64,000 nucleotides of DNA, from NCBI RefSeq assembly GCF_002042965.1, contig NZ_MZNT01000011.1, positions 248,001 through 312,000 on the forward strand. Reading direction: 5' to 3'. The translations under genes and the position numbers were made by a program. Of this stretch, positions 1 through 64,000 are shown one piece after another. The notes beneath the pieces were generated by a model that saw only the letters and a program-made list of their open reading frames with translations, made no database searches and was not told where the DNA came from. Origin of the DNA: Paenibacillus sp. 32352 (GTDB lineage Bacteria; Bacillota; Bacilli; Paenibacillales; NBRC-103111). How positions within the stretch are numbered: the stretch's first letter is position 1; the number at the start of each line of letters is the position of its first letter.

Positions 1-1
1 A

Positions 2-520
2 TATTTTTTGGAACAAATCATTCCTGTGTGCGAAGCGAACGACATCCGCATGGCTATTCATCCGGATGATCCGCCTTGGCCGATCTTCGGTTTGCCGCGC
101 ATTATGACGAGCCAGGTTAATATCCGAAGACTTCTCAAGCTGGTCGATAGTCCGTACAACGGAGTGACCTTGTGCAGCGGATCGCTGGGGGCCAACCCGG
201 ATAACGACATCCCGGCTATGGTTAGAGAGTTTGCGGGGCGCATTCCTTTTGCCCATATCCGTAACGTCCGAGTCTATGACAACGGTGATTTTATTGAGAC
301 GTCGCATCGTGCCCAGGACGGCACCGTAGATATTTGCGGCATTGTGAAGGCTTACTACGATACGGGCTTTACCGGGTATGCAAGACCGGATCACGGAAGA
401 CATATATGGGATGAACAATGTCGTGCCGGCTACGGACTTTATGACCGCGCACTTGGCATTATGTACTTGTGGGGCTTGTGGGATTCATTAGCAAATCTAG
501 CCAAGGAGGCAAAAGCATGA
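2..520 (+). CDS. uxuA: Mannonate dehydratase, C-terminal part (5' end outside the window)
   Basis: The reading frame is already open at the window edge, so only the last 172 or so residues are visible. The usual length is about 350. The block [18 protein letters not shown] and the following [13 protein letters not shown] segment are hallmarks of UxuA, which dehydrates D-mannonate to 2-keto-3-deoxygluconate in the cytoplasm during hexuronate breakdown. The later HIRNVR and DGTVDICG segments fit the same TIM-barrel family. The stop codon overlaps the start of the next gene (ATGA), which indicates translational coupling with uxuB. No frame damage is seen. The identification rests on family motifs and on the partner gene. 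Confidence 0.93.
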
Positions 521-1365
521 TTACGCTAAACGATAATTTAAAAGGGAAAGTCGCTGTCATTACGGGTGGCAGCGGTGTCTTGTGCTCGGCAATGGCAAGA
601 GAGCTGGGCAGGCAAGGCGTCAAAGTCGCTATTTTGAACCGGACTCTAGAGAAAGGCGAGCAGGTCGCTCTCGAAATACAAGCGGCAGGCGGTACGGCTA
701 TAGCAGTAGCCTGCGATGTGTTGAATGTGGAAAGCGTCAAGGCCGCGGAGAAGGTCGTAACCGAGAGATTAGGAGTATGCGATATTTTGATCAATGGAGC
801 GGGAGGCAACCATCCAAAAGGCAGCACGACAAACGAGACTTTCAAGCCAGAGGACTTGCTCAATAAGGACATCACGACCTTTTATGATCTGACAGAGGAA
901 GGTTTCGGGTATGTGTTCAACTTGAACTTCTTAGGCTCCCTGATCCCTACCCAGGTGTTCTCGCGCGGCATGGTGAATAGAACCGGCGCTATTGTAATCA
1001 ACATGTCATCCATGAGTGCGCCGAGCCCGATGACCAAGGTGCCTGCTTACAGCGCAGCTAAGGCGGCAATCGAGAACTTTACACAATGGCTAGCGGTGCA
1101 CATGGCGGATGTGGGGATCCGTGTCAATGCTATTGCACCAGGCTTCTTCTTGACAGAACAAAACCGCAGGCTTTTAACAAATGAGGACGGCTCATTGACG
1201 GAGCGCTCGAACAAAATATTGACTCATACACCGATGCGCAGGTTTGGTAAACCGGAAGATCTGCTGGGAACCCTGCTGTGGTTGGCCGATGAGAATTTGT
1301 CCGGCTTCGTTACAGGGATCACCATACCGGTAGACGGCGGGTTCATGTCCTACGCCGGGGTGTAG
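517..1365 (+). CDS. uxuB: D-mannonate oxidoreductase (fructuronate reductase), SDR family
   Basis: A short-chain dehydrogenase of 282 residues. It has a Rossmann glycine motif ([18 protein letters not shown], about residues 14-31), the NGAGG segment and the catalytic YSAAK tyrosine-lysine pair. The end is VDGGF, typical of SDRs. In Bacillus-type organisms UxuB belongs to this family and links fructuronate and mannonate with NAD(H). I chose the ATG at 517 because a perfect AAGGAGG (503-509) lies 7 nt before it. An upstream ATG at 469 in the same frame lies inside uxuA and has no such site. The overlap with uxuA supports the role, since uxuA makes the next step of the same pathway. Confidence 0.9.
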
Positions 1366-1425
1366 TGAGCGAGGAACAAGGCCAGATGATTTATTTAAAG
1401 AGAAACTAATAAGCTATAACACATT

Positions 1426-1455
1426 ACGGATGCAGCCAATGTATCCGTTTTTTAA
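1426..1455 (+). terminator. Rho-independent terminator after uxuAB
   Basis: A 9-bp stem (1426-1434 with 1440-1448, one G-T pair) and a 5-nt loop are followed directly by a run of T. It lies about 60 nt after the uxuB stop and separates the uronate genes from the LacI promoter. Confidence 0.8.
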
Positions 1456-1499
1456 TTTGAAGCGGCAGTCTGCCTCTTCCCAACACTTCCATTTTTTTC

Positions 1500-1549
1500 T
1501 TGACATGTTAAACGTTTAAGCTTACTCTAAAGGTATGTTAAACGTTTAA
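1500..1549 (+). promoter_or_regulatory. LacI-regulator promoter with two identical operators
   Basis: TTGACA (1500-1505), a 17-nt spacer and TACTCT (1523-1528) form a plausible sigma-A promoter. Two perfect copies of the 12-bp palindrome TTAAACGTTTAA lie at 1508-1519 (inside the spacer) and 1538-1549 (just after the expected start of transcription). Their centres are 30 bp apart, about three helical turns. The central CG is typical of LacI-family operators. The gene that follows encodes such a regulator, so autoregulation is the natural reading, but it is inferred. Confidence 0.8.
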
Positions 1550-1570
1550 AAAATTGGAGATGAATTGTTG

Positions 1571-2590
1571 ATGAGCAAACCCAAACAAGTCACCATAGTC
1601 GATGTGGCGGAGCACGCCGGCGTCTCAATTGCAACCGTTTCCAATGTCCTAAACCGAGGTGGAATTCGTACATCAAAAGAAACGATTCGCAAGGTCGAGT
1701 CGGCGGCCAATGAACTGGGCTACCGGCGAAACATCATGGCAGCGGGACTAAGCAGACAAAAAACCTTTGAAATTGGCCTCATTATACCAGGCTTTAAAAG
1801 CATCTACGGGACGTTAGCGGAGCATTTGCAGCTCGAAGCACATCATGCCGGCTACCACTTAACGGTTTTTTCCTCCAATGGACTAGACCCTGATATTGAA
1901 CGAAGGCATCTTGAAGTGCTGCTGCAGCGAAGAGTAGACGGCCTTATTTGCCATGGTTTGGCCATGGGGATGGAGGCTACCAGGTCCATTGTGAATCAAG
2001 GAACGCCTTTGGTACTGATCAACGGCTGGAACTGGCCTGAGGAAATTTCGATCGGTTCTGTTAATTTTGGAATTGCCGGGGCCAATGAGCAATCCTGCAA
2101 GGTTCTTGCGGAGCGAGGGTGTACCATGCTCTGTTATGTAGGACACAAAGGCTCGAAGATTATCGATGAACAGAGGCGGATCGGATATGGGGAAGGGCTC
2201 CGGAAATATGGAAGCGGTTTACTTCATGACCTGGCGGATATTCAAGAGCTGGACTATGAAGGCTATTTGACAGATTTGGTACAACGGCACTCAGGACGGA
2301 TCGGCATCATTGCCTTTGACGATAATATTGCTCTAAAGCTGTTGTCTGCTGCGAACAAGCTGCACATTCCTATTCCTGACCGTTTGATGCTGATCGGAAT
2401 TAATAACGATTATATAGCGATGAACAGCTATCCGGGAATCTCGAGTTGGGATATTCCCTATCGTGATCATGCTCGGTCGGTCATACAAAAATTGATTAAC
2501 AAGCTCGAAGGAAAAACGGAGGAGGGGGAGGTTCGGGAATTGGAATTGCCTCTGACATTCATGGACCGGGAAACAACCAAATTACCGTAA
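1571..2590 (+). CDS. LacI-family transcriptional regulator
   Basis: A 339-residue repressor of the GalR/LacI type. The N-terminal helix-turn-helix is clear: VTIVDVAEHAGVSIATVSNV at about residues 6-25, followed by a hinge helix. The remainder is a periplasmic-binding-protein-like sensor domain with GLIIPGF and GLICHG strands. The ATG at 1571 is preceded by GGAGATGA (1556-1563). In-frame TTG codons at 1565 and 1568 are alternative starts. Two identical palindromes in its own promoter suggest autorepression. The gene stands between uxuAB and an orphan sugar-binding protein, so its ligand is probably a sugar or uronate from this locus; the ligand itself cannot be read from the sequence. Confidence 0.9.
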   Translation: MSKPKQVTIVDVAEHAGVSIATVSNVLNRGGIRTSKETIRKVESAANELGYRRNIMAAGLSRQKTFEIGLIIPGFKSIYGTLAEHLQLEAHHAGYHLTVFSSNGLDPDIERRHLEVLLQRRVDGLICHGLAMGMEATRSIVNQGTPLVLINGWNWPEEISIGSVNFGIAGANEQSCKVLAERGCTMLCYVGHKGSKIIDEQRRIGYGEGLRKYGSGLLHDLADIQELDYEGYLTDLVQRHSGRIGIIAFDDNIALKLLSAANKLHIPIPDRLMLIGINNDYIAMNSYPGISSWDIPYRDHARSVIQKLINKLEGKTEEGEVRELELPLTFMDRETTKLP

Positions 2591-2741
2591 GAGATGGGGA
2601 ACGGATAAGTCAGAGATTCTTTGCAATTCAACCCAACTACCCAAGTATTACATCACAACGGTATTTGAATGCGGTTGCATTTTAGGAACAGACATGTGAT
2701 TCTTTAAAATCTCAAAATCAAGTCGCTAAAGGAGGACTTCC

Positions 2742-4067
2742 ATGAGACCCAGGAAGAATTGGATCGTTCGATTGATAATGTTTACGACTTTATCCCTTAT
2801 AGCGGGGGGATGCAGCAACGGGGCAGCCAGCGAGGGGAAAGCGGAGGAGGCCAACAAAAATGCAGAGCCGGTTGAGCTTGTATTTTATTCCGTAAGCAAG
2901 GATTCCGAGGAAAACTTTAATGAGCGATTCGGGAACGCCATTCGCAAAAAATTCCCAAGCTATACCATAAAATATATTCAGCGTGTACCGAACAGTACGG
3001 ATTTACAGCAGCTATTGACCTCTGGTGCACAAATTGATATTCAGTGGGACTCCATTGCATCGTTCACAGGCTCCGTGCTCGACAGCGGAACGGCGTTCGA
3101 TATGACGGATTTGATTAAGCAGCATAATCTCGATTTGAACCGTTTTGAACCGAGCATGATTGATTCATTGAAGAAGATGTCCGGCGGGGGACTTTGTGGC
3201 TTGCCTCTATATAACGACCGAATGGCCCTCTATTACAACAAAGATCTATTTGATAAGTTTGGCGTACCTTATCCTAAGGATGGAATGACCTGGGACGAAA
3301 TCATTGAGCTTTCGAACCAAATGACCCGGGAAGAAAGCGGTGTTGTCTATACGGGCTTCTCGCCTTCCCTTAACCAGGTGTTCGTTTCCAATCCATACTC
3401 TCTTCCGCTTGTAGACAGCTCTACAAATAAAGCCACGATCAATAACGACACTTGGAAAAAAATCATCGATACTATGCTGATCCGCCCTACCCAAAATAAT
3501 ATGTACAAGAAAAAAATCGAGCAATCGAATGGTAAGATTCCTGATTCTAACACCTTCGTCAAGGAAAAAACATTAGCTATGTACACGGCTTCTCCTCTGC
3601 TCCCGGTAGTTTTTGCCCAGGATATGTCGTCGATGAACTGGGATGTTGTCACCTTCCCTGCATTCAAGGAATTGCCTGGCGTCGGCGCGCAAGCGTATCC
3701 CGGAGTGATCTCCGTGACGAAGATGTCAAAGAATAAAGATGCGGCTATGGAGGTGATCAAATATCTGACGTCGGATGAGTACCAGCTGGAGTCTTCTAAG
3801 AACGGCATCATGACCGTACTGAAGGACGAAGCCATTCAGAAAACACTTGGGCAAAATACGGCGTACAAGGACAAAAACTTTTCGGCGTTCTTCACCAAAT
3901 TCCCGGCTATGGCAGAAAAGACGGTGAGTGAAAGCAAAGCAGCAGTATTAGGCAAATATACGACAAACGCGATGAAGGTAGTCAATGGGGAAATGGACAT
4001 TAATACCATGCTTCGTACGACGGAGGAGGAAGCAAACAAAGCCCTGCAATCCGCAAGTGCGAAATAG
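2742..4067 (+). CDS. Orphan sugar-binding lipoprotein A (extracellular solute-binding protein family 1)
   Basis: A 441-residue exported lipoprotein. A basic N-terminus, a hydrophobic stretch and a cysteine in IAGGC (a slightly loose lipobox) are followed by a low-complexity linker. The mature part has the family signature LYYNKDLFDKFGVPYPKDG and ends with an ALQSASAK tail. Such proteins capture oligosaccharides for ABC importers, but no permease or ATPase gene lies next to it. The start is supported by AAAGGAGG just upstream. It is 47 nt before a SUMF1-like gene and upstream of the PL9 lyase, so the three probably form one operon ending at the terminator at 6919. Its closest relative in the window is the protein at 25326-26654. 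The substrate is unknown; a pectin fragment is likely. Confidence 0.85.
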   Translation: MRPRKNWIVRLIMFTTLSLIAGGCSNGAASEGKAEEANKNAEPVELVFYSVSKDSEENFNERFGNAIRKKFPSYTIKYIQRVPNSTDLQQLLTSGAQIDIQWDSIASFTGSVLDSGTAFDMTDLIKQHNLDLNRFEPSMIDSLKKMSGGGLCGLPLYNDRMALYYNKDLFDKFGVPYPKDGMTWDEIIELSNQMTREESGVVYTGFSPSLNQVFVSNPYSLPLVDSSTNKATINNDTWKKIIDTMLIRPTQNNMYKKKIEQSNGKIPDSNTFVKEKTLAMYTASPLLPVVFAQDMSSMNWDVVTFPAFKELPGVGAQAYPGVISVTKMSKNKDAAMEVIKYLTSDEYQLESSKNGIMTVLKDEAIQKTLGQNTAYKDKNFSAFFTKFPAMAEKTVSESKAAVLGKYTTNAMKVVNGEMDINTMLRTTEEEANKALQSASAK

Positions 4068-4114
4068 GTCAGGAGGGGAGGCGGGATTAGGATTATCGCT
4101 CTAGGAAGGTGACT

Positions 4115-4927
4115 ATGAAACTTAAGATTTCTCTACTAACATTTCTGGTTGTTACAGGGATAGCAGATGCGGGTCTACTATATTTCAGTAGGTCTGGACC
4201 AACAGGTGGTGAAATGAATCTGCCAAAAACAGAAATCCTGGATATAGGGCATGGCATCAACATGGAGTTTGTTCTGATTCATCCAGGGTCGTTTACAATG
4301 GGATCTTCTGTGGAGGTAGGAGAGGGGGACGAAGCCCCAGAGCACAAAGTCACGATTACGAAACCATTTTATCTGGGAAAATATGAGGTGACCCAGGAAC
4401 AATGGGAAGAGCTTATGGGGAACAATCCAAGTAAGTTCAAAGGGGATAAACGGCCTGTCGACAGCGTCAGCTGGGAGGACACCCAACTATTTTTACAAAA
4501 ACTCCAAGAAAAGACAGGACGTAAATTCGCTTTACCTACAGAAGCACAATGGGAATTTGCAGCACGTGCAGGCACAAGCACCCGATGGGAATTCGGCGAT
4601 AATGAATCGATTTTAGGCGAGTATGCTTGGTACCAGGAAAATTCAGATGGGGTGACTCATCCGGTAGGCCAGAAAAAGCCTAATGCATGGGGACTGTATG
4701 ATATGTATGGGAACATTCAGGAGTGGTGCAAGGATTGGTATGCAGCTCCTTATCCGCAAGGGAATGCTTCTGACCCGCAAGGTCCAAATTCTGGCGATTC
4801 TCGTGTTTTACGCGGAGGGGCTTGGGGGGACGACTTCACCATGGTTCGTTCAACCTACCGTAACGCGTCCGGAACGGACGCTAAAACTCCGGGCATTGGC
4901 TTTCGGGTTGCAATGGTAATGAATTAA
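4115..4927 (+). CDS. SUMF1/FGE-like domain protein, probably exported or membrane-anchored, without the catalytic cysteines
   Basis: 270 residues. A single N-terminal hydrophobic stretch (about residues 5-22) acts as a signal or anchor. The rest is a complete formylglycine-generating-enzyme-like domain: GSFTMGSS, then [39 protein letters not shown] and a final RVLRGGAW...GFRV. True aerobic formylglycine-generating enzymes carry a cysteine pair near the C-terminus. That region here has none; the only cysteine is in EWCKDW. It is therefore unlikely to make formylglycine, and no sulfatase gene is in the window. I chose the ATG at 4115 with AGGAAGG 5 nt before it over the GTG at 4109. It sits between a binding protein and a pectate lyase. 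A carbohydrate-binding or other role is possible but not shown. Confidence 0.85.
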
Positions 4928-4949
4928 CAAGGAAAAAGGAGGAAGAACT

Positions 4950-6848
4950 ATGGAAAAATCAATAACAGCTACTTTCACTGCAATGGGTCAGCTTTCCAAA
5001 ATTTGTGCAGCCACGATCATGCTAAGTTTAGCGGCATTATTTGTAATAACATCCTCAGCATTTGCCGCAAATTACTACATTTCTCCAACGGGGAGTGACA
5101 GCAATTCAGGAACGGAAAGCGCACCGTTCAAGAGCATTATGAAAGCGCAATCAGCAGCATCATCGGGGGATACCGTATATATTCGCGGAGGAGTTTATGA
5201 TGATTTTGAAATTGCCAATACCGATAGTAATTATAATTATGTCCATGACATTACTAAGAGCGGGATTACCTACGAGGCTTATCCTGGGGATAAAAGGCCC
5301 GTTTTTGATTTCAAAAATGTGCCAACCAATTTACGTGTGGCTGCTTTTCGTGTGGCAGATAAAGTAACAGGTGTCAAATTCAAAGGATTTGATGCGATAG
5401 GGGTTAAGGTAGGCAACCAAAAGCAATCCGAGGTGTTCAGAATAATCGGTCAAGCCGATTTCGAGAATGTAGCTGCACATGATAATGAAGCTAACGGCTT
5501 TTACTTTACAACAAGAGGGACAGGAATTGTCCTAAATTGTGATTCTTACAATAACATTGGACCAACGGATACATCAGCGGGAAATACAGATGGTTTTGGT
5601 GCACATGCTGGTCCCGTTTCGTTCATTAACTCCCGTGCATGGAATAACAGCGACGATGGGTTTGACAGTATCAGCTCGAGTGCGGCAGTGACTTATGACC
5701 ATTCCTGGTCTTTCAATCATCGAGGGAATCAGAATGGGATAGGCGACAAAAATGGGTTTAAAGTCGGCGGGTATTCTCATAGAACAACCGGAATTCCTGA
5801 TCCAGTGCCGGTTCATACCGTTACTTATTCCTTAGCTGTTAATAACGGAGCAAATGGATTTTATGCTAATCATCAGCCGGGTCAATCGGCTAATTGGATT
5901 AATAACACCGCTTACAATAATAGGAATGCTAATTTCAATATGCTTGAGCGCGTTAGTCCAACGGAGGATATCGACATCCCCGGTTACAGAGAAGTGTTAC
6001 ATAATAACATTGCTTATATGGGCACATCCATAGCCAATGATAATAATCCGCCGGAACATGTCACTAACAACTCATGGACCATGGATGGCGGGCTTAAGCT
6101 GACAGATAAAGATTTTGTAAGTTTGGATATGACCCAATTATCTGCACCTAGAAAACCGGACGGCAGCTTGCCGGATGTTACTTTTATGCGCCCGGTGCCT
6201 ACCAGTCCTCTATACAAAAATGGCTTGGGCTACCTTGCCGATAGGGACGTTGACAAGACGGCTCCAGCCGATGCTACCTTCACTGCGGACGTTACAGCTC
6301 CGACCAATGGCGACGTGATCCTAACGATTAGTTACCCGGATGATGCTGTTGTGAAAGAATACAAGTTAGGCGTCAATGGGGAATGGAAAACTTATCATAC
6401 GCCCATAGCTATATCTGCTAATGATACGGTGTACGCGAGAGGAACGGATGCAGCAGGCAATGTTTCGAATGTGTCGAGCTACACGGTCAGCAATATCGAC
6501 AAGACCGCTCCGAAGTTCTCCATCCAGCTCGATAGAACAACGATTTGGCCGCCAAATCACAAGATGGTTAAGATCAGTGTCTTACCGAATGCGAGCGATG
6601 CTGAATCCGGCGTAGATTTAATGATTCTAACGTCGATCACGAGCAATCAGCCGAATACCGATCGAGACGATATTCAGGCCGAGTTCGGAACAGCAGCGAC
6701 TTCCTTCAGCTTGCGTGCGGAAAAATCACGTATCTATACCATCACGTACACGGCTTCCGATAAAGCGGGCAACCAAACCGTCGCAACGGCAACGGTCACT
6801 GTGCCACACGACCAAGCTGATCAAAGCAGCGGTAACTCCCCACAATAA
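4950..6848 (+). CDS. Secreted pectate / rhamnogalacturonan lyase, polysaccharide lyase family 9
   Basis: 632 residues with a signal peptide ending near AFA (about residue 39), then a right-handed parallel beta-helix from residue 40 to about 430. The opening [19 protein letters not shown] and the asparagine-rich coils are typical of PL9. The motif NGFKVGG places a lysine at residue 271, where PL9 enzymes carry the catalytic base. An Ig-like module with AGNVS and a second bacterial repeat near [10 protein letters not shown] follow to the C-terminus. PL9 enzymes cut polygalacturonate or the rhamnogalacturonan-I backbone by beta-elimination outside the cell. Two PL11 lyases in the window favour a rhamnogalacturonan role, though pectate is equally possible. 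A strong terminator follows at 6919. Confidence 0.88.
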
Positions 6849-6918
6849 ACCGGGATATCCACGGACAGATAGACAGCTTTCCGATTTATATATCCCTTAG
6901 GCAGACTCTAAAGAAAGA

Positions 6919-6951
6919 ACCCGGTGCGAGAATTCTCGCGCCGGGTTTTTT
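6919..6951 (+). terminator. Rho-independent terminator after the PL9 gene
   Basis: A 12-bp stem (6919-6930 with 6935-6946, one G-T pair), an AATT tetraloop and a T tract. It is the strongest simple terminator in the window and closes the binding protein / SUMF1-like / PL9 unit. Confidence 0.93.
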
Positions 6952-7010
6952 GGGTGGGTCGGGCCGGAGAGAATGAGATTCCTATGCAGACGAAGCGATA
7001 AAAATATTGG

Positions 7011-7260
7011 CCTGCCTAGACGGCAGGCCTCAGGATGTTGAGAAACCCTGTTTGCGTGAACTATGCTGCATATGGAGGTGGGGTATGCCTCGGAGGAGTT
7101 TACGTCCTCCTTTGAAACCCGTGAAAATACCGCTAAATCTAATCCTATTCACGGGTTTCAACAGAGGCTGGAGGGGCATACCGCACCGGAGTATATTAGC
7201 AAAAGTTCAAGCTTTTATAGGTTTCTCGACAAACTCGGCCCTGCCTAGATGGCAGGCCTC
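7011..7260 (+). repeat. Hairpin-flanked palindromic element, copy 1
   Basis: This is one of five related elements. A 21-bp hairpin sequence at 7011-7031 recurs with one mismatch at 7240-7260; the right copy has a T-rich tail and can act as a terminator. Between them is a 208-bp body. Its ends are inverted (GTTGAGAAACC near 7037, complement of GGTTTCTCGAC near 7220). The outer arms are 7077-7091 with 7171-7187, and the inner arms 7114-7125 with 7148-7159 are a perfect 12-bp match. The core is very close to copy 4. It contains no credible gene; short open frames here are by-products of the repeat. Confidence 0.85.
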
Positions 7261-7387
7261 TATTTTTTAAACAGATGAATGGGATGTGCTGTACCTGAAA
7301 TATTTCATTATCGGGGATAAAAATGTGGTAGCATAATGTCATGATCATCTTATATAGCATAGCAAGCGAAACCGAGGAGGAGATCGC

Positions 7388-8272
7388 ATGGCATCAGGTA
7401 CCGAGACAGGCACATTCGGTTTCCGATTCAAAGTCCCAACGAATTTGTCCATGTGCGAGTTGTTTGCCGTCGGGCGGGACGTAGTAAGGGATACATCTTA
7501 CTGCTGGGGCGGTCTCGAACGGACGGACGGTCCGCTGCTGCTGTTCCAATATACGTTGGAAGGCGAGGGTATTTATGAAAACGGCGGAAACACGTACCGA
7601 ATCGAAGCGGGACGGGCATTTATGGCGGAAATTCCCGGTAATCACCGTTACTATTTCCCGGAGGACAGCTCCTGTTGGTCGTTTATTTTTGTGCTTTTAA
7701 GGCCATCGCTCATCCTGCCGAATTGGGAGGAAGCAATACGCAGATTAGGCGAAACGCCATACCTGCAGCAGACAAGCAGGCCTATTCGTTTTCTGGAGCA
7801 TATCTGGGAGGAGGCGAATGCTGGCAGGATCACAGAACCGTATACCGCATCCTCGTATATGTATCAATTCGTTTCCGAATTGTGCCGGTTGGCGTCCGCG
7901 CCGGACGGAGAGGGACAGAAGTGGCCAGTGAAAATAAAGGAAGCCGCAGCGTTCCTGGAGTCCCATTATGACCGGATGATAAGCCTCGATCAGCTGTCTG
8001 AACAGCTGGGACTGTCCAAGTATCATCTATTACGTACATTCACCGCCACAGTCGGTATTTCGCCCAATGACTATTTAAATCGCGTGCGGATCGAGCAGGC
8101 GATGCGCCTGCTGCACCAGACGGATTGGAGCGTCGAGGAGATCGCAGAACGGGTCGGGTACTCTAGCGGAAGTTATTTTATCAAAGTGTTTCGAAAAGTG
8201 ACGGGCCGGACGCCGGGAAGCTTCCGTTCCGGTGAGGGGCAATTGACATTCAACCGCATGTTCTTCGATTAA
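7388..8272 (+). CDS. AraC-family transcriptional regulator
   Basis: 294 residues: an N-terminal cupin-like ligand domain (about 10-150) and a C-terminal double helix-turn-helix (about 188-285). The latter contains ISLDQLSEQLGLSKYHLLRTF and the signature VEEIAERVGYSSGSYFIKVF. GAGGAGG lies just before the ATG. The GH27 alpha-galactosidase starts 128 nt downstream on the same strand, so this is probably its local activator, responding to a galactoside. No transmembrane segment is present, unlike the two large AraC proteins further on. Confidence 0.92.
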   Translation: MASGTETGTFGFRFKVPTNLSMCELFAVGRDVVRDTSYCWGGLERTDGPLLLFQYTLEGEGIYENGGNTYRIEAGRAFMAEIPGNHRYYFPEDSSCWSFIFVLLRPSLILPNWEEAIRRLGETPYLQQTSRPIRFLEHIWEEANAGRITEPYTASSYMYQFVSELCRLASAPDGEGQKWPVKIKEAAAFLESHYDRMISLDQLSEQLGLSKYHLLRTFTATVGISPNDYLNRVRIEQAMRLLHQTDWSVEEIAERVGYSSGSYFIKVFRKVTGRTPGSFRSGEGQLTFNRMFFD

Positions 8273-8400
8273 CGAGATGAGGCGTGAACCGCAATATTTT
8301 ACCATCGAATGATCAAGATTACTGTAGAAAAGCTGTATCTCCGAATCGTATGATGTAGATATAAGAGCAATTCATTCCAACATCATACTGGAGGTTCGTC

Positions 8401-9681
8401 ATGCAGCATCACTTCCTTGCCCCAACGCCCCCAATGGGGTGGAACAGCTGGGATTGTTACGGCGCGGCCGTAACGGAAGCCGAGATCCGCGGGAATGCGG
8501 ATTATATGGCACAACATTTGAAGGACTATGGCTGGGAATACATCGTCGTAGACATCCAATGGTATGAGCCCGGCGCCGTCTCGTCACAATACCGGCCTTT
8601 CGTCCGGCTGGAGCTTGACGAGTACTCGCGTCTTATGCCGGCCGTGAACCGCTTTCCTTCTGCGGAGGGCGGTGTGGGCTTCAAGCCTTTGGCAGACTAC
8701 ATTCACGGGCTCGGGCTGAAATTCGGCATCCATATCATGCGCGGCATTCCACGTCAGGCAGTTCATGACAACATGCCGATCAAAGGCACAGCCGCTACGG
8801 CACGCGAGATTGCACATCCGAATTCAATCTGTCCGTGGAACACGGATATGTACGGCGTTGACGTCAACAAGGAGGGCGCTCAAGCCTATTATGATTCATT
8901 GTTCGAGCTGTACGCTGAGTGGGGCGTCGATTTCGTCAAGGTCGATGATATTGCCGCGTCAAGACTATATGGCACCCATCTGGCAGAGATCGAAATGATC
9001 CGGAAGGCGATGGACCGCTGCGGACGGCCTATGGTACTGAGTCTTTCCCCTGGGCCGGCGCCTGTCGAACACTCCGACCGCTTCGAGGCGAACGCCAACA
9101 TGTGGCGGATGACCGACGATTTCTGGGATCAGTGGCCGATGCTGTACGACATGTTTGATCGCTGCGAGAAATGGGAAGGAAGTCCGAAGCCCGGCTGCTG
9201 GCCTGATTGCGACATGCTGCCGCTTGGGCATATCGGCATCCGCTCCGTAGACGGCGGAGGGACTGACAGATGGACGCGTTTCACACGGGACGAGCAGCTG
9301 ACGATGATGACGCTTTGGACTATCTTCCGTTCGCCGCTCATGTTCGGCGGAGAGCTTCGTGATAACGATGATTGGACGTTGTCGCTGCTGACAAACCGCG
9401 AGGTGCTTCATATGCACCGCTCCAGCTTCGGTGCCCGCCAGGTCATGCGGGAAGGTGCCGGCATCGTCTGGAAGGCCGAAGGCCCAGAGGGTGAGCGCTA
9501 CGCCGCGCTGTTTAACACCGGCGAGGATCCTATTGTTATAACCGTACCGCTGGCCCGGTTAGGCATAAGCGAAGCAGCACAAGCGAAGGAGCTATGGAGC
9601 GGACGAGAGATCGGTTCACTGGATCATGAGCTGGCCGTAGAGGTACCGCCGCACGGAGCGGCACTCTTCGCCCTAACATAG
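8401..9681 (+). CDS. Alpha-galactosidase, glycoside hydrolase family 27
   Basis: 426 residues with no signal peptide, so probably cytoplasmic. It begins with the family block TPPMGWNSWDCYG. The nucleophile is expected in DFVKVDD (around Asp182) and the acid/base in RMTDDFW (Asp239 or Asp240). A C-terminal beta-sandwich follows the (beta/alpha)8 barrel, with FRSPLMFGG at the junction. GH27 enzymes release terminal alpha-galactose; some members act on related sugars such as beta-L-arabinopyranose, which cannot be excluded. A good GGAGG ribosome site precedes the ATG. The AraC gene upstream probably controls it. The 254 nt after the stop hold no gene and no convincing terminator. Confidence 0.9.
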   Translation: MQHHFLAPTPPMGWNSWDCYGAAVTEAEIRGNADYMAQHLKDYGWEYIVVDIQWYEPGAVSSQYRPFVRLELDEYSRLMPAVNRFPSAEGGVGFKPLADYIHGLGLKFGIHIMRGIPRQAVHDNMPIKGTAATAREIAHPNSICPWNTDMYGVDVNKEGAQAYYDSLFELYAEWGVDFVKVDDIAASRLYGTHLAEIEMIRKAMDRCGRPMVLSLSPGPAPVEHSDRFEANANMWRMTDDFWDQWPMLYDMFDRCEKWEGSPKPGCWPDCDMLPLGHIGIRSVDGGGTDRWTRFTRDEQLTMMTLWTIFRSPLMFGGELRDNDDWTLSLLTNREVLHMHRSSFGARQVMREGAGIVWKAEGPEGERYAALFNTGEDPIVITVPLARLGISEAAQAKELWSGREIGSLDHELAVEVPPHGAALFALT

Positions 9682-9935
9682 CATACACATTAAGCCGTAA
9701 TCGTTTTGACTTCACCCTTCACAACAGGGCTTAGCATCTCCATAAGCACTAGGCTAAGTAGAATCAAGCTGGACGTGCCAAACCATTATGCTCTCTCTCC
9801 TTAGGGATTGAGGGCCTTCCTTTTTAATTCAGCTTTCCTCCCGTCGACCGCTGACGGTGAAATGGCACGGCAAAATGTGATATATTGGGTTAAATCCATA
9901 GCTTAAAAAGTGCTTTAAGGAAGGAATCTCTATCC

Positions 9936-10445
9936 ATGATCATCGCCGTAGATGTGTATTATGAGGAGCATAGAGCGAAAGCAGTCGGGGTTATTTTTCA
10001 ACGTTGGGAAGATCCCGAACCACTCAAAATCATCACGTCTTATACGGAAAACCCTCACGTATACGAAGCGGGATCTTTCTATAAAAGAGAGCTCCCCTGC
10101 ATACAGGAGCTGCTGAAGCTTACGAATATTAATCAAATCCATACTATTGTTGTGGACGGCTACGTGTACTTAAACAATGAGAAAAAGCCCGGGCTCGGAT
10201 ATTATGTTTACAGCAATTTTTCAGCTGAAATTCCAGTGATCGGTGTTGCAAAAAGCTCCTTTCACGACAATGAAGTCAATGTCAAGGAGATTTATCGAGG
10301 CAGCAGCTCAAAGCCTTTGTATATCACGTCTGTCGGCATAGAGTTGGAAGCCGCTGCCAGACATATACAGAGTATGTACGGAGAATACCGGTTTCCGCAT
10401 CTGCTGAAATTGCTGGATAAGCAAACCAAGGAAGCTCAGCTATAG
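9936..10445 (+). CDS. Endonuclease V family protein (deoxyinosine-repair type)
   Basis: 169 residues, shorter than the classic Nfi of about 220. It keeps the order of endonuclease V blocks: VDVYYEEHRAKAVGVIF with an early catalytic-type aspartate, then YEAGSFYKRELP, VVDGYVYL, GLGYYVY, VIGVAKSSF, RGSSSKPLYIT and a final MYGEYRFPHLL. These enzymes nick DNA, and sometimes RNA, next to inosine. The gene starts after AAGGAAGG and is followed after only 14 nt by the SUKH gene, so the two are probably co-transcribed. Nothing in the surroundings links it to sugar use. The family assignment is confident; repair activity is inferred. Confidence 0.83.
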   Translation: MIIAVDVYYEEHRAKAVGVIFQRWEDPEPLKIITSYTENPHVYEAGSFYKRELPCIQELLKLTNINQIHTIVVDGYVYLNNEKKPGLGYYVYSNFSAEIPVIGVAKSSFHDNEVNVKEIYRGSSSKPLYITSVGIELEAAARHIQSMYGEYRFPHLLKLLDKQTKEAQL

Positions 10446-10459
10446 AAGGGGGATTCCCT

Positions 10460-11788
10460 ATGTTTTTTTGGAAGAAAGAAACACAACTAGACCGAATAAA
10501 AAGCAAGCTCGAAAAGGCCCTTCACAAAGATGCGAATTTTTCTGTTTTTGGAGCGTCCTCCCATAAATACAGGGTTTATAATAAGCTCACGGCAAAAGAG
10601 CTTGAGGACTGGCACGCGGCAAATCGGGTCACACTGCCAGAGCCTTATGCGCAGTTTTTGATGAAAGTTGGAAATGGAGGCGCAGGGCCGTATTACGGGA
10701 TGTATCCGATTGAAAAGGCAGCTTCCTATACCGATAGCAATGCACTCGCAGCAAAATGCGTTCTGCACCCCGGAATGACCAAGGAAGAGTGGAATCATCT
10801 GGTTGATCCCTTGATCAGCGATGAGGACATCTCCGATCCGGAATACGACGCAGCCCGTAACAGAGTGATGGGAGGCATGTTGTGCATTGGCACACAAGGC
10901 TGCGAATACGATATGTATCTCGTCCTAGAAGGAGAACACAGGGGGAAAATCGTATACACTTCCGATTTTTATCCTGATCATCCCTTTTTCTTCGTCTATG
11001 AAGACAGCTTTCTGGACTGGTATGAGCGCTGGTTGGATGAAATTATATTGGATTACGATATTACGTGGTTTGGCAGCAAAATGCCTGGTGATGAAAATGC
11101 GTTGGTACAGGTATATCAAAACGCCACTGACGAAGAGATCCAATTAAAAGCGCTCGATGGAATGTTCAAGTTTAAGAACGTTTCGCAGTCAACCATAGAT
11201 TTTTTAAAACACGTTGCCGGGCAAAAACAAAAAGGCCGCACCACAGCCATACAGCTAATCTGCAAAACCTCTGTAGAAGCGGGAAAAGACCATCTTCTGG
11301 AGCTTCTGCATTCGGAAAAGGATGAGGATTTTTTACAAGCTTTAATGATTCTAAACTCCTACGGTAAATCTACAGATATAACGGCATTTATAAAAGTCAT
11401 ATTGCAAAGTCTTGACAGAGTTCGGGATCAAGAAACGTTACGTCACGCGGGGTATGTTTTGGAATCCTCAGGCGCGATTACACTTCAAAATTTTGCCCCT
11501 TTTTTGTGCCATGCTGACTCGAATATGCAAGCCGCCGCAATCTATGCGACACGCAGCTGCAACGACAAATCGGAAGGCTGGGAGATCATTGAACAGATGT
11601 TCAAAGGTGGCGGCAGGGAGGTTATGAAAAACTCCATTTTATTTTGGGGTATTGTCCCTCATGCTAAGCTATTGCCGTATTATAAGGCTGCATGGCCGGA
11701 ATATAAACACAATCCTAATTTCAGGGACCAATTTATAGGCTGTTTGAAAGAATTGAATTTGCCGGAAGATTATTTTGACCAACAATAA
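10460..11788 (+). CDS. SUKH (SMI1/KNR4-like) domain protein with helical repeats
   Basis: 442 residues. The N-terminal part (about 40-195) looks like a SMI1/KNR4 domain: the YNKLTAKELEDW helix, LPEPYAQFLMKVGNGGAGP and YGMYPIE, then a GCEYDMYLVLEGEHRGKIVY strand region. Residues from about 205 on are leucine-rich helices resembling HEAT-type repeats. SUKH proteins are often immunity proteins against nuclease or deaminase toxins, but many stand-alone copies have no known role. No toxin gene is next to it. It forms a pair with the endonuclease V gene (14-nt gap, GGGGG-type ribosome site). The immunity role is an inference from the family only. Confidence 0.75.
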   Translation: MFFWKKETQLDRIKSKLEKALHKDANFSVFGASSHKYRVYNKLTAKELEDWHAANRVTLPEPYAQFLMKVGNGGAGPYYGMYPIEKAASYTDSNALAAKCVLHPGMTKEEWNHLVDPLISDEDISDPEYDAARNRVMGGMLCIGTQGCEYDMYLVLEGEHRGKIVYTSDFYPDHPFFFVYEDSFLDWYERWLDEIILDYDITWFGSKMPGDENALVQVYQNATDEEIQLKALDGMFKFKNVSQSTIDFLKHVAGQKQKGRTTAIQLICKTSVEAGKDHLLELLHSEKDEDFLQALMILNSYGKSTDITAFIKVILQSLDRVRDQETLRHAGYVLESSGAITLQNFAPFLCHADSNMQAAAIYATRSCNDKSEGWEIIEQMFKGGGREVMKNSILFWGIVPHAKLLPYYKAAWPEYKHNPNFRDQFIGCLKELNLPEDYFDQQ

Positions 11789-11822
11789 TTTCATAGTACA
11801 ACCGGGACTCCCCATGAAGTTA

Positions 11823-12061
11823 TCAGGCAAGTGAAACATTTAGAAACATACAAAAGGTGGTAGGTGGGGTATCCCTCGTAGGAGCGATAGCGTCCGCCAT
11901 TATTCCCGGAAAATACCCGCTGTAAAGCGATATAATCAAAATTTTTCTGGGAACAACAGTGGCTGGAGGGGGATACCCCACCGGGGTACCTATGCTATTT
12001 TTTAAGCTTTACAGGTTTTTCGACAGACTCAGAGGCCGCCTAGGACAACTAGACTGCCTCT
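11823..12061 (+). repeat. Hairpin-flanked palindromic element, copy 2
   Basis: The outer arms are a perfect 12-bp match (11863-11874 with 11971-11982). The inner part TTCCCGGAAAAT pairs imperfectly with ATTTTTCTGGGAA. The right end carries the AGGTTTTTCGACAGACTC terminal sequence and a hairpin (12031-12036 with 12056-12061). Unlike copies 1, 3, 4 and 5, I find no clear duplicate of this hairpin at the left end, where the terminal repeat is also degraded. It fills most of the 413-nt gap between the SUKH gene and the next promoter. Confidence 0.8.
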
Positions 12062-12120
12062 ATTTGTTGTTCGGCCAACAAGTTATTGGAAAAAAGGACA
12101 AATAAACGGTACATGAAACA

Positions 12121-12167
12121 AAGACAGCACTTAAACTCAAGACTATAATTATGTAAACGGTCTTTGC
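12121..12167 (+). promoter_or_regulatory. Promoter and LacI/cre-like operator before binding protein B
   Basis: AAGACA (12121-12126), a 17-nt spacer and a perfect TATAAT (12144-12149) are followed by ATGTAAACGGTCTTTGC (12151-12167), which covers the expected start of transcription. A near copy of this site occurs at 13586 before the GH2 gene. AAACGGT is the core of LacI/CcpA-type operators, but the right half is weak here. Confidence 0.6.
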
Positions 12168-12201
12168 ATTAGGCCCAATTAGGAGGGAGGTAACGCTCCA
12201 A

Positions 12202-13551
12202 ATGGTCAGAATCCGTAACGCATCGATCTTGGCGCTGAGCAGTTTGTGCTTCATCTCGGCACTCTCGGGTTGCAGCCCGCAAGCGGGCAGTCAGGCGGAC
12301 GGGAACACGGCAAATAAAGCCGGGGAGAACGAAAAAGCCGGTACAATGAATTTCGATCCTAATTTGTCAGCACAGCTCAGCATATACACCGATTTGGGCA
12401 TGACCGACGAGTGGTTTGAAAGGTTTATCATAGCCCCGGTTAGAAAGAAATTTCCTAATATCACCTTGGAAGTGGTTCGGAAGCAAAAAGGAACCAACCC
12501 GGACGAGCTTGTCATTGCGGGGACATTTCCGGATATTTTGTACAACAGCACGCCTCGATTAACGCAGTACAAAGATTTGAATCTGCTCTATGACATGAGG
12601 GAGCTCATTAAGAAGCATCATTTCGACTTAAACAGTCTGAACCAGCCTGCTCTGGATGCCATCAAGCAGTGGGGGGACAAGGGCGAGCTTTACGGGCTTC
12701 CGTTCTGGGTAAATTTCTCCGCTCTGTACTATAACAAAGATATTTTCGACCGTTTCGGCGTACCGTATCCGAAAGACGGGATGACCTGGGACGAGGCGAT
12801 TGAGCTATCTAAGAGTCTGACAAGAAATGAAGGCGGAGTCGCTTACCGAGGGCTTGATATCCATTCGTTGAATGATTTTTACAGCCAGCTATCGCTTCCT
12901 TACGTGGATGCCCAGACAGACAAACCGTTGCTGGAAACAGAAGGATTTAAGAAGGTTTACGAAACGATGATGAAGCTGTATAAGATTCCAGGCAATGAAA
13001 TCCGGAAACCCGCCAAGGATGCATTTTTAAAAGATAAAAATCTGGCCATGTGGCCGATGTACGCGGACGTTCCGACCTTGATCAATGATCTGGAATTAAA
13101 CGGTGACCCGTTTAACTGGGATATGGCACAAATGCCGAGCTTTCAGGATTCGCCGGGAGTTGCCTGGCAGGCGGATTCTCACAATCTCCACGTGACGAAT
13201 ACAAGTAAGAACAAAGAAGCGGCTTTCCAGGTGATCATGTACCTGTTGTCTCAAGAACCGCAGATGGAGCTCGTTAAGAGCGGGCTGTTATCTTCCTCTG
13301 CCGATCCGGAGCTGAATAAGCGATTCGGTGAAAGCATTGGCGTGTTCAAAGGGAAGCATCTGGATGCCATCCTGAAATCGAGGCCGGCCCCCAAGTATAC
13401 GATGAGCAAATACGATTCCATCGCTTCGGGCGAGTTTAATGCGGCGTTCAAAAACGTGGAGTCGGGAGCAAAAGATATTAATACGGCATTAAGGGAAGCG
13501 AATGAAGCTGCCGAGAAGAGAATACAGGAGAAAAAGGCAACCCAGAAATAG
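12202..13551 (+). CDS. Orphan sugar-binding lipoprotein B
   Basis: 449 residues with a signal peptide and lipobox LSGC, then an extracellular solute-binding fold. It shares YYNKDIFDRFGVPYPKDG and MTWDEAIELSKSLTRNEGG with proteins A, C and D of this window; protein C is the closest. It probably binds an oligosaccharide at the cell surface. No permease gene is near. The ribosome site is an extended GGAGGGAGG. The gene is followed by the GH2 enzyme after 115 nt, and similar operator-like sites precede both genes, so they are likely regulated together. The substrate would be the GH2 substrate, which is not known exactly. Confidence 0.85.
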   Translation: MVRIRNASILALSSLCFISALSGCSPQAGSQADGNTANKAGENEKAGTMNFDPNLSAQLSIYTDLGMTDEWFERFIIAPVRKKFPNITLEVVRKQKGTNPDELVIAGTFPDILYNSTPRLTQYKDLNLLYDMRELIKKHHFDLNSLNQPALDAIKQWGDKGELYGLPFWVNFSALYYNKDIFDRFGVPYPKDGMTWDEAIELSKSLTRNEGGVAYRGLDIHSLNDFYSQLSLPYVDAQTDKPLLETEGFKKVYETMMKLYKIPGNEIRKPAKDAFLKDKNLAMWPMYADVPTLINDLELNGDPFNWDMAQMPSFQDSPGVAWQADSHNLHVTNTSKNKEAAFQVIMYLLSQEPQMELVKSGLLSSSADPELNKRFGESIGVFKGKHLDAILKSRPAPKYTMSKYDSIASGEFNAAFKNVESGAKDINTALREANEAAEKRIQEKKATQK

Positions 13552-13585
13552 CAGAAAAAAACCTAATCGTTATAAATAAAGAATT

Positions 13586-13604
13586 ATGGAAACGGTTTCT
13601 TTGC
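13586..13604 (+). promoter_or_regulatory. Operator-like site before the GH2 gene
   Basis: ATGGAAACGGTTTCTTTGC contains the palindrome GAAACGGTTTC (13589-13599) and resembles a catabolite-response (cre) or other LacI-family site. TATAAA (13571-13576) just upstream could be a -10 element, although no good -35 is visible. The site is 81 nt before the chosen start codon. Confidence 0.55.
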
Positions 13605-13666
13605 GAGATAGAGATGGGGATGCAATATCGCGGATGCGAAGAAGTAAGGATAAGGAGAACAATTGG

Positions 13667-16600
13667 ATGATTGGATCATTACCGCAGCCTATATCGCTTC
13701 ACGGAGTTTGGCGTTTTCAGCTTGATGAGAATAATGTTGGTATCCAGGAAACATGGTATAACCGGCATAGCTTAGACCATACGATCCTGCTGCCGGGCAC
13801 ATTACAGGCTCAAGGCTTTGGTCACAAAATATCGGCCGATACGCCATTCGTTGACGGCTTGCACGACCGCTTATGGTTTTTGCGAGAGGAATACAAGGAA
13901 TTTACCGAAAAGGATCATACCAAGGTTCCTTTTTTATCACAACCGGTTAGGCATTATATTGGGGCAGCCTGGTACCAGACCGACATCGATATTCCTCCGG
14001 AATGGGAAAATAAGCGTGTGGAGCTTCATCTTGAACGCGCACGATGGAAAACATCGGTTTGGATTGATGATCAGAGCTTTGGCGATTACGATAGTCTTTG
14101 CGCTGAACACATCTACGATCTTGGTATATTACGAAAGGGGAACCATGTATTAACCATTAGGGTAGATAACAGTATGATTTATCCCTATCGCCCTGATGCC
14201 CATGCTGTGTCGGATTCCGTGGGAAACACATGGAATGGGATCGTCGGCACAATGGAGCTTGTTCCCAAGTCTCTCACAGGGCTCGACGATATTTCCGTTT
14301 ACCCGGATTATTCAACCAAGAGCGCGCTTGTTAAAATCCATATTACCAATCGAAGCGGAAGCCGGCATCGTGGTGCTATTGTCATAAAAAAGACGATAAA
14401 CCTTAATTGTTCAGACAATGACAAATACCCGACGAGTAGCGATAACGAGACCTTTCATGCCGATATTGACCACGAAGGTGGGATTATAGAGTATACCGTG
14501 CAGCTTGGGGAGAACGCCTCCCTGTGGGATGAATTTAATCCCGCTCTGCATCAATTGGATATTACCCTGACAGATCGGCAAAGCGGTGAGATCGTTGATA
14601 CGAAATCCGTAACATTTGGTCTTAGAAATATTACAACTCAAGGGAGAAATTTCGTACTCAACGGAAGAAATATTAGCTTTAGAGGAACCCATGATGCAGG
14701 CTGCTTTCCTTTGACAGGCTCCCCTTCAACGGATGTAGAGGAGTGGAGAAGAATCATGTCTATATGTAAACAATGGGGCATGAATCATATCCGCTATCAT
14801 TCCTGGTGCCCGCCTGAAGCGGCATTTGTTGCAGCTGATGAGGCAGGCATATACCTTCAGATAGAAACCGGCATGTGGAATTATTTTATTCCGGGAGCCG
14901 TTATTGAACAGCAGCTGCATGTTGAGACAGATAGAATTATCAAAGCGTACGGCAACCATGCATCCTTTCTTCTATTGTCATCAGGCAATGAGCCGCATGG
15001 GAATTATAAACCTTGTGTGAGAAGCTGGGTTGCAAAGTACAGGAAGCTGGACAACAGACGTCTCTACTGCGCCCAGTCAGGCTGGTTTTGGCCCAGGGAC
15101 GGTGAACCTGTTGACGGAACGGATTATTATTACACGTGCAGCCGTGGGGAAGGAAGAATGAGAGGTATACACGGCTGGTTTGGCCGTGATTATTCCAAAT
15201 ACCTCGAAGATATGGAAGTTCCTTTCCTGTCTCATGAAGTAGGCCAATATTGCGCCTATCCTGATTTTTCAATCATCCCTAAGTTCACAGGTTATTTGCG
15301 TGCCGGAAACTATGAAATATTCAAGCATTCTCTGGAAAGACATAAGATGCTCCATAAGAATGCGGACTTTGTGCAGGCATCAGGAATACTTCAAGCAGCG
15401 GCTTATAAGGAGGAAGTGGAAGCCAATCTTCGTACGTTCGGCTATTCCGGTTTTTCACTACTGGATCTGCATGATTATCTTGGCCAAGGAAGCGCCCTTG
15501 TCGGTTTGCTGGATGCCTTTTGGGAGCCAAAGCCTTACATTAATCCGGAGCAGTTCAGACGTTTTTGTGCTCCGGTCGTTCCGCTTGCAAGAATAAACAA
15601 ATTGGTATATACAGCGAGTGATACTTTGTGCGCGGACCTCGAAATCGCATGCTTCGCCGAGGAGGATTTACTCGAGTTATCCATATATTGGAAAATTATA
15701 GATGAAAGCGGCAAGGTGTATATCAACGGCAGTTTTGACAAGCAAGAGATTAGAACGGGAAAAAATTCTTTCATCGGGACAATAGAGACCGATTTAGGCG
15801 GCCTTCCAGCACCTTCAGCTTATAAACTCGTCATTGGCGTCGAGAATACAGCTATTGAAAATGACTGGAAGTTCTGGGTCTACCCGGCGAAGAGCGATTT
15901 TTCAACCTTCGATAGTGTCCATGTTACAAAAAGCTTTAGCGAGGCTGTGCGTTTATTAAAAAACGGCGAAAAGGTTTTATTCTTGCCGGCAGCGGAAAGT
16001 CTGGATTATCATTGTCCGCCGCTCTCGATATTGCCGCCGTTTTGGAATACGCAGATGGGTCCGAAATGGTCAAGAAGTCTCGGGCTTTGGTGCGATACGG
16101 CGCACCCGGCACTCGCGGAATTTCCCACCTCCTGCGGTATGGAATGGCAATGGGCTGAGATCGTTGATAATGCCCGCGGCATCAATATCGAAGCATTACC
16201 TGATGAAGTAGAGCCTTTCATCTGGCCTATAGACGATTGGAACCGTAATTATAAGCTCGCTTTGGCGTTCGAATGCAATCTTTATAACGGCAAGCTGGTG
16301 GTATGTTCCGCCAATCTTGTAAAGGATCTTGATCAAAGACCGGCAGCAAGACAGCTCCTTTACTCCATTCTAAAATATATGGACAGCACTGACTTTCAAC
16401 CTAAAGTCAAAGTGACCAAGAAGCAGCTTCAATCATTTCTATTTGATACGGCGGTCATGAAAAGATTGAATACAACAGTGAAGCTCGTTGAAGAGGAAGC
16501 AAGTGATAGCAGGGATATTAAGGTGGATTTGACAGCACCCGACACTTCAATTGACCGTATACTAGACGGCGACCCTAACACGTATTGGCTTGCAGGCGGA

Positions 16601-17053
16601 CCCTACGGCGGGAAGTATCCTTTTGTTCTGGAATTTGAGGTGGACCGGCCCGTCTCGGTACGGGGAATCCATGTGATGCCCAGACAAAATCATAGGGATG
16701 CGGAAGGGGCCGTAAGAAGATATGAAGTATACGCTTCGCTGGACGGCAATGAATGGATTCATGCTGCATCCGGAGAGTTCTCGGCATCGTTCGACTTAAA
16801 AAGAGTATACTTCGATAGCAGTATGATGCTCCGGAAGCTTCGGCTTAAATTAATGGAGGGCTTCGGAGCCGAGGACGTATTTTATTGGATAAGAGATAAC
16901 GGTTTCAGATCAACCCGCGCCCCATATCAGGATGAATGCGCATCGTTAGCCGAGGTTTCGTTTATCTGTGATGAAAGCAGTGAATCCATACATTCAGATA
17001 ATATAAAGATTCAATATAAACAAGTGGGCACTGCATCAGAGGAGATCTACTAG
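13667..17053 (+). CDS. Large glycoside hydrolase family 2 enzyme (beta-galactosidase/beta-glucuronidase type) with C-terminal discoidin-like domain
   Basis: 1128 residues, no signal peptide. It has an N-terminal jelly-roll domain (about 1-215, ISLHGVWRFQLD, YQTDIDIPPEW) and Ig-like domains. A TIM barrel follows (about 340-640), with acid/base Glu442 in SSGNEPHG and nucleophile Glu524 in LSHEVGQY. The C-terminal discoidin/CBM32-like domain (about 945-1105) contains DRILDGDPNTYW. GH2 covers exo-galactosidases, glucuronidases, mannosidases and arabinosidases; I cannot choose among them. The ATG at 13667 has TAAGGAG 9 nt upstream. A start at 13586 would place coding sequence over the operator-like site, so I reject it. 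Being probably cytoplasmic, it would act on oligosaccharides after uptake. The binding protein B gene upstream is the likely partner. Confidence 0.85.
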   Translation: MIGSLPQPISLHGVWRFQLDENNVGIQETWYNRHSLDHTILLPGTLQAQGFGHKISADTPFVDGLHDRLWFLREEYKEFTEKDHTKVPFLSQPVRHYIGAAWYQTDIDIPPEWENKRVELHLERARWKTSVWIDDQSFGDYDSLCAEHIYDLGILRKGNHVLTIRVDNSMIYPYRPDAHAVSDSVGNTWNGIVGTMELVPKSLTGLDDISVYPDYSTKSALVKIHITNRSGSRHRGAIVIKKTINLNCSDNDKYPTSSDNETFHADIDHEGGIIEYTVQLGENASLWDEFNPALHQLDITLTDRQSGEIVDTKSVTFGLRNITTQGRNFVLNGRNISFRGTHDAGCFPLTGSPSTDVEEWRRIMSICKQWGMNHIRYHSWCPPEAAFVAADEAGIYLQIETGMWNYFIPGAVIEQQLHVETDRIIKAYGNHASFLLLSSGNEPHGNYKPCVRSWVAKYRKLDNRRLYCAQSGWFWPRDGEPVDGTDYYYTCSRGEGRMRGIHGWFGRDYSKYLEDMEVPFLSHEVGQYCAYPDFSIIPKFTGYLRAGNYEIFKHSLERHKMLHKNADFVQASGILQAAAYKEEVEANLRTFGYSGFSLLDLHDYLGQGSALVGLLDAFWEPKPYINPEQFRRFCAPVVPLARINKLVYTASDTLCADLEIACFAEEDLLELSIYWKIIDESGKVYINGSFDKQEIRTGKNSFIGTIETDLGGLPAPSAYKLVIGVENTAIENDWKFWVYPAKSDFSTFDSVHVTKSFSEAVRLLKNGEKVLFLPAAESLDYHCPPLSILPPFWNTQMGPKWSRSLGLWCDTAHPALAEFPTSCGMEWQWAEIVDNARGINIEALPDEVEPFIWPIDDWNRNYKLALAFECNLYNGKLVVCSANLVKDLDQRPAARQLLYSILKYMDSTDFQPKVKVTKKQLQSFLFDTAVMKRLNTTVKLVEEEASDSRDIKVDLTAPDTSIDRILDGDPNTYWLAGGPYGGKYPFVLEFEVDRPVSVRGIHVMPRQNHRDAEGAVRRYEVYASLDGNEWIHAASGEFSASFDLKRVYFDSSMMLRKLRLKLMEGFGAEDVFYWIRDNGFRSTRAPYQDECASLAEVSFICDESSESIHSDNIKIQYKQVGTASEEIY

Positions 17054-17125
17054 GAGATAGAACCCTCACCGGCTCCGGCATCAAATAAAGTGTCCCGAAA
17101 AAACAGTCGCAGATTACTGGCGGTC

Positions 17126-17148
17126 AAGCCGGTGCCCTGCGGCTTTTT
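17126..17148 (+). terminator. Terminator after the GH2 gene
   Basis: A short 6-bp stem (17126-17131 with 17140-17145) and an 8-nt loop end in a run of T. It lies about 75 nt after the GH2 stop and before the converging AraC gene. Confidence 0.6.
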
Positions 17149-17273
17149 GTCGTTACTGTCTTTCCTCGTCGGCCAAAGGAGTATTTTCTGATGGGAAAAT
17201 TCGGTAGATCTGGGTCCAGCGGAGGAAATTGGATTCCCGAATATCTCTCCGTAGGCATTGGGAAAAAGGGATA

Positions 17274-18176
17274 TCAGAACTTCCCGCCCCTGCTTGAAGA
17301 CTTTCTATACTGGGTGGGTGACATCCCCGTGTGCTCTTTGAACTTTTTGCAGAAATAGCTGCTCGATGAATATTCGGCCGAACGCGCTACCTCGTCTATG
17401 GTGAGCTTTGTCCCGGTCAGCAGCTTCTTGGCAATTTCCAGCTTTTCGTTCGATAGCTTCTGCTTGAAGGTCATATGAAATTGTTTTTTCATAAGCCTAT
17501 GCAAATGGCGCTTGCTGACCTTTAGCTCGCTCGCCATTTGCTCCAGCGACATACCCGGTGTTTCTGCGTTCATAAGCGCATCAAGCAGATGCTCTCTTTT
17601 TTCGTTTAAGGTTTTGCGGGGCAGCGTGTAATCAGCCTTATTCTGGCCGCGGTAGCTGCGAACCGCGTTGACGATAATCTGGGACACGTAACTTCGGATG
17701 TTATGGTAGTAGCCGATCAGCCGGTTATCTAATTCGTTCATAATTTTCTGGAACAGCTCCATGCTGCCGTACTCGTCCTCTCCGAACCAGAATCGCGTAG
17801 AAGTTAGCGTTTCGATCATCAGGTCGGCTTCGATGCGGAGATACTCGTTGTCCTGCTTTCTTTTCTTCAAAACAGTAATATCAAAGGTAATACAGCATTC
17901 CGCAAGAGGGTTATCAGCAAAGGTCGTTTGCTCATGATAGATCATCGGGCCGGTCAGATAAAACGTATTGGGCTTCAGTGTGTAATGATCTCCCTCGGCG
18001 ATGAGCCGGCCGTACCCGTATGGTATGAAATGCAGCTCGTAGCCACCGTGCGCATGGTTCCTATTAGCCCGTTGGGAGGCAGGAACGAATCGGATATACC
18101 ATACGTTAATTTGCAAATGTCCCATCTGAATCCGTAAGTCCAGCTCGTCGTAATCCCGGCGAAATTGAATGTCCAT
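17274..18176 (-). CDS. AraC-family transcriptional regulator
   Basis: 300 residues. The N-terminal cupin domain contains NHAHGGYELHFIPYGYGR, a histidine-rich sugar-pocket type. The C-terminal helix-turn-helix pair (about 195-292) has MSLEQMASELKVSKRHLHRLM and IDEVARSAEYSSSSYFCKKF. It is transcribed away from binding protein C, whose start lies 171 nt away, so a shared divergent promoter region and control of that gene are likely. A GGGAG ribosome site precedes the ATG. The ligand is unknown. No further gene on this strand follows it before the GH2 terminator. Confidence 0.9.
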   Translation of the reverse strand: MDIQFRRDYDELDLRIQMGHLQINVWYIRFVPASQRANRNHAHGGYELHFIPYGYGRLIAEGDHYTLKPNTFYLTGPMIYHEQTTFADNPLAECCITFDITVLKKRKQDNEYLRIEADLMIETLTSTRFWFGEDEYGSMELFQKIMNELDNRLIGYYHNIRSYVSQIIVNAVRSYRGQNKADYTLPRKTLNEKREHLLDALMNAETPGMSLEQMASELKVSKRHLHRLMKKQFHMTFKQKLSNEKLEIAKKLLTGTKLTIDEVARSAEYSSSSYFCKKFKEHTGMSPTQYRKSSSRGGKF

Positions 18177-18347
18177 CTCACACTTCTCCCTGAATTGTAC
18201 AATTAGGACATTTGGATTACAAAATTGTCCATTATGTCTATTTTAAACCAAATAAACGTCTGATACCATAACAAAATGTAAGGGTTTACAAGTTAACACA
18301 TACGATGTCATGCCAGAGCTTTAGAACGAAAAGGGAGGTAGGGTCCA

Positions 18348-19634
18348 ATGGTTCTTCCATTTATGAAGAAAACAGCGGTCATCTTTACACTAGCTGCCAT
18401 ATCTGCTTCATGCAGCAACGCGGTCAGCCCGCCTAAGGAACCAACAGTCGAGGCGCAACCGGTCACACTGAAAATTTACATGTGGGATGCGATTTTCCAG
18501 GAAGATGCGTTTCAGAAGCTGATTGCTGAGCCTGTCAAGAAAAAATACCCGAACATAACCCTGCAGCAGATAGTGCGTGGACCGGGCATGCAGCCAGAGA
18601 ACCTTGTAGCCAGCGGCGACAATGAAGTGGATATCATTATGGCCTGGAACGACGTGTTAGTCCAGTTTCAGGATTTAAAGCTGATCGGCGATATGACAGC
18701 CGACATCAAGAAAGCGGGAATGGACCTTGGTCGATTCGACGAACAAGTGTTAGACGGGATGCGGGATGGGGACAAGAAAGAGATTTTGTACGGTCTGCCG
18801 TTCGCGCAAGATTTTTATGCTTTGTTTTATAACAAAGATTTGTTTGATAAGTTCGGTGTAGCTTATCCGCAGGATGGGATGACTTGGGAAGATACGATTG
18901 AGCTGGCTAAGAAGATGACTCGTGAAGATGGAGGAATCCAGTATAAGGGGCTCGATCCTGAAGGGCCGGAAAAGCTCGGCAATTCGCTGTCCCTGCCGTT
19001 TGTCGACCCGAAAACGCAGAAGGCCACACTGGATACCGAAGGGTGGAAAAGAGTATTCGAAACCTTGAAGCAAATATATAGTATCCCAGGTAACCAGAAT
19101 ACGATATCGAATCATGCGGGAACGGTTAACCGCTTCGCCAAGGACAAAAATGTCGCAATGTACGCATCCCATGGCGTGATAAGCGGCCTCGCGCAATCGG
19201 ATGTAAATTGGGATATAGCCCAATACCCGAGCTTCGCAGATAAACCTAATGTGTACGGCATGGTTAAGGCATACAGCCTCTGTATCACGACGACAAGTAA
19301 ACATCGCGAGCAGGCGATGCAGGCGCTTCAAGTGATGACTTCGGACGAAGTGCAGCTTGCGTACACAAAATCGACCGCTTTGCTGTCGGCGCTGAAAAAT
19401 CCGGAGATGAACAAACATTTTGGCGAGGATCTGCCTCTATTGAAGGGGAAGCATATTGAGGGGATTTTTAAGAGCAAACCGGCACCCTTCGTTGCCCAAT
19501 CATTGTATTCCGGTAAAGCGCGTCCGCCCCTAGAAGCAAAATTCAAAGACGTAATGGCTGGCAAAGATATCAATACGGCGCTGAGGGAAGCGCAGGAAGA
19601 AGCGACAAAGCAGATCGATGCGTTGAAGAAGTAA
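18348..19634 (+). CDS. Orphan sugar-binding lipoprotein C
   Basis: 428 residues with a signal peptide and lipobox ISASC. The mature protein has LFYNKDLFDKFGVAYPQDG and MTWEDTIELAKKMTREDGG, the signature shared by the four orphan binding proteins. Like the others it ends in an ALREAQEEATKQID helix. GGGAGGT lies 8 nt before the ATG at 18348; a second ATG at 18363 is less well placed. It stands alone, with a divergent AraC gene upstream and an unrelated gene downstream, and has no adjacent transporter subunits. It probably feeds a permease complex encoded elsewhere. Confidence 0.85.
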   Translation: MVLPFMKKTAVIFTLAAISASCSNAVSPPKEPTVEAQPVTLKIYMWDAIFQEDAFQKLIAEPVKKKYPNITLQQIVRGPGMQPENLVASGDNEVDIIMAWNDVLVQFQDLKLIGDMTADIKKAGMDLGRFDEQVLDGMRDGDKKEILYGLPFAQDFYALFYNKDLFDKFGVAYPQDGMTWEDTIELAKKMTREDGGIQYKGLDPEGPEKLGNSLSLPFVDPKTQKATLDTEGWKRVFETLKQIYSIPGNQNTISNHAGTVNRFAKDKNVAMYASHGVISGLAQSDVNWDIAQYPSFADKPNVYGMVKAYSLCITTTSKHREQAMQALQVMTSDEVQLAYTKSTALLSALKNPEMNKHFGEDLPLLKGKHIEGIFKSKPAPFVAQSLYSGKARPPLEAKFKDVMAGKDINTALREAQEEATKQIDALKK

Positions 19635-19729
19635 TCCGCACTCGAATGGAGAGGAAGCGGAGGATTCCTATCAACTAGCATTAGCAGCCCAATTTATGGA
19701 TGTGTTTCCTTCACTTTGTATAAGTTTTG

Positions 19730-19740
19730 TCCGATATAAT
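19730..19740 (+). promoter_or_regulatory. Possible -10 element before the 293-residue unknown protein
   Basis: CCGATATAAT contains a perfect TATAAT (19735-19740), and the CCGATAT part also resembles the -10 box of flagellar sigma-D promoters. No matching -35 of either type is clear. Confidence 0.35.
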
Positions 19741-19785
19741 AGATAGACATACCCCTTAGTTACAGAGAGGACAGGAGGAAACAGG

Positions 19786-20667
19786 ATGAATTTTGAGCCG
19801 CTTAGAGGCCAGCAGGCTGCTCTTATTAACTCTGACAGCCTACGGATCGATCCGACAGCCAAACAATCCGCACCGCCGCAGCTCCAAGAAAAAGTACTTT
19901 CTGGATTCGTCGTTCGAGACTCCGTAGAGATTAGCGAAACCGGCAGACAACTGGCAGAAGGCGATCTTAAGTCACAGCCTATGAAGTATTTCGGTACAAC
20001 CCAGATCAACGATTCGTTAAGCCGGGTTTTGGAAGGACAGCCAGAAGAAGTATCCAATGCAGTGTACAGGATGATCGAGTCCAATTTTATCGTTGACGGA
20101 ACAGTAACGGATGATAGTCAGCGAGCTGTGCTGCTGGAGATGGGACTATCCCAATCCAGGTATATTGCAGAGCATTATATGGAAGGCGGTAAGGCCAAAC
20201 AATTCCTAGAAACGATGGACAGGATCGCCGCGATTGCTACGACACGATCCATTGACCCAGGGACCGGGGATATTAGCTACACGACTCCTCCAGATCGCCC
20301 GGTAGGTGCCCCTGAGGACTACATCAAACCATCGGAACTGATGAAGCTGGTAGCTCCCCAGCAATATGCCGCGTTCGAAAATGACATAAAAAATGGGGGG
20401 AATGGGCTGAGCCATTTGCTGGACTTTGTACGAAAGATTCCCCAAAACCCCGGTTGGATAGAGAGATATAAGGAGCATACGAAGCAGACTGAGGCGGTAT
20501 TGAATAACGTGGAGCTAACAAACCGGTTTGAAAAAGCCGATACGACATCAGCCTCCGCCTTTATGAACAGTATGCAGGATCTCCTTAAGGAAACGACTGC
20601 TGTAAACGATTCTTACCTTAGGAATATGCGGGAATTTTTCCGGGGCCTGGGCGTACAGGTTCATTGA
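19786..20667 (+). CDS. Conserved-looking protein of unknown function
   Basis: 293 residues, mostly helical and soluble, with no signal peptide, membrane segment or known catalytic motif that I recognise. Residues 45-57 (DSVEISETGRQLA) resemble the short D-x-V-E-I-S motif at the start of FlgM and several flagella-associated proteins of Bacillus-type bacteria. This is a weak hint only. A good AGGAGG precedes the ATG, and a terminator follows directly, so it is a single-gene unit. Its upstream -10 region could fit sigma-D, which would suit a motility link. Composition is similar to its neighbours, so recent transfer is not suggested. Confidence 0.7.
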   Translation: MNFEPLRGQQAALINSDSLRIDPTAKQSAPPQLQEKVLSGFVVRDSVEISETGRQLAEGDLKSQPMKYFGTTQINDSLSRVLEGQPEEVSNAVYRMIESNFIVDGTVTDDSQRAVLLEMGLSQSRYIAEHYMEGGKAKQFLETMDRIAAIATTRSIDPGTGDISYTTPPDRPVGAPEDYIKPSELMKLVAPQQYAAFENDIKNGGNGLSHLLDFVRKIPQNPGWIERYKEHTKQTEAVLNNVELTNRFEKADTTSASAFMNSMQDLLKETTAVNDSYLRNMREFFRGLGVQVH

Positions 20668-20679
20668 ATGAATTGAAGG

Positions 20680-20724
20680 AAAGGTCGGATTGGAGCCTAG
20701 TCTTGCTCTTAATTCGGCCTTTTT
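20680..20724 (+). terminator. Terminator after the unknown protein
   Basis: Stem 20680-20691 with 20711-20722 (AAAGG core, one wobble and one mismatch), followed by T residues. It starts 12 nt after the stop. Confidence 0.7.
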
Positions 20725-20800
20725 GGGGTTCAGCCCGATTAGAGTTGATCAAGAAATATCAAAGCTTCATCACCACAGACACACATAGCAGGAGATGCCA

Positions 20801-20829
20801 TTGACTAACAAAGCGCAGTGAGTTATAAT
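20801..20829 (+). promoter_or_regulatory. Strong promoter before the HPr-like gene
   Basis: TTGACT (20801-20806), exactly 17 nt, then a perfect TATAAT (20824-20829). Transcription would start near 20836, leaving a leader of about 105 nt before the HPr-like gene. Confidence 0.85.
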
Positions 20830-20879
20830 CAGGTTATTACATAGTATTCCAATAGGAATTATTAGTCAACCAGACAACT

Positions 20880-20917
20880 GGAGATTCGCCTATTTCATAG
20901 GTTTGAATCTCCTTTTT
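20880..20917 (+). terminator. Leader terminator (possible attenuator) upstream of the HPr-like gene
   Basis: GGAGATTC (20880-20887) pairs with GAATCTCC (20905-20912), with a second inner stem CCTAT/ATAGG, and is followed by five T. It lies between the promoter and the ribosome site. CCAG...CTGG at 20870-20881 overlaps the base of the stem and could compete with it. It either controls read-through into the gene or ends a small RNA of about 80 nt. Confidence 0.75.
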
Positions 20918-20941
20918 ATTTTCCACAGGGAGGGACTCCAT

Positions 20942-21226
20942 TTGAAGATTTTACGAAACTACCAATTTCCAAACGGATTTTCGTTGAGGCAGATCCTCAA
21001 ATTCGTCAGTGCGGCAAATCAATTCAAGAGCCAAGTCTCGTTTGCATCTGACGGTTATTTATTGAATTCTAAGGGGGTCCTGGGTATGGTACTGTTCTTC
21101 TCCCAATTCCCAAGAACCGAGGAGATCCAATTGATCATAGAAGGCACGGATGCGGATGAAGCGAATAAAATTCTCGAATCCATCTTATATTCAGGCAGTT
21201 CGTACGCTTATAGCGCAAAGTCGTAG
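20942..21226 (+). CDS. HPr-fold protein lacking both phosphorylation sites
   Basis: 94 residues, the size of HPr. It aligns along its length with HPr: GFSLRQILKFVSAANQF against the active-site helix, NSKGVLGMVLF against the regulatory helix and EGTDADEANKILESIL against the last helix. The histidine that HPr uses to carry phosphate is a serine here (GFSLR), and the regulatory serine is a glycine (SKGVLG). It therefore cannot work as a normal phosphocarrier. The start is a TTG with GGGAGGG 7 nt before it; a longer frame from 20903 overlaps the leader terminator and is unlikely. The MFS gene follows after 44 nt. A regulatory role is possible. Confidence 0.72.
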   Translation: MKILRNYQFPNGFSLRQILKFVSAANQFKSQVSFASDGYLLNSKGVLGMVLFFSQFPRTEEIQLIIEGTDADEANKILESILYSGSSYAYSAKS

Positions 21227-21270
21227 GATAGTTATATCTTGATGAGCAAGCGAACGAAAAGGAGGGCGGG

Positions 21271-22470
21271 ATGGAGCTTCATTGGAGACGAAATCTTAGC
21301 ATATTATGGCTCGGTTTATTTCTCAACCATATAGCTTATACGTTGTCGGTGCCCTTTTTTCCGCTTTTTCTACAGACGGAGCTGGGGATCAGTAAAGGCG
21401 TCGAAGCCTGGTCGGGAGTGTCGATTTCGATCAGCTTCCTCATTAGCGGTTTATGTGCGCCCTTCTGGGGATCTCTTGCTGATAAATATGGCAGGAAATT
21501 GATGCTGGTTCGTTCGGGGATTGGGCTTGGTGCGGCTCACCTTGCTAACTATTTCGTTTACGACCCGTATACGTTCATCGCGGTCCGCATATTCCAAGGG
21601 TTAATGGCCGGCTTCAGCCCTGCGTCGGTCGCGTTGGTCGGCACGAACACGCCGGAAAAGCATGTCGGTTACGCTCTGGGCGTTATATCGACGGCGACTG
21701 CAGCTGGAGGGATTCTAGGGCCGCTGGCGGGAGGACTGTTGATCCATTGGGTCGGATTACGGGAATGCTTCATAGCTTCCGCCATAATCACATTCCTATC
21801 CGCCATCCTTGTTCTTGCAGGGGTTGTAGAGATTCACAAAAAGCAGGAAGGACCGCGGCCTTCCATGATAGACGACTTGAAGCAAGCGGGGCAGAACCCC
21901 CGGTTGATGAGGATTTACTGGTTAATTTTCCTTGTATCGACATCCGTCATGATTTTGGAACCGCTGATTACCATCTATGTCGTGCAGATCGGCGGAAGTG
22001 CGGACAAGGCTTCGCTCAGCTCGGGCGTCGTATTCTCTGCGGTCGGGATCGCTACGGTCATTATGGGCCCCCGGTGGGGAAGGATCGGCGGACGGATTGG
22101 TTATCACAAAACGTTGCTGATCGGCCTGCTCGGCGGGGGGATCGGCAATCTGCTTCAGCTCGGAGTCACTCATTTGCTTGGTTTCGGCCTATTGCGCTTC
22201 GGTTACGGGTTATTTTTCGCGGCCGTTTATCCGGCCTTGAATGCACTCATTATCCGTTATGCGGACAATGAATTTCGCGGCCGGGCGGTCAGCTTAAGCC
22301 AATCCGCCAACCAGTTCGGCATCGTCGTTGGCCCCCTGCTGGGAGGATTTATCGGTGGATGGATCAGCATACCGTTCGTATTCCTCCTGACCGGAGTCGC
22401 GCTGCTGGCAGCCGCATGTGCAATAAGAACGCTCGGTTCGGGACAAATAGACCGGACGGCATCCGGGTAA
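21271..22470 (+). CDS. MFS efflux transporter (12-segment multidrug type)
   Basis: 399 residues, about twelve hydrophobic segments. The loop GSLADKYGRKLMLVRS is MFS motif A, and TAAGGILGPLAGGLL matches the antiporter motif C in segment 5, which points to export. Members of this group expel drugs or sugars; the substrate cannot be read. AAGGAGG lies before the ATG. It is probably co-transcribed with the HPr-like gene from the promoter at 20801 and ends at the terminator at 22485. Confidence 0.87.
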   Translation: MELHWRRNLSILWLGLFLNHIAYTLSVPFFPLFLQTELGISKGVEAWSGVSISISFLISGLCAPFWGSLADKYGRKLMLVRSGIGLGAAHLANYFVYDPYTFIAVRIFQGLMAGFSPASVALVGTNTPEKHVGYALGVISTATAAGGILGPLAGGLLIHWVGLRECFIASAIITFLSAILVLAGVVEIHKKQEGPRPSMIDDLKQAGQNPRLMRIYWLIFLVSTSVMILEPLITIYVVQIGGSADKASLSSGVVFSAVGIATVIMGPRWGRIGGRIGYHKTLLIGLLGGGIGNLLQLGVTHLLGFGLLRFGYGLFFAAVYPALNALIIRYADNEFRGRAVSLSQSANQFGIVVGPLLGGFIGGWISIPFVFLLTGVALLAAACAIRTLGSGQIDRTASG

Positions 22471-22484
22471 TCAAGGGAGACAGG

Positions 22485-22519
22485 AAGCTGGCGCTATTTA
22501 TGGCGTCAGCTTATTTTTT
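22485..22519 (+). terminator. Terminator after the MFS gene
   Basis: Stem 22485-22494 with 22503-22512 (one G-T pair), loop of 8, then six T. It overlaps the 3' end of a decayed gene on the other strand. Confidence 0.85.
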
Positions 22520-22740
22520 GAGCCTCCAGGTGCCTTAAAGCTGTATTCGCATCCGGAATTTTCCCCTTGACATAGTCATTATAGTATTTATCAATAATGA
22601 AGGAATCCTTTCGAAAGTCTGGCGGGTATCATCAAGTTGTCGATGAGATTTTCGAATTTAAAAGACAAAACCATATCTAACATCCCTTCAGTTATGAGAG
22701 GTTGTTTGAACTCGAGGGTCCGGATGGGCTGAGGAAGTAG
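22506..22740 (-). pseudogene. Remnant of a sugar-binding lipoprotein gene (C-terminal end)
   Basis: Reading the minus strand from 22628 to 22506 gives YPPDFRKDSFIIDKYYNDY and then VKGKIPDANTALRHLEAQ. This is the kind of tail found at the end of solute-binding proteins of ABC importers. A stretch in another frame just upstream (KFENLIDNL) may continue the same protein across a frameshift, and stop codons interrupt it. No start or signal peptide remains. It is the only content of the 375-nt gap apart from two terminators. Confidence 0.45.
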
Positions 22741-22780
22741 CTTTGCCTTATGCTGCGTAAGTGCCTGTCATGGACGGAAG

Positions 22781-22808
22781 AAGGGTATGGGGTGAGCCCC
22801 ATACCCTT
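22781..22808 (-). terminator. Hairpin downstream of PL11 lyase 1
   Basis: A perfect 12-bp inverted repeat (22781-22792 with 22797-22808) and 4-nt loop, about 37 nt after the lyase stop on the minus strand. The tail is only moderately T-rich (TTCTTCC). Confidence 0.7.
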
Positions 22809-22844
22809 TCCATACTGCTCCTTGTTTTGGCCAGCAAGCAGCTT

Positions 22845-25103
22845 TTAATGAATTACTTTGAATGAATCCTTGCCGGTGAAGGTCCTTCCGTCCCGCAGAT
22901 AACCGGTGATACTAAACGGAATGCTGCCATTCAGCCCGGCTAACGCGTTGATGACTTGCTGCCTGTCAAACTTGACCGTTAATTTCCCGTTGGCGTCCCG
23001 ATCAAGATCTCCCGCTTCCATCGGAGCGGATTGGGCATAGATGGTCACGCCATTGATATTCATCCTTATGGAAGCAGCGTTTACAAGCGAGACATCCTTC
23101 GAGGCGAGTTTAATGGTTGCTGTGATGTATTTTCCATTACTTTTCAAATTTAATGTTTTCGGCTGGGCTTCCACGTCTGCGTCTATTAGTTTGCCTGCGT
23201 AATAAATATTCGGAGTAGGAGGAGCAGCCATGCCATCTCCAAGGTAATAATCGGTTAAATGAGATTGGACATACCCTTTAATCGTCATCCCATTACGGTA
23301 CAGCGGATTGTGAGGGAGCGTATAGATTCGGTGATCTGTTGGAATCGGTGTTGTGAAAATGATGAGCTTATTGTAATCCTTATTGGTTAATATAGCCTCT
23401 TCACGCCAGTCGCCCATAATATCGCCGAGGAACTTGGGAACCCCGCGCCAGCTGCTAACCGCATTTTCATAATTCGTAGTCGTTACCAAACGAGACACGG
23501 AGGTTGTTTGATAATTCCATTTTTCGATTTTCCCGTTATTATAGCTTTCACTCAATAAATCCCCGTCCCAGAACATACGCATTGTTGGCCACGGATTCCC
23601 TTTATTATCCTTTGTGGTGATCTGTGTGTTGCTCGGGCCGTGGTATATTCCTTCAAATGAAAAGACTTCATAACCGGGATAACGAGGGTCAATATCCCCA
23701 ACGTCGCCACGACCTACATCCCATGCAGGAGGTGTAGTACTATGCTGCCAAATCATCTGACCTGTAGTGGCATCGTAATAGTACTCAAGTAAACCATAAG
23801 GGTTACGCTGCTGAATTCCGTATCCCTGAAGCCCAGGCCGGTTCGGATCCATCTTGCCGATGTAGAAGCGATCCCCGTGCACGATGTTACTGTCCGTCAA
23901 AGAATAGAGCAGCGTGCCGTCATGATCCAATACGAAGCCGATTTGGGCAACCTCATCTTTCCCGTCCCCATCTATGTCCGCGATACGGATTTGGTGACCG
24001 TCAGCGAGGTCCTCAGAACCGCGCAGCCATTTCCAGTCTCTTACGAGATTGTCACCCTCCAAATGATAAGCAGCAATAAGCATATTAAAGCCGCCGTCAG
24101 CTCTACGATTTTTGGCATTAACGACAACACTCGGCGTTGTGCCGTTAAGATATCCGATGCCAAGCTGAGCGGCCAACGGACCGATGGAAATATAATCATC
24201 TGGAAGCTCGCTGGTGCTTTGAAGTTTTCCTGTCATGCCGTTAAGTACTGCCAGCCATTGTTTCGTATCGTTTTGATCGGTCCATACCTCGCCATCCCCA
24301 AACTTCACGCCATTGGCGATCTTGAGAAGGACTTCTGCCTTCCCGTCTCCATCCATATCATAAACAGTAAGCCCATCCCAATGTCCAACACTAACTGTAG
24401 CTGAACCAGGGGAAATATTGTCCTGATTCATGCTGTTAGGACCAAGATTTACTTCCCACAGAAAGGTTCCGTCGCGTTTGTACGCTTCAATGATCTGAGG
24501 CTTCTGGGCATCGCGAGCCACGAGATAATCATATTCACCATCACCGTCAAGATCTCCAACCCATATATGATTGATGCTGCCGCCATCACGTATTGGAACG
24601 GTGAAGTAAGGTGCATCCACAGGATTGGCTGGAAGGGTAAACGAAGCACTGGCTTTTTGTTCTTGACCGCCAATCACCGGCTTCACAAAATAAACATTAT
24701 CCTTCGTCAGATCAGCCGTAGTGTCTGTATAATTAGTGCCCTTTGTCAGAACGGAACCATTTAGCTTAACGGCTTGACCGCCTGCTGTGGAACGATAAAC
24801 ATCAAAACCAATCCCTGAAGGATCCAATGCGAGCAACCGCCAACTGATAAATACATTGGAGCCACTGCGGACTGCAACGACTCCACGGCCCAGATCTTCC
24901 ATGCGTCTTAACAAATCACCATTCGTCGGGGCTGACTGGCCCGGGGATTGTTCCAAAGTAGTATAAACGCTGGTTGTGACAGAGGCTGTTTCCGCCTCAT
25001 TTACGATTGGACCACCGGTTTCATTTGCGTTTGCAGCTAATACCGAGCTGTACATAGTCGTGCATAAAGAAAGTATTAAAGATAGGCCAACTACTTTTTT
25101 CAC
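22845..25103 (-). CDS. Secreted rhamnogalacturonan lyase, family PL11, with extra C-terminal domain
   Basis: 752 residues. The signal peptide ends near VLAANA (about residue 25). The core (about 65-640) is a PL11 eight-bladed beta-propeller: RRMEDLGRGVVAV, repeated calcium-type loops such as GDLDGDGEYDYL, YDMDGDGKAEVL and ADIDGDGKDEVA, and SHLTDYYLGDGMAAPP at the end. PL11 enzymes such as YesW and YesX cleave the rhamnose-galacturonate backbone of rhamnogalacturonan I. About 110 residues follow (from about 642), ending in GYLRDGRTFTGKDSFKV, an Ig-like module absent from the second PL11 protein here. Its N-terminus also has a linker of about 40 residues. It is downstream of an orphan binding protein and a second PL11 gene on the same strand. 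Confidence 0.93.
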   Translation of the reverse strand: MKKVVGLSLILSLCTTMYSSVLAANANETGGPIVNEAETASVTTSVYTTLEQSPGQSAPTNGDLLRRMEDLGRGVVAVRSGSNVFISWRLLALDPSGIGFDVYRSTAGGQAVKLNGSVLTKGTNYTDTTADLTKDNVYFVKPVIGGQEQKASASFTLPANPVDAPYFTVPIRDGGSINHIWVGDLDGDGEYDYLVARDAQKPQIIEAYKRDGTFLWEVNLGPNSMNQDNISPGSATVSVGHWDGLTVYDMDGDGKAEVLLKIANGVKFGDGEVWTDQNDTKQWLAVLNGMTGKLQSTSELPDDYISIGPLAAQLGIGYLNGTTPSVVVNAKNRRADGGFNMLIAAYHLEGDNLVRDWKWLRGSEDLADGHQIRIADIDGDGKDEVAQIGFVLDHDGTLLYSLTDSNIVHGDRFYIGKMDPNRPGLQGYGIQQRNPYGLLEYYYDATTGQMIWQHSTTPPAWDVGRGDVGDIDPRYPGYEVFSFEGIYHGPSNTQITTKDNKGNPWPTMRMFWDGDLLSESYNNGKIEKWNYQTTSVSRLVTTTNYENAVSSWRGVPKFLGDIMGDWREEAILTNKDYNKLIIFTTPIPTDHRIYTLPHNPLYRNGMTIKGYVQSHLTDYYLGDGMAAPPTPNIYYAGKLIDADVEAQPKTLNLKSNGKYITATIKLASKDVSLVNAASIRMNINGVTIYAQSAPMEAGDLDRDANGKLTVKFDRQQVINALAGLNGSIPFSITGYLRDGRTFTGKDSFKVIH

Positions 25104-25325
25104 TAAAAAATCTCCCTTCCTTGGCTGTTATTCGGATCTATCCTCTCATGGGAAGAATTACAATTCTGTTATGTAAATGGGTAGGGGGTGTGATGTAGAG
25201 AAATGGCTGATCGGTCTCATACGGCCCCCCCCTGCAAAACTGACAGCGCATACAATACAGGATTGTTCCATTTTATACCTCATCGGCTTATTGATACTTT
25301 GTTGAAACCGCTCCACGCTTTGTTA

Positions 25326-26654
25326 TCATTTGGCTTGCTCGGCTTCGATTTTCTTGTTCGAATTTTCATCGATCGTACGAAGTGCCGTATTCATATCGGT
25401 TTCCCCTAGAACAACCTTTGGCAGCAATGCTTTGACCTCGTTTTCCGGAGTGCCGTCGTATGGTGACTTCATGGGAATAGCTGCCGGTTTATGGGCGAAT
25501 ACAGCAGACCAGTTTTTATCCTTAAAGGGACTTCCCTGGGCAAAAGCTTTCTTTACGGTATCGCTTGTCAGGACAGGAACCTCACCTTTTTTGGAGATGG
25601 CCAATTGAAACTCTTCGGAAACCAAATATTTGATGACTTTTATTGCCGCTTCTTTGTTTTTACTTGTTTTTGTGACGCTGAAATAGACCGGATAAGGCTG
25701 GCTTCCGGTTCCAGGCATATCCTTGAACACCGGCAAAGTTGCGATATCCCAATTCATCCCTTCCATGGCACTGGCGCTTGTAAACACAGTACTGGTCAAT
25801 CCGACATACATGGCCAGATTGCGATCCTTCACGAAATTGTCCTTGGTAGGAAGATTCCCCGATCGTACGTTCATCATGAACTCTTTGTACCCTGCATTTG
25901 AAGCCGGCTTCACATAGATTGCCTCAAGAAGCTTATTCCATAATTCGTTGGTGCTGAAGGTGGCTTTGAGCGTTTTGGGATCCACGGTCCCAAGGGAGTA
26001 TTGATTCGTTCTGAGAACATGCCCGGTCTCCCCATATAGACCCACGATTTGCTGTCCGTTCTCGTTTCTTGTCAGCTGCTTGCTGAGCTCAGCCGCCTCA
26101 TCCCAGGTTAACCCGTCTTTGGGATAAGGTACGCCGAACTTATCAAACAAATCCTTGTTATAGAACAAGACCACATTCAAGTTCGTGACTGGTATTCCCC
26201 ATAGGCCGCCGCCGGAAAGCTGCTTCATCCCATTCACAGCCACCGGATCAAGCTGATTTAAATCGATATTTTCTTTTTTGATCAACTCGCTCATATCGTA
26301 TTGCAGGTCATTTTTCACCATGGAATTCATGAAATAGCCGATGGAATCGAAATTCATATCGATCGGTTGGTTTGCAGCGAACAGCTCGCTTTTGCTTGTT
26401 CCCTTGCCAGTCTTGATATAGGTGATGGTGTAATTAGGGAATTTACTGCGGATCGCATTGCCGAACCGTTCATCGAAGCTCTCCACAGAATCGCCGCTAT
26501 CGGAATGAATCACCAATTCCACAGGTTTGCTATCCTCTTCAGACAAGCTCACGTTAGATTCCTGACCGGTCTTTTCGCTGTTGCTGCACCCCGTTGCCAG
26601 CGCAGCAGCGATAGTGAAGGTGAGCATCGTACTGCCAGTTTTTTTACGATTCAC
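25326..26654 (-). CDS. Orphan sugar-binding lipoprotein D
   Basis: 442 residues with lipobox LATGC. The mature part carries LFYNKDLFDKFGVPYPKDGL and WDEAAELSKQLTRNENGQ. It is closest to protein A at 2742: both share FDERFGNAIR or FNERFGNAIR and a following KFPNYTI or KFPSYTI block. It lies between two PL11 rhamnogalacturonan lyases on the same strand. A bound rhamnogalacturonan oligosaccharide is therefore a reasonable guess. A promoter with TTGATA / TATATA sits 100 nt upstream. No permease gene is adjacent. Confidence 0.87.
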   Translation of the reverse strand: MNRKKTGSTMLTFTIAAALATGCSNSEKTGQESNVSLSEEDSKPVELVIHSDSGDSVESFDERFGNAIRSKFPNYTITYIKTGKGTSKSELFAANQPIDMNFDSIGYFMNSMVKNDLQYDMSELIKKENIDLNQLDPVAVNGMKQLSGGGLWGIPVTNLNVVLFYNKDLFDKFGVPYPKDGLTWDEAAELSKQLTRNENGQQIVGLYGETGHVLRTNQYSLGTVDPKTLKATFSTNELWNKLLEAIYVKPASNAGYKEFMMNVRSGNLPTKDNFVKDRNLAMYVGLTSTVFTSASAMEGMNWDIATLPVFKDMPGTGSQPYPVYFSVTKTSKNKEAAIKVIKYLVSEEFQLAISKKGEVPVLTSDTVKKAFAQGSPFKDKNWSAVFAHKPAAIPMKSPYDGTPENEVKALLPKVVLGETDMNTALRTIDENSNKKIEAEQAK

Positions 26655-26756
26655 TTTGTATTTCCCCCTTAATAATCGAAACTCATCCCTGCTGGCTCAA
26701 AAAACAACTGCCATTGACTGTGAAAGTTAGATTGCCACACCCCCATATTTTAACTT

Positions 26757-26785
26757 TATATACCATTTAAGTAATTACATATCAA
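26757..26785 (-). promoter_or_regulatory. Promoter of binding protein D
   Basis: On the minus strand TTGATA (26785-26780), 17 nt, TATATA (26762-26757), about 100 nt before the start codon. The surrounding sequence is AT-rich. Confidence 0.5.
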
Positions 26786-26921
26786 CTCCTTTCAATATTT
26801 GGGATAACGAATTATTGATCATAGACTAACAAACTCTCTGGGGAAATTCCCCGCATATCTTACGTATTCGCTCGGTAAATCCCGCATTTTTGGACAAGAT
26901 AGGTTATATGCAAAGGCATCA

Positions 26922-28754
26922 TTATGGCGTTAAATAAATATTCGGTTTGGGCGGTGTAGACATTCCGCTTCCAAGGTAATAATCCGTTAAATGAGACTGC
27001 TTGTATCCTTTAATAGTCATACTGTTCCGGTATAAAGGGTTTTGAGCAAGAGTGTAGAGTCGTGTATTGGTTGGTAGGGGAGTAGTAAAGATGACGAGCT
27101 TTGAAAAATCACTGCTTGTTAAAATAACTTCTTCACGCCAGTCACCGAAAATATCACCGTAGAACATAGGAGCACCACGTTCACTGCGAGTGGCTGTATG
27201 GTAATTCCAGGTAGTTACCAATCTGGAAACAGAGCTTGAGCTATAGTTCCATTTCTCAATTTTTCCGTCATTAAAGCTTTCACTCAAGAGATCTCCGTCC
27301 CACCACAAACGGAAGGCAGGGTATGGTGCTGCCGTCGTTGTTATCTGATTGTTAGTCGGGCCGTTATAAATTCCTGAGAAAGACCACGTTTCGTAACCGG
27401 AATACCGGGGGTCAATATCCCCAACATCTCCACGGCCAACATCCCCCGCTGGAGGTGTAGTAGTATGCTGCCAAAGCATCGAGCCCGTCGTAGCATCGTA
27501 ATAGTACTCAAGCAGCCCAAACGGATTGTCCTGTTGAATACCATAGCCTTGAAGTCCCGACCTGTTGGGATCCAGCTTGCCGATATAGAAGCGGTCGCCA
27601 TGTACAACATTGCTGCCCGCCAAAGAGTAACGTAATGTACCGTCGCCATTAAGGACGAAGCCAATTTCCGCTATCTCGTCTTTACCGTCGCCATCCAGGT
27701 CCGCAATCCGCATTTGATGGCCGTCCGGGGCGTTTTGTGAACCGCGTAACCATTTCCAATCCCTTGTAAGGTTAGAGCCGCTCCAACGATAAGCAGAAAC
27801 AACACAATTAAAGGAGCCGTCTGAATTACGGTTTTTCGCAAAAACAACGATGCTTGGAGTCGTTCCATTGAGATAACCAATGCCCAATTGAGTGGCTAGA
27901 GGGCCAACAGAGCTATAATCGTCCGGAAGGGGAGAGTAATTTTTGAGCGCTCCCGTCATACCGTCAAGTACAGCAAGCCATTGTTTCGTATCACTGCTGT
28001 TATTCCAAACAGTACCATCGCCAAAAGTAACACCATTCGCGATTTTGAGTACGACTTCGGCTTTGCCGTCTCCATTCAAATCATAAACCGTAACGCCATC
28101 CCACATTCCGACACTAATCGTTGAAGAACCGGGTGAAATGTTGTTTTGATTGCTGCTGTTGGGCCCGAGATTGACCGACCATAGAAAAGTGCCATCGCGT
28201 TTGTAGGCTTCCAGTCTCTGAGGAGTTGTTTCGGTACGGTCCACGAGAAAATCGTATTCATGATCCCCATCAAAATCTCCGACCCATACGTTTTTAATGG
28301 CTGAGCCGCTGCGCAGCGGAACCGTGACGACAGGTTCATCTGCATGGTTAGCCGTAAGGGTAAATGAAGCGCTTGCCGCTTGTTCCGCACCGCTGATTAC
28401 CGGTTTCACGTAATAACTATTAGACTTGGTAAGATCGGCAGTCGTGTCCGTAAAATTGGTGCCTCCGGTCAAAACCGAGCTGTTTAGCTTGACTGCGGTG
28501 CCGCCTCCTGCAGATCGGTATATATTAAAACCAATTCCTGACGAATCCAGCGCCAGTAAACGCCAGCTGATAAAAACATTGGAGCCATTTCGAACAGCTA
28601 CTACACCCCGGCCCAGGTTTTCCATTTGCCTTGGCCCGATTGCTGCGTCTGCCGAGTAGATGGGGAAAAATAATGAAGTAGTGATGAGGGTAGAAGCAAC
28701 GATTAAATTCAAGCTGCGCTTTAGTAATCTGCCAGTCTTTTTCAATAAAATCAA
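26922..28754 (-). CDS. Secreted rhamnogalacturonan lyase, family PL11 (YesW type)
   Basis: 610 residues. A basic start, a hydrophobic core and cleavage near ADAAIG (about residue 38) give a signal peptide. The complete PL11 propeller follows, from RQMENLGRGVVAVRNG to SHLTDYYLGSGMSTPP and PNIYLTP. Calcium-type loops GDFDGDHEYDFL, YDLNGDGKAEVV and ADLDGDGKDEIA are kept. The protein ends where the propeller ends, so it is the standard length for YesW-like enzymes. It is clearly a paralogue of the lyase at 22845, differing mainly by lacking the linker and C-terminal module. It should cut the rhamnogalacturonan-I backbone outside the cell. The next gene downstream encodes binding protein D, which could capture the products. 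Confidence 0.94.
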   Translation of the reverse strand: MILLKKTGRLLKRSLNLIVASTLITTSLFFPIYSADAAIGPRQMENLGRGVVAVRNGSNVFISWRLLALDSSGIGFNIYRSAGGGTAVKLNSSVLTGGTNFTDTTADLTKSNSYYVKPVISGAEQAASASFTLTANHADEPVVTVPLRSGSAIKNVWVGDFDGDHEYDFLVDRTETTPQRLEAYKRDGTFLWSVNLGPNSSNQNNISPGSSTISVGMWDGVTVYDLNGDGKAEVVLKIANGVTFGDGTVWNNSSDTKQWLAVLDGMTGALKNYSPLPDDYSSVGPLATQLGIGYLNGTTPSIVVFAKNRNSDGSFNCVVSAYRWSGSNLTRDWKWLRGSQNAPDGHQMRIADLDGDGKDEIAEIGFVLNGDGTLRYSLAGSNVVHGDRFYIGKLDPNRSGLQGYGIQQDNPFGLLEYYYDATTGSMLWQHTTTPPAGDVGRGDVGDIDPRYSGYETWSFSGIYNGPTNNQITTTAAPYPAFRLWWDGDLLSESFNDGKIEKWNYSSSSVSRLVTTWNYHTATRSERGAPMFYGDIFGDWREEVILTSSDFSKLVIFTTPLPTNTRLYTLAQNPLYRNSMTIKGYKQSHLTDYYLGSGMSTPPKPNIYLTP

Positions 28755-29195
28755 CTCCCTTATGAATGTTGAGTCGAGCTTTTGGCAATCCAGACCAGGA
28801 TCCCCAGCAATAGAACGCTTACATTATACTCACCCCCCTTTAAATTTTTTTTAGAAATCATGATTGTCCCGATAGAACGAGGCAATTCCTGCCTTGTCTG
28901 TAATCCCTCCTCGGTTCATATTTTGCTTTGAATACGTTTACATTAACAGATCAATAAATGTAATTCTTCGCTTATTTTTATGATTTTTCAAAACCCCGTT
29001 TATTTTGTTCTGGACTATACAATTTCCTGTTTGAAGCGGGAAAAGATATTTAAAAATTACAATTTTTGTTGAATTGTTCTATGTAATAAACAGGCTCTTT
29101 CCTTTAGAATAAATATACAAGCGAAGGCTCCAAGACAGGATCAACAGGTAGACGCAGGTCCCGCCGTTGAGCAGCGGAAACACTAGGATAAAGGA
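28755..29195 (-). promoter_or_regulatory. Intergenic region between PL11 lyase 2 and NIF3-like gene, with a cre-like site
   Basis: No gene is seen in these 441 nt, which separate divergent genes and are AT-rich. TTGAATACGTTTACATT at 28928-28944 matches the catabolite-response consensus at all but one defined position. TATAAT occurs on the minus strand at 28828-28823 without a clear -35 box. The cre-like site is about 175 nt upstream of the lyase start, so it could act only if the promoter is distal. Confidence 0.4.
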
Positions 29196-29999
29196 ATGAT
29201 GCAGTTGACGATCACCATAGGACAGGTTATTGAGCGGTTGTTGGAGAAGGGTCCGCAAAACGAATCTACTGTTGATACATTAAGATACGGATCGCCTCAG
29301 ACGGTAGTAACGGGGATAGTCGTTGTTTTTGTCGCTACCCAGGCAGTGATTGAGCAGGCCGCGGCTTTGGGAGCCAACTTGATCATTTCACACGAGGGTA
29401 CGTTTTACCGCCATCAGGAGGATGGGATGATAGGGCAGGATGATCCGGTTATTATGGAGAAAAACAATTTGCTTGATCGCACCGGTATTGCCATATATCG
29501 CTACCATGATCATATTCATCGTTGGGAAATAGACGGGATTATGACCGGTTTGCTCAACGCGCTGGACTGGACGCCTTACGTTGAAGAGCATCTGCCTGCC
29601 GCAACGATTGTGCAAATTCCTGGCATGTCCCTTGAACGTACAGCGCAGTATTTGAAGGAAAAGCTGCAAATTCCATTCGTGCGTGTAATAGGGAAACCGG
29701 AGATGCCCTGTACCCGCATAGGGTTATTGGCAGGCTACCGGGGAGGGGGAGCCCTGGCACTTCCATTAATGAAGGATTACCATCTCGATCTGGTTATCGC
29801 CGGAGAAGGGCCGGAATGGGAAACGCCGGAGTATGTTCGGGACGCTGTTCATCAAGGAAGGAACAAGGCATTCATCGCTTTAGGCCATGCGGAGAGCGAG
29901 GAGTACGGCATGAAGGAACTATCGGAGCGGCTGCGGGAGCAATTCCCTGGTCTTCCCGTACATTTTATTAGGGAAAAGCCGTTATTTCGTGTTGTATAG
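29196..29999 (+). CDS. NIF3/YbgI-family dinuclear metal protein
   Basis: 267 residues. The N-terminal half has the NIF3-like pattern of strand, helix and histidine: VVVFVATQAVIEQAAALGAN followed by LIISHEGTFY, and later a histidine-rich stretch YHDHIHRW. The C-terminal half has LDLVIAGEGPEWETPEYV and IALGHAESEEYGM. These ligands suit a two-metal site. The family is widespread and its function is unsettled (GTP cyclohydrolase-like fold, DUF34). Two ATGs (29196 and 29199) are equally possible, with AGGA 7 nt upstream. It precedes the sensor kinase gene by about 150 nt. Close relatives in Paenibacillus-type genomes often sit near sugar genes, but the link is unproven. Confidence 0.82.
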   Translation: MMQLTITIGQVIERLLEKGPQNESTVDTLRYGSPQTVVTGIVVVFVATQAVIEQAAALGANLIISHEGTFYRHQEDGMIGQDDPVIMEKNNLLDRTGIAIYRYHDHIHRWEIDGIMTGLLNALDWTPYVEEHLPAATIVQIPGMSLERTAQYLKEKLQIPFVRVIGKPEMPCTRIGLLAGYRGGGALALPLMKDYHLDLVIAGEGPEWETPEYVRDAVHQGRNKAFIALGHAESEEYGMKELSERLREQFPGLPVHFIREKPLFRVV

Positions 30000-30153
30000 G
30001 GAAATACGACGATGATGTACATCAAGAATGGCCTGCCTGGAATGGCGGTCATTCTTGATTTTATTTTGGGGCGTCAAACCGTATCTTAATGACTTGCAGG
30101 CGCTCTGCCGTTGGCGGGATGGAAGTAATAGCCAAATGAATAGGGGCTGTAGT

Positions 30154-32004
30154 ATGATTTGGTCAGGACATGACGCAACTAAGATAAGGGAGGACCCTAC
30201 TTTGTGGCAGAAGGTGGCTCATTGGAATACGCTGCGCAATCAGATGCTGGCTGGATTTGTTTCCGTCATGATCATCGTTCTGATTTGTGCCGGCATCATA
30301 ACGTACAACTCAGTTTCCGGGCTCCTCAATTCCAAAGCGGAGACTCAGATGAAGCAAATCGCCAGTCAAGCCGATGGCAGATTGGAAGCGGTTATTAAGC
30401 AGATTGACACCTTAACCTTGCAGGCGGTCAACGACGCGTACCTGCAGCAGCTTTTTCTGTCGATGGTTAACGGGGATAAAGCCAGCTTCAGCGACCGCCA
30501 GGCTCTGATGAAAATTTCCAATCATATCCAGGGGTACAGCGGTGGCGTAACCAACGTTGAATTGTATACTCCGGATTATGTAAGGGTATTTCCGCTAGAC
30601 GAGGAGAGCCTTACGCATCGGGTTACTACAAGCTGGATCGAACAGGCCGACAGAGAGAAGGGAAAGCTGGTCTGGGTCGGGAACGACCCGAAGGATTCCG
30701 AATCGGTCTTGGCAATTCGCAGGATTAATCTGGTTGACCGCTGGTTTTCGAACGGCGGGTATTTGCTGGTACGCATCAACCGAAGCTATTTTGAATTCCA
30801 GCCCGGGCTGCCGGACAGCGGACATCGCGAGCTGCTGCTGCTTGCCGATAGCGCGGGAAAACCGATTGTGGCGGACGGAGCGGCACTCTCCGATGTGAGC
30901 GAACTGATGGTCACCGATGCACAGAAGGTTACGATCGGGCAGCAGCGCTACATTCTCGTCAAGCAGCCTTCCGAAACGACCGGCTGGACGCTCATGATTT
31001 TGTACCCGGTCAGCGACATCACTGAAGGAATTTCCGTACTGCGATGGGCCATTCTTGTATCCGGGGCGATCGGTTCGATTTTATTTATTCTTTTGTCCTT
31101 CGTGCTCTCGATGATGATTACCAGACCTATCCTTCGGCTCATGAGGGCGATGCGCAATACCCGGCAAGGCGTTCTGACGCCTAACCTTACGAAATCCTAT
31201 ACGACTGAGCTGAATGATTTGAATATGACCTACAACCAGATGGTGGATAACATCAACCGTCTCATTAAGCTGGTGTATGAAAAAGAAGCTCTCCAAAGCC
31301 GCACCGAATTGAAAGCGCTACAGGCTCAAATCAATCCCCATTTTCTGTATAATACTTTGGAAGCGCTGTACTGGTCCTTGCAGGAGAAGGAGGAGGAAGA
31401 GCTCGCCGACCTGGTCGTGGCGATGTCGGATTTGTTCCGCTATGTCATAGACAGCCCGAATAAAGACGAATGGGTTACCATCGGTGAGGAGCTTGAGCAT
31501 ATCAAACGCTACCTGCGTATTATGAGCGTTAGGTTTGGCAGCCGCCTGGTTTGGGACATTAGCGCTCCCGACGTTTATCATCACGTTCATGTTCCTAAGC
31601 TGCTGATTCAGCCGCTGGTGGAGAACGCGATTTTGTACGGACTGGAAGGGAAAACAGGATCAGGCCTCATCACCATCCGGGTGGAGCCGTCACCTGTACA
31701 GGCATCGGAGGTGCGGATTATGGTAAGTGACGACGGCCCAGGTATGAACGAGCGAGAGCTTCATGCCATCATGAGTACCCTGAAGGCGGGAGGTGTTCCT
31801 CCAACGAAAGGGAAGGGAACCGGGACGGGCATTTTGAATGTACAGCGACGCATTCGGCTCTATTACCCGGCTTCCGCCGAGGGCGGCAGAGGATTATCGA
31901 TTATCAGCAACCCCGGGCAAGGGACCCGTGTTAGCTTTGAGATTCCGATTCATAAGGAGGCAGCCGATGATTCAATCCGGGAAAACCATTCTTATTGTGG
32001 ATGA
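30154..32004 (+). CDS. Sensor histidine kinase, YesM family
   Basis: About 616 residues. One membrane segment near 30-52, an extracellular sensor of about 245 residues, a second segment near 298-321, HAMP, and then the kinase core. The phosphorylation site is the histidine of QINPHFLYNTLEALYWSL (about residue 395). ATP-binding boxes are VENAILYGL, DDGPGMN and GTGILNVQRRI. YesM-type kinases sense sugars and act with YesN-type regulators. The ATG at 30154 has AGGGG upstream; a TTG at 30202 has a stronger GGGAGG and would shorten the protein by 16 residues. The response regulator gene overlaps its end by 38 nt, and an ABC importer follows, so it most likely controls that importer. Confidence 0.92.
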   Translation: MIWSGHDATKIREDPTLWQKVAHWNTLRNQMLAGFVSVMIIVLICAGIITYNSVSGLLNSKAETQMKQIASQADGRLEAVIKQIDTLTLQAVNDAYLQQLFLSMVNGDKASFSDRQALMKISNHIQGYSGGVTNVELYTPDYVRVFPLDEESLTHRVTTSWIEQADREKGKLVWVGNDPKDSESVLAIRRINLVDRWFSNGGYLLVRINRSYFEFQPGLPDSGHRELLLLADSAGKPIVADGAALSDVSELMVTDAQKVTIGQQRYILVKQPSETTGWTLMILYPVSDITEGISVLRWAILVSGAIGSILFILLSFVLSMMITRPILRLMRAMRNTRQGVLTPNLTKSYTTELNDLNMTYNQMVDNINRLIKLVYEKEALQSRTELKALQAQINPHFLYNTLEALYWSLQEKEEEELADLVVAMSDLFRYVIDSPNKDEWVTIGEELEHIKRYLRIMSVRFGSRLVWDISAPDVYHHVHVPKLLIQPLVENAILYGLEGKTGSGLITIRVEPSPVQASEVRIMVSDDGPGMNERELHAIMSTLKAGGVPPTKGKGTGTGILNVQRRIRLYYPASAEGGRGLSIISNPGQGTRVSFEIPIHKEAADDSIRENHSYCG

Positions 32005-32779
32005 TGAACCGTTAACCAGAGAGGGCATTCGCAAAACCTTGGAGATATGGTCGGCCGGGCAGCATCAAATATGGAGCGGCAGCAATGCGGCGGAAGCCCT
32101 TGAGGTGCTATCCAGCCGTCAGGTCCATCTGCTGATCACAGACATCCGAATGCCGGAGGTAAACGGCCTGCAGCTGGTGGAAACCATGCAGCGTACCGGT
32201 CATAAACCCGTAGTTATCATCATTTCCGGACATCCGGATTTTCAATACGCCCAATCGGCGATTCAATTAGGTGTCGTCAATTATTTGCTGAAGCCGATTC
32301 AGAAGAGCAAGCTGGTTGAGGCCGTGGAGCAGGCGCTGCGAATCGAAGAAGAGCGCGGACGCGTTGAAGTACTGGAGAAATTGGTCGATACGCGGCTCAT
32401 GCAGGCCAAGACCGCTGCCAAGCAATATAGTCTGCCGGTCCAGCAAGCGATCAGCTATGTGGAGCAGCATTTGCAGGAGCCGCTCGGCATGCGCGAGGTA
32501 GCAAACCAGATTCACCTGAATCCGAGCTATTTCAGTGCGCTGTTCAAGGAACAGACGGGCTTTACCTTTAGCGAATACATAACGAGAAGCAGGCTGCAGA
32601 AGGCGAAGGAGCTGCTGCTGCAAACCAGGCTTTCGATTACGGATATTTCGGAACAGATCGGCTACCAGACGCCAAAGTATTTTATCAAGCTGTTTAAAGA
32701 TTACGAAGGGATTAGTCCGAATCAGTACCGTAAACAAGCGAACGAAGCCGGAAGCATGGTTGAAAACGTAGAGACCTAA
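31967..32779 (+). CDS. Response regulator with AraC-type DNA-binding domain (YesN-like, short form)
   Basis: 270 residues: a receiver domain (about 6-120) with acidic pocket VDDEP, phosphorylation site Asp59 in LLITDIRMPE and a lysine in LLKPI. A short linker follows, then two helix-turn-helix motifs (about 165-265) including MREVANQIHLNPSYFSALF and ITDISEQIGYQTPKYFIKLF. It lacks the long central region of YesN proteins (often 350-540 residues). AAGGAGG lies 6 nt before the ATG at 31967, inside the kinase gene; the longer frame from 31838 is not supported. It should activate the importer genes that begin 100 nt downstream. Confidence 0.93.
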   Translation: MIQSGKTILIVDDEPLTREGIRKTLEIWSAGQHQIWSGSNAAEALEVLSSRQVHLLITDIRMPEVNGLQLVETMQRTGHKPVVIIISGHPDFQYAQSAIQLGVVNYLLKPIQKSKLVEAVEQALRIEEERGRVEVLEKLVDTRLMQAKTAAKQYSLPVQQAISYVEQHLQEPLGMREVANQIHLNPSYFSALFKEQTGFTFSEYITRSRLQKAKELLLQTRLSITDISEQIGYQTPKYFIKLFKDYEGISPNQYRKQANEAGSMVENVET

Positions 32780-32880
32780 AAAAAGTGGAATAATTCCCGA
32801 TGGCCGTTACCTCCTGCAACGGAAATAAAAGCGTTACAATCAATCTCGTAGTCAATATATGGTTGAGGGGGAAATGAAGC

Positions 32881-34233
32881 ATGGCGAATAAAGCGCTTAC
32901 TTGGACGTTGACCACAATGCTAAGCCTAGGTATGGTACTGTCAGGCTGCTCCAGCTCGAACGGAGGAACAAGCCAGAACTCGCAGGAACCGGCGAAAGGC
33001 GGCGGCACAAACACAACCGAATCAGCTAAGAAAGTTACGATTAAAATGATGCACCTTTGGCCGGCAGGGAGCTCGGCTACACAGAACAAAATTGTAAACG
33101 ATATCATTAAAGAGTATCAGACCGCAAATCCCAACGTTACGGTAGAACAAGAGATTCTGGAGAATGAGCAGTATAAAAACAAAATGAAAGTGCTGTCCAC
33201 CGCCAACAATCTTCCGGACGTGGGCTTCACGTGGGCGGCGGGGTACATGGACCCTTATGTAAAAGGCGACATGTTTGCTCCTCTGGATGATTTGCTTCAG
33301 GGCGATCTGAAAGATAAGTTTGTCAGCGGAACGACGAACGCTTACGCCTTCAGCGGAAAAACCTACGGCCTTCCTGTGGAGCTGAACATTGTGCCGGTTT
33401 ACTACAATAAAGCGATATTTGCCAAGTACAATCTGCAGCCGCCTAAAACCTACGACGATTTTAAGACTATCGTGAACACGCTAAGCTCAAACGGCGTAGC
33501 CCCGATCGCGCTGGGTAACAAAGACCGCTGGACGGGTTCACTCTGGTACATGTATTTGGCCGATCGGCTGGGCGGACCGGAAACGTTGAAAAAGGCGATT
33601 GACCGTACAGGTTCGTTCGAAGATCCGAATCTGATCCGCGCCGCTTCCGAAATTAGACAGCTTGTAGATATGAACGCATTCAACAAGGGCTTCAACGGCT
33701 TGTCCAACGATGAAGGCAAGGCGGAATTCATGAACAGCAAGGCGGCTATGTACATGATGGGGACATGGGAGCTTCCGAACTATACGACGAACAAGGATGT
33801 TCCGCAATCGTTCAAAGACCAAATCGGCTTCTTCAAATTCCCGACGGTTGATGGCGGCAAGGGGAACCTCGATAGCTGGGTTGGCGGGCCGGGGGTCGGC
33901 TTGTTCGTGGCCAATAACTCCAAGGTGAAGGAAGAATCCAAGAAATTCGTAAGCTTCTTCGTTCAAAAATGGGGAGAGCATGCGATCTCGGAAGCCGGTG
34001 TCATTCCGGCAACCAAGGTGGACACCTCCAAGGTAAAGCTTCCTCAAATGTATATTGATCTGTTGAACGAGCTGAATAAAGCGAGCAACATCACCTTGTT
34101 TGCGGACGTTCAGATGAAGCCTTCCTCGGCCGAAGTGCACTTGAACATGATTCAAGCGTTATTCGGTAAAGCGGCGACGCCTGAAGAGTTCGCCAAAAAG
34201 CATGAAGAGGCTCTGGCTAAGGAAGGCAAATAG
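32881..34233 (+). CDS. Sugar-binding lipoprotein of an ABC importer (MsmE type)
   Basis: 450 residues with lipobox LSGC and a serine- and glycine-rich linker. The fold is a family-1 solute-binding protein of the MsmE/raffinose group: VTIKMMHLWPAGS, an early ELNIVPVYYNKAIFAKYNL and a late GVGLFVANNSKVKEESKKF. It differs from the four orphan proteins. Two permease genes and a GH43 gene follow, and a kinase/regulator pair precedes, so it belongs to a complete regulated uptake system that uses a shared ATPase encoded elsewhere. The GH43 neighbour suggests an arabinose- or xylose-containing oligosaccharide. The gap to the first permease holds repeat copy 3. Confidence 0.9.
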   Translation: MANKALTWTLTTMLSLGMVLSGCSSSNGGTSQNSQEPAKGGGTNTTESAKKVTIKMMHLWPAGSSATQNKIVNDIIKEYQTANPNVTVEQEILENEQYKNKMKVLSTANNLPDVGFTWAAGYMDPYVKGDMFAPLDDLLQGDLKDKFVSGTTNAYAFSGKTYGLPVELNIVPVYYNKAIFAKYNLQPPKTYDDFKTIVNTLSSNGVAPIALGNKDRWTGSLWYMYLADRLGGPETLKKAIDRTGSFEDPNLIRAASEIRQLVDMNAFNKGFNGLSNDEGKAEFMNSKAAMYMMGTWELPNYTTNKDVPQSFKDQIGFFKFPTVDGGKGNLDSWVGGPGVGLFVANNSKVKEESKKFVSFFVQKWGEHAISEAGVIPATKVDTSKVKLPQMYIDLLNELNKASNITLFADVQMKPSSAEVHLNMIQALFGKAATPEEFAKKHEEALAKEGK

Positions 34234-34263
34234 TAGTCTAGTAGAATAAAGCATAGAGAGAAA

Positions 34264-34517
34264 GAGCATATTTCTGGATAGGTCTAGATTTTCGAGAAAC
34301 TCAACTATTCAGAATAAGGCAGATGGGTGGAGGTGGGGCATCCCCTGTAGGAGCGGTAGCGTCCGCCTTTGTTATTGGGAATATACCGCTGTTAAACTAT
34401 AAAAATAAATTTCCCGATAACAACAGCGGCTGGAAGGGGATACCCCACCGGTGTACCACGTACAGATCTGGATCTTTGGAGGTTTCTCGAAAGTCTCAGC
34501 ATATCTGGATATGTCCT
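34264..34517 (+). repeat. Hairpin-flanked palindromic element, copy 3
   Basis: The outer arms (34332-34345 with 34436-34449) match with a single mismatch. The inner arms (34369-34381 with 34411-34423) form 13 pairs with one G-T. The ends are inverted (TTTCGAGAAAC near 34291 and GTTTCTCGAAA near 34482). About 20 nt at 34264-34284 recur imperfectly at 34498-34517, where CATATC..GATATG can form a hairpin. The element lies inside an operon, between binding protein and permease. A long open frame from 34323 through it into the permease is an artefact. Confidence 0.85.
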
Positions 34518-34550
34518 ATCTCTCTATCGCCAGGAAAGGGGAGTGCCAGA

Positions 34551-35432
34551 TTGAATAAAGTCATGTCCAGCAAATCTATCATTGCGCTGTATGTCATTCC
34601 CTCGCTGCTTTTAGTGTTGGCCTTAATCTATTTGCCGATCGTGTTGACGGGCTATTATGGATTAATGAAGTGGGACGGCGTCGGCAAGATGAGTATCATC
34701 GGTTTGCATAACTATACCACGCTGCTTCACGATGAATTGTTCTGGAACAGCGCCAAGCATTCTTTTCTTCTTGCGCTGTTTTCGACGCTGAGCTTGCTGG
34801 TCTATTTGCTGGTTGCGCTGGTCTTGTCCTCGCAAATTCGCGGTGCCAACCTCTTCCGCAAAGTGTACTTGATTCCCATGCTGCTGTCGTCCGTAGCAAT
34901 CGCCCAGCTGTGGCTGAAAATATTTCATCCGACGAATGGCGTACTAAACCATTTGTTATCTTCACTGGGAGTTAAATCTACACCCGAATGGCTCTCGGAT
35001 CCTTCGATTGCCCTGTATGCGATCTTTATTCCGATATTGTGGCAGTATGCGGGGTTTTATATTTTGATTTATTATGCCGCGCTAAAAAATGTGCCTGCCT
35101 CTCTCATCGAATCGGCCCGGATTGACGGCGCAAGCCCGTGGCGGATGGCTTGGTCGATCCGTATTCCGTTAATCTCCGAAGTATTGAAAGTGACCGTCGT
35201 GCTTGCCGTTGTCGGCTCGCTCAAATATTTTGATCTCATCTATGTCATGACGGGCGGTGGCCCGAACGGAGCCAGTGAAGTCGTGGCCTCCTACATGTAC
35301 AAGAAGGCGTTCAAAGAATACGATTTCGGTTACGCCAGTGCAATCGGCTTCTTCCTGCTGTTGATTTGCCTGGTGATGACGTGGCTGATACGCAAGCTGA
35401 CAGCATCCAAGGACAACATCCAATATTCATGA
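34551..35432 (+). CDS. ABC sugar permease (MalF/MsmF type)
   Basis: 293 residues with six membrane segments. The EAA loop near the C-terminus reads ESARIDGASPWRMAWSIRIP, with a following LISEVLKV, and it docks the ATPase. The start is a TTG at 34551 with AAAGGGGAG 7 nt upstream; the ATG at 34563 is second best. A much longer open frame beginning at 34323 is excluded because it runs through repeat copy 3. It pairs with the next permease and the binding protein at 32881. The substrate is presumably the GH43 substrate. Confidence 0.92.
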   Translation: MNKVMSSKSIIALYVIPSLLLVLALIYLPIVLTGYYGLMKWDGVGKMSIIGLHNYTTLLHDELFWNSAKHSFLLALFSTLSLLVYLLVALVLSSQIRGANLFRKVYLIPMLLSSVAIAQLWLKIFHPTNGVLNHLLSSLGVKSTPEWLSDPSIALYAIFIPILWQYAGFYILIYYAALKNVPASLIESARIDGASPWRMAWSIRIPLISEVLKVTVVLAVVGSLKYFDLIYVMTGGGPNGASEVVASYMYKKAFKEYDFGYASAIGFFLLLICLVMTWLIRKLTASKDNIQYS

Positions 35433-35447
35433 TGAAAGGAGAACCCG

Positions 35448-36329
35448 GTGAATATCCAAACGATAGAGCGTAAAACGCAAACGGCCGCCGTGAACAGCAA
35501 GCTTTTCGCACAGATCGGATATGTCGGTCTGTACATAGTTTTAACCGCCGTCGCCGTGATTCAGATTGTTCCGCTGCTTTGGCTGATGCTGTTCTCCTTG
35601 AAAAATAATGAAGAAATATTCAATTTGGCTCCTTTCGCATTCCCGGAACGGCTTCGCTGGGAAAATTACGAGAAAGTATGGACACAAGGGCATATTAGTG
35701 CCTACTTTTTCAACAGTGTGTGGATGACCGTCGTTTCTGTTGCGGTTACCGTATTGCTGGCAAGCCTCGTCACCTTCGCGTTGACGCGGATGAAATGGAA
35801 GCTGCAGTCGCTCGTTCTCGGCATTTTCATGGTCGGATTGATGATTCCCGTGCATTCGACGCTTATTCCGCTGTTCAGCTTGTTTACGCAAACCCATTTG
35901 ACCAATCATCCGCTGTCGATCATCCTGACGTATATCGCCTTTAACCTGCCGATTACGATTATGATTATGCTTGGATTTTATTATACGCTGCCCCGCGAGG
36001 TGGAAGAAGCGGCAGTCATGGACGGATGCTCCGTGAACCGTATCTTCTTCAGTATTATCCTGCCGATGACTGTATCAGTCCTTTCGACAGCGGTTATTAT
36101 CAATATGATTTATAACTGGAATGAGTTTATTTTCGTCAACACGTTCATCAGCTCGGATAAGTATAAAACATTAACGGTCGGCATACAAAACTTCATCGGC
36201 CAATATACGACGGATTGGGGAGCCATCGGGGCTACTCTCATGATCAGTATTCTGCCGATATTACTGGCGTTCGTGCTGCTAAGCAATCGCATAGTAGAAG
36301 GGATTGCAGCCGGTTCGGTTAAAGGATGA
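35448..36329 (+). CDS. ABC sugar permease (MalG/MsmG type)
   Basis: 293 residues, six membrane segments, and the EAA loop EEAAVMDGCSVNRIFFSIILP. The first segment follows a short cytoplasmic N-terminus. The end IVEGIAAGSVKG is typical of MalG-type permeases. It begins with GTG, preceded by AAAGGAG, only 15 nt after the first permease. The GH43 gene begins 14 nt after its stop, so all are in one operon. It forms the heterodimeric channel with the preceding protein. Confidence 0.92.
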   Translation: MNIQTIERKTQTAAVNSKLFAQIGYVGLYIVLTAVAVIQIVPLLWLMLFSLKNNEEIFNLAPFAFPERLRWENYEKVWTQGHISAYFFNSVWMTVVSVAVTVLLASLVTFALTRMKWKLQSLVLGIFMVGLMIPVHSTLIPLFSLFTQTHLTNHPLSIILTYIAFNLPITIMIMLGFYYTLPREVEEAAVMDGCSVNRIFFSIILPMTVSVLSTAVIINMIYNWNEFIFVNTFISSDKYKTLTVGIQNFIGQYTTDWGAIGATLMISILPILLAFVLLSNRIVEGIAAGSVKG

Positions 36330-36343
36330 AAGGAGCAATCGAA

Positions 36344-37321
36344 ATGCAAAATCTGCCAATACCCAAACAACCGCTGGTTACGCATATGTACTCTGCCGAT
36401 CCATCTTCACATGTGTTCGAAGGGAAGCTCTACATTTACCCTTCTCACGATATTGATCACGATGGGCCTACGAATGATAATGGCGACCAATATGCGATGG
36501 AAGATTATCATGTCTTGTCTCTGGATAACTTTGAATCGCCTGTTGTCGATCACGGCCAGGTCCTTCACCTGAACGATATCCCATGGGCTTCCAAACAGCT
36601 TTGGGCCCCGGACGCTGCGTACAAAAATAACACCTACTACCTGTTCTTCCCTGCACGGGATCATGAAGGGGTCTTTAGAATCGGCGTTGCAACGAGCACG
36701 TCGCCGGCGGGTCCTTTTCTCCCGCAGCCGCAATATATCGAGGGCAGCTTCAGCATTGACCCCGCCGTTCTCGTCGATGATGATAGTCAAGCCTATATGT
36801 ATTTTGGCGGACTATGGGGAGGGCAGCTGGAGAAATGGCAGACGGGCGTATTCAATCCGAATGCTGAAGGGCCCGCTCCCGGCGATCCGGCGCTTGGTCC
36901 TTACGTTGCGCTGCTAAGCGAAGACATGCTGTCCTTTCAAAGCAAGCCTGTGGAGATTTCGATAGTAGACGAAGTCGGCAACCCCCTATTGGCAGGTGAT
37001 GAGGAACGCCGTTATTTCGAAGGACCCTGGGTGCATAAATATAAGGGTTGGTACTACTTGTCTTACTCTACAGGCACGACCCACAAGCTGGTCTATGCGA
37101 TCAGCCGGAATCCGGAAGGGCCGTACACCTTTAAAGGGACTATCCTAACCCCGGTCATCGGCTGGACTACCCATCATTCCATCGTCCAGTTCGAGGACAA
37201 ATGGTATTTGTTTTATCATGACTGCTCCCTTTCTGATGGAGTGGATCATAAGCGCTGCGTGAAATATGCTGAGCTGCATTATAACGAGGACGGGACGATA
37301 CAAACGATCGAACCTTACTAG
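36344..37321 (+). CDS. Glycoside hydrolase family 43 (arabinofuranosidase/xylosidase type)
   Basis: 325 residues, no signal peptide, so it acts on imported oligosaccharides. A five-bladed propeller is indicated. The catalytic-base aspartate is expected in MYSADPSSHVFEGKLYIY, the pKa-adjusting aspartate in SIDPAVLVDDD and the acid glutamate in RRYFEGPWVHKYKG. The family removes alpha-L-arabinofuranose or beta-xylose, and both occur on pectin and arabinoxylan side chains. I chose ATG 36344 with AAAGGAG 8 nt upstream; the ATG at 36326 lies before that site. It closes the operon that begins with the kinase, as a terminator follows. Confidence 0.9.
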   Translation: MQNLPIPKQPLVTHMYSADPSSHVFEGKLYIYPSHDIDHDGPTNDNGDQYAMEDYHVLSLDNFESPVVDHGQVLHLNDIPWASKQLWAPDAAYKNNTYYLFFPARDHEGVFRIGVATSTSPAGPFLPQPQYIEGSFSIDPAVLVDDDSQAYMYFGGLWGGQLEKWQTGVFNPNAEGPAPGDPALGPYVALLSEDMLSFQSKPVEISIVDEVGNPLLAGDEERRYFEGPWVHKYKGWYYLSYSTGTTHKLVYAISRNPEGPYTFKGTILTPVIGWTTHHSIVQFEDKWYLFYHDCSLSDGVDHKRCVKYAELHYNEDGTIQTIEPY

Positions 37322-37360
37322 TAATGCAAGCAACTGTTTTAGTAAAAGAAGTATCATGCG

Positions 37361-37406
37361 AAAAGCCTCGAGCTCTCGAGAAAGAGAGATTCGCGGCTTT
37401 TTTTTA
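37361..37406 (+). terminator. Terminator after the GH43 gene
   Basis: AAAAGCC (37361-37367) pairs with GGCTTTT (37395-37401), with a nested TCTC/GAGA stem, then a long T tract. Confidence 0.75.
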
Positions 37407-37702
37407 TAAATTCGGGGTTCCTTCAATATCAAAATCAACTTCGAAAACAAGGCCCCGCTGTGTGAGTCAGGTAATCGAAAAAAACAGTCGAGAGCCCCAA
37501 AAAGCCTTATAGCACAAGGCTTTGTCATAAATTGTAGATCGAGGCAAATAGAAGCGATAGCAATTTCATAAGAAATCGATATAGTAGAATTATTGAAGAT
37601 ATACTTCATGACGAATCGAATGTATTCTTGCATTCATAGGCTTAAGGCTACTCCACGATATGGTGCCGGTGCCGAACCTAATACGATAAAGGGGAGTGTT
37701 TT
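37407..37702 (+). other. Intergenic region before the LplABC operon
   Basis: No gene is seen. A perfect 8-bp hairpin without a T tract lies at 37501-37523 (AAAGCCTT/AAGGCTTT). The rest is AT-rich and must carry the promoter of the following operon, but I could not identify it with confidence. Confidence 0.4.
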
Positions 37703-39322
37703 ATGAAAAGTAAGATACGTTCGAAAGCATTGCCGGTAGCGGCTTCTATTCTTGCATTGTCGCTGACGGCAGCCTGCGGCAGCACGGGGCAGGATAACGC
37801 GAAAGGAAACGGAGCATCGGCTGATAACGGAGCTTCCGGGGCTCCAGTGAAAGTAACCATGTGGACACCGCTCAATCCTAACGCTGCAGCTGCAGTCAAG
37901 AGTATGAGCGAGCTGCCCATGATGCAGGAATGGGCCAAAAAGACGAATGTGACCTTTGAGTTCCAGCATCCATCAGGAACGAGCACGCAAGATCAGCAGC
38001 AGCAATATGGCGTCATGGTAGCCTCCAACAATTTGCCGGACTCGATGTTGTGGAACTGGAGCAACATAACCGGCGGTACAACCAAGATGTTTCAAGATGG
38101 AACCATCATGAAGCTGAACGATCTGATCGATAAATATGCGCCGAATTTGAAGAAAATTTTGAATGACAATCCGCAAATTGCCAAGCAGGTCAAGGCAGAC
38201 AACGGCGATATCTATGTTTTGCCTCATTTGAGAGTAGGGCAGCATGGACAATATAAAACCTTCTCTGGATTGATGCTCCGCCAAGACTGGCTCGATGAGC
38301 TGGGCTTGAAGATGCCGGAGACGATGGACGAGTGGGAACAGGTACTGAAAGCGTTCAAAGAGAAAAAAGGCGCGATCCCTTTCACCTCTCAGAAGAACTA
38401 TGTGATCTCCAATTATGATTTTGCAGGCGCTTTCGGGCTTCCGGGCATGAATTTTTATGTGGATAACGGCAAGGTCAAATACGGGCCGCTTGCACCGGAA
38501 TATAAGGAGTATTTGGCGTTAATGCAGCGCTGGTACAAAGAAGGCCTGATTGATCCGGACTTTGCGTCTAACGACTCCAAAACGATGGATGCGAAGGTGA
38601 CTTCCGGTAAAGCGGGGGCATTCTTCGGTTATATCGGCGGAAGCATGGGAGTGTACACGCCCGCTTTAGTAAAAGAAAATCCGAAAGCCAAGCTCGCAGC
38701 CGCGCAATTTCCGGTGATGAAGAAAGGCGAGGAGCCTAAATTCACGCAAGCGTCATGGGAATATGACAATGTAGGTACAGTCATTTCAAGCAAGAGCAAG
38801 CACGCTGCCGACATTGTGAAGGCTATGGATTATCTGTACAGCGATGAAGGGGCTATGCTGAAAAACTTCGGTATTGAAGGTCAAACGTACAAAATGGAGA
38901 ACGGTCAGCCGAAATATACGGACCTGATTTTGAACAATCCGGATAAATTGCCGATTGCTACTGCGATGGGTAAATATTTTATCGCGAACTACAGCTTTAC
39001 CGGTTTGGACGATGACCGCTATAACGATCAATACTACCTGCTGCCTGAGCAAAAGGAAGCTGTGAAAATCTACTCGAAGTACTCGAATAATACGTATAAA
39101 TATGCACTTCCTCCGATCGTGCCTACACCTGAGGAAGCCAAGGAAATGTCTAAGATTAAGAACGATGTGGAGACGCTGTTGAAGGAGCAAGTAACCAAAA
39201 TCATCATGGGCTCCGTAAAGGTTGAAGATTATGATAAAACCATTGAGCAAATCAAGAAAATGAATATCGATCGCGCAATTGAAATTAACCAGGCGGCATT
39301 GGATCGCTACAACAAGCGTTAA
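37703..39322 (+). CDS. Sugar-binding lipoprotein of an LplABC-type importer
   Basis: 539 residues with a signal peptide and lipobox LTAAC. It is the large LplA/YtcQ kind: VTMWTPLNPNAAAAVKSM, a central RQDWLDELGLKMPETMDEWEQ (shared with the LplA-type protein at 52450) and the late VEDYDKTIEQIKKMNID helix. These proteins bind complex oligosaccharides at the membrane. AAAGGGGAG precedes the ATG. Two LplB/LplC-like permeases follow, then a membrane AraC regulator, GH35 and GH29. The imported sugar is therefore likely to contain galactose and fucose. Confidence 0.92.
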   Translation: MKSKIRSKALPVAASILALSLTAACGSTGQDNAKGNGASADNGASGAPVKVTMWTPLNPNAAAAVKSMSELPMMQEWAKKTNVTFEFQHPSGTSTQDQQQQYGVMVASNNLPDSMLWNWSNITGGTTKMFQDGTIMKLNDLIDKYAPNLKKILNDNPQIAKQVKADNGDIYVLPHLRVGQHGQYKTFSGLMLRQDWLDELGLKMPETMDEWEQVLKAFKEKKGAIPFTSQKNYVISNYDFAGAFGLPGMNFYVDNGKVKYGPLAPEYKEYLALMQRWYKEGLIDPDFASNDSKTMDAKVTSGKAGAFFGYIGGSMGVYTPALVKENPKAKLAAAQFPVMKKGEEPKFTQASWEYDNVGTVISSKSKHAADIVKAMDYLYSDEGAMLKNFGIEGQTYKMENGQPKYTDLILNNPDKLPIATAMGKYFIANYSFTGLDDDRYNDQYYLLPEQKEAVKIYSKYSNNTYKYALPPIVPTPEEAKEMSKIKNDVETLLKEQVTKIIMGSVKVEDYDKTIEQIKKMNIDRAIEINQAALDRYNKR

Positions 39323-39381
39323 TAGACAGATGAATCGAGGGGGAGCCTATCTGTTTCCCCTCTTTCATACGCTGGAGAGGA

Positions 39382-40308
39382 ATGGAAAATATGGCGAAGT
39401 CCATTAGGTTGCTAACGGATGATATTAGGAAGAATCGCGCCATCTACCTGATGGTACTTCCGGTTGTCCTGTATTTCTTTATTTTTAAATATTTGCCGAT
39501 GTACGGCGCTGTCATTGCTTTCAAGGATTTTAGCCCGGCGAGAGGGATTTGGGGCAGCGAATGGGTCGGATTGGATCATTTCACCGCATTTTTCAAAAGC
39601 TATTATTTCGTCCGCGTGCTGAAGAATACGTTTTTGATCAGCTTTTACAGCTTAATATTTGGTTTCCCGGCGCCGATCCTTTTAGCTTTGCTGCTGAACG
39701 AGCTTCGTCAAAAATGGTTTAAATCGATTGTGCAAACGGTTTCTTATTTGCCGCATTTCGTCTCCATTGTCGTCATTGCCGGCCTCATTATTGACTTTAC
39801 GAATCGTGACGGCATCGTAAATTCCGTGATTACCTTCTTTGGAGGGGAAAGCTCCACGCTATTGAACGATCCAAGTAACTTCCGTACGATTTTCGTCAGC
39901 ACAGGGGTTTGGCAGGAGCTTGGCTGGTCGTCCATTATTTATTTGGCTGCATTAAGCGGCATCAACCCGGAGCTGTACGAAGCCGCTCGTGTGGATGGGG
40001 CGGGCAGAATCCGGCAAATATGGAGCGTGACGCTGCCGGGTATTGTTCCTACGATTATGATATTGCTAATTCTTAGAGTCGGCGGTCTTATGGAGGTCGG
40101 ATTTGAGAAGATCGTCCTGCTGTACAACCCTAATACTTATGAAACCGCAGATGTCATCTCGTCCTTTGTTTACCGTGAAGGCCTGGCTCAAGGCAATGAT
40201 TACAGTTATACAACGGCTGTAGGCTTGTTCCAGTCGGTGCTGAACTTTGTGCTGCTGATTGGCGCTAACAGCTTCTCCCGCAGATTGACGGGGAACCAGT
40301 TATGGTAG
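39382..40308 (+). CDS. ABC sugar permease, LplB type
   Basis: 308 residues. It opens with a KNRAIYLMVLPVVLYFFIFKYLP segment, typical of LplB, then about five more membrane segments. The EAA loop is YEAARVDGAGRIRQIWSVTLP, and the end is SRRLTGNQLW, matching the SRKVNDQGIW end of the other LplB-type gene here. The ATG at 39382 is close to its GGAGAGG site; an ATG at 39391 is better spaced and cannot be excluded. It pairs with the permease at 40336. Confidence 0.92.
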   Translation: MENMAKSIRLLTDDIRKNRAIYLMVLPVVLYFFIFKYLPMYGAVIAFKDFSPARGIWGSEWVGLDHFTAFFKSYYFVRVLKNTFLISFYSLIFGFPAPILLALLLNELRQKWFKSIVQTVSYLPHFVSIVVIAGLIIDFTNRDGIVNSVITFFGGESSTLLNDPSNFRTIFVSTGVWQELGWSSIIYLAALSGINPELYEAARVDGAGRIRQIWSVTLPGIVPTIMILLILRVGGLMEVGFEKIVLLYNPNTYETADVISSFVYREGLAQGNDYSYTTAVGLFQSVLNFVLLIGANSFSRRLTGNQLW

Positions 40309-40335
40309 TTACAGCTTGGGGAGGGTTTCCTGCAT

Positions 40336-41214
40336 ATGAAAACAAGCGCATCTGAGCGTACGTTCGATGTCATCAATATACTGATCATGACGATTATTAT
40401 GGTTTGCACGCTATATCCGTTTTACTATGTCCTGATGGCTTCCATCAGCGATTCCAATTTGCTTATCCGTCATACCGGATTGCTGCTGAAGCCGGTAGGC
40501 TTTAATCTGGAAGCGTTCCAAATGGTGCTGAAGAACCCGAATATTTTTTCAGGCTATAGAAATACCCTTATTGTTCTGGTTGCAGGAACGGCTATCAATT
40601 TGTTGTTCACTACCCTTGGAGCGTACGCTCTTTCCAGAAAGTTTATGCTGCGGAAATGTATCATGATGGCCATCGTATTTACCATGTACTTTAGCGGCGG
40701 ATTAATTCCTACTTATCTATTAATTAATAATACCCTTCATCTGGGTAACAGCCTGCTTGCGCTTATCGTTCCGGTAGCGATCAGCACGTGGAACCTGATT
40801 ATTATGCGAACCTCCTTTGAAGCGATCCCGGAGGGTCTGCTGGAGTCGGCCAAAATGGACGGCGCAGGGGAATACCGCATCTTATTTCAAATTGTTGTCC
40901 CTCTTTCTATGCCCGTTATAGCCGTAATGGTGTTATACTATGGCGTGTCTCATTGGAATTCCTGGTTTCAGGCGATGCTGTTTCTTCAGAACCGGGAATT
41001 GTTTCCGCTGCAGCTCATTCTAAGAGAAATTCTTGTACAGAACAGCACGGATTCAATGACTACCGGTACGGGGAATGCGAACGATACGATGGCGATCGGG
41101 GAGAGTATCAAGTACGCGACGATCATGGTAGCGACGCTGCCCATCTTGATCGTATATCCTTTTTTGCAAAAATACTTTGTAAAAGGCGTTATGGTTGGGG
41201 CTATTAAAGGGTAG
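40336..41214 (+). CDS. ABC sugar permease, LplC/YtcP type
   Basis: 292 residues, six membrane segments, with LYPFYYVLMASISDSNLLI near the start and MYFSGGLIPTYLLINNT in the middle, both usual for LplC. The EAA loop is LESAKMDGAGEYRILFQIVVP, and the end is FVKGVMVGAIKG. GGGGAGGG lies upstream with wider than usual spacing. It completes the importer with 37703 and 39382; as is normal for this class, no ATPase gene is present. The regulator gene begins 28 nt downstream. Confidence 0.93.
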   Translation: MKTSASERTFDVINILIMTIIMVCTLYPFYYVLMASISDSNLLIRHTGLLLKPVGFNLEAFQMVLKNPNIFSGYRNTLIVLVAGTAINLLFTTLGAYALSRKFMLRKCIMMAIVFTMYFSGGLIPTYLLINNTLHLGNSLLALIVPVAISTWNLIIMRTSFEAIPEGLLESAKMDGAGEYRILFQIVVPLSMPVIAVMVLYYGVSHWNSWFQAMLFLQNRELFPLQLILREILVQNSTDSMTTGTGNANDTMAIGESIKYATIMVATLPILIVYPFLQKYFVKGVMVGAIKG

Positions 41215-41242
41215 GAGCAAAAATCGCTGATAGGAAAACAAA

Positions 41243-43558
41243 ATGAGATTTAACAAGTATGGGGGGCTTCTTCTAGTGAAACGCAGCATATATTTATTTT
41301 GGCTAATCTCCAACTTAACCATTCTATGTATTCCTATCATCATTACGATGCTTGTCCTTTTTCAGTCCCAGCATTTGTTGAGTACAGAGGTAATTCGCTC
41401 GAACAGGGCACTGCTCAATCAGATCAAGCAATCTCTTGACAACCAGTTTAAAGATATTAAGCAGATGGGCATGCAGTTGTCGCTGGACCCTAAGGTTGTC
41501 AGTTATGTGGATAAAGCGGATTACAGTGATGTGCAAACCAGGCTGGATACGTTAGCCTTAATACCTTCGCTTAATTCTTATTCAGCCTCCAACGGGAACA
41601 TCAGTGAAATGTATGTCTATTTGAAAAAGCAGCATTTTGGCGTTACGACGTCGACGATGAACGAGGAGCCGCTGCTCTTTCAGCTGCATCACGGGAACGA
41701 AGGCATCACGCTGCAGCAATGGAGAGAACGTATGGAGCAGCCGTACTTCGGAAGCTTTCTCTCTTTAGCCCCCGGCAGTCTGGTTTACTTGCAATCCTTA
41801 CCTCTTCAGATTGGCGATAACCCGCCGGCTACTCTGGTCGTTCTGCTGAATGAAGAGCGTCTCAAAAATGAGATCTCGAATATTCAAATTGCCCAAGCCG
41901 GCACCGTAACCATTCTCGATAAGGAGAATCATCCGATTCTGTTTACTGGAGACCCGGATACCGCTAGTCAACTCGATTTTAGCCAAATCCAGTCTTCGGA
42001 GGGCTCCTTTAACCAGCAGCTGGGCAAGGAGGAAGTGACGGTATCCTATATTACCTCTGTAGAAACGGATTGGAAGTATGTGTCCATCATTCCGGCCAAA
42101 GTATATTCCGCCAAGGTAAGTCAGCTGCGCAGCTGGATCTATGTGGCCTTGCTGCTCTGCTTATTCGTAGGCGGACCGTTATCCATCTGGATCACAAGGC
42201 GGCATTATATGCCGATCCGCCGCATGGTGGACAGCGTATCTCCGAAGGTGAGATCCAATCTGGAAGGCATCGGAGATGAGTTCTCGCTGCTGCAGTCCTT
42301 CATGACAGAGAATGCGGCTATGCAGGATTTGGCCAACCAAACGATCCAGAAGCAGCAAAATGCGTTAAAAAGCCATTTTCTCGCACGGCTTCTGAAAGGC
42401 AGGGTGGAAAGCGGCTCAGCGCTGATCCAATCGCTGGAATCGTTCGATCTGCGTTTTGAGACGAATCGGTTTGCCGTATTGTTCATGCATATCGGCGATT
42501 ATTCGGCCTTGTTCAAGGATAATGATTTGCGCGATGCTGAATCGAAGCTGCAGTATGTTTATTTCATCGTAACGAACATTACGGAGGAGCTCATTAAGCG
42601 CAGGCACGCCGTACATTCGACGGAAGTGGATGGCATGATGGCTTTCCTTGTCAATATTTATGGCGATGATGAGGCACGCGCTAAGCAGGAATTGATCGAA
42701 ATCGCCCATGAGGCGCAGAAGGTCATTCAGGATAATTTTTATATCCAGGTGACGATTGGGATCAGCGGAATTCATTCCTCTCTGAGTGGAATCCCGCATG
42801 GATTCGATGAAGCCCTCGAAGCATTGGAATATAAATTCGTCATCGGGCCAAGCCAGATCATTCCGTTTGACCGGATCAAGCGGCCCAAGAATGAGCTGTA
42901 TTATCCGCTGGATATGGAGCGGCAGCTGATTAATCATATTCGAACGGGACAATATGAAGAGGCTATGGAAACCGTCGGCGAATTGATAGCTACGAACGTA
43001 TCGGATGGTACGCTGTCCCTGCAGCTCGGCAAGCTTCTCATGTTTGAATTGATCGGAACGATTCTGAAAGCCATTGAGCATATGGATCACGGGACGAACG
43101 AGCTGGCTGCGGAGAAGCAGGAGCTCATTAAACAGTTGACCCAGTGCGAATCGTTTACGGAGATTGAGGATGAAATATATCAATTTTTGAAGACCGTGTG
43201 CGATTACGTCGATTCCAAAAAAAAGAGCCATAATACGAATCTGAAGGAGCAAGTGCTTACCTATATTGAGGACAATTTGTCCGATATCGATTTGAGTCTG
43301 ACGTCGACTTCTCATCATTTTAATGTGAACGGGCCATATTTATCTAGGTTTTTCAAGGAACAAACAGGAGAAACGTTCATCGACTATGTGAATAAGCAGC
43401 GTGTACAATGGAGCAAGAAGCTTCTGCAGGAATCCGAGGAGACGATTACGGACATTACGCAAAAGGTCGGATTCTCAAATAGCAATACGTTTATTCGAGT
43501 GTTTAAACGATACGAGGGGATTACTCCCGGGCAGTTCAGAAAAGGGGAGCAGCCGTAA
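41243..43558 (+). CDS. Membrane-anchored AraC-family regulator (one-component sensor)
   Basis: 771 residues. Membrane segments near 15-40 and 294-316 enclose an extracellular sensor of about 250 residues. A cytoplasmic region and an AraC helix-turn-helix pair (about 670-768) follow, with DLSLTSTSHHFNVNGPYLSRF and ITDITQKVGFSNSNTFIRVF. Such proteins sense an outside signal and bind DNA without a kinase. The ATG at 41243 has AGGA upstream; an in-frame GTG at 41276 is an alternative. It sits between the LplABC-type importer and GH35/GH29 and probably activates both sides. Confidence 0.9.
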   Translation: MRFNKYGGLLLVKRSIYLFWLISNLTILCIPIIITMLVLFQSQHLLSTEVIRSNRALLNQIKQSLDNQFKDIKQMGMQLSLDPKVVSYVDKADYSDVQTRLDTLALIPSLNSYSASNGNISEMYVYLKKQHFGVTTSTMNEEPLLFQLHHGNEGITLQQWRERMEQPYFGSFLSLAPGSLVYLQSLPLQIGDNPPATLVVLLNEERLKNEISNIQIAQAGTVTILDKENHPILFTGDPDTASQLDFSQIQSSEGSFNQQLGKEEVTVSYITSVETDWKYVSIIPAKVYSAKVSQLRSWIYVALLLCLFVGGPLSIWITRRHYMPIRRMVDSVSPKVRSNLEGIGDEFSLLQSFMTENAAMQDLANQTIQKQQNALKSHFLARLLKGRVESGSALIQSLESFDLRFETNRFAVLFMHIGDYSALFKDNDLRDAESKLQYVYFIVTNITEELIKRRHAVHSTEVDGMMAFLVNIYGDDEARAKQELIEIAHEAQKVIQDNFYIQVTIGISGIHSSLSGIPHGFDEALEALEYKFVIGPSQIIPFDRIKRPKNELYYPLDMERQLINHIRTGQYEEAMETVGELIATNVSDGTLSLQLGKLLMFELIGTILKAIEHMDHGTNELAAEKQELIKQLTQCESFTEIEDEIYQFLKTVCDYVDSKKKSHNTNLKEQVLTYIEDNLSDIDLSLTSTSHHFNVNGPYLSRFFKEQTGETFIDYVNKQRVQWSKKLLQESEETITDITQKVGFSNSNTFIRVFKRYEGITPGQFRKGEQP

Positions 43559-43606
43559 AGGCGATCCCATCAGCCATTTTCATTCTCTTGAGGAGGGGGA
43601 CACGTA

Positions 43607-45370
43607 ATGCCTATTTTGCAAGCAAAAAATCGTCAGTTTCTTTTGGATGGGGAACCGTTTCAAATCATATCCGGAGCCATCCATTATTTTCGCGTCGTGC
43701 CGGAGTATTGGGAGGACCGCCTGCTCAAGCTTAAGTCGTGCGGATTCAATACGGTGGAAACCTACCTTCCATGGAACCTGCATGAGCCGAAGGAAAATAC
43801 CTTTTGCTTTGAAGGACTTGCCGATGTCGAGGGCTTTATTCGCCTCGCCGGTGATTTAGGGCTGCACGTCATTGTGAGGCCTAGCCCGTATATTTGTGCG
43901 GAATGGGAATTCGGCGGTCTGCCGGCTTGGCTCCTGCGCTATTCATACATCAGGCTTAGATGTATGGATCGAACGTATTTGGAGAAGGTCGATCGTTATT
44001 ATGATGAGCTGATCCCCCGCCTCGTCCCGCTGTTAAGTACGAACGGCGGACCGATTCTGGCGGTGCAGATCGAGAACGAATACGGCAGCTACGGCAATGA
44101 TAAGGCATATCTGGCTTATTTGCGGGACGGGCTTATCCGACGCGGAGTGGACGTGCTGCTGTTTACCTCCGATGGCCCGACGGATGGAATGCTGCAAGGC
44201 GGGACGCTGCCTGATGTATTAGCTACCGTCAATTTTGGTTCGAAGCCTGAGGAGGCATTTGAGAAATTCCGTGAATACCGGCCTGATGAGCCTTTGATGT
44301 GTATGGAATACTGGAACGGCTGGTTCGATCATTGGTTGAAGCCGCATCATACGAGAGAGGCAGACGACGTGGCGGATGTTTTCGAACGTATGCTTCAGGC
44401 AGGCGCTTCCGTCAATTTCTATATGTTCCACGGTGGAACTAATTTCGGCTTCTACAACGGGGCGAACTTCCAAGAGAAGTATGAAGCTACGGTTACCAGC
44501 TACGATTACGATTCGCCTTTGTCCGAGTGCGGAGATGAGACGGAGAAGTTCCATGCTGTGCGCCGGGTCATTTCCAAATATCAGGGGGTTCCTTTGGAGA
44601 GCTTTCCTCCCATGCCTCAACCGACCATTAAAAAAAGCTATGGCCGCATAGCGTTAAATGAACAAGCCGATGTTCTGGCCCATTTGCCGCTGCTGTCTGA
44701 GCCTGTCCAGCGAACTTGTCCCGAGCCGATGGAGCTGCTCGGCCAAAGCTACGGATTCATCGTATACTCGACTCAAATCTCGGGACCGCGTACGGGCGAG
44801 CTGCTGCATCTGGATGAGGTTCACGACCGGGCGCAGGTGTTCTTGGATGGCGTGTACCAGGGCACCGTTGAACGCTGGAATCCCCAGCCGATCGAGCTGA
44901 CGGTTCCCAAGCCGGGAGCCAGATTGGACATTATCGTTGAGAATATGGGCCGGGTGAACTACGGACCTAAGCTGAAGGATTATAAAGGAATCACTCATGG
45001 TGTTCGGCTGAACAACCAATTTCTGTTCGATTGGACGATATATCCGCTTCCCCTTGAGAGCTTGGCTTCTATACCGTTTGAGAAGACTGCAGAAGAAGCT
45101 GCCGAAAGGAAGGATCGGCCTGTTTTTTACAGAGGAGAGCTTGAGGTTGAGGAACGGGGAGATACGTTCATTCGTACGGAGGGTTGGACCAAGGGCGTCG
45201 TATGGATCAACGGCTTTAATCTGGGCCGTTACTGGAATCAGGGACCGACGCGTACGTTATATGTGCCGGCTCCGCTGCTGCGCGCAGGCCGCAATGAGAT
45301 TGTTGTTCTTGAGCTGCACCATACGGAGAAGACAACGATTGAACTGGCGGATACGCCTGATTTAGGGTGA
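43607..45370 (+). CDS. Beta-galactosidase, glycoside hydrolase family 35
   Basis: 587 residues, no signal peptide. It begins LDGEPFQIISGAIHYFR, a GH35 signature. The acid/base is Glu158 in VQIENEYGSYG, the nucleophile Glu234 in MCMEYWNGWFDHW, and FHGGTNFGFYNGAN follows. The C-terminal beta domains end with WINGFNLGRYWNQGPT, as in family members. These enzymes release terminal beta-galactose, here likely from galactan or arabinogalactan side chains taken up by the preceding importer. It follows the regulator gene by 48 nt and has GAGGAGGGGG upstream. GH29 follows 38 nt later in the same orientation. Confidence 0.94.
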   Translation: MPILQAKNRQFLLDGEPFQIISGAIHYFRVVPEYWEDRLLKLKSCGFNTVETYLPWNLHEPKENTFCFEGLADVEGFIRLAGDLGLHVIVRPSPYICAEWEFGGLPAWLLRYSYIRLRCMDRTYLEKVDRYYDELIPRLVPLLSTNGGPILAVQIENEYGSYGNDKAYLAYLRDGLIRRGVDVLLFTSDGPTDGMLQGGTLPDVLATVNFGSKPEEAFEKFREYRPDEPLMCMEYWNGWFDHWLKPHHTREADDVADVFERMLQAGASVNFYMFHGGTNFGFYNGANFQEKYEATVTSYDYDSPLSECGDETEKFHAVRRVISKYQGVPLESFPPMPQPTIKKSYGRIALNEQADVLAHLPLLSEPVQRTCPEPMELLGQSYGFIVYSTQISGPRTGELLHLDEVHDRAQVFLDGVYQGTVERWNPQPIELTVPKPGARLDIIVENMGRVNYGPKLKDYKGITHGVRLNNQFLFDWTIYPLPLESLASIPFEKTAEEAAERKDRPVFYRGELEVEERGDTFIRTEGWTKGVVWINGFNLGRYWNQGPTRTLYVPAPLLRAGRNEIVVLELHHTEKTTIELADTPDLG

Positions 45371-45408
45371 GAAGCAAAAGATGATGTAGAGATGAGGGGA
45401 TGTTGGCT

Positions 45409-46656
45409 ATGACTACAAAACCAGTGCCTACCGCCAGACAGCTTGCCTACCAGGATTGGGAATTCGGCTTATTCATTCATTTCGGCTTACGTACCTTCTA
45501 TGAAGGCTATGTCGATTTTGATTCCAGGCCAATGGACCCAGCCGCTTTCCATCCTGTCGATCTGGATTGCGATCAGTGGATTCGTACGGCAAAGGAAGCG
45601 GGTATGCAGTATGCGGTATTAACGGCCAAGCATCACGACGGCTTCTCCAATTGGCCGACTTCTTACAGCTCCTTTACGGTTGCTGCTTCTCCTTGGAGAG
45701 GAGGCCAGGGGGATGTGATCCGCGAGTTCGTTGATGCGTGCCGCAAATATGAGGTGAAGCCGGGGCTTTATTATTCCCCTTACGACGGCTCGGCCGACTT
45801 CTATACGCAGGATGCGCAAGCGTATGACGATTACTTTGTCAATCAAATCACAGAGCTTCTGACGAACTATGGTGATATCGATATTCTCTGGTTCGACGGC
45901 TGCGGCTCCGAAAATCATACGTATGATTGGCCGCGGATCATTGGCGAAATACGCCGGCTGCAGCCTAATATTTTGATATTCAATATGGGGGATCCCGATT
46001 TCCGATGGGTCGGTAACGAAGACGGCATAGCACCTGTTCCTTGCTGGAACGCGGTCAGTTCAACGTCCGTTTCGATTTTGACGGAGGATAAAGAGGAGCT
46101 GCCCGATACCCTCTGGCTTCCGGCAGAGTGTGACGTTCAGATGCGTGCCAATTGGTTCTACAGCGACAGCGACGAACCTACCATGAAGAGCCTGGATGAG
46201 CTCATGGGGCTGTATTATTATTCGGTTGGCCGCGGAACGAACCTGCTGCTGAACATTGGGCCCGATCGGGAAGGGAAGCTGCCCGCTAAGGATACGGAGC
46301 GGCTTCTCGAGTTCGGGGCGGAAGTCCGCAGGTGCTTCGGGAACCCGTTGGCCACGATTGCCCAATGCTCGAAGGACGGTCAGACCTGGGTCTACGAGCC
46401 GGCAGAAGCTCATTTGCTGGACCATATTGTGATCCAGGAGGATCTGACCGGGGGCGAATGCATCCACCGCTTCAAGATATCGGTCGTGACCGCCAAATCT
46501 CATCGGGTCGTCAGTCTCTACGAAGGCCAGAACATCGGGCATAAGGCCATAATTCGCCTTCCCGCGGTTAAGGCTTCCCGTGTGATAGTGGAAATACTCG
46601 AGTATGATGGGGAGCCGAGCCTGCGGGAGCTTGCTTTCTTTTACACCGGAGGGTAG
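45409..46656 (+). CDS. Alpha-L-fucosidase, glycoside hydrolase family 29
   Basis: 415 residues, no signal peptide. It starts with WEFGLFIHFGLRTFYEGY, and KHHDGFSNWPTSYSSFTV is a GH29 block. The nucleophile is expected at Asp163 in ILWFDGCGSENHTYDWP. NPLLNIGP-type segment TNLLLNIGPDREGKLP is also present. The second half (about 300-415) is a beta-sandwich. Fucose occurs on rhamnogalacturonan and xyloglucan side chains. The ATG at 45409 lies 9 nt after GAGGGG; the one at 45400 overlaps that site. It is the last gene of the operon, which ends at the terminator at 46673. Confidence 0.92.
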   Translation: MTTKPVPTARQLAYQDWEFGLFIHFGLRTFYEGYVDFDSRPMDPAAFHPVDLDCDQWIRTAKEAGMQYAVLTAKHHDGFSNWPTSYSSFTVAASPWRGGQGDVIREFVDACRKYEVKPGLYYSPYDGSADFYTQDAQAYDDYFVNQITELLTNYGDIDILWFDGCGSENHTYDWPRIIGEIRRLQPNILIFNMGDPDFRWVGNEDGIAPVPCWNAVSSTSVSILTEDKEELPDTLWLPAECDVQMRANWFYSDSDEPTMKSLDELMGLYYYSVGRGTNLLLNIGPDREGKLPAKDTERLLEFGAEVRRCFGNPLATIAQCSKDGQTWVYEPAEAHLLDHIVIQEDLTGGECIHRFKISVVTAKSHRVVSLYEGQNIGHKAIIRLPAVKASRVIVEILEYDGEPSLRELAFFYTGG

Positions 46657-46672
46657 AAGGGGAATGAATAGC

Positions 46673-46719
46673 TCACCCTTTCATTGCTGCTGAGCAGTGG
46701 TGGAGGGGTGATTTTTTTT
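46673..46719 (+). terminator. Terminator after the GH29 gene
   Basis: TCACCC (46673-46678) pairs with GGGTGA (46706-46711), with smaller pairing inside, followed by eight T. Confidence 0.8.
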
Positions 46720-46900
46720 GCTTTTTTCCCCTTTTGACTAAAAAACATGTGCGACCCATTGGATATCGCAAAATGATTTGAAGCATTTCAGCCTAATTCT
46801 TTAATAATTACAAATAATATTTAGTTATTCTATAGAATTTGTCATAGCCCAACTTTATAATGTGGACAGATCATTACGCCTATTAAAGGAGAGGTTTTCT

Positions 46901-47725
46901 GTGATTACGTTAACCGGATTCGCGGATGAGATATCATCTGATTTAGAGGAACAACTGGACGTGCTTGAATCGGAAGGTATTTATCATCTTGAGCTTCGCA
47001 GCGTATGGGGAAAAAACGTGTTGAAGCTTTCGAACGAGGAAACGGTGAAGGTGAAAGAACGGCTGGATCAACGGGGATTTCGTGTTTCCTCGATCGGTTC
47101 ACCGATAGGCAAAATAAAAATAACCGATGCTTTTGAACCTCATTTGGAAGAGGCCAAACACGCCATTCAGCTTGCCAAGTTCTTTGCTGCACAGTATGTC
47201 CGTATTTTTTCCTTTTATATCCCGGACGGAAACCCGGCTGACTATCGGGCAGAAGTATTAGGGCGCATGGAACGGCTGACCCGTTTGGCGGAGAGCGAAG
47301 GGGTAATCCTGCTGCACGAGAATGAAAGCCATATATATGGTGACACGGGTGAGCGGTGTTTGGATATATTGCAAGCCAATGCTTCCGCACATTTGGGTGC
47401 CGCTTTTGACCCGGCAAACTTCGTACAATGCAAGGTGGAACCTATAACGGAAGCATACCCGCTGCTGAGCGAATATATTTCCTATATCCATATTAAGGAC
47501 GCATTGATGGAGAACGGTAAGGTAGTACCTGCCGGAGAGGGAGACGGACAGCTGCGCCAGCTTATCCATAAGCTGAATGAGCGTGGATATTCAGGATTTT
47601 TGTCTTTGGAGCCGCATTTGAAAGCGGAAGGGAAATGGCAGGGCTTTGATAAGCCGGAGTTATTCGTTGTTGCAGCCAAAGCCTTAAAGCAGCTGTTAAC
47701 CGAACACAATATAACCTGGTCATAG
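46901..47725 (+). CDS. Sugar phosphate isomerase/epimerase-like TIM-barrel protein (AP endonuclease 2 superfamily)
   Basis: 274 residues. The pattern ITLTGFADEISSDLEEQLD at the start, then HLELRSVWGKNV, VRIFSFYIPDG, LLHENESHIYGDTGERCL, GAAFDPANFVQCK, YISYIHIKDAL and a final GFLSLEPHL matches xylose-isomerase-like TIM barrels. Metal-binding glutamates, histidines and aspartates are in these strands. Members isomerise or epimerise sugars such as keto-inositol or uronate derivatives; the substrate here is unknown. It starts with GTG, with AAAGGAG upstream. TATAAT at 46856 with no clear -35 box may be its promoter. It stands alone between two sugar operons. Confidence 0.87.
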   Translation: MITLTGFADEISSDLEEQLDVLESEGIYHLELRSVWGKNVLKLSNEETVKVKERLDQRGFRVSSIGSPIGKIKITDAFEPHLEEAKHAIQLAKFFAAQYVRIFSFYIPDGNPADYRAEVLGRMERLTRLAESEGVILLHENESHIYGDTGERCLDILQANASAHLGAAFDPANFVQCKVEPITEAYPLLSEYISYIHIKDALMENGKVVPAGEGDGQLRQLIHKLNERGYSGFLSLEPHLKAEGKWQGFDKPELFVVAAKALKQLLTEHNITWS

Positions 47726-47744
47726 AGTTCGTCCTTCTTAATAA

Positions 47745-47786
47745 AAGCAGCCCCTACGGCCCTGCTGACGGGGAAGCGGGCTGCTT
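47745..47786 (+). terminator. Hairpin after the TIM-barrel gene
   Basis: A perfect 9-bp stem (47745-47753 with 47778-47786) around a GC-rich loop. The following tail has few T, so it may be a weak terminator. Confidence 0.55.
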
Positions 47787-47862
47787 CCAGATCTTTTATC
47801 TGAAATCGCATTCAACAGGGGGAAAATGATAAATACCGAGAGATCATAGGAGGCTGTCTGAA

Positions 47863-50091
47863 ATGAGGATGAGCTGGTACTACCGTATGATGTTATCTTA
47901 TACGCCGATTTTTTTCTTAGTCATCTCTTCCGTCATTTTTATCTTCTTTACCACCTTGAATCATGCCTCGGAGAACCGGTACATTGAGACGAACAAGGCG
48001 ATCGTGGAACAGATGATGCAGAATTTGGAGGCTGATTTGAAGCTTATTGAGCGAAATGCGGTAAGCGCTTTAATTACCGACCGAAAGATAGAACAATTTT
48101 TTTTCGAGCAGCAAATGGCCATCTATGATTATTATGTCATCCAGCAGAATCTGATCGCTTTGAAGTCTACTTTTCCGTTCCCCAGCTCCATTTATCTGTA
48201 TGATGAGGCAAATAAACGCATTCTTTCCGATTCCAACATTTACGATTTAGACACTTTTGCCGACCGGTCGTTTTTGATAGATGCTTCACGGCAATCAACC
48301 AGATCAGGCTGGACCGAGCCGCGGGACTATACCTTATCGACAATCGATAACAACAAACAGAAGGTCGTTTCGATCGTGAAAACCTACTCCTACTCCACCC
48401 TCCAAAAAGGAACCATAGTCATTAATATTTACGTCAGCTCGCTCATGGAATTTCTGAATAAGTACAGCCAGGAGTATCGGGGAACGATTCATATTCTGGA
48501 TACCGACGGTCAACAGTTCCAGACGCCGGCGGCGGAGCATTCAATATCATCCCGTCTGCGGGTGGCCTCGGATTATACGGGATGGACCTATTACACCGAC
48601 ACCATCAATGCCGCGGGCTATTCTGCGCTATCTTTATTATCCAACGTGTGGATCATCACGATCCTTGTCATCATTGTACTGGCGCTTATCTGGTTTACTT
48701 TCATCACTCACATCCACTACAGGCCAATTCAAAATCTGGTCGACAAGATCAATGCAATCACGGTCAGAAAAAGCGGCACACGGGGCGTCAGAACACATCT
48801 CAACGAATTCAAAATCATCGAATCGGCTATTGACAGTCTGCTTGCCAAAGCGATCGATTACAACACTCTGCAAGAGGCCGAGGCACTGCATCGCAAGCGG
48901 ATCCTGCTGCAAGAATTGACCGTCGGCCATCGGAAGCTAAGCGATTTAAAATGGAAGGAAGACGCCGTATCATTAGGACTGCCGGCGGATTACGATAGAA
49001 TCTGTGTCGTCGCCGTCGAAATTGACCGGTACAGCGTTTTTACGGAATCCTATAAGCAGGGTGACCAGCATCTTCTGAAATACATTCTGGAGAGCGCCTT
49101 TATCGAGTTAGCTAATGACCGCGGTGTACAGCAGTGTTGCGTTTGGACGGAACCGCAGCAGGCCTCATTTATATTGTTCCTGAAGGAGCCTCACAGCCCT
49201 TATCCAGAGACGATTTATCGTATGTGTGAGGAATACAGGGGCTGGATTCATGCAAATCTGCAATTAACCGTATCCGTTGGTATCGGCACCGTGTCGAACG
49301 GAATGGAGGCCATCGCACAGTCATACCGCCATGCGTGCATCAACGTATCCTACAAGGCCGTATTTGGGACCAACTCCGTTATCGACAACCGGCTGGCCGA
49401 ATCTAAACCGGATAACGACTCCTATGCTCTATTCAGCACCATGCCGGAAATGGTTCATCTGCTCCGGAAGGGTGACAGTCAATGGCGAAATAAGCTGTCC
49501 CAAATCATGGGAGAACTGCAAAGCAGAAGGCTGGGCAGAGCGGAATTAGCCTCTTTCACGACTAGTCTGGCCCAGTATATTGAGAAAGAACTGACCTCCA
49601 TGCCGGTTGAATTGACAGTAGCCTGGCATGAGTCCTATAGCGACCGATTTGATGCTCTTGCAGAAAAAACGGAAACATTGGGAGAGCTGCATCGGGACCT
49701 GGAAGTCGTCATGAGCGATCTGGCGATGGACATAGGGAAGATGCTGGAAACTTCCAGCAGCAAATCAATTGCCATGCGCATGAAAGCATATATCGATGCA
49801 AACTACACGGATTCAGAGCTGTCCTTAGTGGGGGTCAGCGAGGTATTCGATATGCCTGTCAGCAACGCTAGTCTGCTTTTCAAGAAGGAGATCGGCGAGA
49901 AGTTTATTGATTATGTATTAAAGGTTCGACTCGAGCATGCGCGCGGCATGCTGGTAGAAACGGATGATCCGATTCAGTCCATTGCGGAAAAAGTCGGATA
50001 TTCCCATGTACTTTCCTTTCATCGTGCCTTTAAGAAAGTGTTCGGGTTTCCACCTGGCGAGTACCGGGCGATCTATCGAACGCATCGATAG
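47863..50091 (+). CDS. Membrane-anchored AraC-family regulator (one-component sensor)
   Basis: 742 residues, the same architecture as the protein at 41243. Membrane segments lie near 10-31 and 263-284, with an extracellular sensor between them, and a cytoplasmic linker follows. The C-terminal AraC domain (about 640-738) has MPVSNASLLFKKEIGEKF and IQSIAEKVGYSHVLSFHRAF. It precedes a complete LplABC importer and a rhamnosidase, so it most likely controls those genes. Repeat copy 4, with terminator-like hairpins at both ends, lies between this gene and the permeases. The two parts may therefore be transcribed separately. GGAGG is weakly placed upstream of the ATG. Confidence 0.9.
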   Translation: MRMSWYYRMMLSYTPIFFLVISSVIFIFFTTLNHASENRYIETNKAIVEQMMQNLEADLKLIERNAVSALITDRKIEQFFFEQQMAIYDYYVIQQNLIALKSTFPFPSSIYLYDEANKRILSDSNIYDLDTFADRSFLIDASRQSTRSGWTEPRDYTLSTIDNNKQKVVSIVKTYSYSTLQKGTIVINIYVSSLMEFLNKYSQEYRGTIHILDTDGQQFQTPAAEHSISSRLRVASDYTGWTYYTDTINAAGYSALSLLSNVWIITILVIIVLALIWFTFITHIHYRPIQNLVDKINAITVRKSGTRGVRTHLNEFKIIESAIDSLLAKAIDYNTLQEAEALHRKRILLQELTVGHRKLSDLKWKEDAVSLGLPADYDRICVVAVEIDRYSVFTESYKQGDQHLLKYILESAFIELANDRGVQQCCVWTEPQQASFILFLKEPHSPYPETIYRMCEEYRGWIHANLQLTVSVGIGTVSNGMEAIAQSYRHACINVSYKAVFGTNSVIDNRLAESKPDNDSYALFSTMPEMVHLLRKGDSQWRNKLSQIMGELQSRRLGRAELASFTTSLAQYIEKELTSMPVELTVAWHESYSDRFDALAEKTETLGELHRDLEVVMSDLAMDIGKMLETSSSKSIAMRMKAYIDANYTDSELSLVGVSEVFDMPVSNASLLFKKEIGEKFIDYVLKVRLEHARGMLVETDDPIQSIAEKVGYSHVLSFHRAFKKVFGFPPGEYRAIYRTHR

Positions 50092-50113
50092 AGTATCTAG
50101 TCCTCTGCCTGTA

Positions 50114-50357
50114 AAGCTCCGAACAGGAGCTTCAGGTTGTTGGGACCTGGTTTTGCGTTACTATGCCACATAAGGAGGTGGGGTATGCCTCGGAGGAGTT
50201 TACGTCCGCCTTTGAAACCCGTGAAAGTACCAATAAAATACAATCACCTTTCACGGGTTTCAACAGCGGCTGGAGGGGTATACCCCACTGGAGTATATTG
50301 GCAATAGTTCAAGCTTAACAGAGTTTTTCAACAGTCCCAAGCTCCGAACAGGAGCTT
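50114..50357 (+). repeat. Hairpin-flanked palindromic element, copy 4
   Basis: The 19-bp hairpin AAGCTCCGAACAGGAGCTT is present exactly at 50114-50132 and 50339-50357; the right copy is followed by a T-rich tail. The 206-bp body has a perfect 13-bp inner stem (50214-50226 with 50249-50261). The outer arms are 50177-50191 and 50273-50289. The core is close to copy 1. A further 196 nt lie before the next gene; in them I see no gene. Confidence 0.9.
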
Positions 50358-50553
50358 TTCTTTTTATCCTCAAAAAGAAGTTAAGTCTCAAAAAAAGGTA
50401 AAGCAGCCTAAAACTCTTTCCACAAAACGGAAGCTAAGCCTCAAATTATTGTATATGTTCAACATGACCGTCCGGATGATACAGTATGACCTGTGAGACC
50501 AGCCCAACCATGCATGGGGTGTTTGGCAAATTATTTGAATAGAGGGGAGACTT

Positions 50554-51495
50554 ATGGCGATAACAACAAAGCCGAGGATCCGGGAAGCATCACGTTGGCA
50601 GATAAAAGCCCTTGTCCGCGACTGGCAGCTTTACATCCTGCTCGTGCTCCCAATGACGTATTTTCTAATATTTAAGTATGTCCCTATGCTCGGCGTTATC
50701 ATTGCATTTAAGGACTATAACATCTTCAAGGGAATTCTGGGGAGCTCATGGGTGGGCCTTGAAACCTTTCGGGAAGTATTCAAAATGCAAGGGTTCTATC
50801 TCGCATTGCGGAATACGTTCACGCTGAATCTGCTCGATTTGCTCGTCAGCTTTCCAATTCCTATCCTGTTAGCCATTCTTCTCAACGAGCTGCGTATTCA
50901 ATGGTTCAAGAAGGGGGCACAGATGGTCCTTTACCTGCCGCATTTTATTTCATGGGTCATCATTGGCGGCATGGCGGTTCAACTGCTCGCTACAAATACC
51001 GGTATCGTGAACAGTGTATTGAAATCCTTGAACCTGGAAGCGATCCCCTTCCTGACGGAGCCGGTGTATTGGGTCTTTACCTATCTTGGAATCGGCATCT
51101 GGCAAAGCGCGGGATGGGGGACCATCATCTACCTGGCCGCCCTGACGGGCATCAATAAGGAGCTGTACGAGGCTGCAGATGTTGACGGGGCCAGCCGCAT
51201 TCAGAAAATTTGGCACATTACGCTGCCCGGGATCAAGCCTACCATTATCATCCTGCTCATTATTAATATCGGCCATATGGCAAGCATAGGCTTCGACCGG
51301 CCGTTCGTGCTCAGCAATCCGCTCGTGACAGATGTGTCTGAGGTCATTAGTACTTACGTGTATAAGATCGGTATCCAATCGGCTCGCTATACCATCGCTA
51401 CGGCAATCGGATTATTCCAGGCGGTCGTCGGCCTGATCTTCCTGTTGACTGCCGATTATGTATCCCGCAAGGTCAATGACCAAGGCATCTGGTGA
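50554..51495 (+). CDS. ABC sugar permease, LplB type
   Basis: 313 residues, six membrane segments. YILLVLPMTYFLIFKYVPML near the start and SRKVNDQGIW at the end mark the LplB family. The EAA loop is YEAADVDGASRIQKIWHITLP. GAGGGGAG precedes the ATG. It forms the channel with the gene at 51509 and serves the binding protein at 52450. GH78 at the end of the operon suggests a rhamnose-containing oligosaccharide, such as an unsaturated rhamnogalacturonan fragment. Confidence 0.93.
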   Translation: MAITTKPRIREASRWQIKALVRDWQLYILLVLPMTYFLIFKYVPMLGVIIAFKDYNIFKGILGSSWVGLETFREVFKMQGFYLALRNTFTLNLLDLLVSFPIPILLAILLNELRIQWFKKGAQMVLYLPHFISWVIIGGMAVQLLATNTGIVNSVLKSLNLEAIPFLTEPVYWVFTYLGIGIWQSAGWGTIIYLAALTGINKELYEAADVDGASRIQKIWHITLPGIKPTIIILLIINIGHMASIGFDRPFVLSNPLVTDVSEVISTYVYKIGIQSARYTIATAIGLFQAVVGLIFLLTADYVSRKVNDQGIW

Positions 51496-51508
51496 GGAGG
51501 AACGTTTC

Positions 51509-52399
51509 ATGAACAGCCAAGGTATGGCAACAAAAACTGCAGATAGCGGCGCTAAGCTGTTGGACGGGATCATCATTGGATTGATTGGAATTGCCAGTGT
51601 GCTCTGTCTGATCCCCATGCTTCACATCCTGGCCCTATCCCTAAGCGGGAACAGCGCCATCTTGGCCGGTAAGATCACGATTATCCCGATGGAGATCAAT
51701 CTGACGGCTTACAAATCCGTGTTTGGCAACGCCCAGATGATTCGTTCCCTTTTATTCACGATTCTTCTAGTGGCGCTGTTTACGGTAATCTCCATGGTCA
51801 TGACCATTATGGCCGCCTATCCGCTGACCAAAAAACATCTGAAAGGGCGCAACTTCTTCTTATTTGTGATCGTTGTAACGATGTTCTTCAGCGGCGGAAT
51901 GATTCCGGAGTATCTGCTTATCAAAAATCTGAATCTGCTGGATTCCATCTGGGCGTTGATTCTGCCGGGCGCCATTAATGCCTTTTACTTACTCATCATT
52001 AAAACATTTTTTTCTTCGATACCGGCGGAGCTTGAGGAATCCGCGCGAATGGACGGTGCGAGCCAATTCCGTATTTTGCTTAGCGTCATCCTTCCGTTGT
52101 CTCTGCCTGTACTGGCGACCTTAAGCCTCTTCTATGCAGTGGGCCGCTGGAACGGATTTATGGACGCACTCCTTTACATCACGAATTCCAACCTTTATCC
52201 GCTGCAGCTGCGATTGTACGAGATGGTCATGAACAGCCAGATCAGCGATATGGCAGAGGGACTTAGCACGACACCTCCCGTACCTGAAAGCCTCAAAGCG
52301 GCGTCCATTATGTTCGCTACTCTCCCGATTTTGTTGGTATACCCCTGGCTGCAGCGTTACTTTGTTTCCGGCATGATGATCGGCGCCGTCAAGGGATAA
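51509..52399 (+). CDS. ABC sugar permease, LplC type
   Basis: 296 residues, six membrane segments, with MFFSGGMIPEYLLIKNLNLL and EAA loop LEESARMDGASQFRILLSVI. The end is YFVSGMMIGAVKG. I chose ATG 51509 with GAGGAGG 8 nt upstream; the frame from 51458 lies inside the preceding gene. The start is 13 nt after the LplB stop, and the binding-protein gene follows after 50 nt. Confidence 0.93.
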   Translation: MNSQGMATKTADSGAKLLDGIIIGLIGIASVLCLIPMLHILALSLSGNSAILAGKITIIPMEINLTAYKSVFGNAQMIRSLLFTILLVALFTVISMVMTIMAAYPLTKKHLKGRNFFLFVIVVTMFFSGGMIPEYLLIKNLNLLDSIWALILPGAINAFYLLIIKTFFSSIPAELEESARMDGASQFRILLSVILPLSLPVLATLSLFYAVGRWNGFMDALLYITNSNLYPLQLRLYEMVMNSQISDMAEGLSTTPPVPESLKAASIMFATLPILLVYPWLQRYFVSGMMIGAVKG

Positions 52400-52449
52400 C
52401 GTGTTCTCAAGACTTATGGAAGATATTTTACTAAAAAGGAGTAGGTCAA

Positions 52450-54012
52450 ATGAAAGTGATGACAAGCAGATGGTCAAAAAGCCTGGTCGCCGTCGTTTCC
52501 ACAACGACCCTTTTGGCAGGCTGCGGAGATAACAATTCCGGAAGCAGTACGGAGAAAAAGCAAGCGCCAATAACACTGCGCATCGAGCTGTTCGATCGGA
52601 ATAATACGCCGGCGGGCGCGCCGCCTATTACGAACAATTTTATGACGAAGTATATTCAGGAGAATTTCGGTGACCCGAACAACATCAAGGTCCAGTTCGA
52701 AACGGTACCCCGTACCCAAGAAGTTGAGAAGCTGAATGTTCTCATGGCAGCCGGTCAAGCCCCGGATCTCGTATACACCTATGATACTCCTACCGTTCAG
52801 AAGTATGTGAAGGATGGGGGGTTGACCGATCTGGGGCCGCTGATCGAAAAATATGGCCAAAACCTGAAAAAGGTGTTAGGCAACGACGTATTGAGCTACG
52901 GGGTGTTTGAAGGCAAGCAGTACGCTATTCCGGCACGCCGGATGCTGCTCCCGCAGAGTACGACGCTAATACGGCAGGACTGGCTGGAAGAAGTGGGCCT
53001 GCCGGTACCTAAGACAACGGAAGAGTTCTACAATACCTTGAAAGCGTTTAAAGAGAAAAAGCCCGGCAAATCCGGCGATAAAATCATCCCGTACTCCAAT
53101 ATTGATCCTTTTCATATGAAGCCTCTTCAATATTCGTTCTGGGAGTGGGACAAAATATCCGACTCGGACCTGTTTGCAATGCCGGAATGGCTTCTTCCAG
53201 GCAACAAGGAAGGCCATCGCTTTCTGAATAAGCTGTACAACGAAGGGCTCATCGACCGGGATTTCCCGCTCACGATGAACAAGGATTTTCAGAAATTTCA
53301 GAAGGATCTGATCAGCGGTGTAGCCGGAGCCGGTACGGCAAATACGAACGAACCGGTCTATCAGGGATATTTGGCGGAAATTTCCAAGGCGGATCCTAAG
53401 GCGAAGCTTATTCCGATTGATCCGTTCACCACGCCAAAAGGCAAGCGTCCGAAAGCCTTATATTCGCCGAACGGCATGTATATGTTCGTGCCTAGTACGA
53501 GTAAAAATGCAGAAGCTGTAGTGAAATATTTGGACTGGATGGCGCAGCCGAAAAATATCATCGCGCTCCAGAACGGAACCGAAGGAAAAACCTACGAAAT
53601 GAAGGACGGTATTCCACAGACGCTGGACAACGAGGAAGCCAAGCAGACGCTGTATAACTATCCGGATTATAACATTATTCTCAACGGCAAGTTTGTAAGT
53701 ACTACGGATGAGAATCTGAATATTGCCGCGAATGCGTCCGACCCCAAATATAAGGATTTTACCATCTCAAGCATCAAGCTGGGCAGTACAGACGGAGTCA
53801 TCAAGCCTAACGTGAACACGCCGATTCAATCGGAAATCAAGTATGCCGCGACACTTAAAGCGAAGAACGATGAAATCTTCGTTAAAGTCATTACGGCAAA
53901 GCCAGCCGACTTCGATAAGGTTTATGATGCCGAGGTGAACGATTATATGAAAATCGGCGGCCAAGAGGTAATGGATGAGAAGCGTAAGGCATTTGAAGCC
54001 AATAAGAAATAA
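52450..54012 (+). CDS. Sugar-binding lipoprotein of an LplABC-type importer
   Basis: 520 residues with lipobox LLAGC. The large LplA type is shown by RQDWLEEVGLPVPKTTEEFYN, matching the protein at 37703, and by the late KPADFDKVYDAEVNDYMKIGG helix. Here the binding-protein gene follows its permeases, the reverse of the other LplABC-type operon. It is probably the surface receptor for a rhamnose-rich oligosaccharide, given the GH78 gene that follows. A terminator is located 40 nt after its stop, which would give more binding protein than rhamnosidase or make GH78 a separate unit. Confidence 0.92.
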   Translation: MKVMTSRWSKSLVAVVSTTTLLAGCGDNNSGSSTEKKQAPITLRIELFDRNNTPAGAPPITNNFMTKYIQENFGDPNNIKVQFETVPRTQEVEKLNVLMAAGQAPDLVYTYDTPTVQKYVKDGGLTDLGPLIEKYGQNLKKVLGNDVLSYGVFEGKQYAIPARRMLLPQSTTLIRQDWLEEVGLPVPKTTEEFYNTLKAFKEKKPGKSGDKIIPYSNIDPFHMKPLQYSFWEWDKISDSDLFAMPEWLLPGNKEGHRFLNKLYNEGLIDRDFPLTMNKDFQKFQKDLISGVAGAGTANTNEPVYQGYLAEISKADPKAKLIPIDPFTTPKGKRPKALYSPNGMYMFVPSTSKNAEAVVKYLDWMAQPKNIIALQNGTEGKTYEMKDGIPQTLDNEEAKQTLYNYPDYNIILNGKFVSTTDENLNIAANASDPKYKDFTISSIKLGSTDGVIKPNVNTPIQSEIKYAATLKAKNDEIFVKVITAKPADFDKVYDAEVNDYMKIGGQEVMDEKRKAFEANKK

Positions 54013-54050
54013 GCGGGCGGCATAAGCTGGCTCGCGAAAAAGCGGAAAAC

Positions 54051-54085
54051 AATCAGCCTCTTCACTGGACGGGAGGCTGATTTTT
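54051..54085 (+). terminator. Terminator after the LplA-type gene
   Basis: A perfect 10-bp stem (54051-54060 with 54073-54082) and 12-nt loop, ending in T. Confidence 0.88.
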
Positions 54086-54293
54086 CTATTCCGGTAGGTC
54101 TGTTCATATTCAAGTCCGATAGGTGAGAGCTTATCAGCAGCCATTCTTCCCAGGAAATGATTGATTAATGCTAAGGGTCCGAGTAATGTAAAGATGGACA
54201 GCAAAGTTACTAACAGCCAACCTGATGATTGGCGGTAAAGTTTCGATATCGTTTCGTTCCTGCATAACCCTAAGGAAGAAAGGAAGCGCAGCT

Positions 54294-55994
54294 ATGATAC
54301 CTTCTTGGAAAAATGTAAAGCTGAACAAGGAGCCTCGAACCCGGTATTACATAGATCCGGTTCGGATCGTCTGGAAATCGGAGGAGTCGATTCTTGAGCG
54401 TCCGGAGCTGCTTCTAGCCGGTCGGGACGGTCAATCCGTGTTGAGCTCACCTATGGATAAGGCTTGCATTCTGCGTCATGCCGGTACAGCCCCTGGATTT
54501 TTGCTGGATTTCGGAACAGAGCTGCATGGAGGAGTGCAAATCTGCATAGCAGGAGGCAGCAACAAAGACCGGAGAACGGCGAGGCTGCGTGTCCGGTTCG
54601 GAGAATCGGCCATGGAAGCGATGAGCGAACTCGGCGGAAGCACGAATGCTACGAATAACCATGCTGTGAGAGACGGCGTGTTCGAGGTCAGCTATATGGG
54701 GGCGGAAGAGATCGGGAATACCGGATTCCGCTTCGTCCGGATCGATTTTTTGGACGAAGGTCATTTCGTGCAGCTGCTTAGCGTCCGTGCTGTGGCAGTG
54801 ATGCATGATGTGGAGTATAAGGGCAGCTTCCGCTGCAGCGACGAACTGCTGAACCGGATTTGGGACACTGGGGCATACACTGTGCATCTCAATATGCAGG
54901 ATTATTTGTGGGATGGGATCAAGAGGGACCGGCTTGTATGGACAGGCGATATGCACCCGGAGACCTCAACCCTTCAGGCCGTGTTTGGATATCATGACGT
55001 GGTTCCGCGGAGTCTGGATTTCATTCGGGATGAGAGTCCGCTTCCGGGCTGGATGACAACGTTTCCCACCTATTCCATCTGGTGGATTCTGGTCCATCAT
55101 GACTGGTTCATGCATAACGGAGACCTAGATTACCTGCTGAAGCAAAAGCTTTACATGACAGGACTGCTCCGTCAGCTTGGGGCTCGCGTTCGAGATGACG
55201 GTACTGTAGACATCCCCAATCCGTTCCTGGACTGGCCGTCCTCAACAAATCCCGAAGGTGTCAGGGCCGGAGCCCATGCCTTGTTTATATGGTGTATGGA
55301 AGCAGGGGAGAAGCTTTGCAAATTTATGTCTGATGAAGAAACAGCCGAGTTTTGCCGCCGGACCGAGGCCAAGCTTCGGGAGGTAACGCCGGATCATAAT
55401 AATAGCAAGCAGGCGGCTTCCTTGTTGGCGCTTGTCGGACTGCTCGATCCGCTAAAGGCCAACGAAGAGGTCATCGCACTGGATTCGCCCAAGGGCTATT
55501 CGACTTTCTACGGCTACTATATTCTTAAGGCACGCGGGGAAGCGGGAGATATCCAGGGCAGCCTGGACAGTATTAAGGCTTACTGGGGCGGCATGCTGTC
55601 GCTTGGAGCAACTACGTTCTGGGAAGATTTCGACATCAACTGGCTGGACAATGCGGCACGAATCGATGAGCTGACGCCGGAGGGCAAGATCGACGTGCAC
55701 GGTACGTATGGAGGCTACTGCTATCAGGGCTACCGGCATAGTCTATGCCATGGCTGGGCTTCCGGTCCGACGGCATGGCTGAGTGAATATGTGCTGGGCG
55801 TTCGTGTAGCAGAGCCGGGATGCCGTACGATTCGCGTTATTCCGCAGCTGGGAGATCTGGAGTGGGCGGAGGGTACCTTTCCGACACCTCATGGCATCGT
55901 CAGATTGAAGCATAGTAAAAAAGCGGATGGTACGATACACTCAGAGATTGAAGCACCAGAGGGTGTAACCGTACTGAAGGGTATCATAGATTAG
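54294..55994 (+). CDS. Alpha-L-rhamnosidase, glycoside hydrolase family 78
   Basis: 566 residues, shorter than many GH78 enzymes (900 or more), and no signal peptide. An N-terminal beta domain (about 1-180) includes FLLDFGTELHGGVQI. The (alpha/alpha)6 barrel contains the motif DGIKRDRLVWTGDMHPET (Arg212 to about Asp219) and FWEDFDINW (Glu444), where family members hold their catalytic acids. The last part has SGPTAWLSEYVLGVRV. It removes alpha-rhamnose from oligosaccharides, consistent with the rhamnogalacturonan lyases of the window. The ATG at 54294 has AAAGGAAG 7 nt upstream; the frame from 54225 is not supported. A terminator follows at 56003. Confidence 0.9.
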   Translation: MIPSWKNVKLNKEPRTRYYIDPVRIVWKSEESILERPELLLAGRDGQSVLSSPMDKACILRHAGTAPGFLLDFGTELHGGVQICIAGGSNKDRRTARLRVRFGESAMEAMSELGGSTNATNNHAVRDGVFEVSYMGAEEIGNTGFRFVRIDFLDEGHFVQLLSVRAVAVMHDVEYKGSFRCSDELLNRIWDTGAYTVHLNMQDYLWDGIKRDRLVWTGDMHPETSTLQAVFGYHDVVPRSLDFIRDESPLPGWMTTFPTYSIWWILVHHDWFMHNGDLDYLLKQKLYMTGLLRQLGARVRDDGTVDIPNPFLDWPSSTNPEGVRAGAHALFIWCMEAGEKLCKFMSDEETAEFCRRTEAKLREVTPDHNNSKQAASLLALVGLLDPLKANEEVIALDSPKGYSTFYGYYILKARGEAGDIQGSLDSIKAYWGGMLSLGATTFWEDFDINWLDNAARIDELTPEGKIDVHGTYGGYCYQGYRHSLCHGWASGPTAWLSEYVLGVRVAEPGCRTIRVIPQLGDLEWAEGTFPTPHGIVRLKHSKKADGTIHSEIEAPEGVTVLKGIID

Positions 55995-56002
55995 CGTAGA
56001 AG

Positions 56003-56047
56003 CACTTGAAAGCTGCCGAAGCCTGTCCGCGGCCTTCAAGTGTTTTT
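56003..56047 (+). terminator. Terminator after the GH78 gene
   Basis: An 8-bp stem (CACTTGAA 56003-56010 with TTCAAGTG 56035-56042) with a G-C-rich inner part, followed by T. Confidence 0.82.
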
Positions 56048-56207
56048 GGCATGCAGGCGTTTTTTTCAGCAAATATAAAGGGAATTCTCAGTGCTTGTTA
56101 AGTGGAAGCTCAGGGGGAGATTCAGGAAAGAAGCCTATACTTGGTCTTGTAAGCAGTAAGAACATACAACTTTCTTAAAACAAAACTAACGTAGAGGTGG
56201 AATAACC

Positions 56208-56969
56208 ATGAAAAACATTAGCAAAAAAGTAATCACAGGTACAATCGCAGCTTCCTTCTTACTCGGCGGTTTAGGCTATCTCGGCGTCTCCCAGAATCAG
56301 GCTTTTGCTGAAACGACAGGCGGCTCGACAGATATCACCGCAACTACACAGCAGAAGGGACCGGGACATGGGTTCCGCGGCAACAATATCGTGAAGGAAG
56401 CCGCGGCGGTTCTCGGCGCTGATGAGAGCTCGATTCAAGAGTCGGTGAAAGCAGGCAAAACATTAGCGGAGATTGCAGCTGCAGCCGGTACATCTGAGGA
56501 TACATTCCTGGACAAGCTCGTAGAATCCGAGAAAACGGCAATTGCCGCACAAGTCACGGCTGGAACCCTCACCCAGGAGCAAGCGGATAAGATCGTATCC
56601 GGCCTGTCCGACCGTTTGAAGCAGCAAATTGAGAACACCAGACCGCAAGGTCAAGGCGGCAAAGGCCCGAATGGCCCCGGCGGACGCGGTGATATGCATA
56701 TGGGTCTGATGGGCAATTCCGAATTGCTGACGAATATTCTCGGCCTTACCCAAGATGAACTCCGCACGGAGCTTGATGCCGGCAAATCCATAGCCGAGAT
56801 AGCAGCAGCCAAAGGCATTAGCGAAGACGATCTGATCAGCAAAATTAAGGATGGCTTGACAGATTCCTTGAAGCAGTTTGTCGAGTCCAAGCATACTAAA
56901 CCGTTTGACATTCCTGCCAAGGATGCTCAGAGCGGCAAGGTTGATTCTAACGAGACTACAACGAATTAA
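56208..56969 (+). CDS. Secreted protein with two copies of a small helical repeat, unknown function
   Basis: 253 residues. The signal peptide cleaves after AFA (residue 34). Two related segments follow. The first (about residues 63-106) has AGKTLAEIAAAAGTSEDTFL; the second (about 172-215) has AGKSIAEIAAAKGISEDDLI. Each has the pattern leucine-rich helix, [SG]-K-[ST]-[LI]-AEIA and SEDxx. A glycine- and proline-rich linker lies between them (about 147-165), with a basic-acidic tail at the end. The AEIA segment resembles a small helix-turn-helix fold, but a secreted protein would not bind DNA. I do not recognise a function. It has GAGGTGG upstream and its own terminator. A cell-surface or sporulation role is open. 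Confidence 0.75.
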   Translation: MKNISKKVITGTIAASFLLGGLGYLGVSQNQAFAETTGGSTDITATTQQKGPGHGFRGNNIVKEAAAVLGADESSIQESVKAGKTLAEIAAAAGTSEDTFLDKLVESEKTAIAAQVTAGTLTQEQADKIVSGLSDRLKQQIENTRPQGQGGKGPNGPGGRGDMHMGLMGNSELLTNILGLTQDELRTELDAGKSIAEIAAAKGISEDDLISKIKDGLTDSLKQFVESKHTKPFDIPAKDAQSGKVDSNETTTN

Positions 56970-56990
56970 TCGAGATTTAAGGGAGAGGAG

Positions 56991-57030
56991 AGAGAGTGGC
57001 TCGCCATTGCGGGCTGCGCTCTCTTTTTTT
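56991..57030 (+). terminator. Terminator after the secreted repeat protein
   Basis: AGAGAG (56991-56996) pairs with CTCTCT (57019-57024), and a long T run follows. Confidence 0.7.
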
Positions 57031-57191
57031 GTATTAGGCTATGTTTGACCCATGTTGTTGATATTTGACAAATAAGAACATGCGTTCTATAATTGGGACT
57101 AACATTACGTCATTAAGATTCACACGAAAGCTTTCGCACAATAAGTAAAAGGCTATGTTAAATTCTAATGTTGATTTGTGACCATAAGAAA

Positions 57192-57212
57192 ACCGCCTTG
57201 TGAAAAGGCGGT
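57192..57212 (-). terminator. Terminator after the DHFR-like gene
   Basis: On the minus strand a perfect 8-bp GC-rich stem with a 4-nt loop (57212-57205 with 57199-57192) ends in TTTTCTT. It lies 49 nt after the stop at 57261. Confidence 0.78.
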
Positions 57213-57260
57213 AAATTGAGTTATCGTCCCTCGTCAGTGTAATCACCTTAAGTGACAAGG

Positions 57261-57836
57261 TCATCTTACGGTCTGGTAAACGAGACCTATGGCTCCAGAA
57301 TCAAAGGTCTTGTTCTCGATTAGCTTAAGATTGATCTTCTCCTTGAGACCTTGGAATAGCGGCAATCCCTTACCGATCAGGACGGGAGACACCGTAATTT
57401 TATACTCATCAATTAAATCAAGCTGCATAAGGTGGTGCGCGAACCTAGGACTGCCTAGAATGACCATATCCTTGCCTGGCTGCTGTTTGAGGTTATTGAT
57501 CTCTTCCTCGATATCTTCTTTCACGAGTCTGGAATTATTCCATTCGACTTTCTCCAGCGTCGTGGAAAAAACGATTTTGGCTGTCTTTTCGATCCACTCG
57601 GCATGATCTCGTTCATGCTGCGAAGCTGATGGGTTCGAAGGCACAGATGGCCAGTAATTATGCATCATCTGATAAGTCTTACGCCCCCAAATGACAGTGT
57701 CGGCAGTACTCAGAATATTTTTCGCATGTTTCTCCAAATCAGCATCGTAGGAAATCCAGCCAATGTCCATTTCACCATTCGGCCCTTCTACAAAACCGTC
57801 AAGCGATGCGTGCAAAAATAGAACGAGTTTTCTCAT
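57261..57836 (-). CDS. Dihydrofolate reductase-like protein (RibD C-terminal domain family)
   Basis: 191 residues. MRKLVLFLHASLDGFVEGPN opens the fold. DTVIWGRKTYQMM, MVILGSPRFAHHLM and KITVSPVLIGKGLPLFQG are the strands and NADPH-pocket segments of the YwjB/YyaP-type RibD_C family. The true role of these small proteins is usually unknown. On the minus strand AAAGGAG lies 8 nt before the ATG at 57836; an earlier ATG at 57857 is before that site. It has a terminator at 57212 and is alone on this strand, next to a transposon remnant. Confidence 0.87.
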   Translation of the reverse strand: MRKLVLFLHASLDGFVEGPNGEMDIGWISYDADLEKHAKNILSTADTVIWGRKTYQMMHNYWPSVPSNPSASQHERDHAEWIEKTAKIVFSTTLEKVEWNNSRLVKEDIEEEINNLKQQPGKDMVILGSPRFAHHLMQLDLIDEYKITVSPVLIGKGLPLFQGLKEKINLKLIENKTFDSGAIGLVYQTVR

Positions 57837-57989
57837 TTTTACTACTCCTTTGTTCATGAGGGATAACTACTCATATATTAACTTCATTTTAGCATAATTC
57901 AACTTGGATTGTTTCTTATGGATTGCTAATCCCAAACCTGCCTATAAGCAGTAAGCCGAAGCTTTGTGTTCGTGTCGTGTGACAGTAAA

Positions 57990-58270
57990 CAGGCACGATT
58001 TGACCAACAACGAACCCTCATATGAGGTCTTCTCGTTCGTTGAAGCAGTTTGTTTGTAAGGTCATTAAAGGTTTGGCGTCAGGATTTACAACGGTAACGT
58101 TGACGTTTAACCTTCCCAGCACGTGTTTTTCGGCGTACTTCCCATAACGAACGACAGAATGCGTTTTGCAATGCGGTCAAACAAGCCCATCTTTGTGCCG
58201 GGAGCTGTCTTGTGGTAAGAGGGAACTCCGTTCGCAGTATACTTGATGAACGGCAGTTATGGAATGATAT
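57990..58270 (-). pseudogene. Remnant of a transposase with a zinc-ribbon N-terminus (IS1595-like)
   Basis: Reading the minus strand, KDGLV, a stop, then PHCKTHSVVRYGKY are followed after a frameshift by KRQRYRCKS, a stop, then RQTFNDLT and RTRRPH. These pieces match the zinc-ribbon start of IS1595-like transposases. Both stops are TGA (58179-58177 and 58081-58079), each at a position where a cysteine is expected. The downstream part is not recognisable and no inverted ends are found. It is dead. Confidence 0.6.
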
Positions 58271-58606
58271 TCTTTGTAAGAGTTAACGAACTTTATGAAT
58301 TAACAATTATGAGATTGCGGAAATTAAATTAGTTGATATTCTTCCACTGGACCGCTTTATTTTCTAAGGGATAACTACGAAAAAAATAAGGGATACTGTG
58401 GGCACCGTCGGAAATCAATAAGAAATAATTTAGAAGAAAACTTTCCATTGTCAGAAACCGATTTGGTTTATATACTGGTATATATTTTGTATGTATTAGT
58501 ACTAATACAGCGATATAAGTAACGGGCCATCAAGCTGTAGCCGTGCAGCAGGAAATGAAAATATTACCAGTCATTTTATATTTACAAATAAAATACGTTT
58601 CTGGTA
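58271..58606. promoter_or_regulatory. AT-rich region with two perfect palindromes upstream of the DHA2 exporter
   Basis: No gene is seen. TATATAC-TG-GTATATA (58469-58484) and TGTATTAGTACTAATACA (58492-58509, perfect 18 bp) are adjacent and resemble operator sites. They are 110-150 nt before the exporter promoter at 58607. Confidence 0.45.
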
Positions 58607-58642
58607 TTGACATATAGAACTGTTACCATTATTGTAACAGTT
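58607..58642 (+). promoter_or_regulatory. Promoter of the DHA2 exporter with overlapping operator
   Basis: TTGACA (58607-58612), 17 nt, TATTGT (58630-58635). A perfect inverted repeat with 9-bp arms (AACTGTTAC 58618-58626 and GTAACAGTT 58634-58642, 7-nt centre) overlaps the -10 box. This is what a TetR- or MarR-type repressor site would look like. No such repressor gene is nearby. Confidence 0.8.
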
Positions 58643-58707
58643 AGCGAGCGATTACCGTATCGCTTATAAAAATAGAGATTTTATAGGAGAAGGAAGTGGA
58701 GTCTACA

Positions 58708-60141
58708 ATGAAGCAATATAATACGCGAGCCATCATGGCGTCGTTGCTTATCTGCGGTTTCGTCGGCATGTTCAGTGAAACGGCGCTCAACATCGCGATA
58801 AGTAATTTAATGAACGTGTTTCACATAACGGCCGCGACAGCGCAATGGCTAACAACAGGCTTTCTGTTGACGCTCGGCATATTAATGCCGATGACGGGGC
58901 TGCTGCTGCAGTGGTTTACAACAAGGCAATTGTTTATCGTCTCCCTTGTGAGTTCAATTATGGGCACACTCATCGCGGCGCTGGCATATAATTTCGAATT
59001 GTTAATGGTCGCCCGAGTCTTGCAAGCCATTGGTATGGGCTTGTTAATTCCGCTCATGTTCAACACGATCCTCGTCGTTTATCCGCCAGAGAAGCGCGGG
59101 GCTGCAATGGGCTTTGTCGGTCTCGTCATTATGTTTGCGCCGGCGACCGGTCCCACAGTGGCGGGTCTCCTGATTGAATATTTATCGTGGCACTACATCT
59201 TCTGGCTGTCTCTGCCGTTTTTGGTAGTTGGTCTGTTGGTGGGGCTCAAATATTTGGAAAATGTAACCGAACCTACGAAGCCTCACATCGATCTATTGTC
59301 CATACTATTATCCACGATCGGCTTCGGTGGCGTCGTATTCGGCTTCAGTAAGGCCGGTGAAGGGGAAGAAGGGTGGAGCAGCCCGATTGTGGTCGCATCC
59401 ATCGTTATTGGGATGATTGCGCTTTTGTTATTCGTGCTGCGTCAAATATTTATGCGCGAGCCGATTATGAACTTGCGTGTATTCAAGTACCCTATGTTCA
59501 TAGTAGGGCTGCTGATGGTCTTGTCCTGTATGATGATTATCCTATCCAGCATGATCATTCTGCCGATGTATCTGCAAAGCGGCATGAAGCTGTCCGCATT
59601 TACTGCCGGACTAATGTTGCTGCCCGGCAGCGCGCTAAATGGTATCCTCTCGCCCCGTATGGGACGCTTGTTTGACAAGTATGGTCCAAAGTGGCTGGTC
59701 ATTCCCGGCCTCATTATTGTAGCAGCTATGCTGTGGTTCTTCTCCGGCATTACGCTGGCTTCTTCGGTCGCATTGATCGTTGCCCTGCATATCGGTCTAA
59801 TGGTCGGCATCTCTATGGTCTGGATGCCTGCTCAGACCAACGGTCTGAATCAGCTGCCTCCGGAGCTGTATCCGCACGGCACCGCCGTCATGAATACACT
59901 GCAGCAGGTTGCTGGCGCAATCGGTACAGCCGTAGCTATTAGCATCCTGACCAACGGCACGGAAAAGTATTTGCATGAATCCCCTGCGCCTAGTGAGCCG
60001 ATCGAGATGGCAAACGCGATGACCTTCGGCTCGCAGAATGTGTTCTTTTTTGCGATGGTTGTCACAATCATCGGTCTGGCTGCAGCGTTCTTTATCCGGC
60101 GTGTCGTCGTCAGCCGCGCGGCGATGAGTTCTATGCATTGA
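58708..60141 (+). CDS. MFS drug exporter, DHA2 type (14 membrane segments)
   Basis: 477 residues with about fourteen hydrophobic segments. SETALNIAISNLMNVF in segment 1 and a drug-antiporter-type MFAPATGPTVAGLLIEYLSW in segment 5 are DHA2 features, as in LmrB, EmrB and QacA relatives. An export role for drugs or toxic compounds is likely; the substrate is unknown. I chose ATG 58708 with GGAG 6 nt upstream; a GTG at 58696 with AGGAG is an alternative. Its promoter carries a clear repressor site, so it is probably induced by its substrate. Repeat copy 5 and a long palindromic terminator follow. Confidence 0.88.
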   Translation: MKQYNTRAIMASLLICGFVGMFSETALNIAISNLMNVFHITAATAQWLTTGFLLTLGILMPMTGLLLQWFTTRQLFIVSLVSSIMGTLIAALAYNFELLMVARVLQAIGMGLLIPLMFNTILVVYPPEKRGAAMGFVGLVIMFAPATGPTVAGLLIEYLSWHYIFWLSLPFLVVGLLVGLKYLENVTEPTKPHIDLLSILLSTIGFGGVVFGFSKAGEGEEGWSSPIVVASIVIGMIALLLFVLRQIFMREPIMNLRVFKYPMFIVGLLMVLSCMMIILSSMIILPMYLQSGMKLSAFTAGLMLLPGSALNGILSPRMGRLFDKYGPKWLVIPGLIIVAAMLWFFSGITLASSVALIVALHIGLMVGISMVWMPAQTNGLNQLPPELYPHGTAVMNTLQQVAGAIGTAVAISILTNGTEKYLHESPAPSEPIEMANAMTFGSQNVFFFAMVVTIIGLAAAFFIRRVVVSRAAMSSMH

Positions 60142-60147
60142 TTTACA

Positions 60148-60395
60148 GGGAGCCGTAGGCTCCCGAGATTGTTAATAAACCTGAGAATCTGAAAAATTAC
60201 TCTGGTACCCCGGTGGGGTGTCCCCTTCCAGTCGCTGTTGTTCTCGGGAAATGTTGATCATATTTGCTATAGCGGTGATTTCCCGAGAACAAAGGCGAAC
60301 GCTATCGCTCTTCCAGGGGACACCCCACCTATCACCCTTCACATTTTTCTGTATGATATAGGTTTTTCAACAAACTGCAGGGAGCCTAGGCTCCC
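60148..60395 (-). repeat. Hairpin-flanked palindromic element, copy 5
   Basis: This is the most perfect copy. The outer arms are 14 bp (60212-60225 with 60316-60329) and the inner arms 15 bp (60238-60252 with 60278-60292), both without mismatch. Flanking hairpins GGGAGCC..GGCTCCC occur at 60148-60164 and 60380-60395. The body ends are inverted (GTTAATAAACC near 60171, GGTTTTTCAAC near 60361). Its asymmetric part reads like the other copies only on the minus strand. Confidence 0.9.
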
Positions 60396-60409
60396 TGCAG
60401 TTTGTTTTT
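60372..60409 (+). terminator. Perfect 32-bp palindromic terminator for the DHA2 exporter
   Basis: 60372-60387 is the exact complement of 60388-60403, followed by a run of T. The centre is the right flanking hairpin of repeat copy 5, so the element appears to sit within a terminator. Confidence 0.85.
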
Positions 60410-60499
60410 TCGGAAAGCGGAAGCTGCGTGGTTATCGATGCCACGGCTTCGAAGCTGATTCAGGCGCTTTACATGGTGCACCCAGCCAGCCATCGATCG

Positions 60500-62554
60500 T
60501 TACACGTTATACCGCCTGCCATCGAAGTCCCCGCTCCGCTCTGCATGAAGGCTGCCATCAGGGTTTAATGTAACCGTAACCCAATTGTACTGTCCATCAC
60601 GGTATGCAAACGAGCTCCCGTCGTCCTCATATAAAGTACAGCTAACTGCACTTGCCCCATAGGCTTGAAAGCTAACGTCGAACACGGTGTCGTCACCCAC
60701 ATAAGGCACAGGTTCAGCGAGAGGAAGGAGTGTGCCATCCTTAACGAATACCGGAATCCGTTCAAGCCCCGGAGCCATGGTATAGGACTGTCCGCCTTCA
60801 TAGGTTTCGTTCGTCCAGAAGCAGTGCCAGGTTCCTTGAGGGAGATAGACGCTTCGCTCTGAAGTTCCCGCGATAAGTGGTGCCACCAGCATCGATTCCC
60901 CCATCATATAGGCATCATCGATCCCGTACGTATTCCAATCATCCGGATAATCCATCACGAGAGCGCGGAACGGAGGCCTGCCTTCCATGCTGTACCTGGC
61001 ATAAGCGGTGTACAGATAAGGGATCAGAGCCATGCGGGTTTCAAAGAGCGTGCGGCAAATATCCCGGATTTGCTCATAATTGTCCAAGAACTCGCCTTGG
61101 ATGTTCTTGTCCCGATCCACTTGCATCCAAGGCGGATTCGGGATTCTCCAGCAATTCAGAAGCGCCAGCGGCGAGAAGACAGCGGTCTGGATTCTGCGAA
61201 TCAAGTCCTCCGGCGATTCGGCTTGGCGCACCTCCGGTGACCATAGCAGTCCCGAGAACCCGCAATTGGCGACGCCGCGGATGAACACTTTATGATTATA
61301 CAAGTCACTGTAAAGGACAAAAGGATATGGCGATGCCAATGCGCCGGAGGCGCGAACCTGGGATAATGTTCGTCTGCCCGCTTGTTCGAAAGGAGCCAGC
61401 AGGGTCTCCTGATAGAGCGTTCCCAGCATATTGTGCATTTGCTCTCCGTCCATACCTGAAGGAAACAAAGAAGTATCCGGGAACGACCAGTTGGAATGAA
61501 CGAAGTCCGAGCTGTCGCACTCGTCCAGCTTGAAGCCAGCAATCCCTTTGCTCACAAACTCTTTCTCATGATGCTTCGCAAAAATTTCCCTCGCCTCCGG
61601 AATCGATAAATCAGGAACCAGCCCTTCCCAAACCTCGTAATCCCCGGAATGGGGCTTTAATGCAGAATATATAGGGGATGTAGGGTGCACGAAGAGATGC
61701 TCCCACAGATTGACCCGGTAATTCAGGTCATACAATTCATCCAGCATGTTCTCATGTTCGGGGAAGCGTCCTTCATCCCAAACAAACGAGCAGGAGTAGG
61801 CTTTGGTTTGCCATCCGGGCTCGAAGCCAAACACATCCACGGGCATGCGATCTTCCCGGAAGGTATGAGCCAGCCTCATCACATCCTCCTTCTTGGCGGC
61901 ACTGTACGCGCGGTACCACATGCCGAGCCCCCAAGCCGGAGGCAGACAGCCGCCGCCGGAGAACAGATTGTAGCGCTGAACGGCCGTCGCCAATTCAGGG
62001 CCTTCAAATACATACACATCCATTCCCCTGGCAGCCGGGACATCCACGACAACCGTCCGATTTCCCTCCGACACCTGATAACCGTACAATTCAATCTCCG
62101 AAGTGCCAACCGTTTTTGCCACATGCTTCTTGTGCTCGGAATCGCCTTTGCGAAGATTCGTTCCACAATAGAACGTCGCATACCGTGCCGTATCCACATA
62201 GACGCCGTAGCCCGCGGTGGAAACATAAAAAGGAACCGGTGCATGGCTGTCGCCGGTATCTGCCACTGGATCGCTGTTCACCCGGATGACCTTCTTCCTG
62301 CCGGTATGATCGAGGCGGTGCAGCTGCAGGCCGAAACCGTAAATATGCTCTTCAGCCGAAAGCGGCAGCTCGATATGAATACCTCTTGCCGTCTGTTTAA
62401 TGCTGATTTCTTGTGCCGCCATGGGCGGAATACCCGGGCATTCCAGCTTGCTGAGCTGCTCTGTTTGCATTTTCGTTTCACGAAGCTGCACGGGAGTGTG
62501 TGCTTCCGGCTGGCCGAAACGAAGCCGCCAAATTCCGTTTGCGATTTGTTCCAT
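60500..62554 (-). CDS. Glycoside hydrolase family 31 (alpha-glucosidase/alpha-xylosidase type)
   Basis: 684 residues, no signal peptide. The N-terminal beta-sandwich has EHIYGFGLQLHRLDHTGRK. The barrel contains LGMWYRAYSAAKKEDV, PVDVFGFEPGWQ and the nucleophile aspartate in GIAGFKLDECDSSDF. In the acid/base area it reads LYSDLYNHKV, where many GH31 enzymes have W-S-G-D. GFSGLLWSPEVRQ replaces the usual G-x-D-x-x-G-F segment, so it is from a distant subgroup. Substrates in GH31 include alpha-glucosides, xylosides and galactosides. Its start is 125 nt from the divergent AraC gene, which probably regulates it. Confidence 0.88.
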   Translation of the reverse strand: MEQIANGIWRLRFGQPEAHTPVQLRETKMQTEQLSKLECPGIPPMAAQEISIKQTARGIHIELPLSAEEHIYGFGLQLHRLDHTGRKKVIRVNSDPVADTGDSHAPVPFYVSTAGYGVYVDTARYATFYCGTNLRKGDSEHKKHVAKTVGTSEIELYGYQVSEGNRTVVVDVPAARGMDVYVFEGPELATAVQRYNLFSGGGCLPPAWGLGMWYRAYSAAKKEDVMRLAHTFREDRMPVDVFGFEPGWQTKAYSCSFVWDEGRFPEHENMLDELYDLNYRVNLWEHLFVHPTSPIYSALKPHSGDYEVWEGLVPDLSIPEAREIFAKHHEKEFVSKGIAGFKLDECDSSDFVHSNWSFPDTSLFPSGMDGEQMHNMLGTLYQETLLAPFEQAGRRTLSQVRASGALASPYPFVLYSDLYNHKVFIRGVANCGFSGLLWSPEVRQAESPEDLIRRIQTAVFSPLALLNCWRIPNPPWMQVDRDKNIQGEFLDNYEQIRDICRTLFETRMALIPYLYTAYARYSMEGRPPFRALVMDYPDDWNTYGIDDAYMMGESMLVAPLIAGTSERSVYLPQGTWHCFWTNETYEGGQSYTMAPGLERIPVFVKDGTLLPLAEPVPYVGDDTVFDVSFQAYGASAVSCTLYEDDGSSFAYRDGQYNWVTVTLNPDGSLHAERSGDFDGRRYNV

Positions 62555-62679
62555 AATAATCCCTCTCTCATGAAGATGTTAAAATAACAATATTTCCCCC
62601 ATTATACCGCTCCGATTATGTCTAAAGTTATGATAAACTACGAGAAAATGTTAGATTTTTATCCAACTGGGGAGGAAGC

Positions 62680-63555
62680 ATGAACAAGCTGTTTGAACCC
62701 GTTTATTTGGATCAATCATCCTTATTCTGGGATTACCGGATCCGCATTGAGCATGGCTATAAAGGATATTATCATTGGCATCAAATATGCGAATTCGTGC
62801 TGGTGCATGAGGGGCAGGGAACCATTGTGGTCAATCAGCAAGCCTACGATATAAAGCGCGGGATGTTTTTCTTTTTTCCGCCCTATCAGCTTCATCAGGT
62901 TTACGCGGATGTCTCTGTGAGTCATCCTTATTTGCGGTCTATTTTTTATGCAGACCCCTTATTGATAGAGAAGCAGCTAAGTTCTTTTCCAAGGCGTCAG
63001 ACAAGGTTTACAGACTTATGGAAAGGCGCGGCTCCATCACTTGGGTTTGATCTAAAAGACAAGGCGCAGGAAATGGAACGGATTTTCGAGCAATATGACC
63101 AGGCATATCGCTGCGGCAGAGGAGAGGAGCTGGAAGAAATTACATTGCTATTTTTGCAAATAATAAACCTGCTTCCGCTGTCCGATGTGCCAAATGACGG
63201 CAAGCAGCCGATGCTTAAGAACGGCGGAGCAGGCCGCTACTCGGAAACGATCATGCGCTGGATAGAAGAGCATTATCACGAGGAGGTTAGCCTCGAGCTT
63301 CTGGCCGAGGAGCTCCACCTGTCGCCGAATTATATTTCCAGAGTGTTCCGGCAGGAGACGGGCAGCGGGATCAAGGATTATTTGACGGCCCGGCGTATCA
63401 AGCAGGCATGCCGCCTACTGGAGACGACGAATCGCCCGGTAGAGCAAATCGGATATGAGGTTGGCTTTGACAACCATTCGTATTTTATCCAGCTTTTCAA
63501 GAGAGTCGTCGGAGCCACTCCGCTACAATACCGTTTTTCGAGAACAAGGCGTTAA
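62680..63555 (+). CDS. AraC-family transcriptional regulator
   Basis: 291 residues. The N-terminal cupin domain has YYHWHQICEFVLVHEGQGTI and FFFFPPYQLHQVY. The C-terminal helix-turn-helix pair (about 190-288) has VSLELLAEELHLSPNYISRVF and VEQIGYEVGFDNHSYFIQLF. GGGGAGG precedes the ATG. It is divergent from the GH31 gene and 153 nt upstream of a sugar-binding lipoprotein gene, so it may control both. Confidence 0.92.
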   Translation: MNKLFEPVYLDQSSLFWDYRIRIEHGYKGYYHWHQICEFVLVHEGQGTIVVNQQAYDIKRGMFFFFPPYQLHQVYADVSVSHPYLRSIFYADPLLIEKQLSSFPRRQTRFTDLWKGAAPSLGFDLKDKAQEMERIFEQYDQAYRCGRGEELEEITLLFLQIINLLPLSDVPNDGKQPMLKNGGAGRYSETIMRWIEEHYHEEVSLELLAEELHLSPNYISRVFRQETGSGIKDYLTARRIKQACRLLETTNRPVEQIGYEVGFDNHSYFIQLFKRVVGATPLQYRFSRTRR

Positions 63556-63708
63556 ACATCTTAAATTTCATCACTTCGAAGTTAAAAAACAGCATACTAA
63601 CCATTTTCGGCGTGTGATAGTCTTAAATCACGAAATCAGAAACGGGAAAGCAGCCATCTACCGGTTTCTGAGGCTAGAAGGGTTCAATAAAGGGGAGGGT
63701 AACTAGAA

Positions 63709-64000
63709 ATGGTTAAGACTAGAAAAATGACAGCGGCATTCGCAAGTGCAATTGCCTTATCGGTTGCATTAACCGCCTGCGGCGGTCCCTCGAATTCCGG
63801 CACGGACACAGGGGCCTCAAGTACAGGAGCAGGTGCTTCAGCATCCAAAAAAACCGTCACGTTCACTATCGGGTATGCTACCGGCGACCCGGCAACGAAG
63901 CAAGCGATGGCGGATTCCATTGCGGCGTTCACGAAGGCCAATCCGAACATCAAGATCAACGACCTGTCTGAAGGCGGCATGGCCTCCTATCTGGATTGGT
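63709..64000 (+). CDS. Sugar-binding lipoprotein, N-terminal part (3' end outside the window)
   Basis: 97 residues are visible and the frame is open at the window end. A basic start, hydrophobic stretch and lipobox LTAC, then a serine- and glycine-rich linker, then VTFTIGYATGDPATKQAM and FTKANPNIKIND. This is the first strand-helix of an MsmE-type solute-binding protein, as in the gene at 32881. GGGGAGGG lies 9 nt before the ATG. It probably opens another importer operon, controlled by the AraC gene just upstream. Confidence 0.85.
   Translation, partial: MVKTRKMTAAFASAIALSVALTACGGPSNSGTDTGASSTGAGASASKKTVTFTIGYATGDPATKQAMADSIAAFTKANPNIKINDLSEGGMASYLDW

Follow-up and report, generated by a model that had tools for sequence, protein, structure and literature searches.

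The analysed window, a stretch of 64,000 nucleotides from the 7.9 Mb genome of Paenibacillus sp. 32352, contains between positions 20801 and 22519 a block of features that was read as one two-gene transcription unit (Table 1). It consists of a promoter, a leader with two overlapping hairpins (P1 and a terminator), the gene of an HPr-like protein, an MFS transporter gene that is taken to belong to the same unit, and a closing terminator. The near-consensus promoter described in the first-pass annotation was confirmed by comparison with the related locus of genome G011 (L039), where the spacer has diverged. Weight was placed on this conservation because the promoter scan returned three sites with at least nine matches compared with 2.6 in shuffled sequences, so that such sites are no more numerous than in shuffles. 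Transcription would start near position 20836, which gives a leader of approximately 105 nt.

Table 1. Features of the two-gene unit, in window coordinates
Feature	Position	Strand	Basis
Promoter TTGACT-17-TATAAT	20801..20829	+	11/12 consensus matches; both hexamers conserved in G011
Upstream box, 26 bp, TACATAGTATTCCAATAGGAATTATT, operator-like	20838..20863	+	Matrix matches in other leaders
P1 hairpin CCAG-ACAA-CUGG, proposed antiterminator or recognition hairpin	20870..20881	+	Covarying middle pair
Intrinsic terminator and its U-tract; G20880-G20881 also belong to P1	20880..20922	+	Folding, alignment
HPr-like gene, TTG start, 94 aa	20942..21226	+	ORF, Pfam, alignments
MFS transporter gene, 44 nt after the HPr-like gene	21271..22470	+	MFS_1 match
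Terminator closing the two-gene unit	22485..22519	+	22480-22520 folds at -18.6 kcal/mol; 0/200 shuffles equally stable

An attenuator-like leader with a terminator hairpin ahead of the ribosome-binding site had also been proposed, and this description held. The hairpin (20879–20912) folds at -15.7 kcal/mol (z = -4.87; none of 200 shuffled sequences was equally stable), continues into TTTTTATTTT, and is followed by the Shine-Dalgarno sequence GGGAGGGA (20928–20935) and the TTG start codon at 20942. It is missing from a simple terminator scan because its stem has an internal loop. The gap between stem and start codon measures 30 bases and has no promoter listed in it; transcription therefore must cross the hairpin. 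As judged from sequence, the leader has the anatomy of an attenuator, with a promoter, a conserved alternative hairpin and a terminator before the gene. Attenuation by a leader peptide was considered and rejected: it is unlikely because no ATG, GTG or TTG occurs between the inferred transcription start and the hairpin, and the frame that is open through the window leader is not conserved in G011. An inverted repeat (TTGACTAA/TTAGTCAA, at 20801 and 20862) is absent in G011 and was taken as a chance occurrence.

The second gene had been annotated as an MFS exporter. Its assignment to the MFS stands (Pfam MFS_1, 214 bits), whereas exporter function was not supported, the MdtG model scoring 217.7 bits against a cut-off of 571. 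The block 20793–22476 is shared with G011 at 85% DNA identity, the flanking genes seen there being different, and leader, HPr-like gene and MFS gene also occur together in G108. Comparison of the window with G011 gives the impression that promoter, leader, HPr-like gene and MFS gene moved as a unit; in G108 a different MFS gene ends just upstream of the block. Other genes of the window (13586–17053, 17274–18176, and 22845–28754) resemble, partly as judged by eye, functions in the use of plant cell-wall sugars. They include binding proteins, an AraC-type regulator, two large secreted proteins that are related to each other, and an exo-beta-1,4-galactosidase-like enzyme whose 917 bits fall short of the 1500-bit cut-off.

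The HPr-like protein and its relatives

The first gene product matches the Pfam PTS-HPr family (PF00381) with 30.8 bits (cut-off 23) and stays under the cut-offs of the NCBIfam HPr models (e.g., TIGR01003, 23.1 vs 47.9 bits). Alignment with HPr- and Crh-type proteins of the same genome places Ser at the position of His15 and Gly at that of Ser46, in agreement with the earlier claim that the protein is HPr-like and lacks both phosphorylation sites. The helix-2 motif K-G-L/V-L-G is retained, and among solved chains Crh is the nearest in sequence (E = 2.8e-5). The further claim that the rest of the fold is kept is consistent with an AlphaFold model that has the strand and helix order of HPr and with which Foldseek retrieved HPr-family chains exclusively at ranks 1 to 40, although this model, calculated from a three-sequence alignment, is of low confidence (pLDDT 56.5, pTM 0.38). 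The protein is, by sequence, an HPr-family member with a probable HPr fold.

Crh of Bacillus subtilis resembles the window protein in belonging to the HPr family, lacking the catalytic His, keeping the docking helix, and being its best match in the PDB. At the place of the catalytic His, Crh has Gln in our alignment, whose profile also contained true HPr rows. Unlike the HPr-like group, which has Gly, Crh keeps the Ser46 site; the group further differs by two extra residues before strand 4 and by its location in sulfur operons. The crh gene lies beside whiA, and in the genome studied here this position appears by eye to be occupied by a separate gene, L001, whose product has retained His and Ser. 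By the features compared (His15, Ser46, and whiA as a neighbor) the window protein is neither a phosphocarrier nor Crh. Seven HPr-type proteins of this genome exceed the Pfam cut-off, three of which (L001–L003) have both His and Ser, while four, including the window protein, have no catalytic His. The other three of these (L004, L005, and L007, on contigs C55, C38, and C11) keep the Ser46 motif, and no P1 leader was seen in the upstream stretches displayed for them. Among the three closest homologs the HPr-like gene has dN/dS ratios of 0.12–0.20 (NG86), with YN00 values of 0.18–0.19 for two homolog pairs, a range that indicates purifying selection on the protein.

A profile built from the window protein and its two closest homologs (named records with the closest homologs: Paenibacillus sp. 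RC67 and P25) matched 31 of 392 genomes of the order at E ≤ 1e-5. Four of the matched genomes lie outside the family, and their hits are HPr genes that retain His and Ser (L011, L097, L102, and L104); the remaining 27 belong to the family (Paenibacillaceae group), 21 of them to the genus g32. In an alignment of 20 members, from which near-duplicates (L084, L087, L090, L091, L098, L100, and L101) were excluded, His15 is lost throughout (Thr in 12, Ser in five, and Ile, Lys, and Asp in one each), and the Ser46 place holds Gly in 19 members and Glu in one. The group splits from HPr, Crh, and the other site-less paralogs with 98/96 support in a tree whose bootstrap had not settled and some of whose branches are long.

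The P1 hairpin was found 76–159 nt before the start codon in 24 of 26 HPr-like loci checked and was absent at L082 and L012, the former having a weak leader match farther upstream (15.8 bits). The gene that follows is more variable. It encodes an MFS protein in the window, G011, and G108. At the remaining 24 loci it is the gene of a LysR regulator (13 loci), a luciferase-like monooxygenase (five), or another protein (five); at L079 (G048) an SsuB-like ABC protein and a binding protein come after the HPr-like gene. These neighbors were labeled by eye, with Pfam run on one LysR and one HPr-like representative. The comparison thus indicates that the next gene varies and that leader and HPr-like gene stay together. 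The MFS protein was rejected as a constant partner, since only L042–L044 among 30 MFS loci show an HPr-like gene upstream and some loci of g32 have it downstream. At L085–L087 the same MFS gene sits just upstream of the HPr-like gene, and L089 has a fragment of this MFS gene. Because no neighbor is constant, the partner of the HPr-like protein is unreadable from synteny. At several loci (L083, L084, L088, L090, L091, and others) the leader or the HPr-like gene is immediately preceded by the gene of a protein of approximately 70 amino acids that has no family match and ends in RIPIF or RVPLF.

Structure and spread of the leader

The leader motif, A-CCRG-AYNR-CYGG-AGA, forms a small hairpin with covariation in its stem, and the 3' arm of this hairpin overlaps the terminator. 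In an alignment of 89 leaders (A6; 88 distinct rows, as one genomic site was counted in two overlapping loci) P1 has a stem of 4 bp and a loop of 4–5 nt, 99.3% of the cells are paired, and seven of ten pairs show two-sided changes. The covariation score of 0.354 was reached by none of 500 shuffles (mean 0.157), and slid versions scored at most 0.090. Fitting of the alignment to the model favors this score, but the spacing of P1 is nearly constant. In 88 of 89 rows the terminator stem gains two pairs from the 3' arm of P1, and the second one is mostly a G-U pair formed with the beginning of the U-tract. P1 and terminator share bases and are therefore arranged as an antiterminator and a terminator would be. 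Folded alone, P1 of the window is a weak hairpin (-4.1 kcal/mol), equaled in stability by 19 of 200 shuffles.

It is hardly tenable that the hairpin is an unregulated terminator behind which the gene is tolerated at low read-through or is decaying. The strength of the terminator and the lack of ATG, GTG, or TTG codons ahead of it, which speaks against leader-peptide control, would fit such a view; the overlap of P1 and terminator is, however, conserved in the leaders of a coherent set of genes, and the purifying selection on the HPr-like protein argues against decay.

Its form of a short inverted repeat placed downstream of promoters, and the lack of a clear terminator at three loci of sulfate-binding genes, would allow the motif to be a DNA operator rather than an RNA element. 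This is contradicted by the middle pair of P1, which in the 88 distinct rows of A6 is A-U in 38, G-C in 38, G-U in 11, and another or unpaired combination in one, and never A-C. Such an asymmetry fits RNA wobble pairing and does not fit a DNA repeat, and we regard the operator explanation as extremely improbable. A looser pattern search of 13 genomes returned four A-C matches among 99, and the two examined (L115 and L124) lie inside open frames of more than 500 codons.

In the sulfate-binding-gene leaders of three genomes of the genus (L113, the same place as L150; L121; L143) P1 is kept and no clear terminator is present, so termination may not be the sole output of the element. In four other genomes (L201, L220, L224, and L247) the match before the sulfate-binding gene spans the whole covariance model including the terminator.

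This model, R1, was built from 20 leaders (alignment A3), all of HPr-like genes. At E ≤ 1e-4 it detected leaders in 80 of 104 genomes and 15 of 22 genera of the family, and at E ≤ 1e-5 in 33 of 398 genomes and 19 of 146 genera of the Bacilli, 365 genomes having no match at this threshold. These counts are lower bounds because long or CCGG-extended terminators score low and the larger searches used stricter filters; that terminator-type motifs are common in general is a caveat for leader matches. The pattern ACCRGNNNRCYGGAGRY, searched with coding sequence included, gave 99 matches in 13 genomes of the genus compared with 18 for a reversed control. Within the window R1 found one good place (E = 7.4e-19; next, 0.054). 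In the whole genome the window leader (9.2e-17) is followed by five more leaders down to E = 0.013, which precede LysR plus monooxygenase, ssuE-like, ssuD-like, family-1 binding-protein, and sulfate-binding genes (partly assigned by eye). Eleven weaker matches have E-values above 0.04, and the one that was read (L151) sits in an open frame. The leader of an ssuB/C-like operon was found by the pattern and scored 28.4 bits when its locus was searched with R1; four of the ten pattern matches in this genome lie inside open frames and were taken as chance.

Rfam 15 gave no match at E ≤ 1 for ten leader loci. A known riboswitch was rejected for the window leader, since Rfam yielded only two sub-threshold matches in the window region 20601–21400, one of them on the other strand; the fluoride riboswitch match, with 14.1 of the required 34 bits, is on the other strand. 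A small hairpin that overlaps the 5' arm of a terminator and is used by a regulon is a feature shared with the RAT leaders of LicT and SacY, the ANTAR leaders (EutV, NasR), and the HutP leaders. The RAT is a stem with internal loops, and ANTAR targets are paired hexaloop hairpins; P1, with its 4-bp stem and loop of 4–5 nt, differs from both, as judged by Rfam scans and a comparison of shape. By analogy, the leader looks built like those of protein-dependent antitermination systems, for which it is a candidate.

Sulfur genes behind the leader and a model of control

Downstream genes were assigned for 60 leaders sampled from the listed R1 matches that ranked under the HPr-like ones, skipping near-duplicates from close relatives. 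Among these loci, in some of which the choice of the ORF is uncertain, 27 downstream proteins match at E ≤ 1e-5 the SsuA (n = 10), SsuE (n = 5), luciferase-like monooxygenase (n = 5), sulfate-binding (n = 4), or TauD (n = 3) families. LysR regulators follow in four loci at the same threshold, and the rest comprise parts of ABC transporters, other binding proteins, various enzymes, and frames without a family. For scale, NMT1, the SsuA-type family, is matched nine times in the whole genome studied here. The pattern made 16 of 19 loci from other orders readable, and 12 of these 16 precede SsuE-, SsuD-, SsuB/C-, TauD-, or NtaA-like genes (assigned by eye), the remaining four being binding proteins or ambiguous. 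The leader family and the neighbors of the homologs thus point to sulfur assimilation.

This context bears on the role that had been suggested for the protein, that of a dead HPr in competition with HPr or Crh for a partner. The partner could be CcpA, HPr kinase, or Enzyme I, and carbon catabolite control would then be modulated. With both phosphorylation sites gone and Crh as the nearest solved relative, such a function would suit the protein, and with the helix-2 motif kept it might compete for a partner. However, both the leader family and the surroundings of the homologs lead to sulfur genes, with no carbon-control gene recognized beside them. A role in carbon control through competition for CcpA or Enzyme I was consequently not upheld, and we consider it unlikely.

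The upstream box offers a possible second level of control. With a 26-bp matrix built from 13 HPr-like leaders and a threshold set at 1% of shuffles, a box site above threshold was found in 41 of 64 other leader matches (60 loci; one site was counted twice), but only two places in the genome studied here match the 23-mer box with at most three mismatches. One might guess at a resemblance to the CymR operator. The single CymR site compared, that of B. subtilis cysK, scores -4.5 on the matrix, within the range of shuffles (218 of 2,000 as high), and this one site gives no support for naming the box after CymR. CymR is described as controlling ssu in B. subtilis (PMC3828012). The control of cysteine and sulfonate genes by CymR/CysK likewise constitutes a sulfur regulon of the Bacillales, to which the window leader family would add an RNA layer.

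In the reading that we regard as probable, the two genes form an operon of a sulfur-assimilation regulon in which an attenuated leader lets a Crh-like, phosphorylation-blind adaptor be made when sulfur is short. Transcription would begin at the sigma-A-type promoter, which carries the operator-like box at its start site. When sulfur is plentiful the regulon would be off at two steps, initiation via the box and termination in the leader, as the polymerase would stop at the terminator unless something holds P1, whose 3' arm is shared with the terminator stem. Shortage of sulfur may then induce the operon by supplying a factor or ligand that holds P1, an antitermination event that would let the polymerase pass. 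Read-through would yield the HPr paralog without both classical phosphorylation sites, together with the MFS transporter. The paralog would most likely serve as a docking adaptor for a partner in sulfur scavenging; phosphate could not switch it, and its level would be the signal.

HPr switches PRD antiterminators, phosphate being the signal. A bolder version of the adaptor model, which we regard as a long shot, is that the sulfur regulon of Bacilli is under a new RNA attenuator and its factor and that, in part of the Paenibacillaceae, a never-phosphorylated HPr paralog switches this factor by its abundance. It is very unlikely that the HPr-like protein itself binds P1 and controls the regulon including its own gene. 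P1 lies directly upstream in 24 of the 26 HPr-like loci even though the following gene differs, which speaks for such a binder. Leaders, however, occur in 80 of 104 family genomes, and in the order sample 27 genomes of the family have an HPr-like match (E ≤ 1e-5), 26 of them being among those 80. Distant homologs could have escaped this search, and the order sample may not cover all 104 genomes. G010, for instance, has five leaders (E ≤ 1e-4) and no HPr-like match listed. The distribution among genomes thus argues against the HPr-like protein as general P1 factor.

In bacilli, Naville and Gautheret (2010; PMC2965389) reported a common premature-terminator element that lies upstream of both a sulfonate transporter operon and a gene of unknown function. 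In the section compared here, the attenuator has neither a name nor a structure, and no HPr-like gene is mentioned with it. Apart from this possible mention (PMC2965389), no description of the leader element or of the Gly46 HPr group was met in the literature searched, a partial coverage that leaves most subscription journals outside. The adaptor model joins an HPr paralog that lacks both signaling residues across its group to sulfur scavenging, a pairing likewise not met in that partial coverage. In Bacilli the leader delimits a broad group of genes that are apparently controlled by RNA, and it gives a means of predicting organosulfur genes. As the hairpin, the terminator, and the genes are available, the question of sulfur sensing is directly testable.

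Some further observations concern individual leaders. A 108-amino-acid protein with its own P1-like hairpin (L114 at C22:245519 in the genome studied here, and L134 in G004) is a candidate regulator; it has no Pfam or NCBIfam family above cut-off and is encoded approximately 5 kb behind the P1 leader of a sulfate-binding gene. Pairs of pattern matches approximately 5 kb apart occur in six of the 13 genus genomes, the genes having been checked in two. At C3:77.7–77.9 kb of the genome studied here, two P1-type leaders on opposite strands (L109 and L149) stand back to back; a nitroreductase-like gene follows one of them, and a gene for a family-1 binding protein follows the other.
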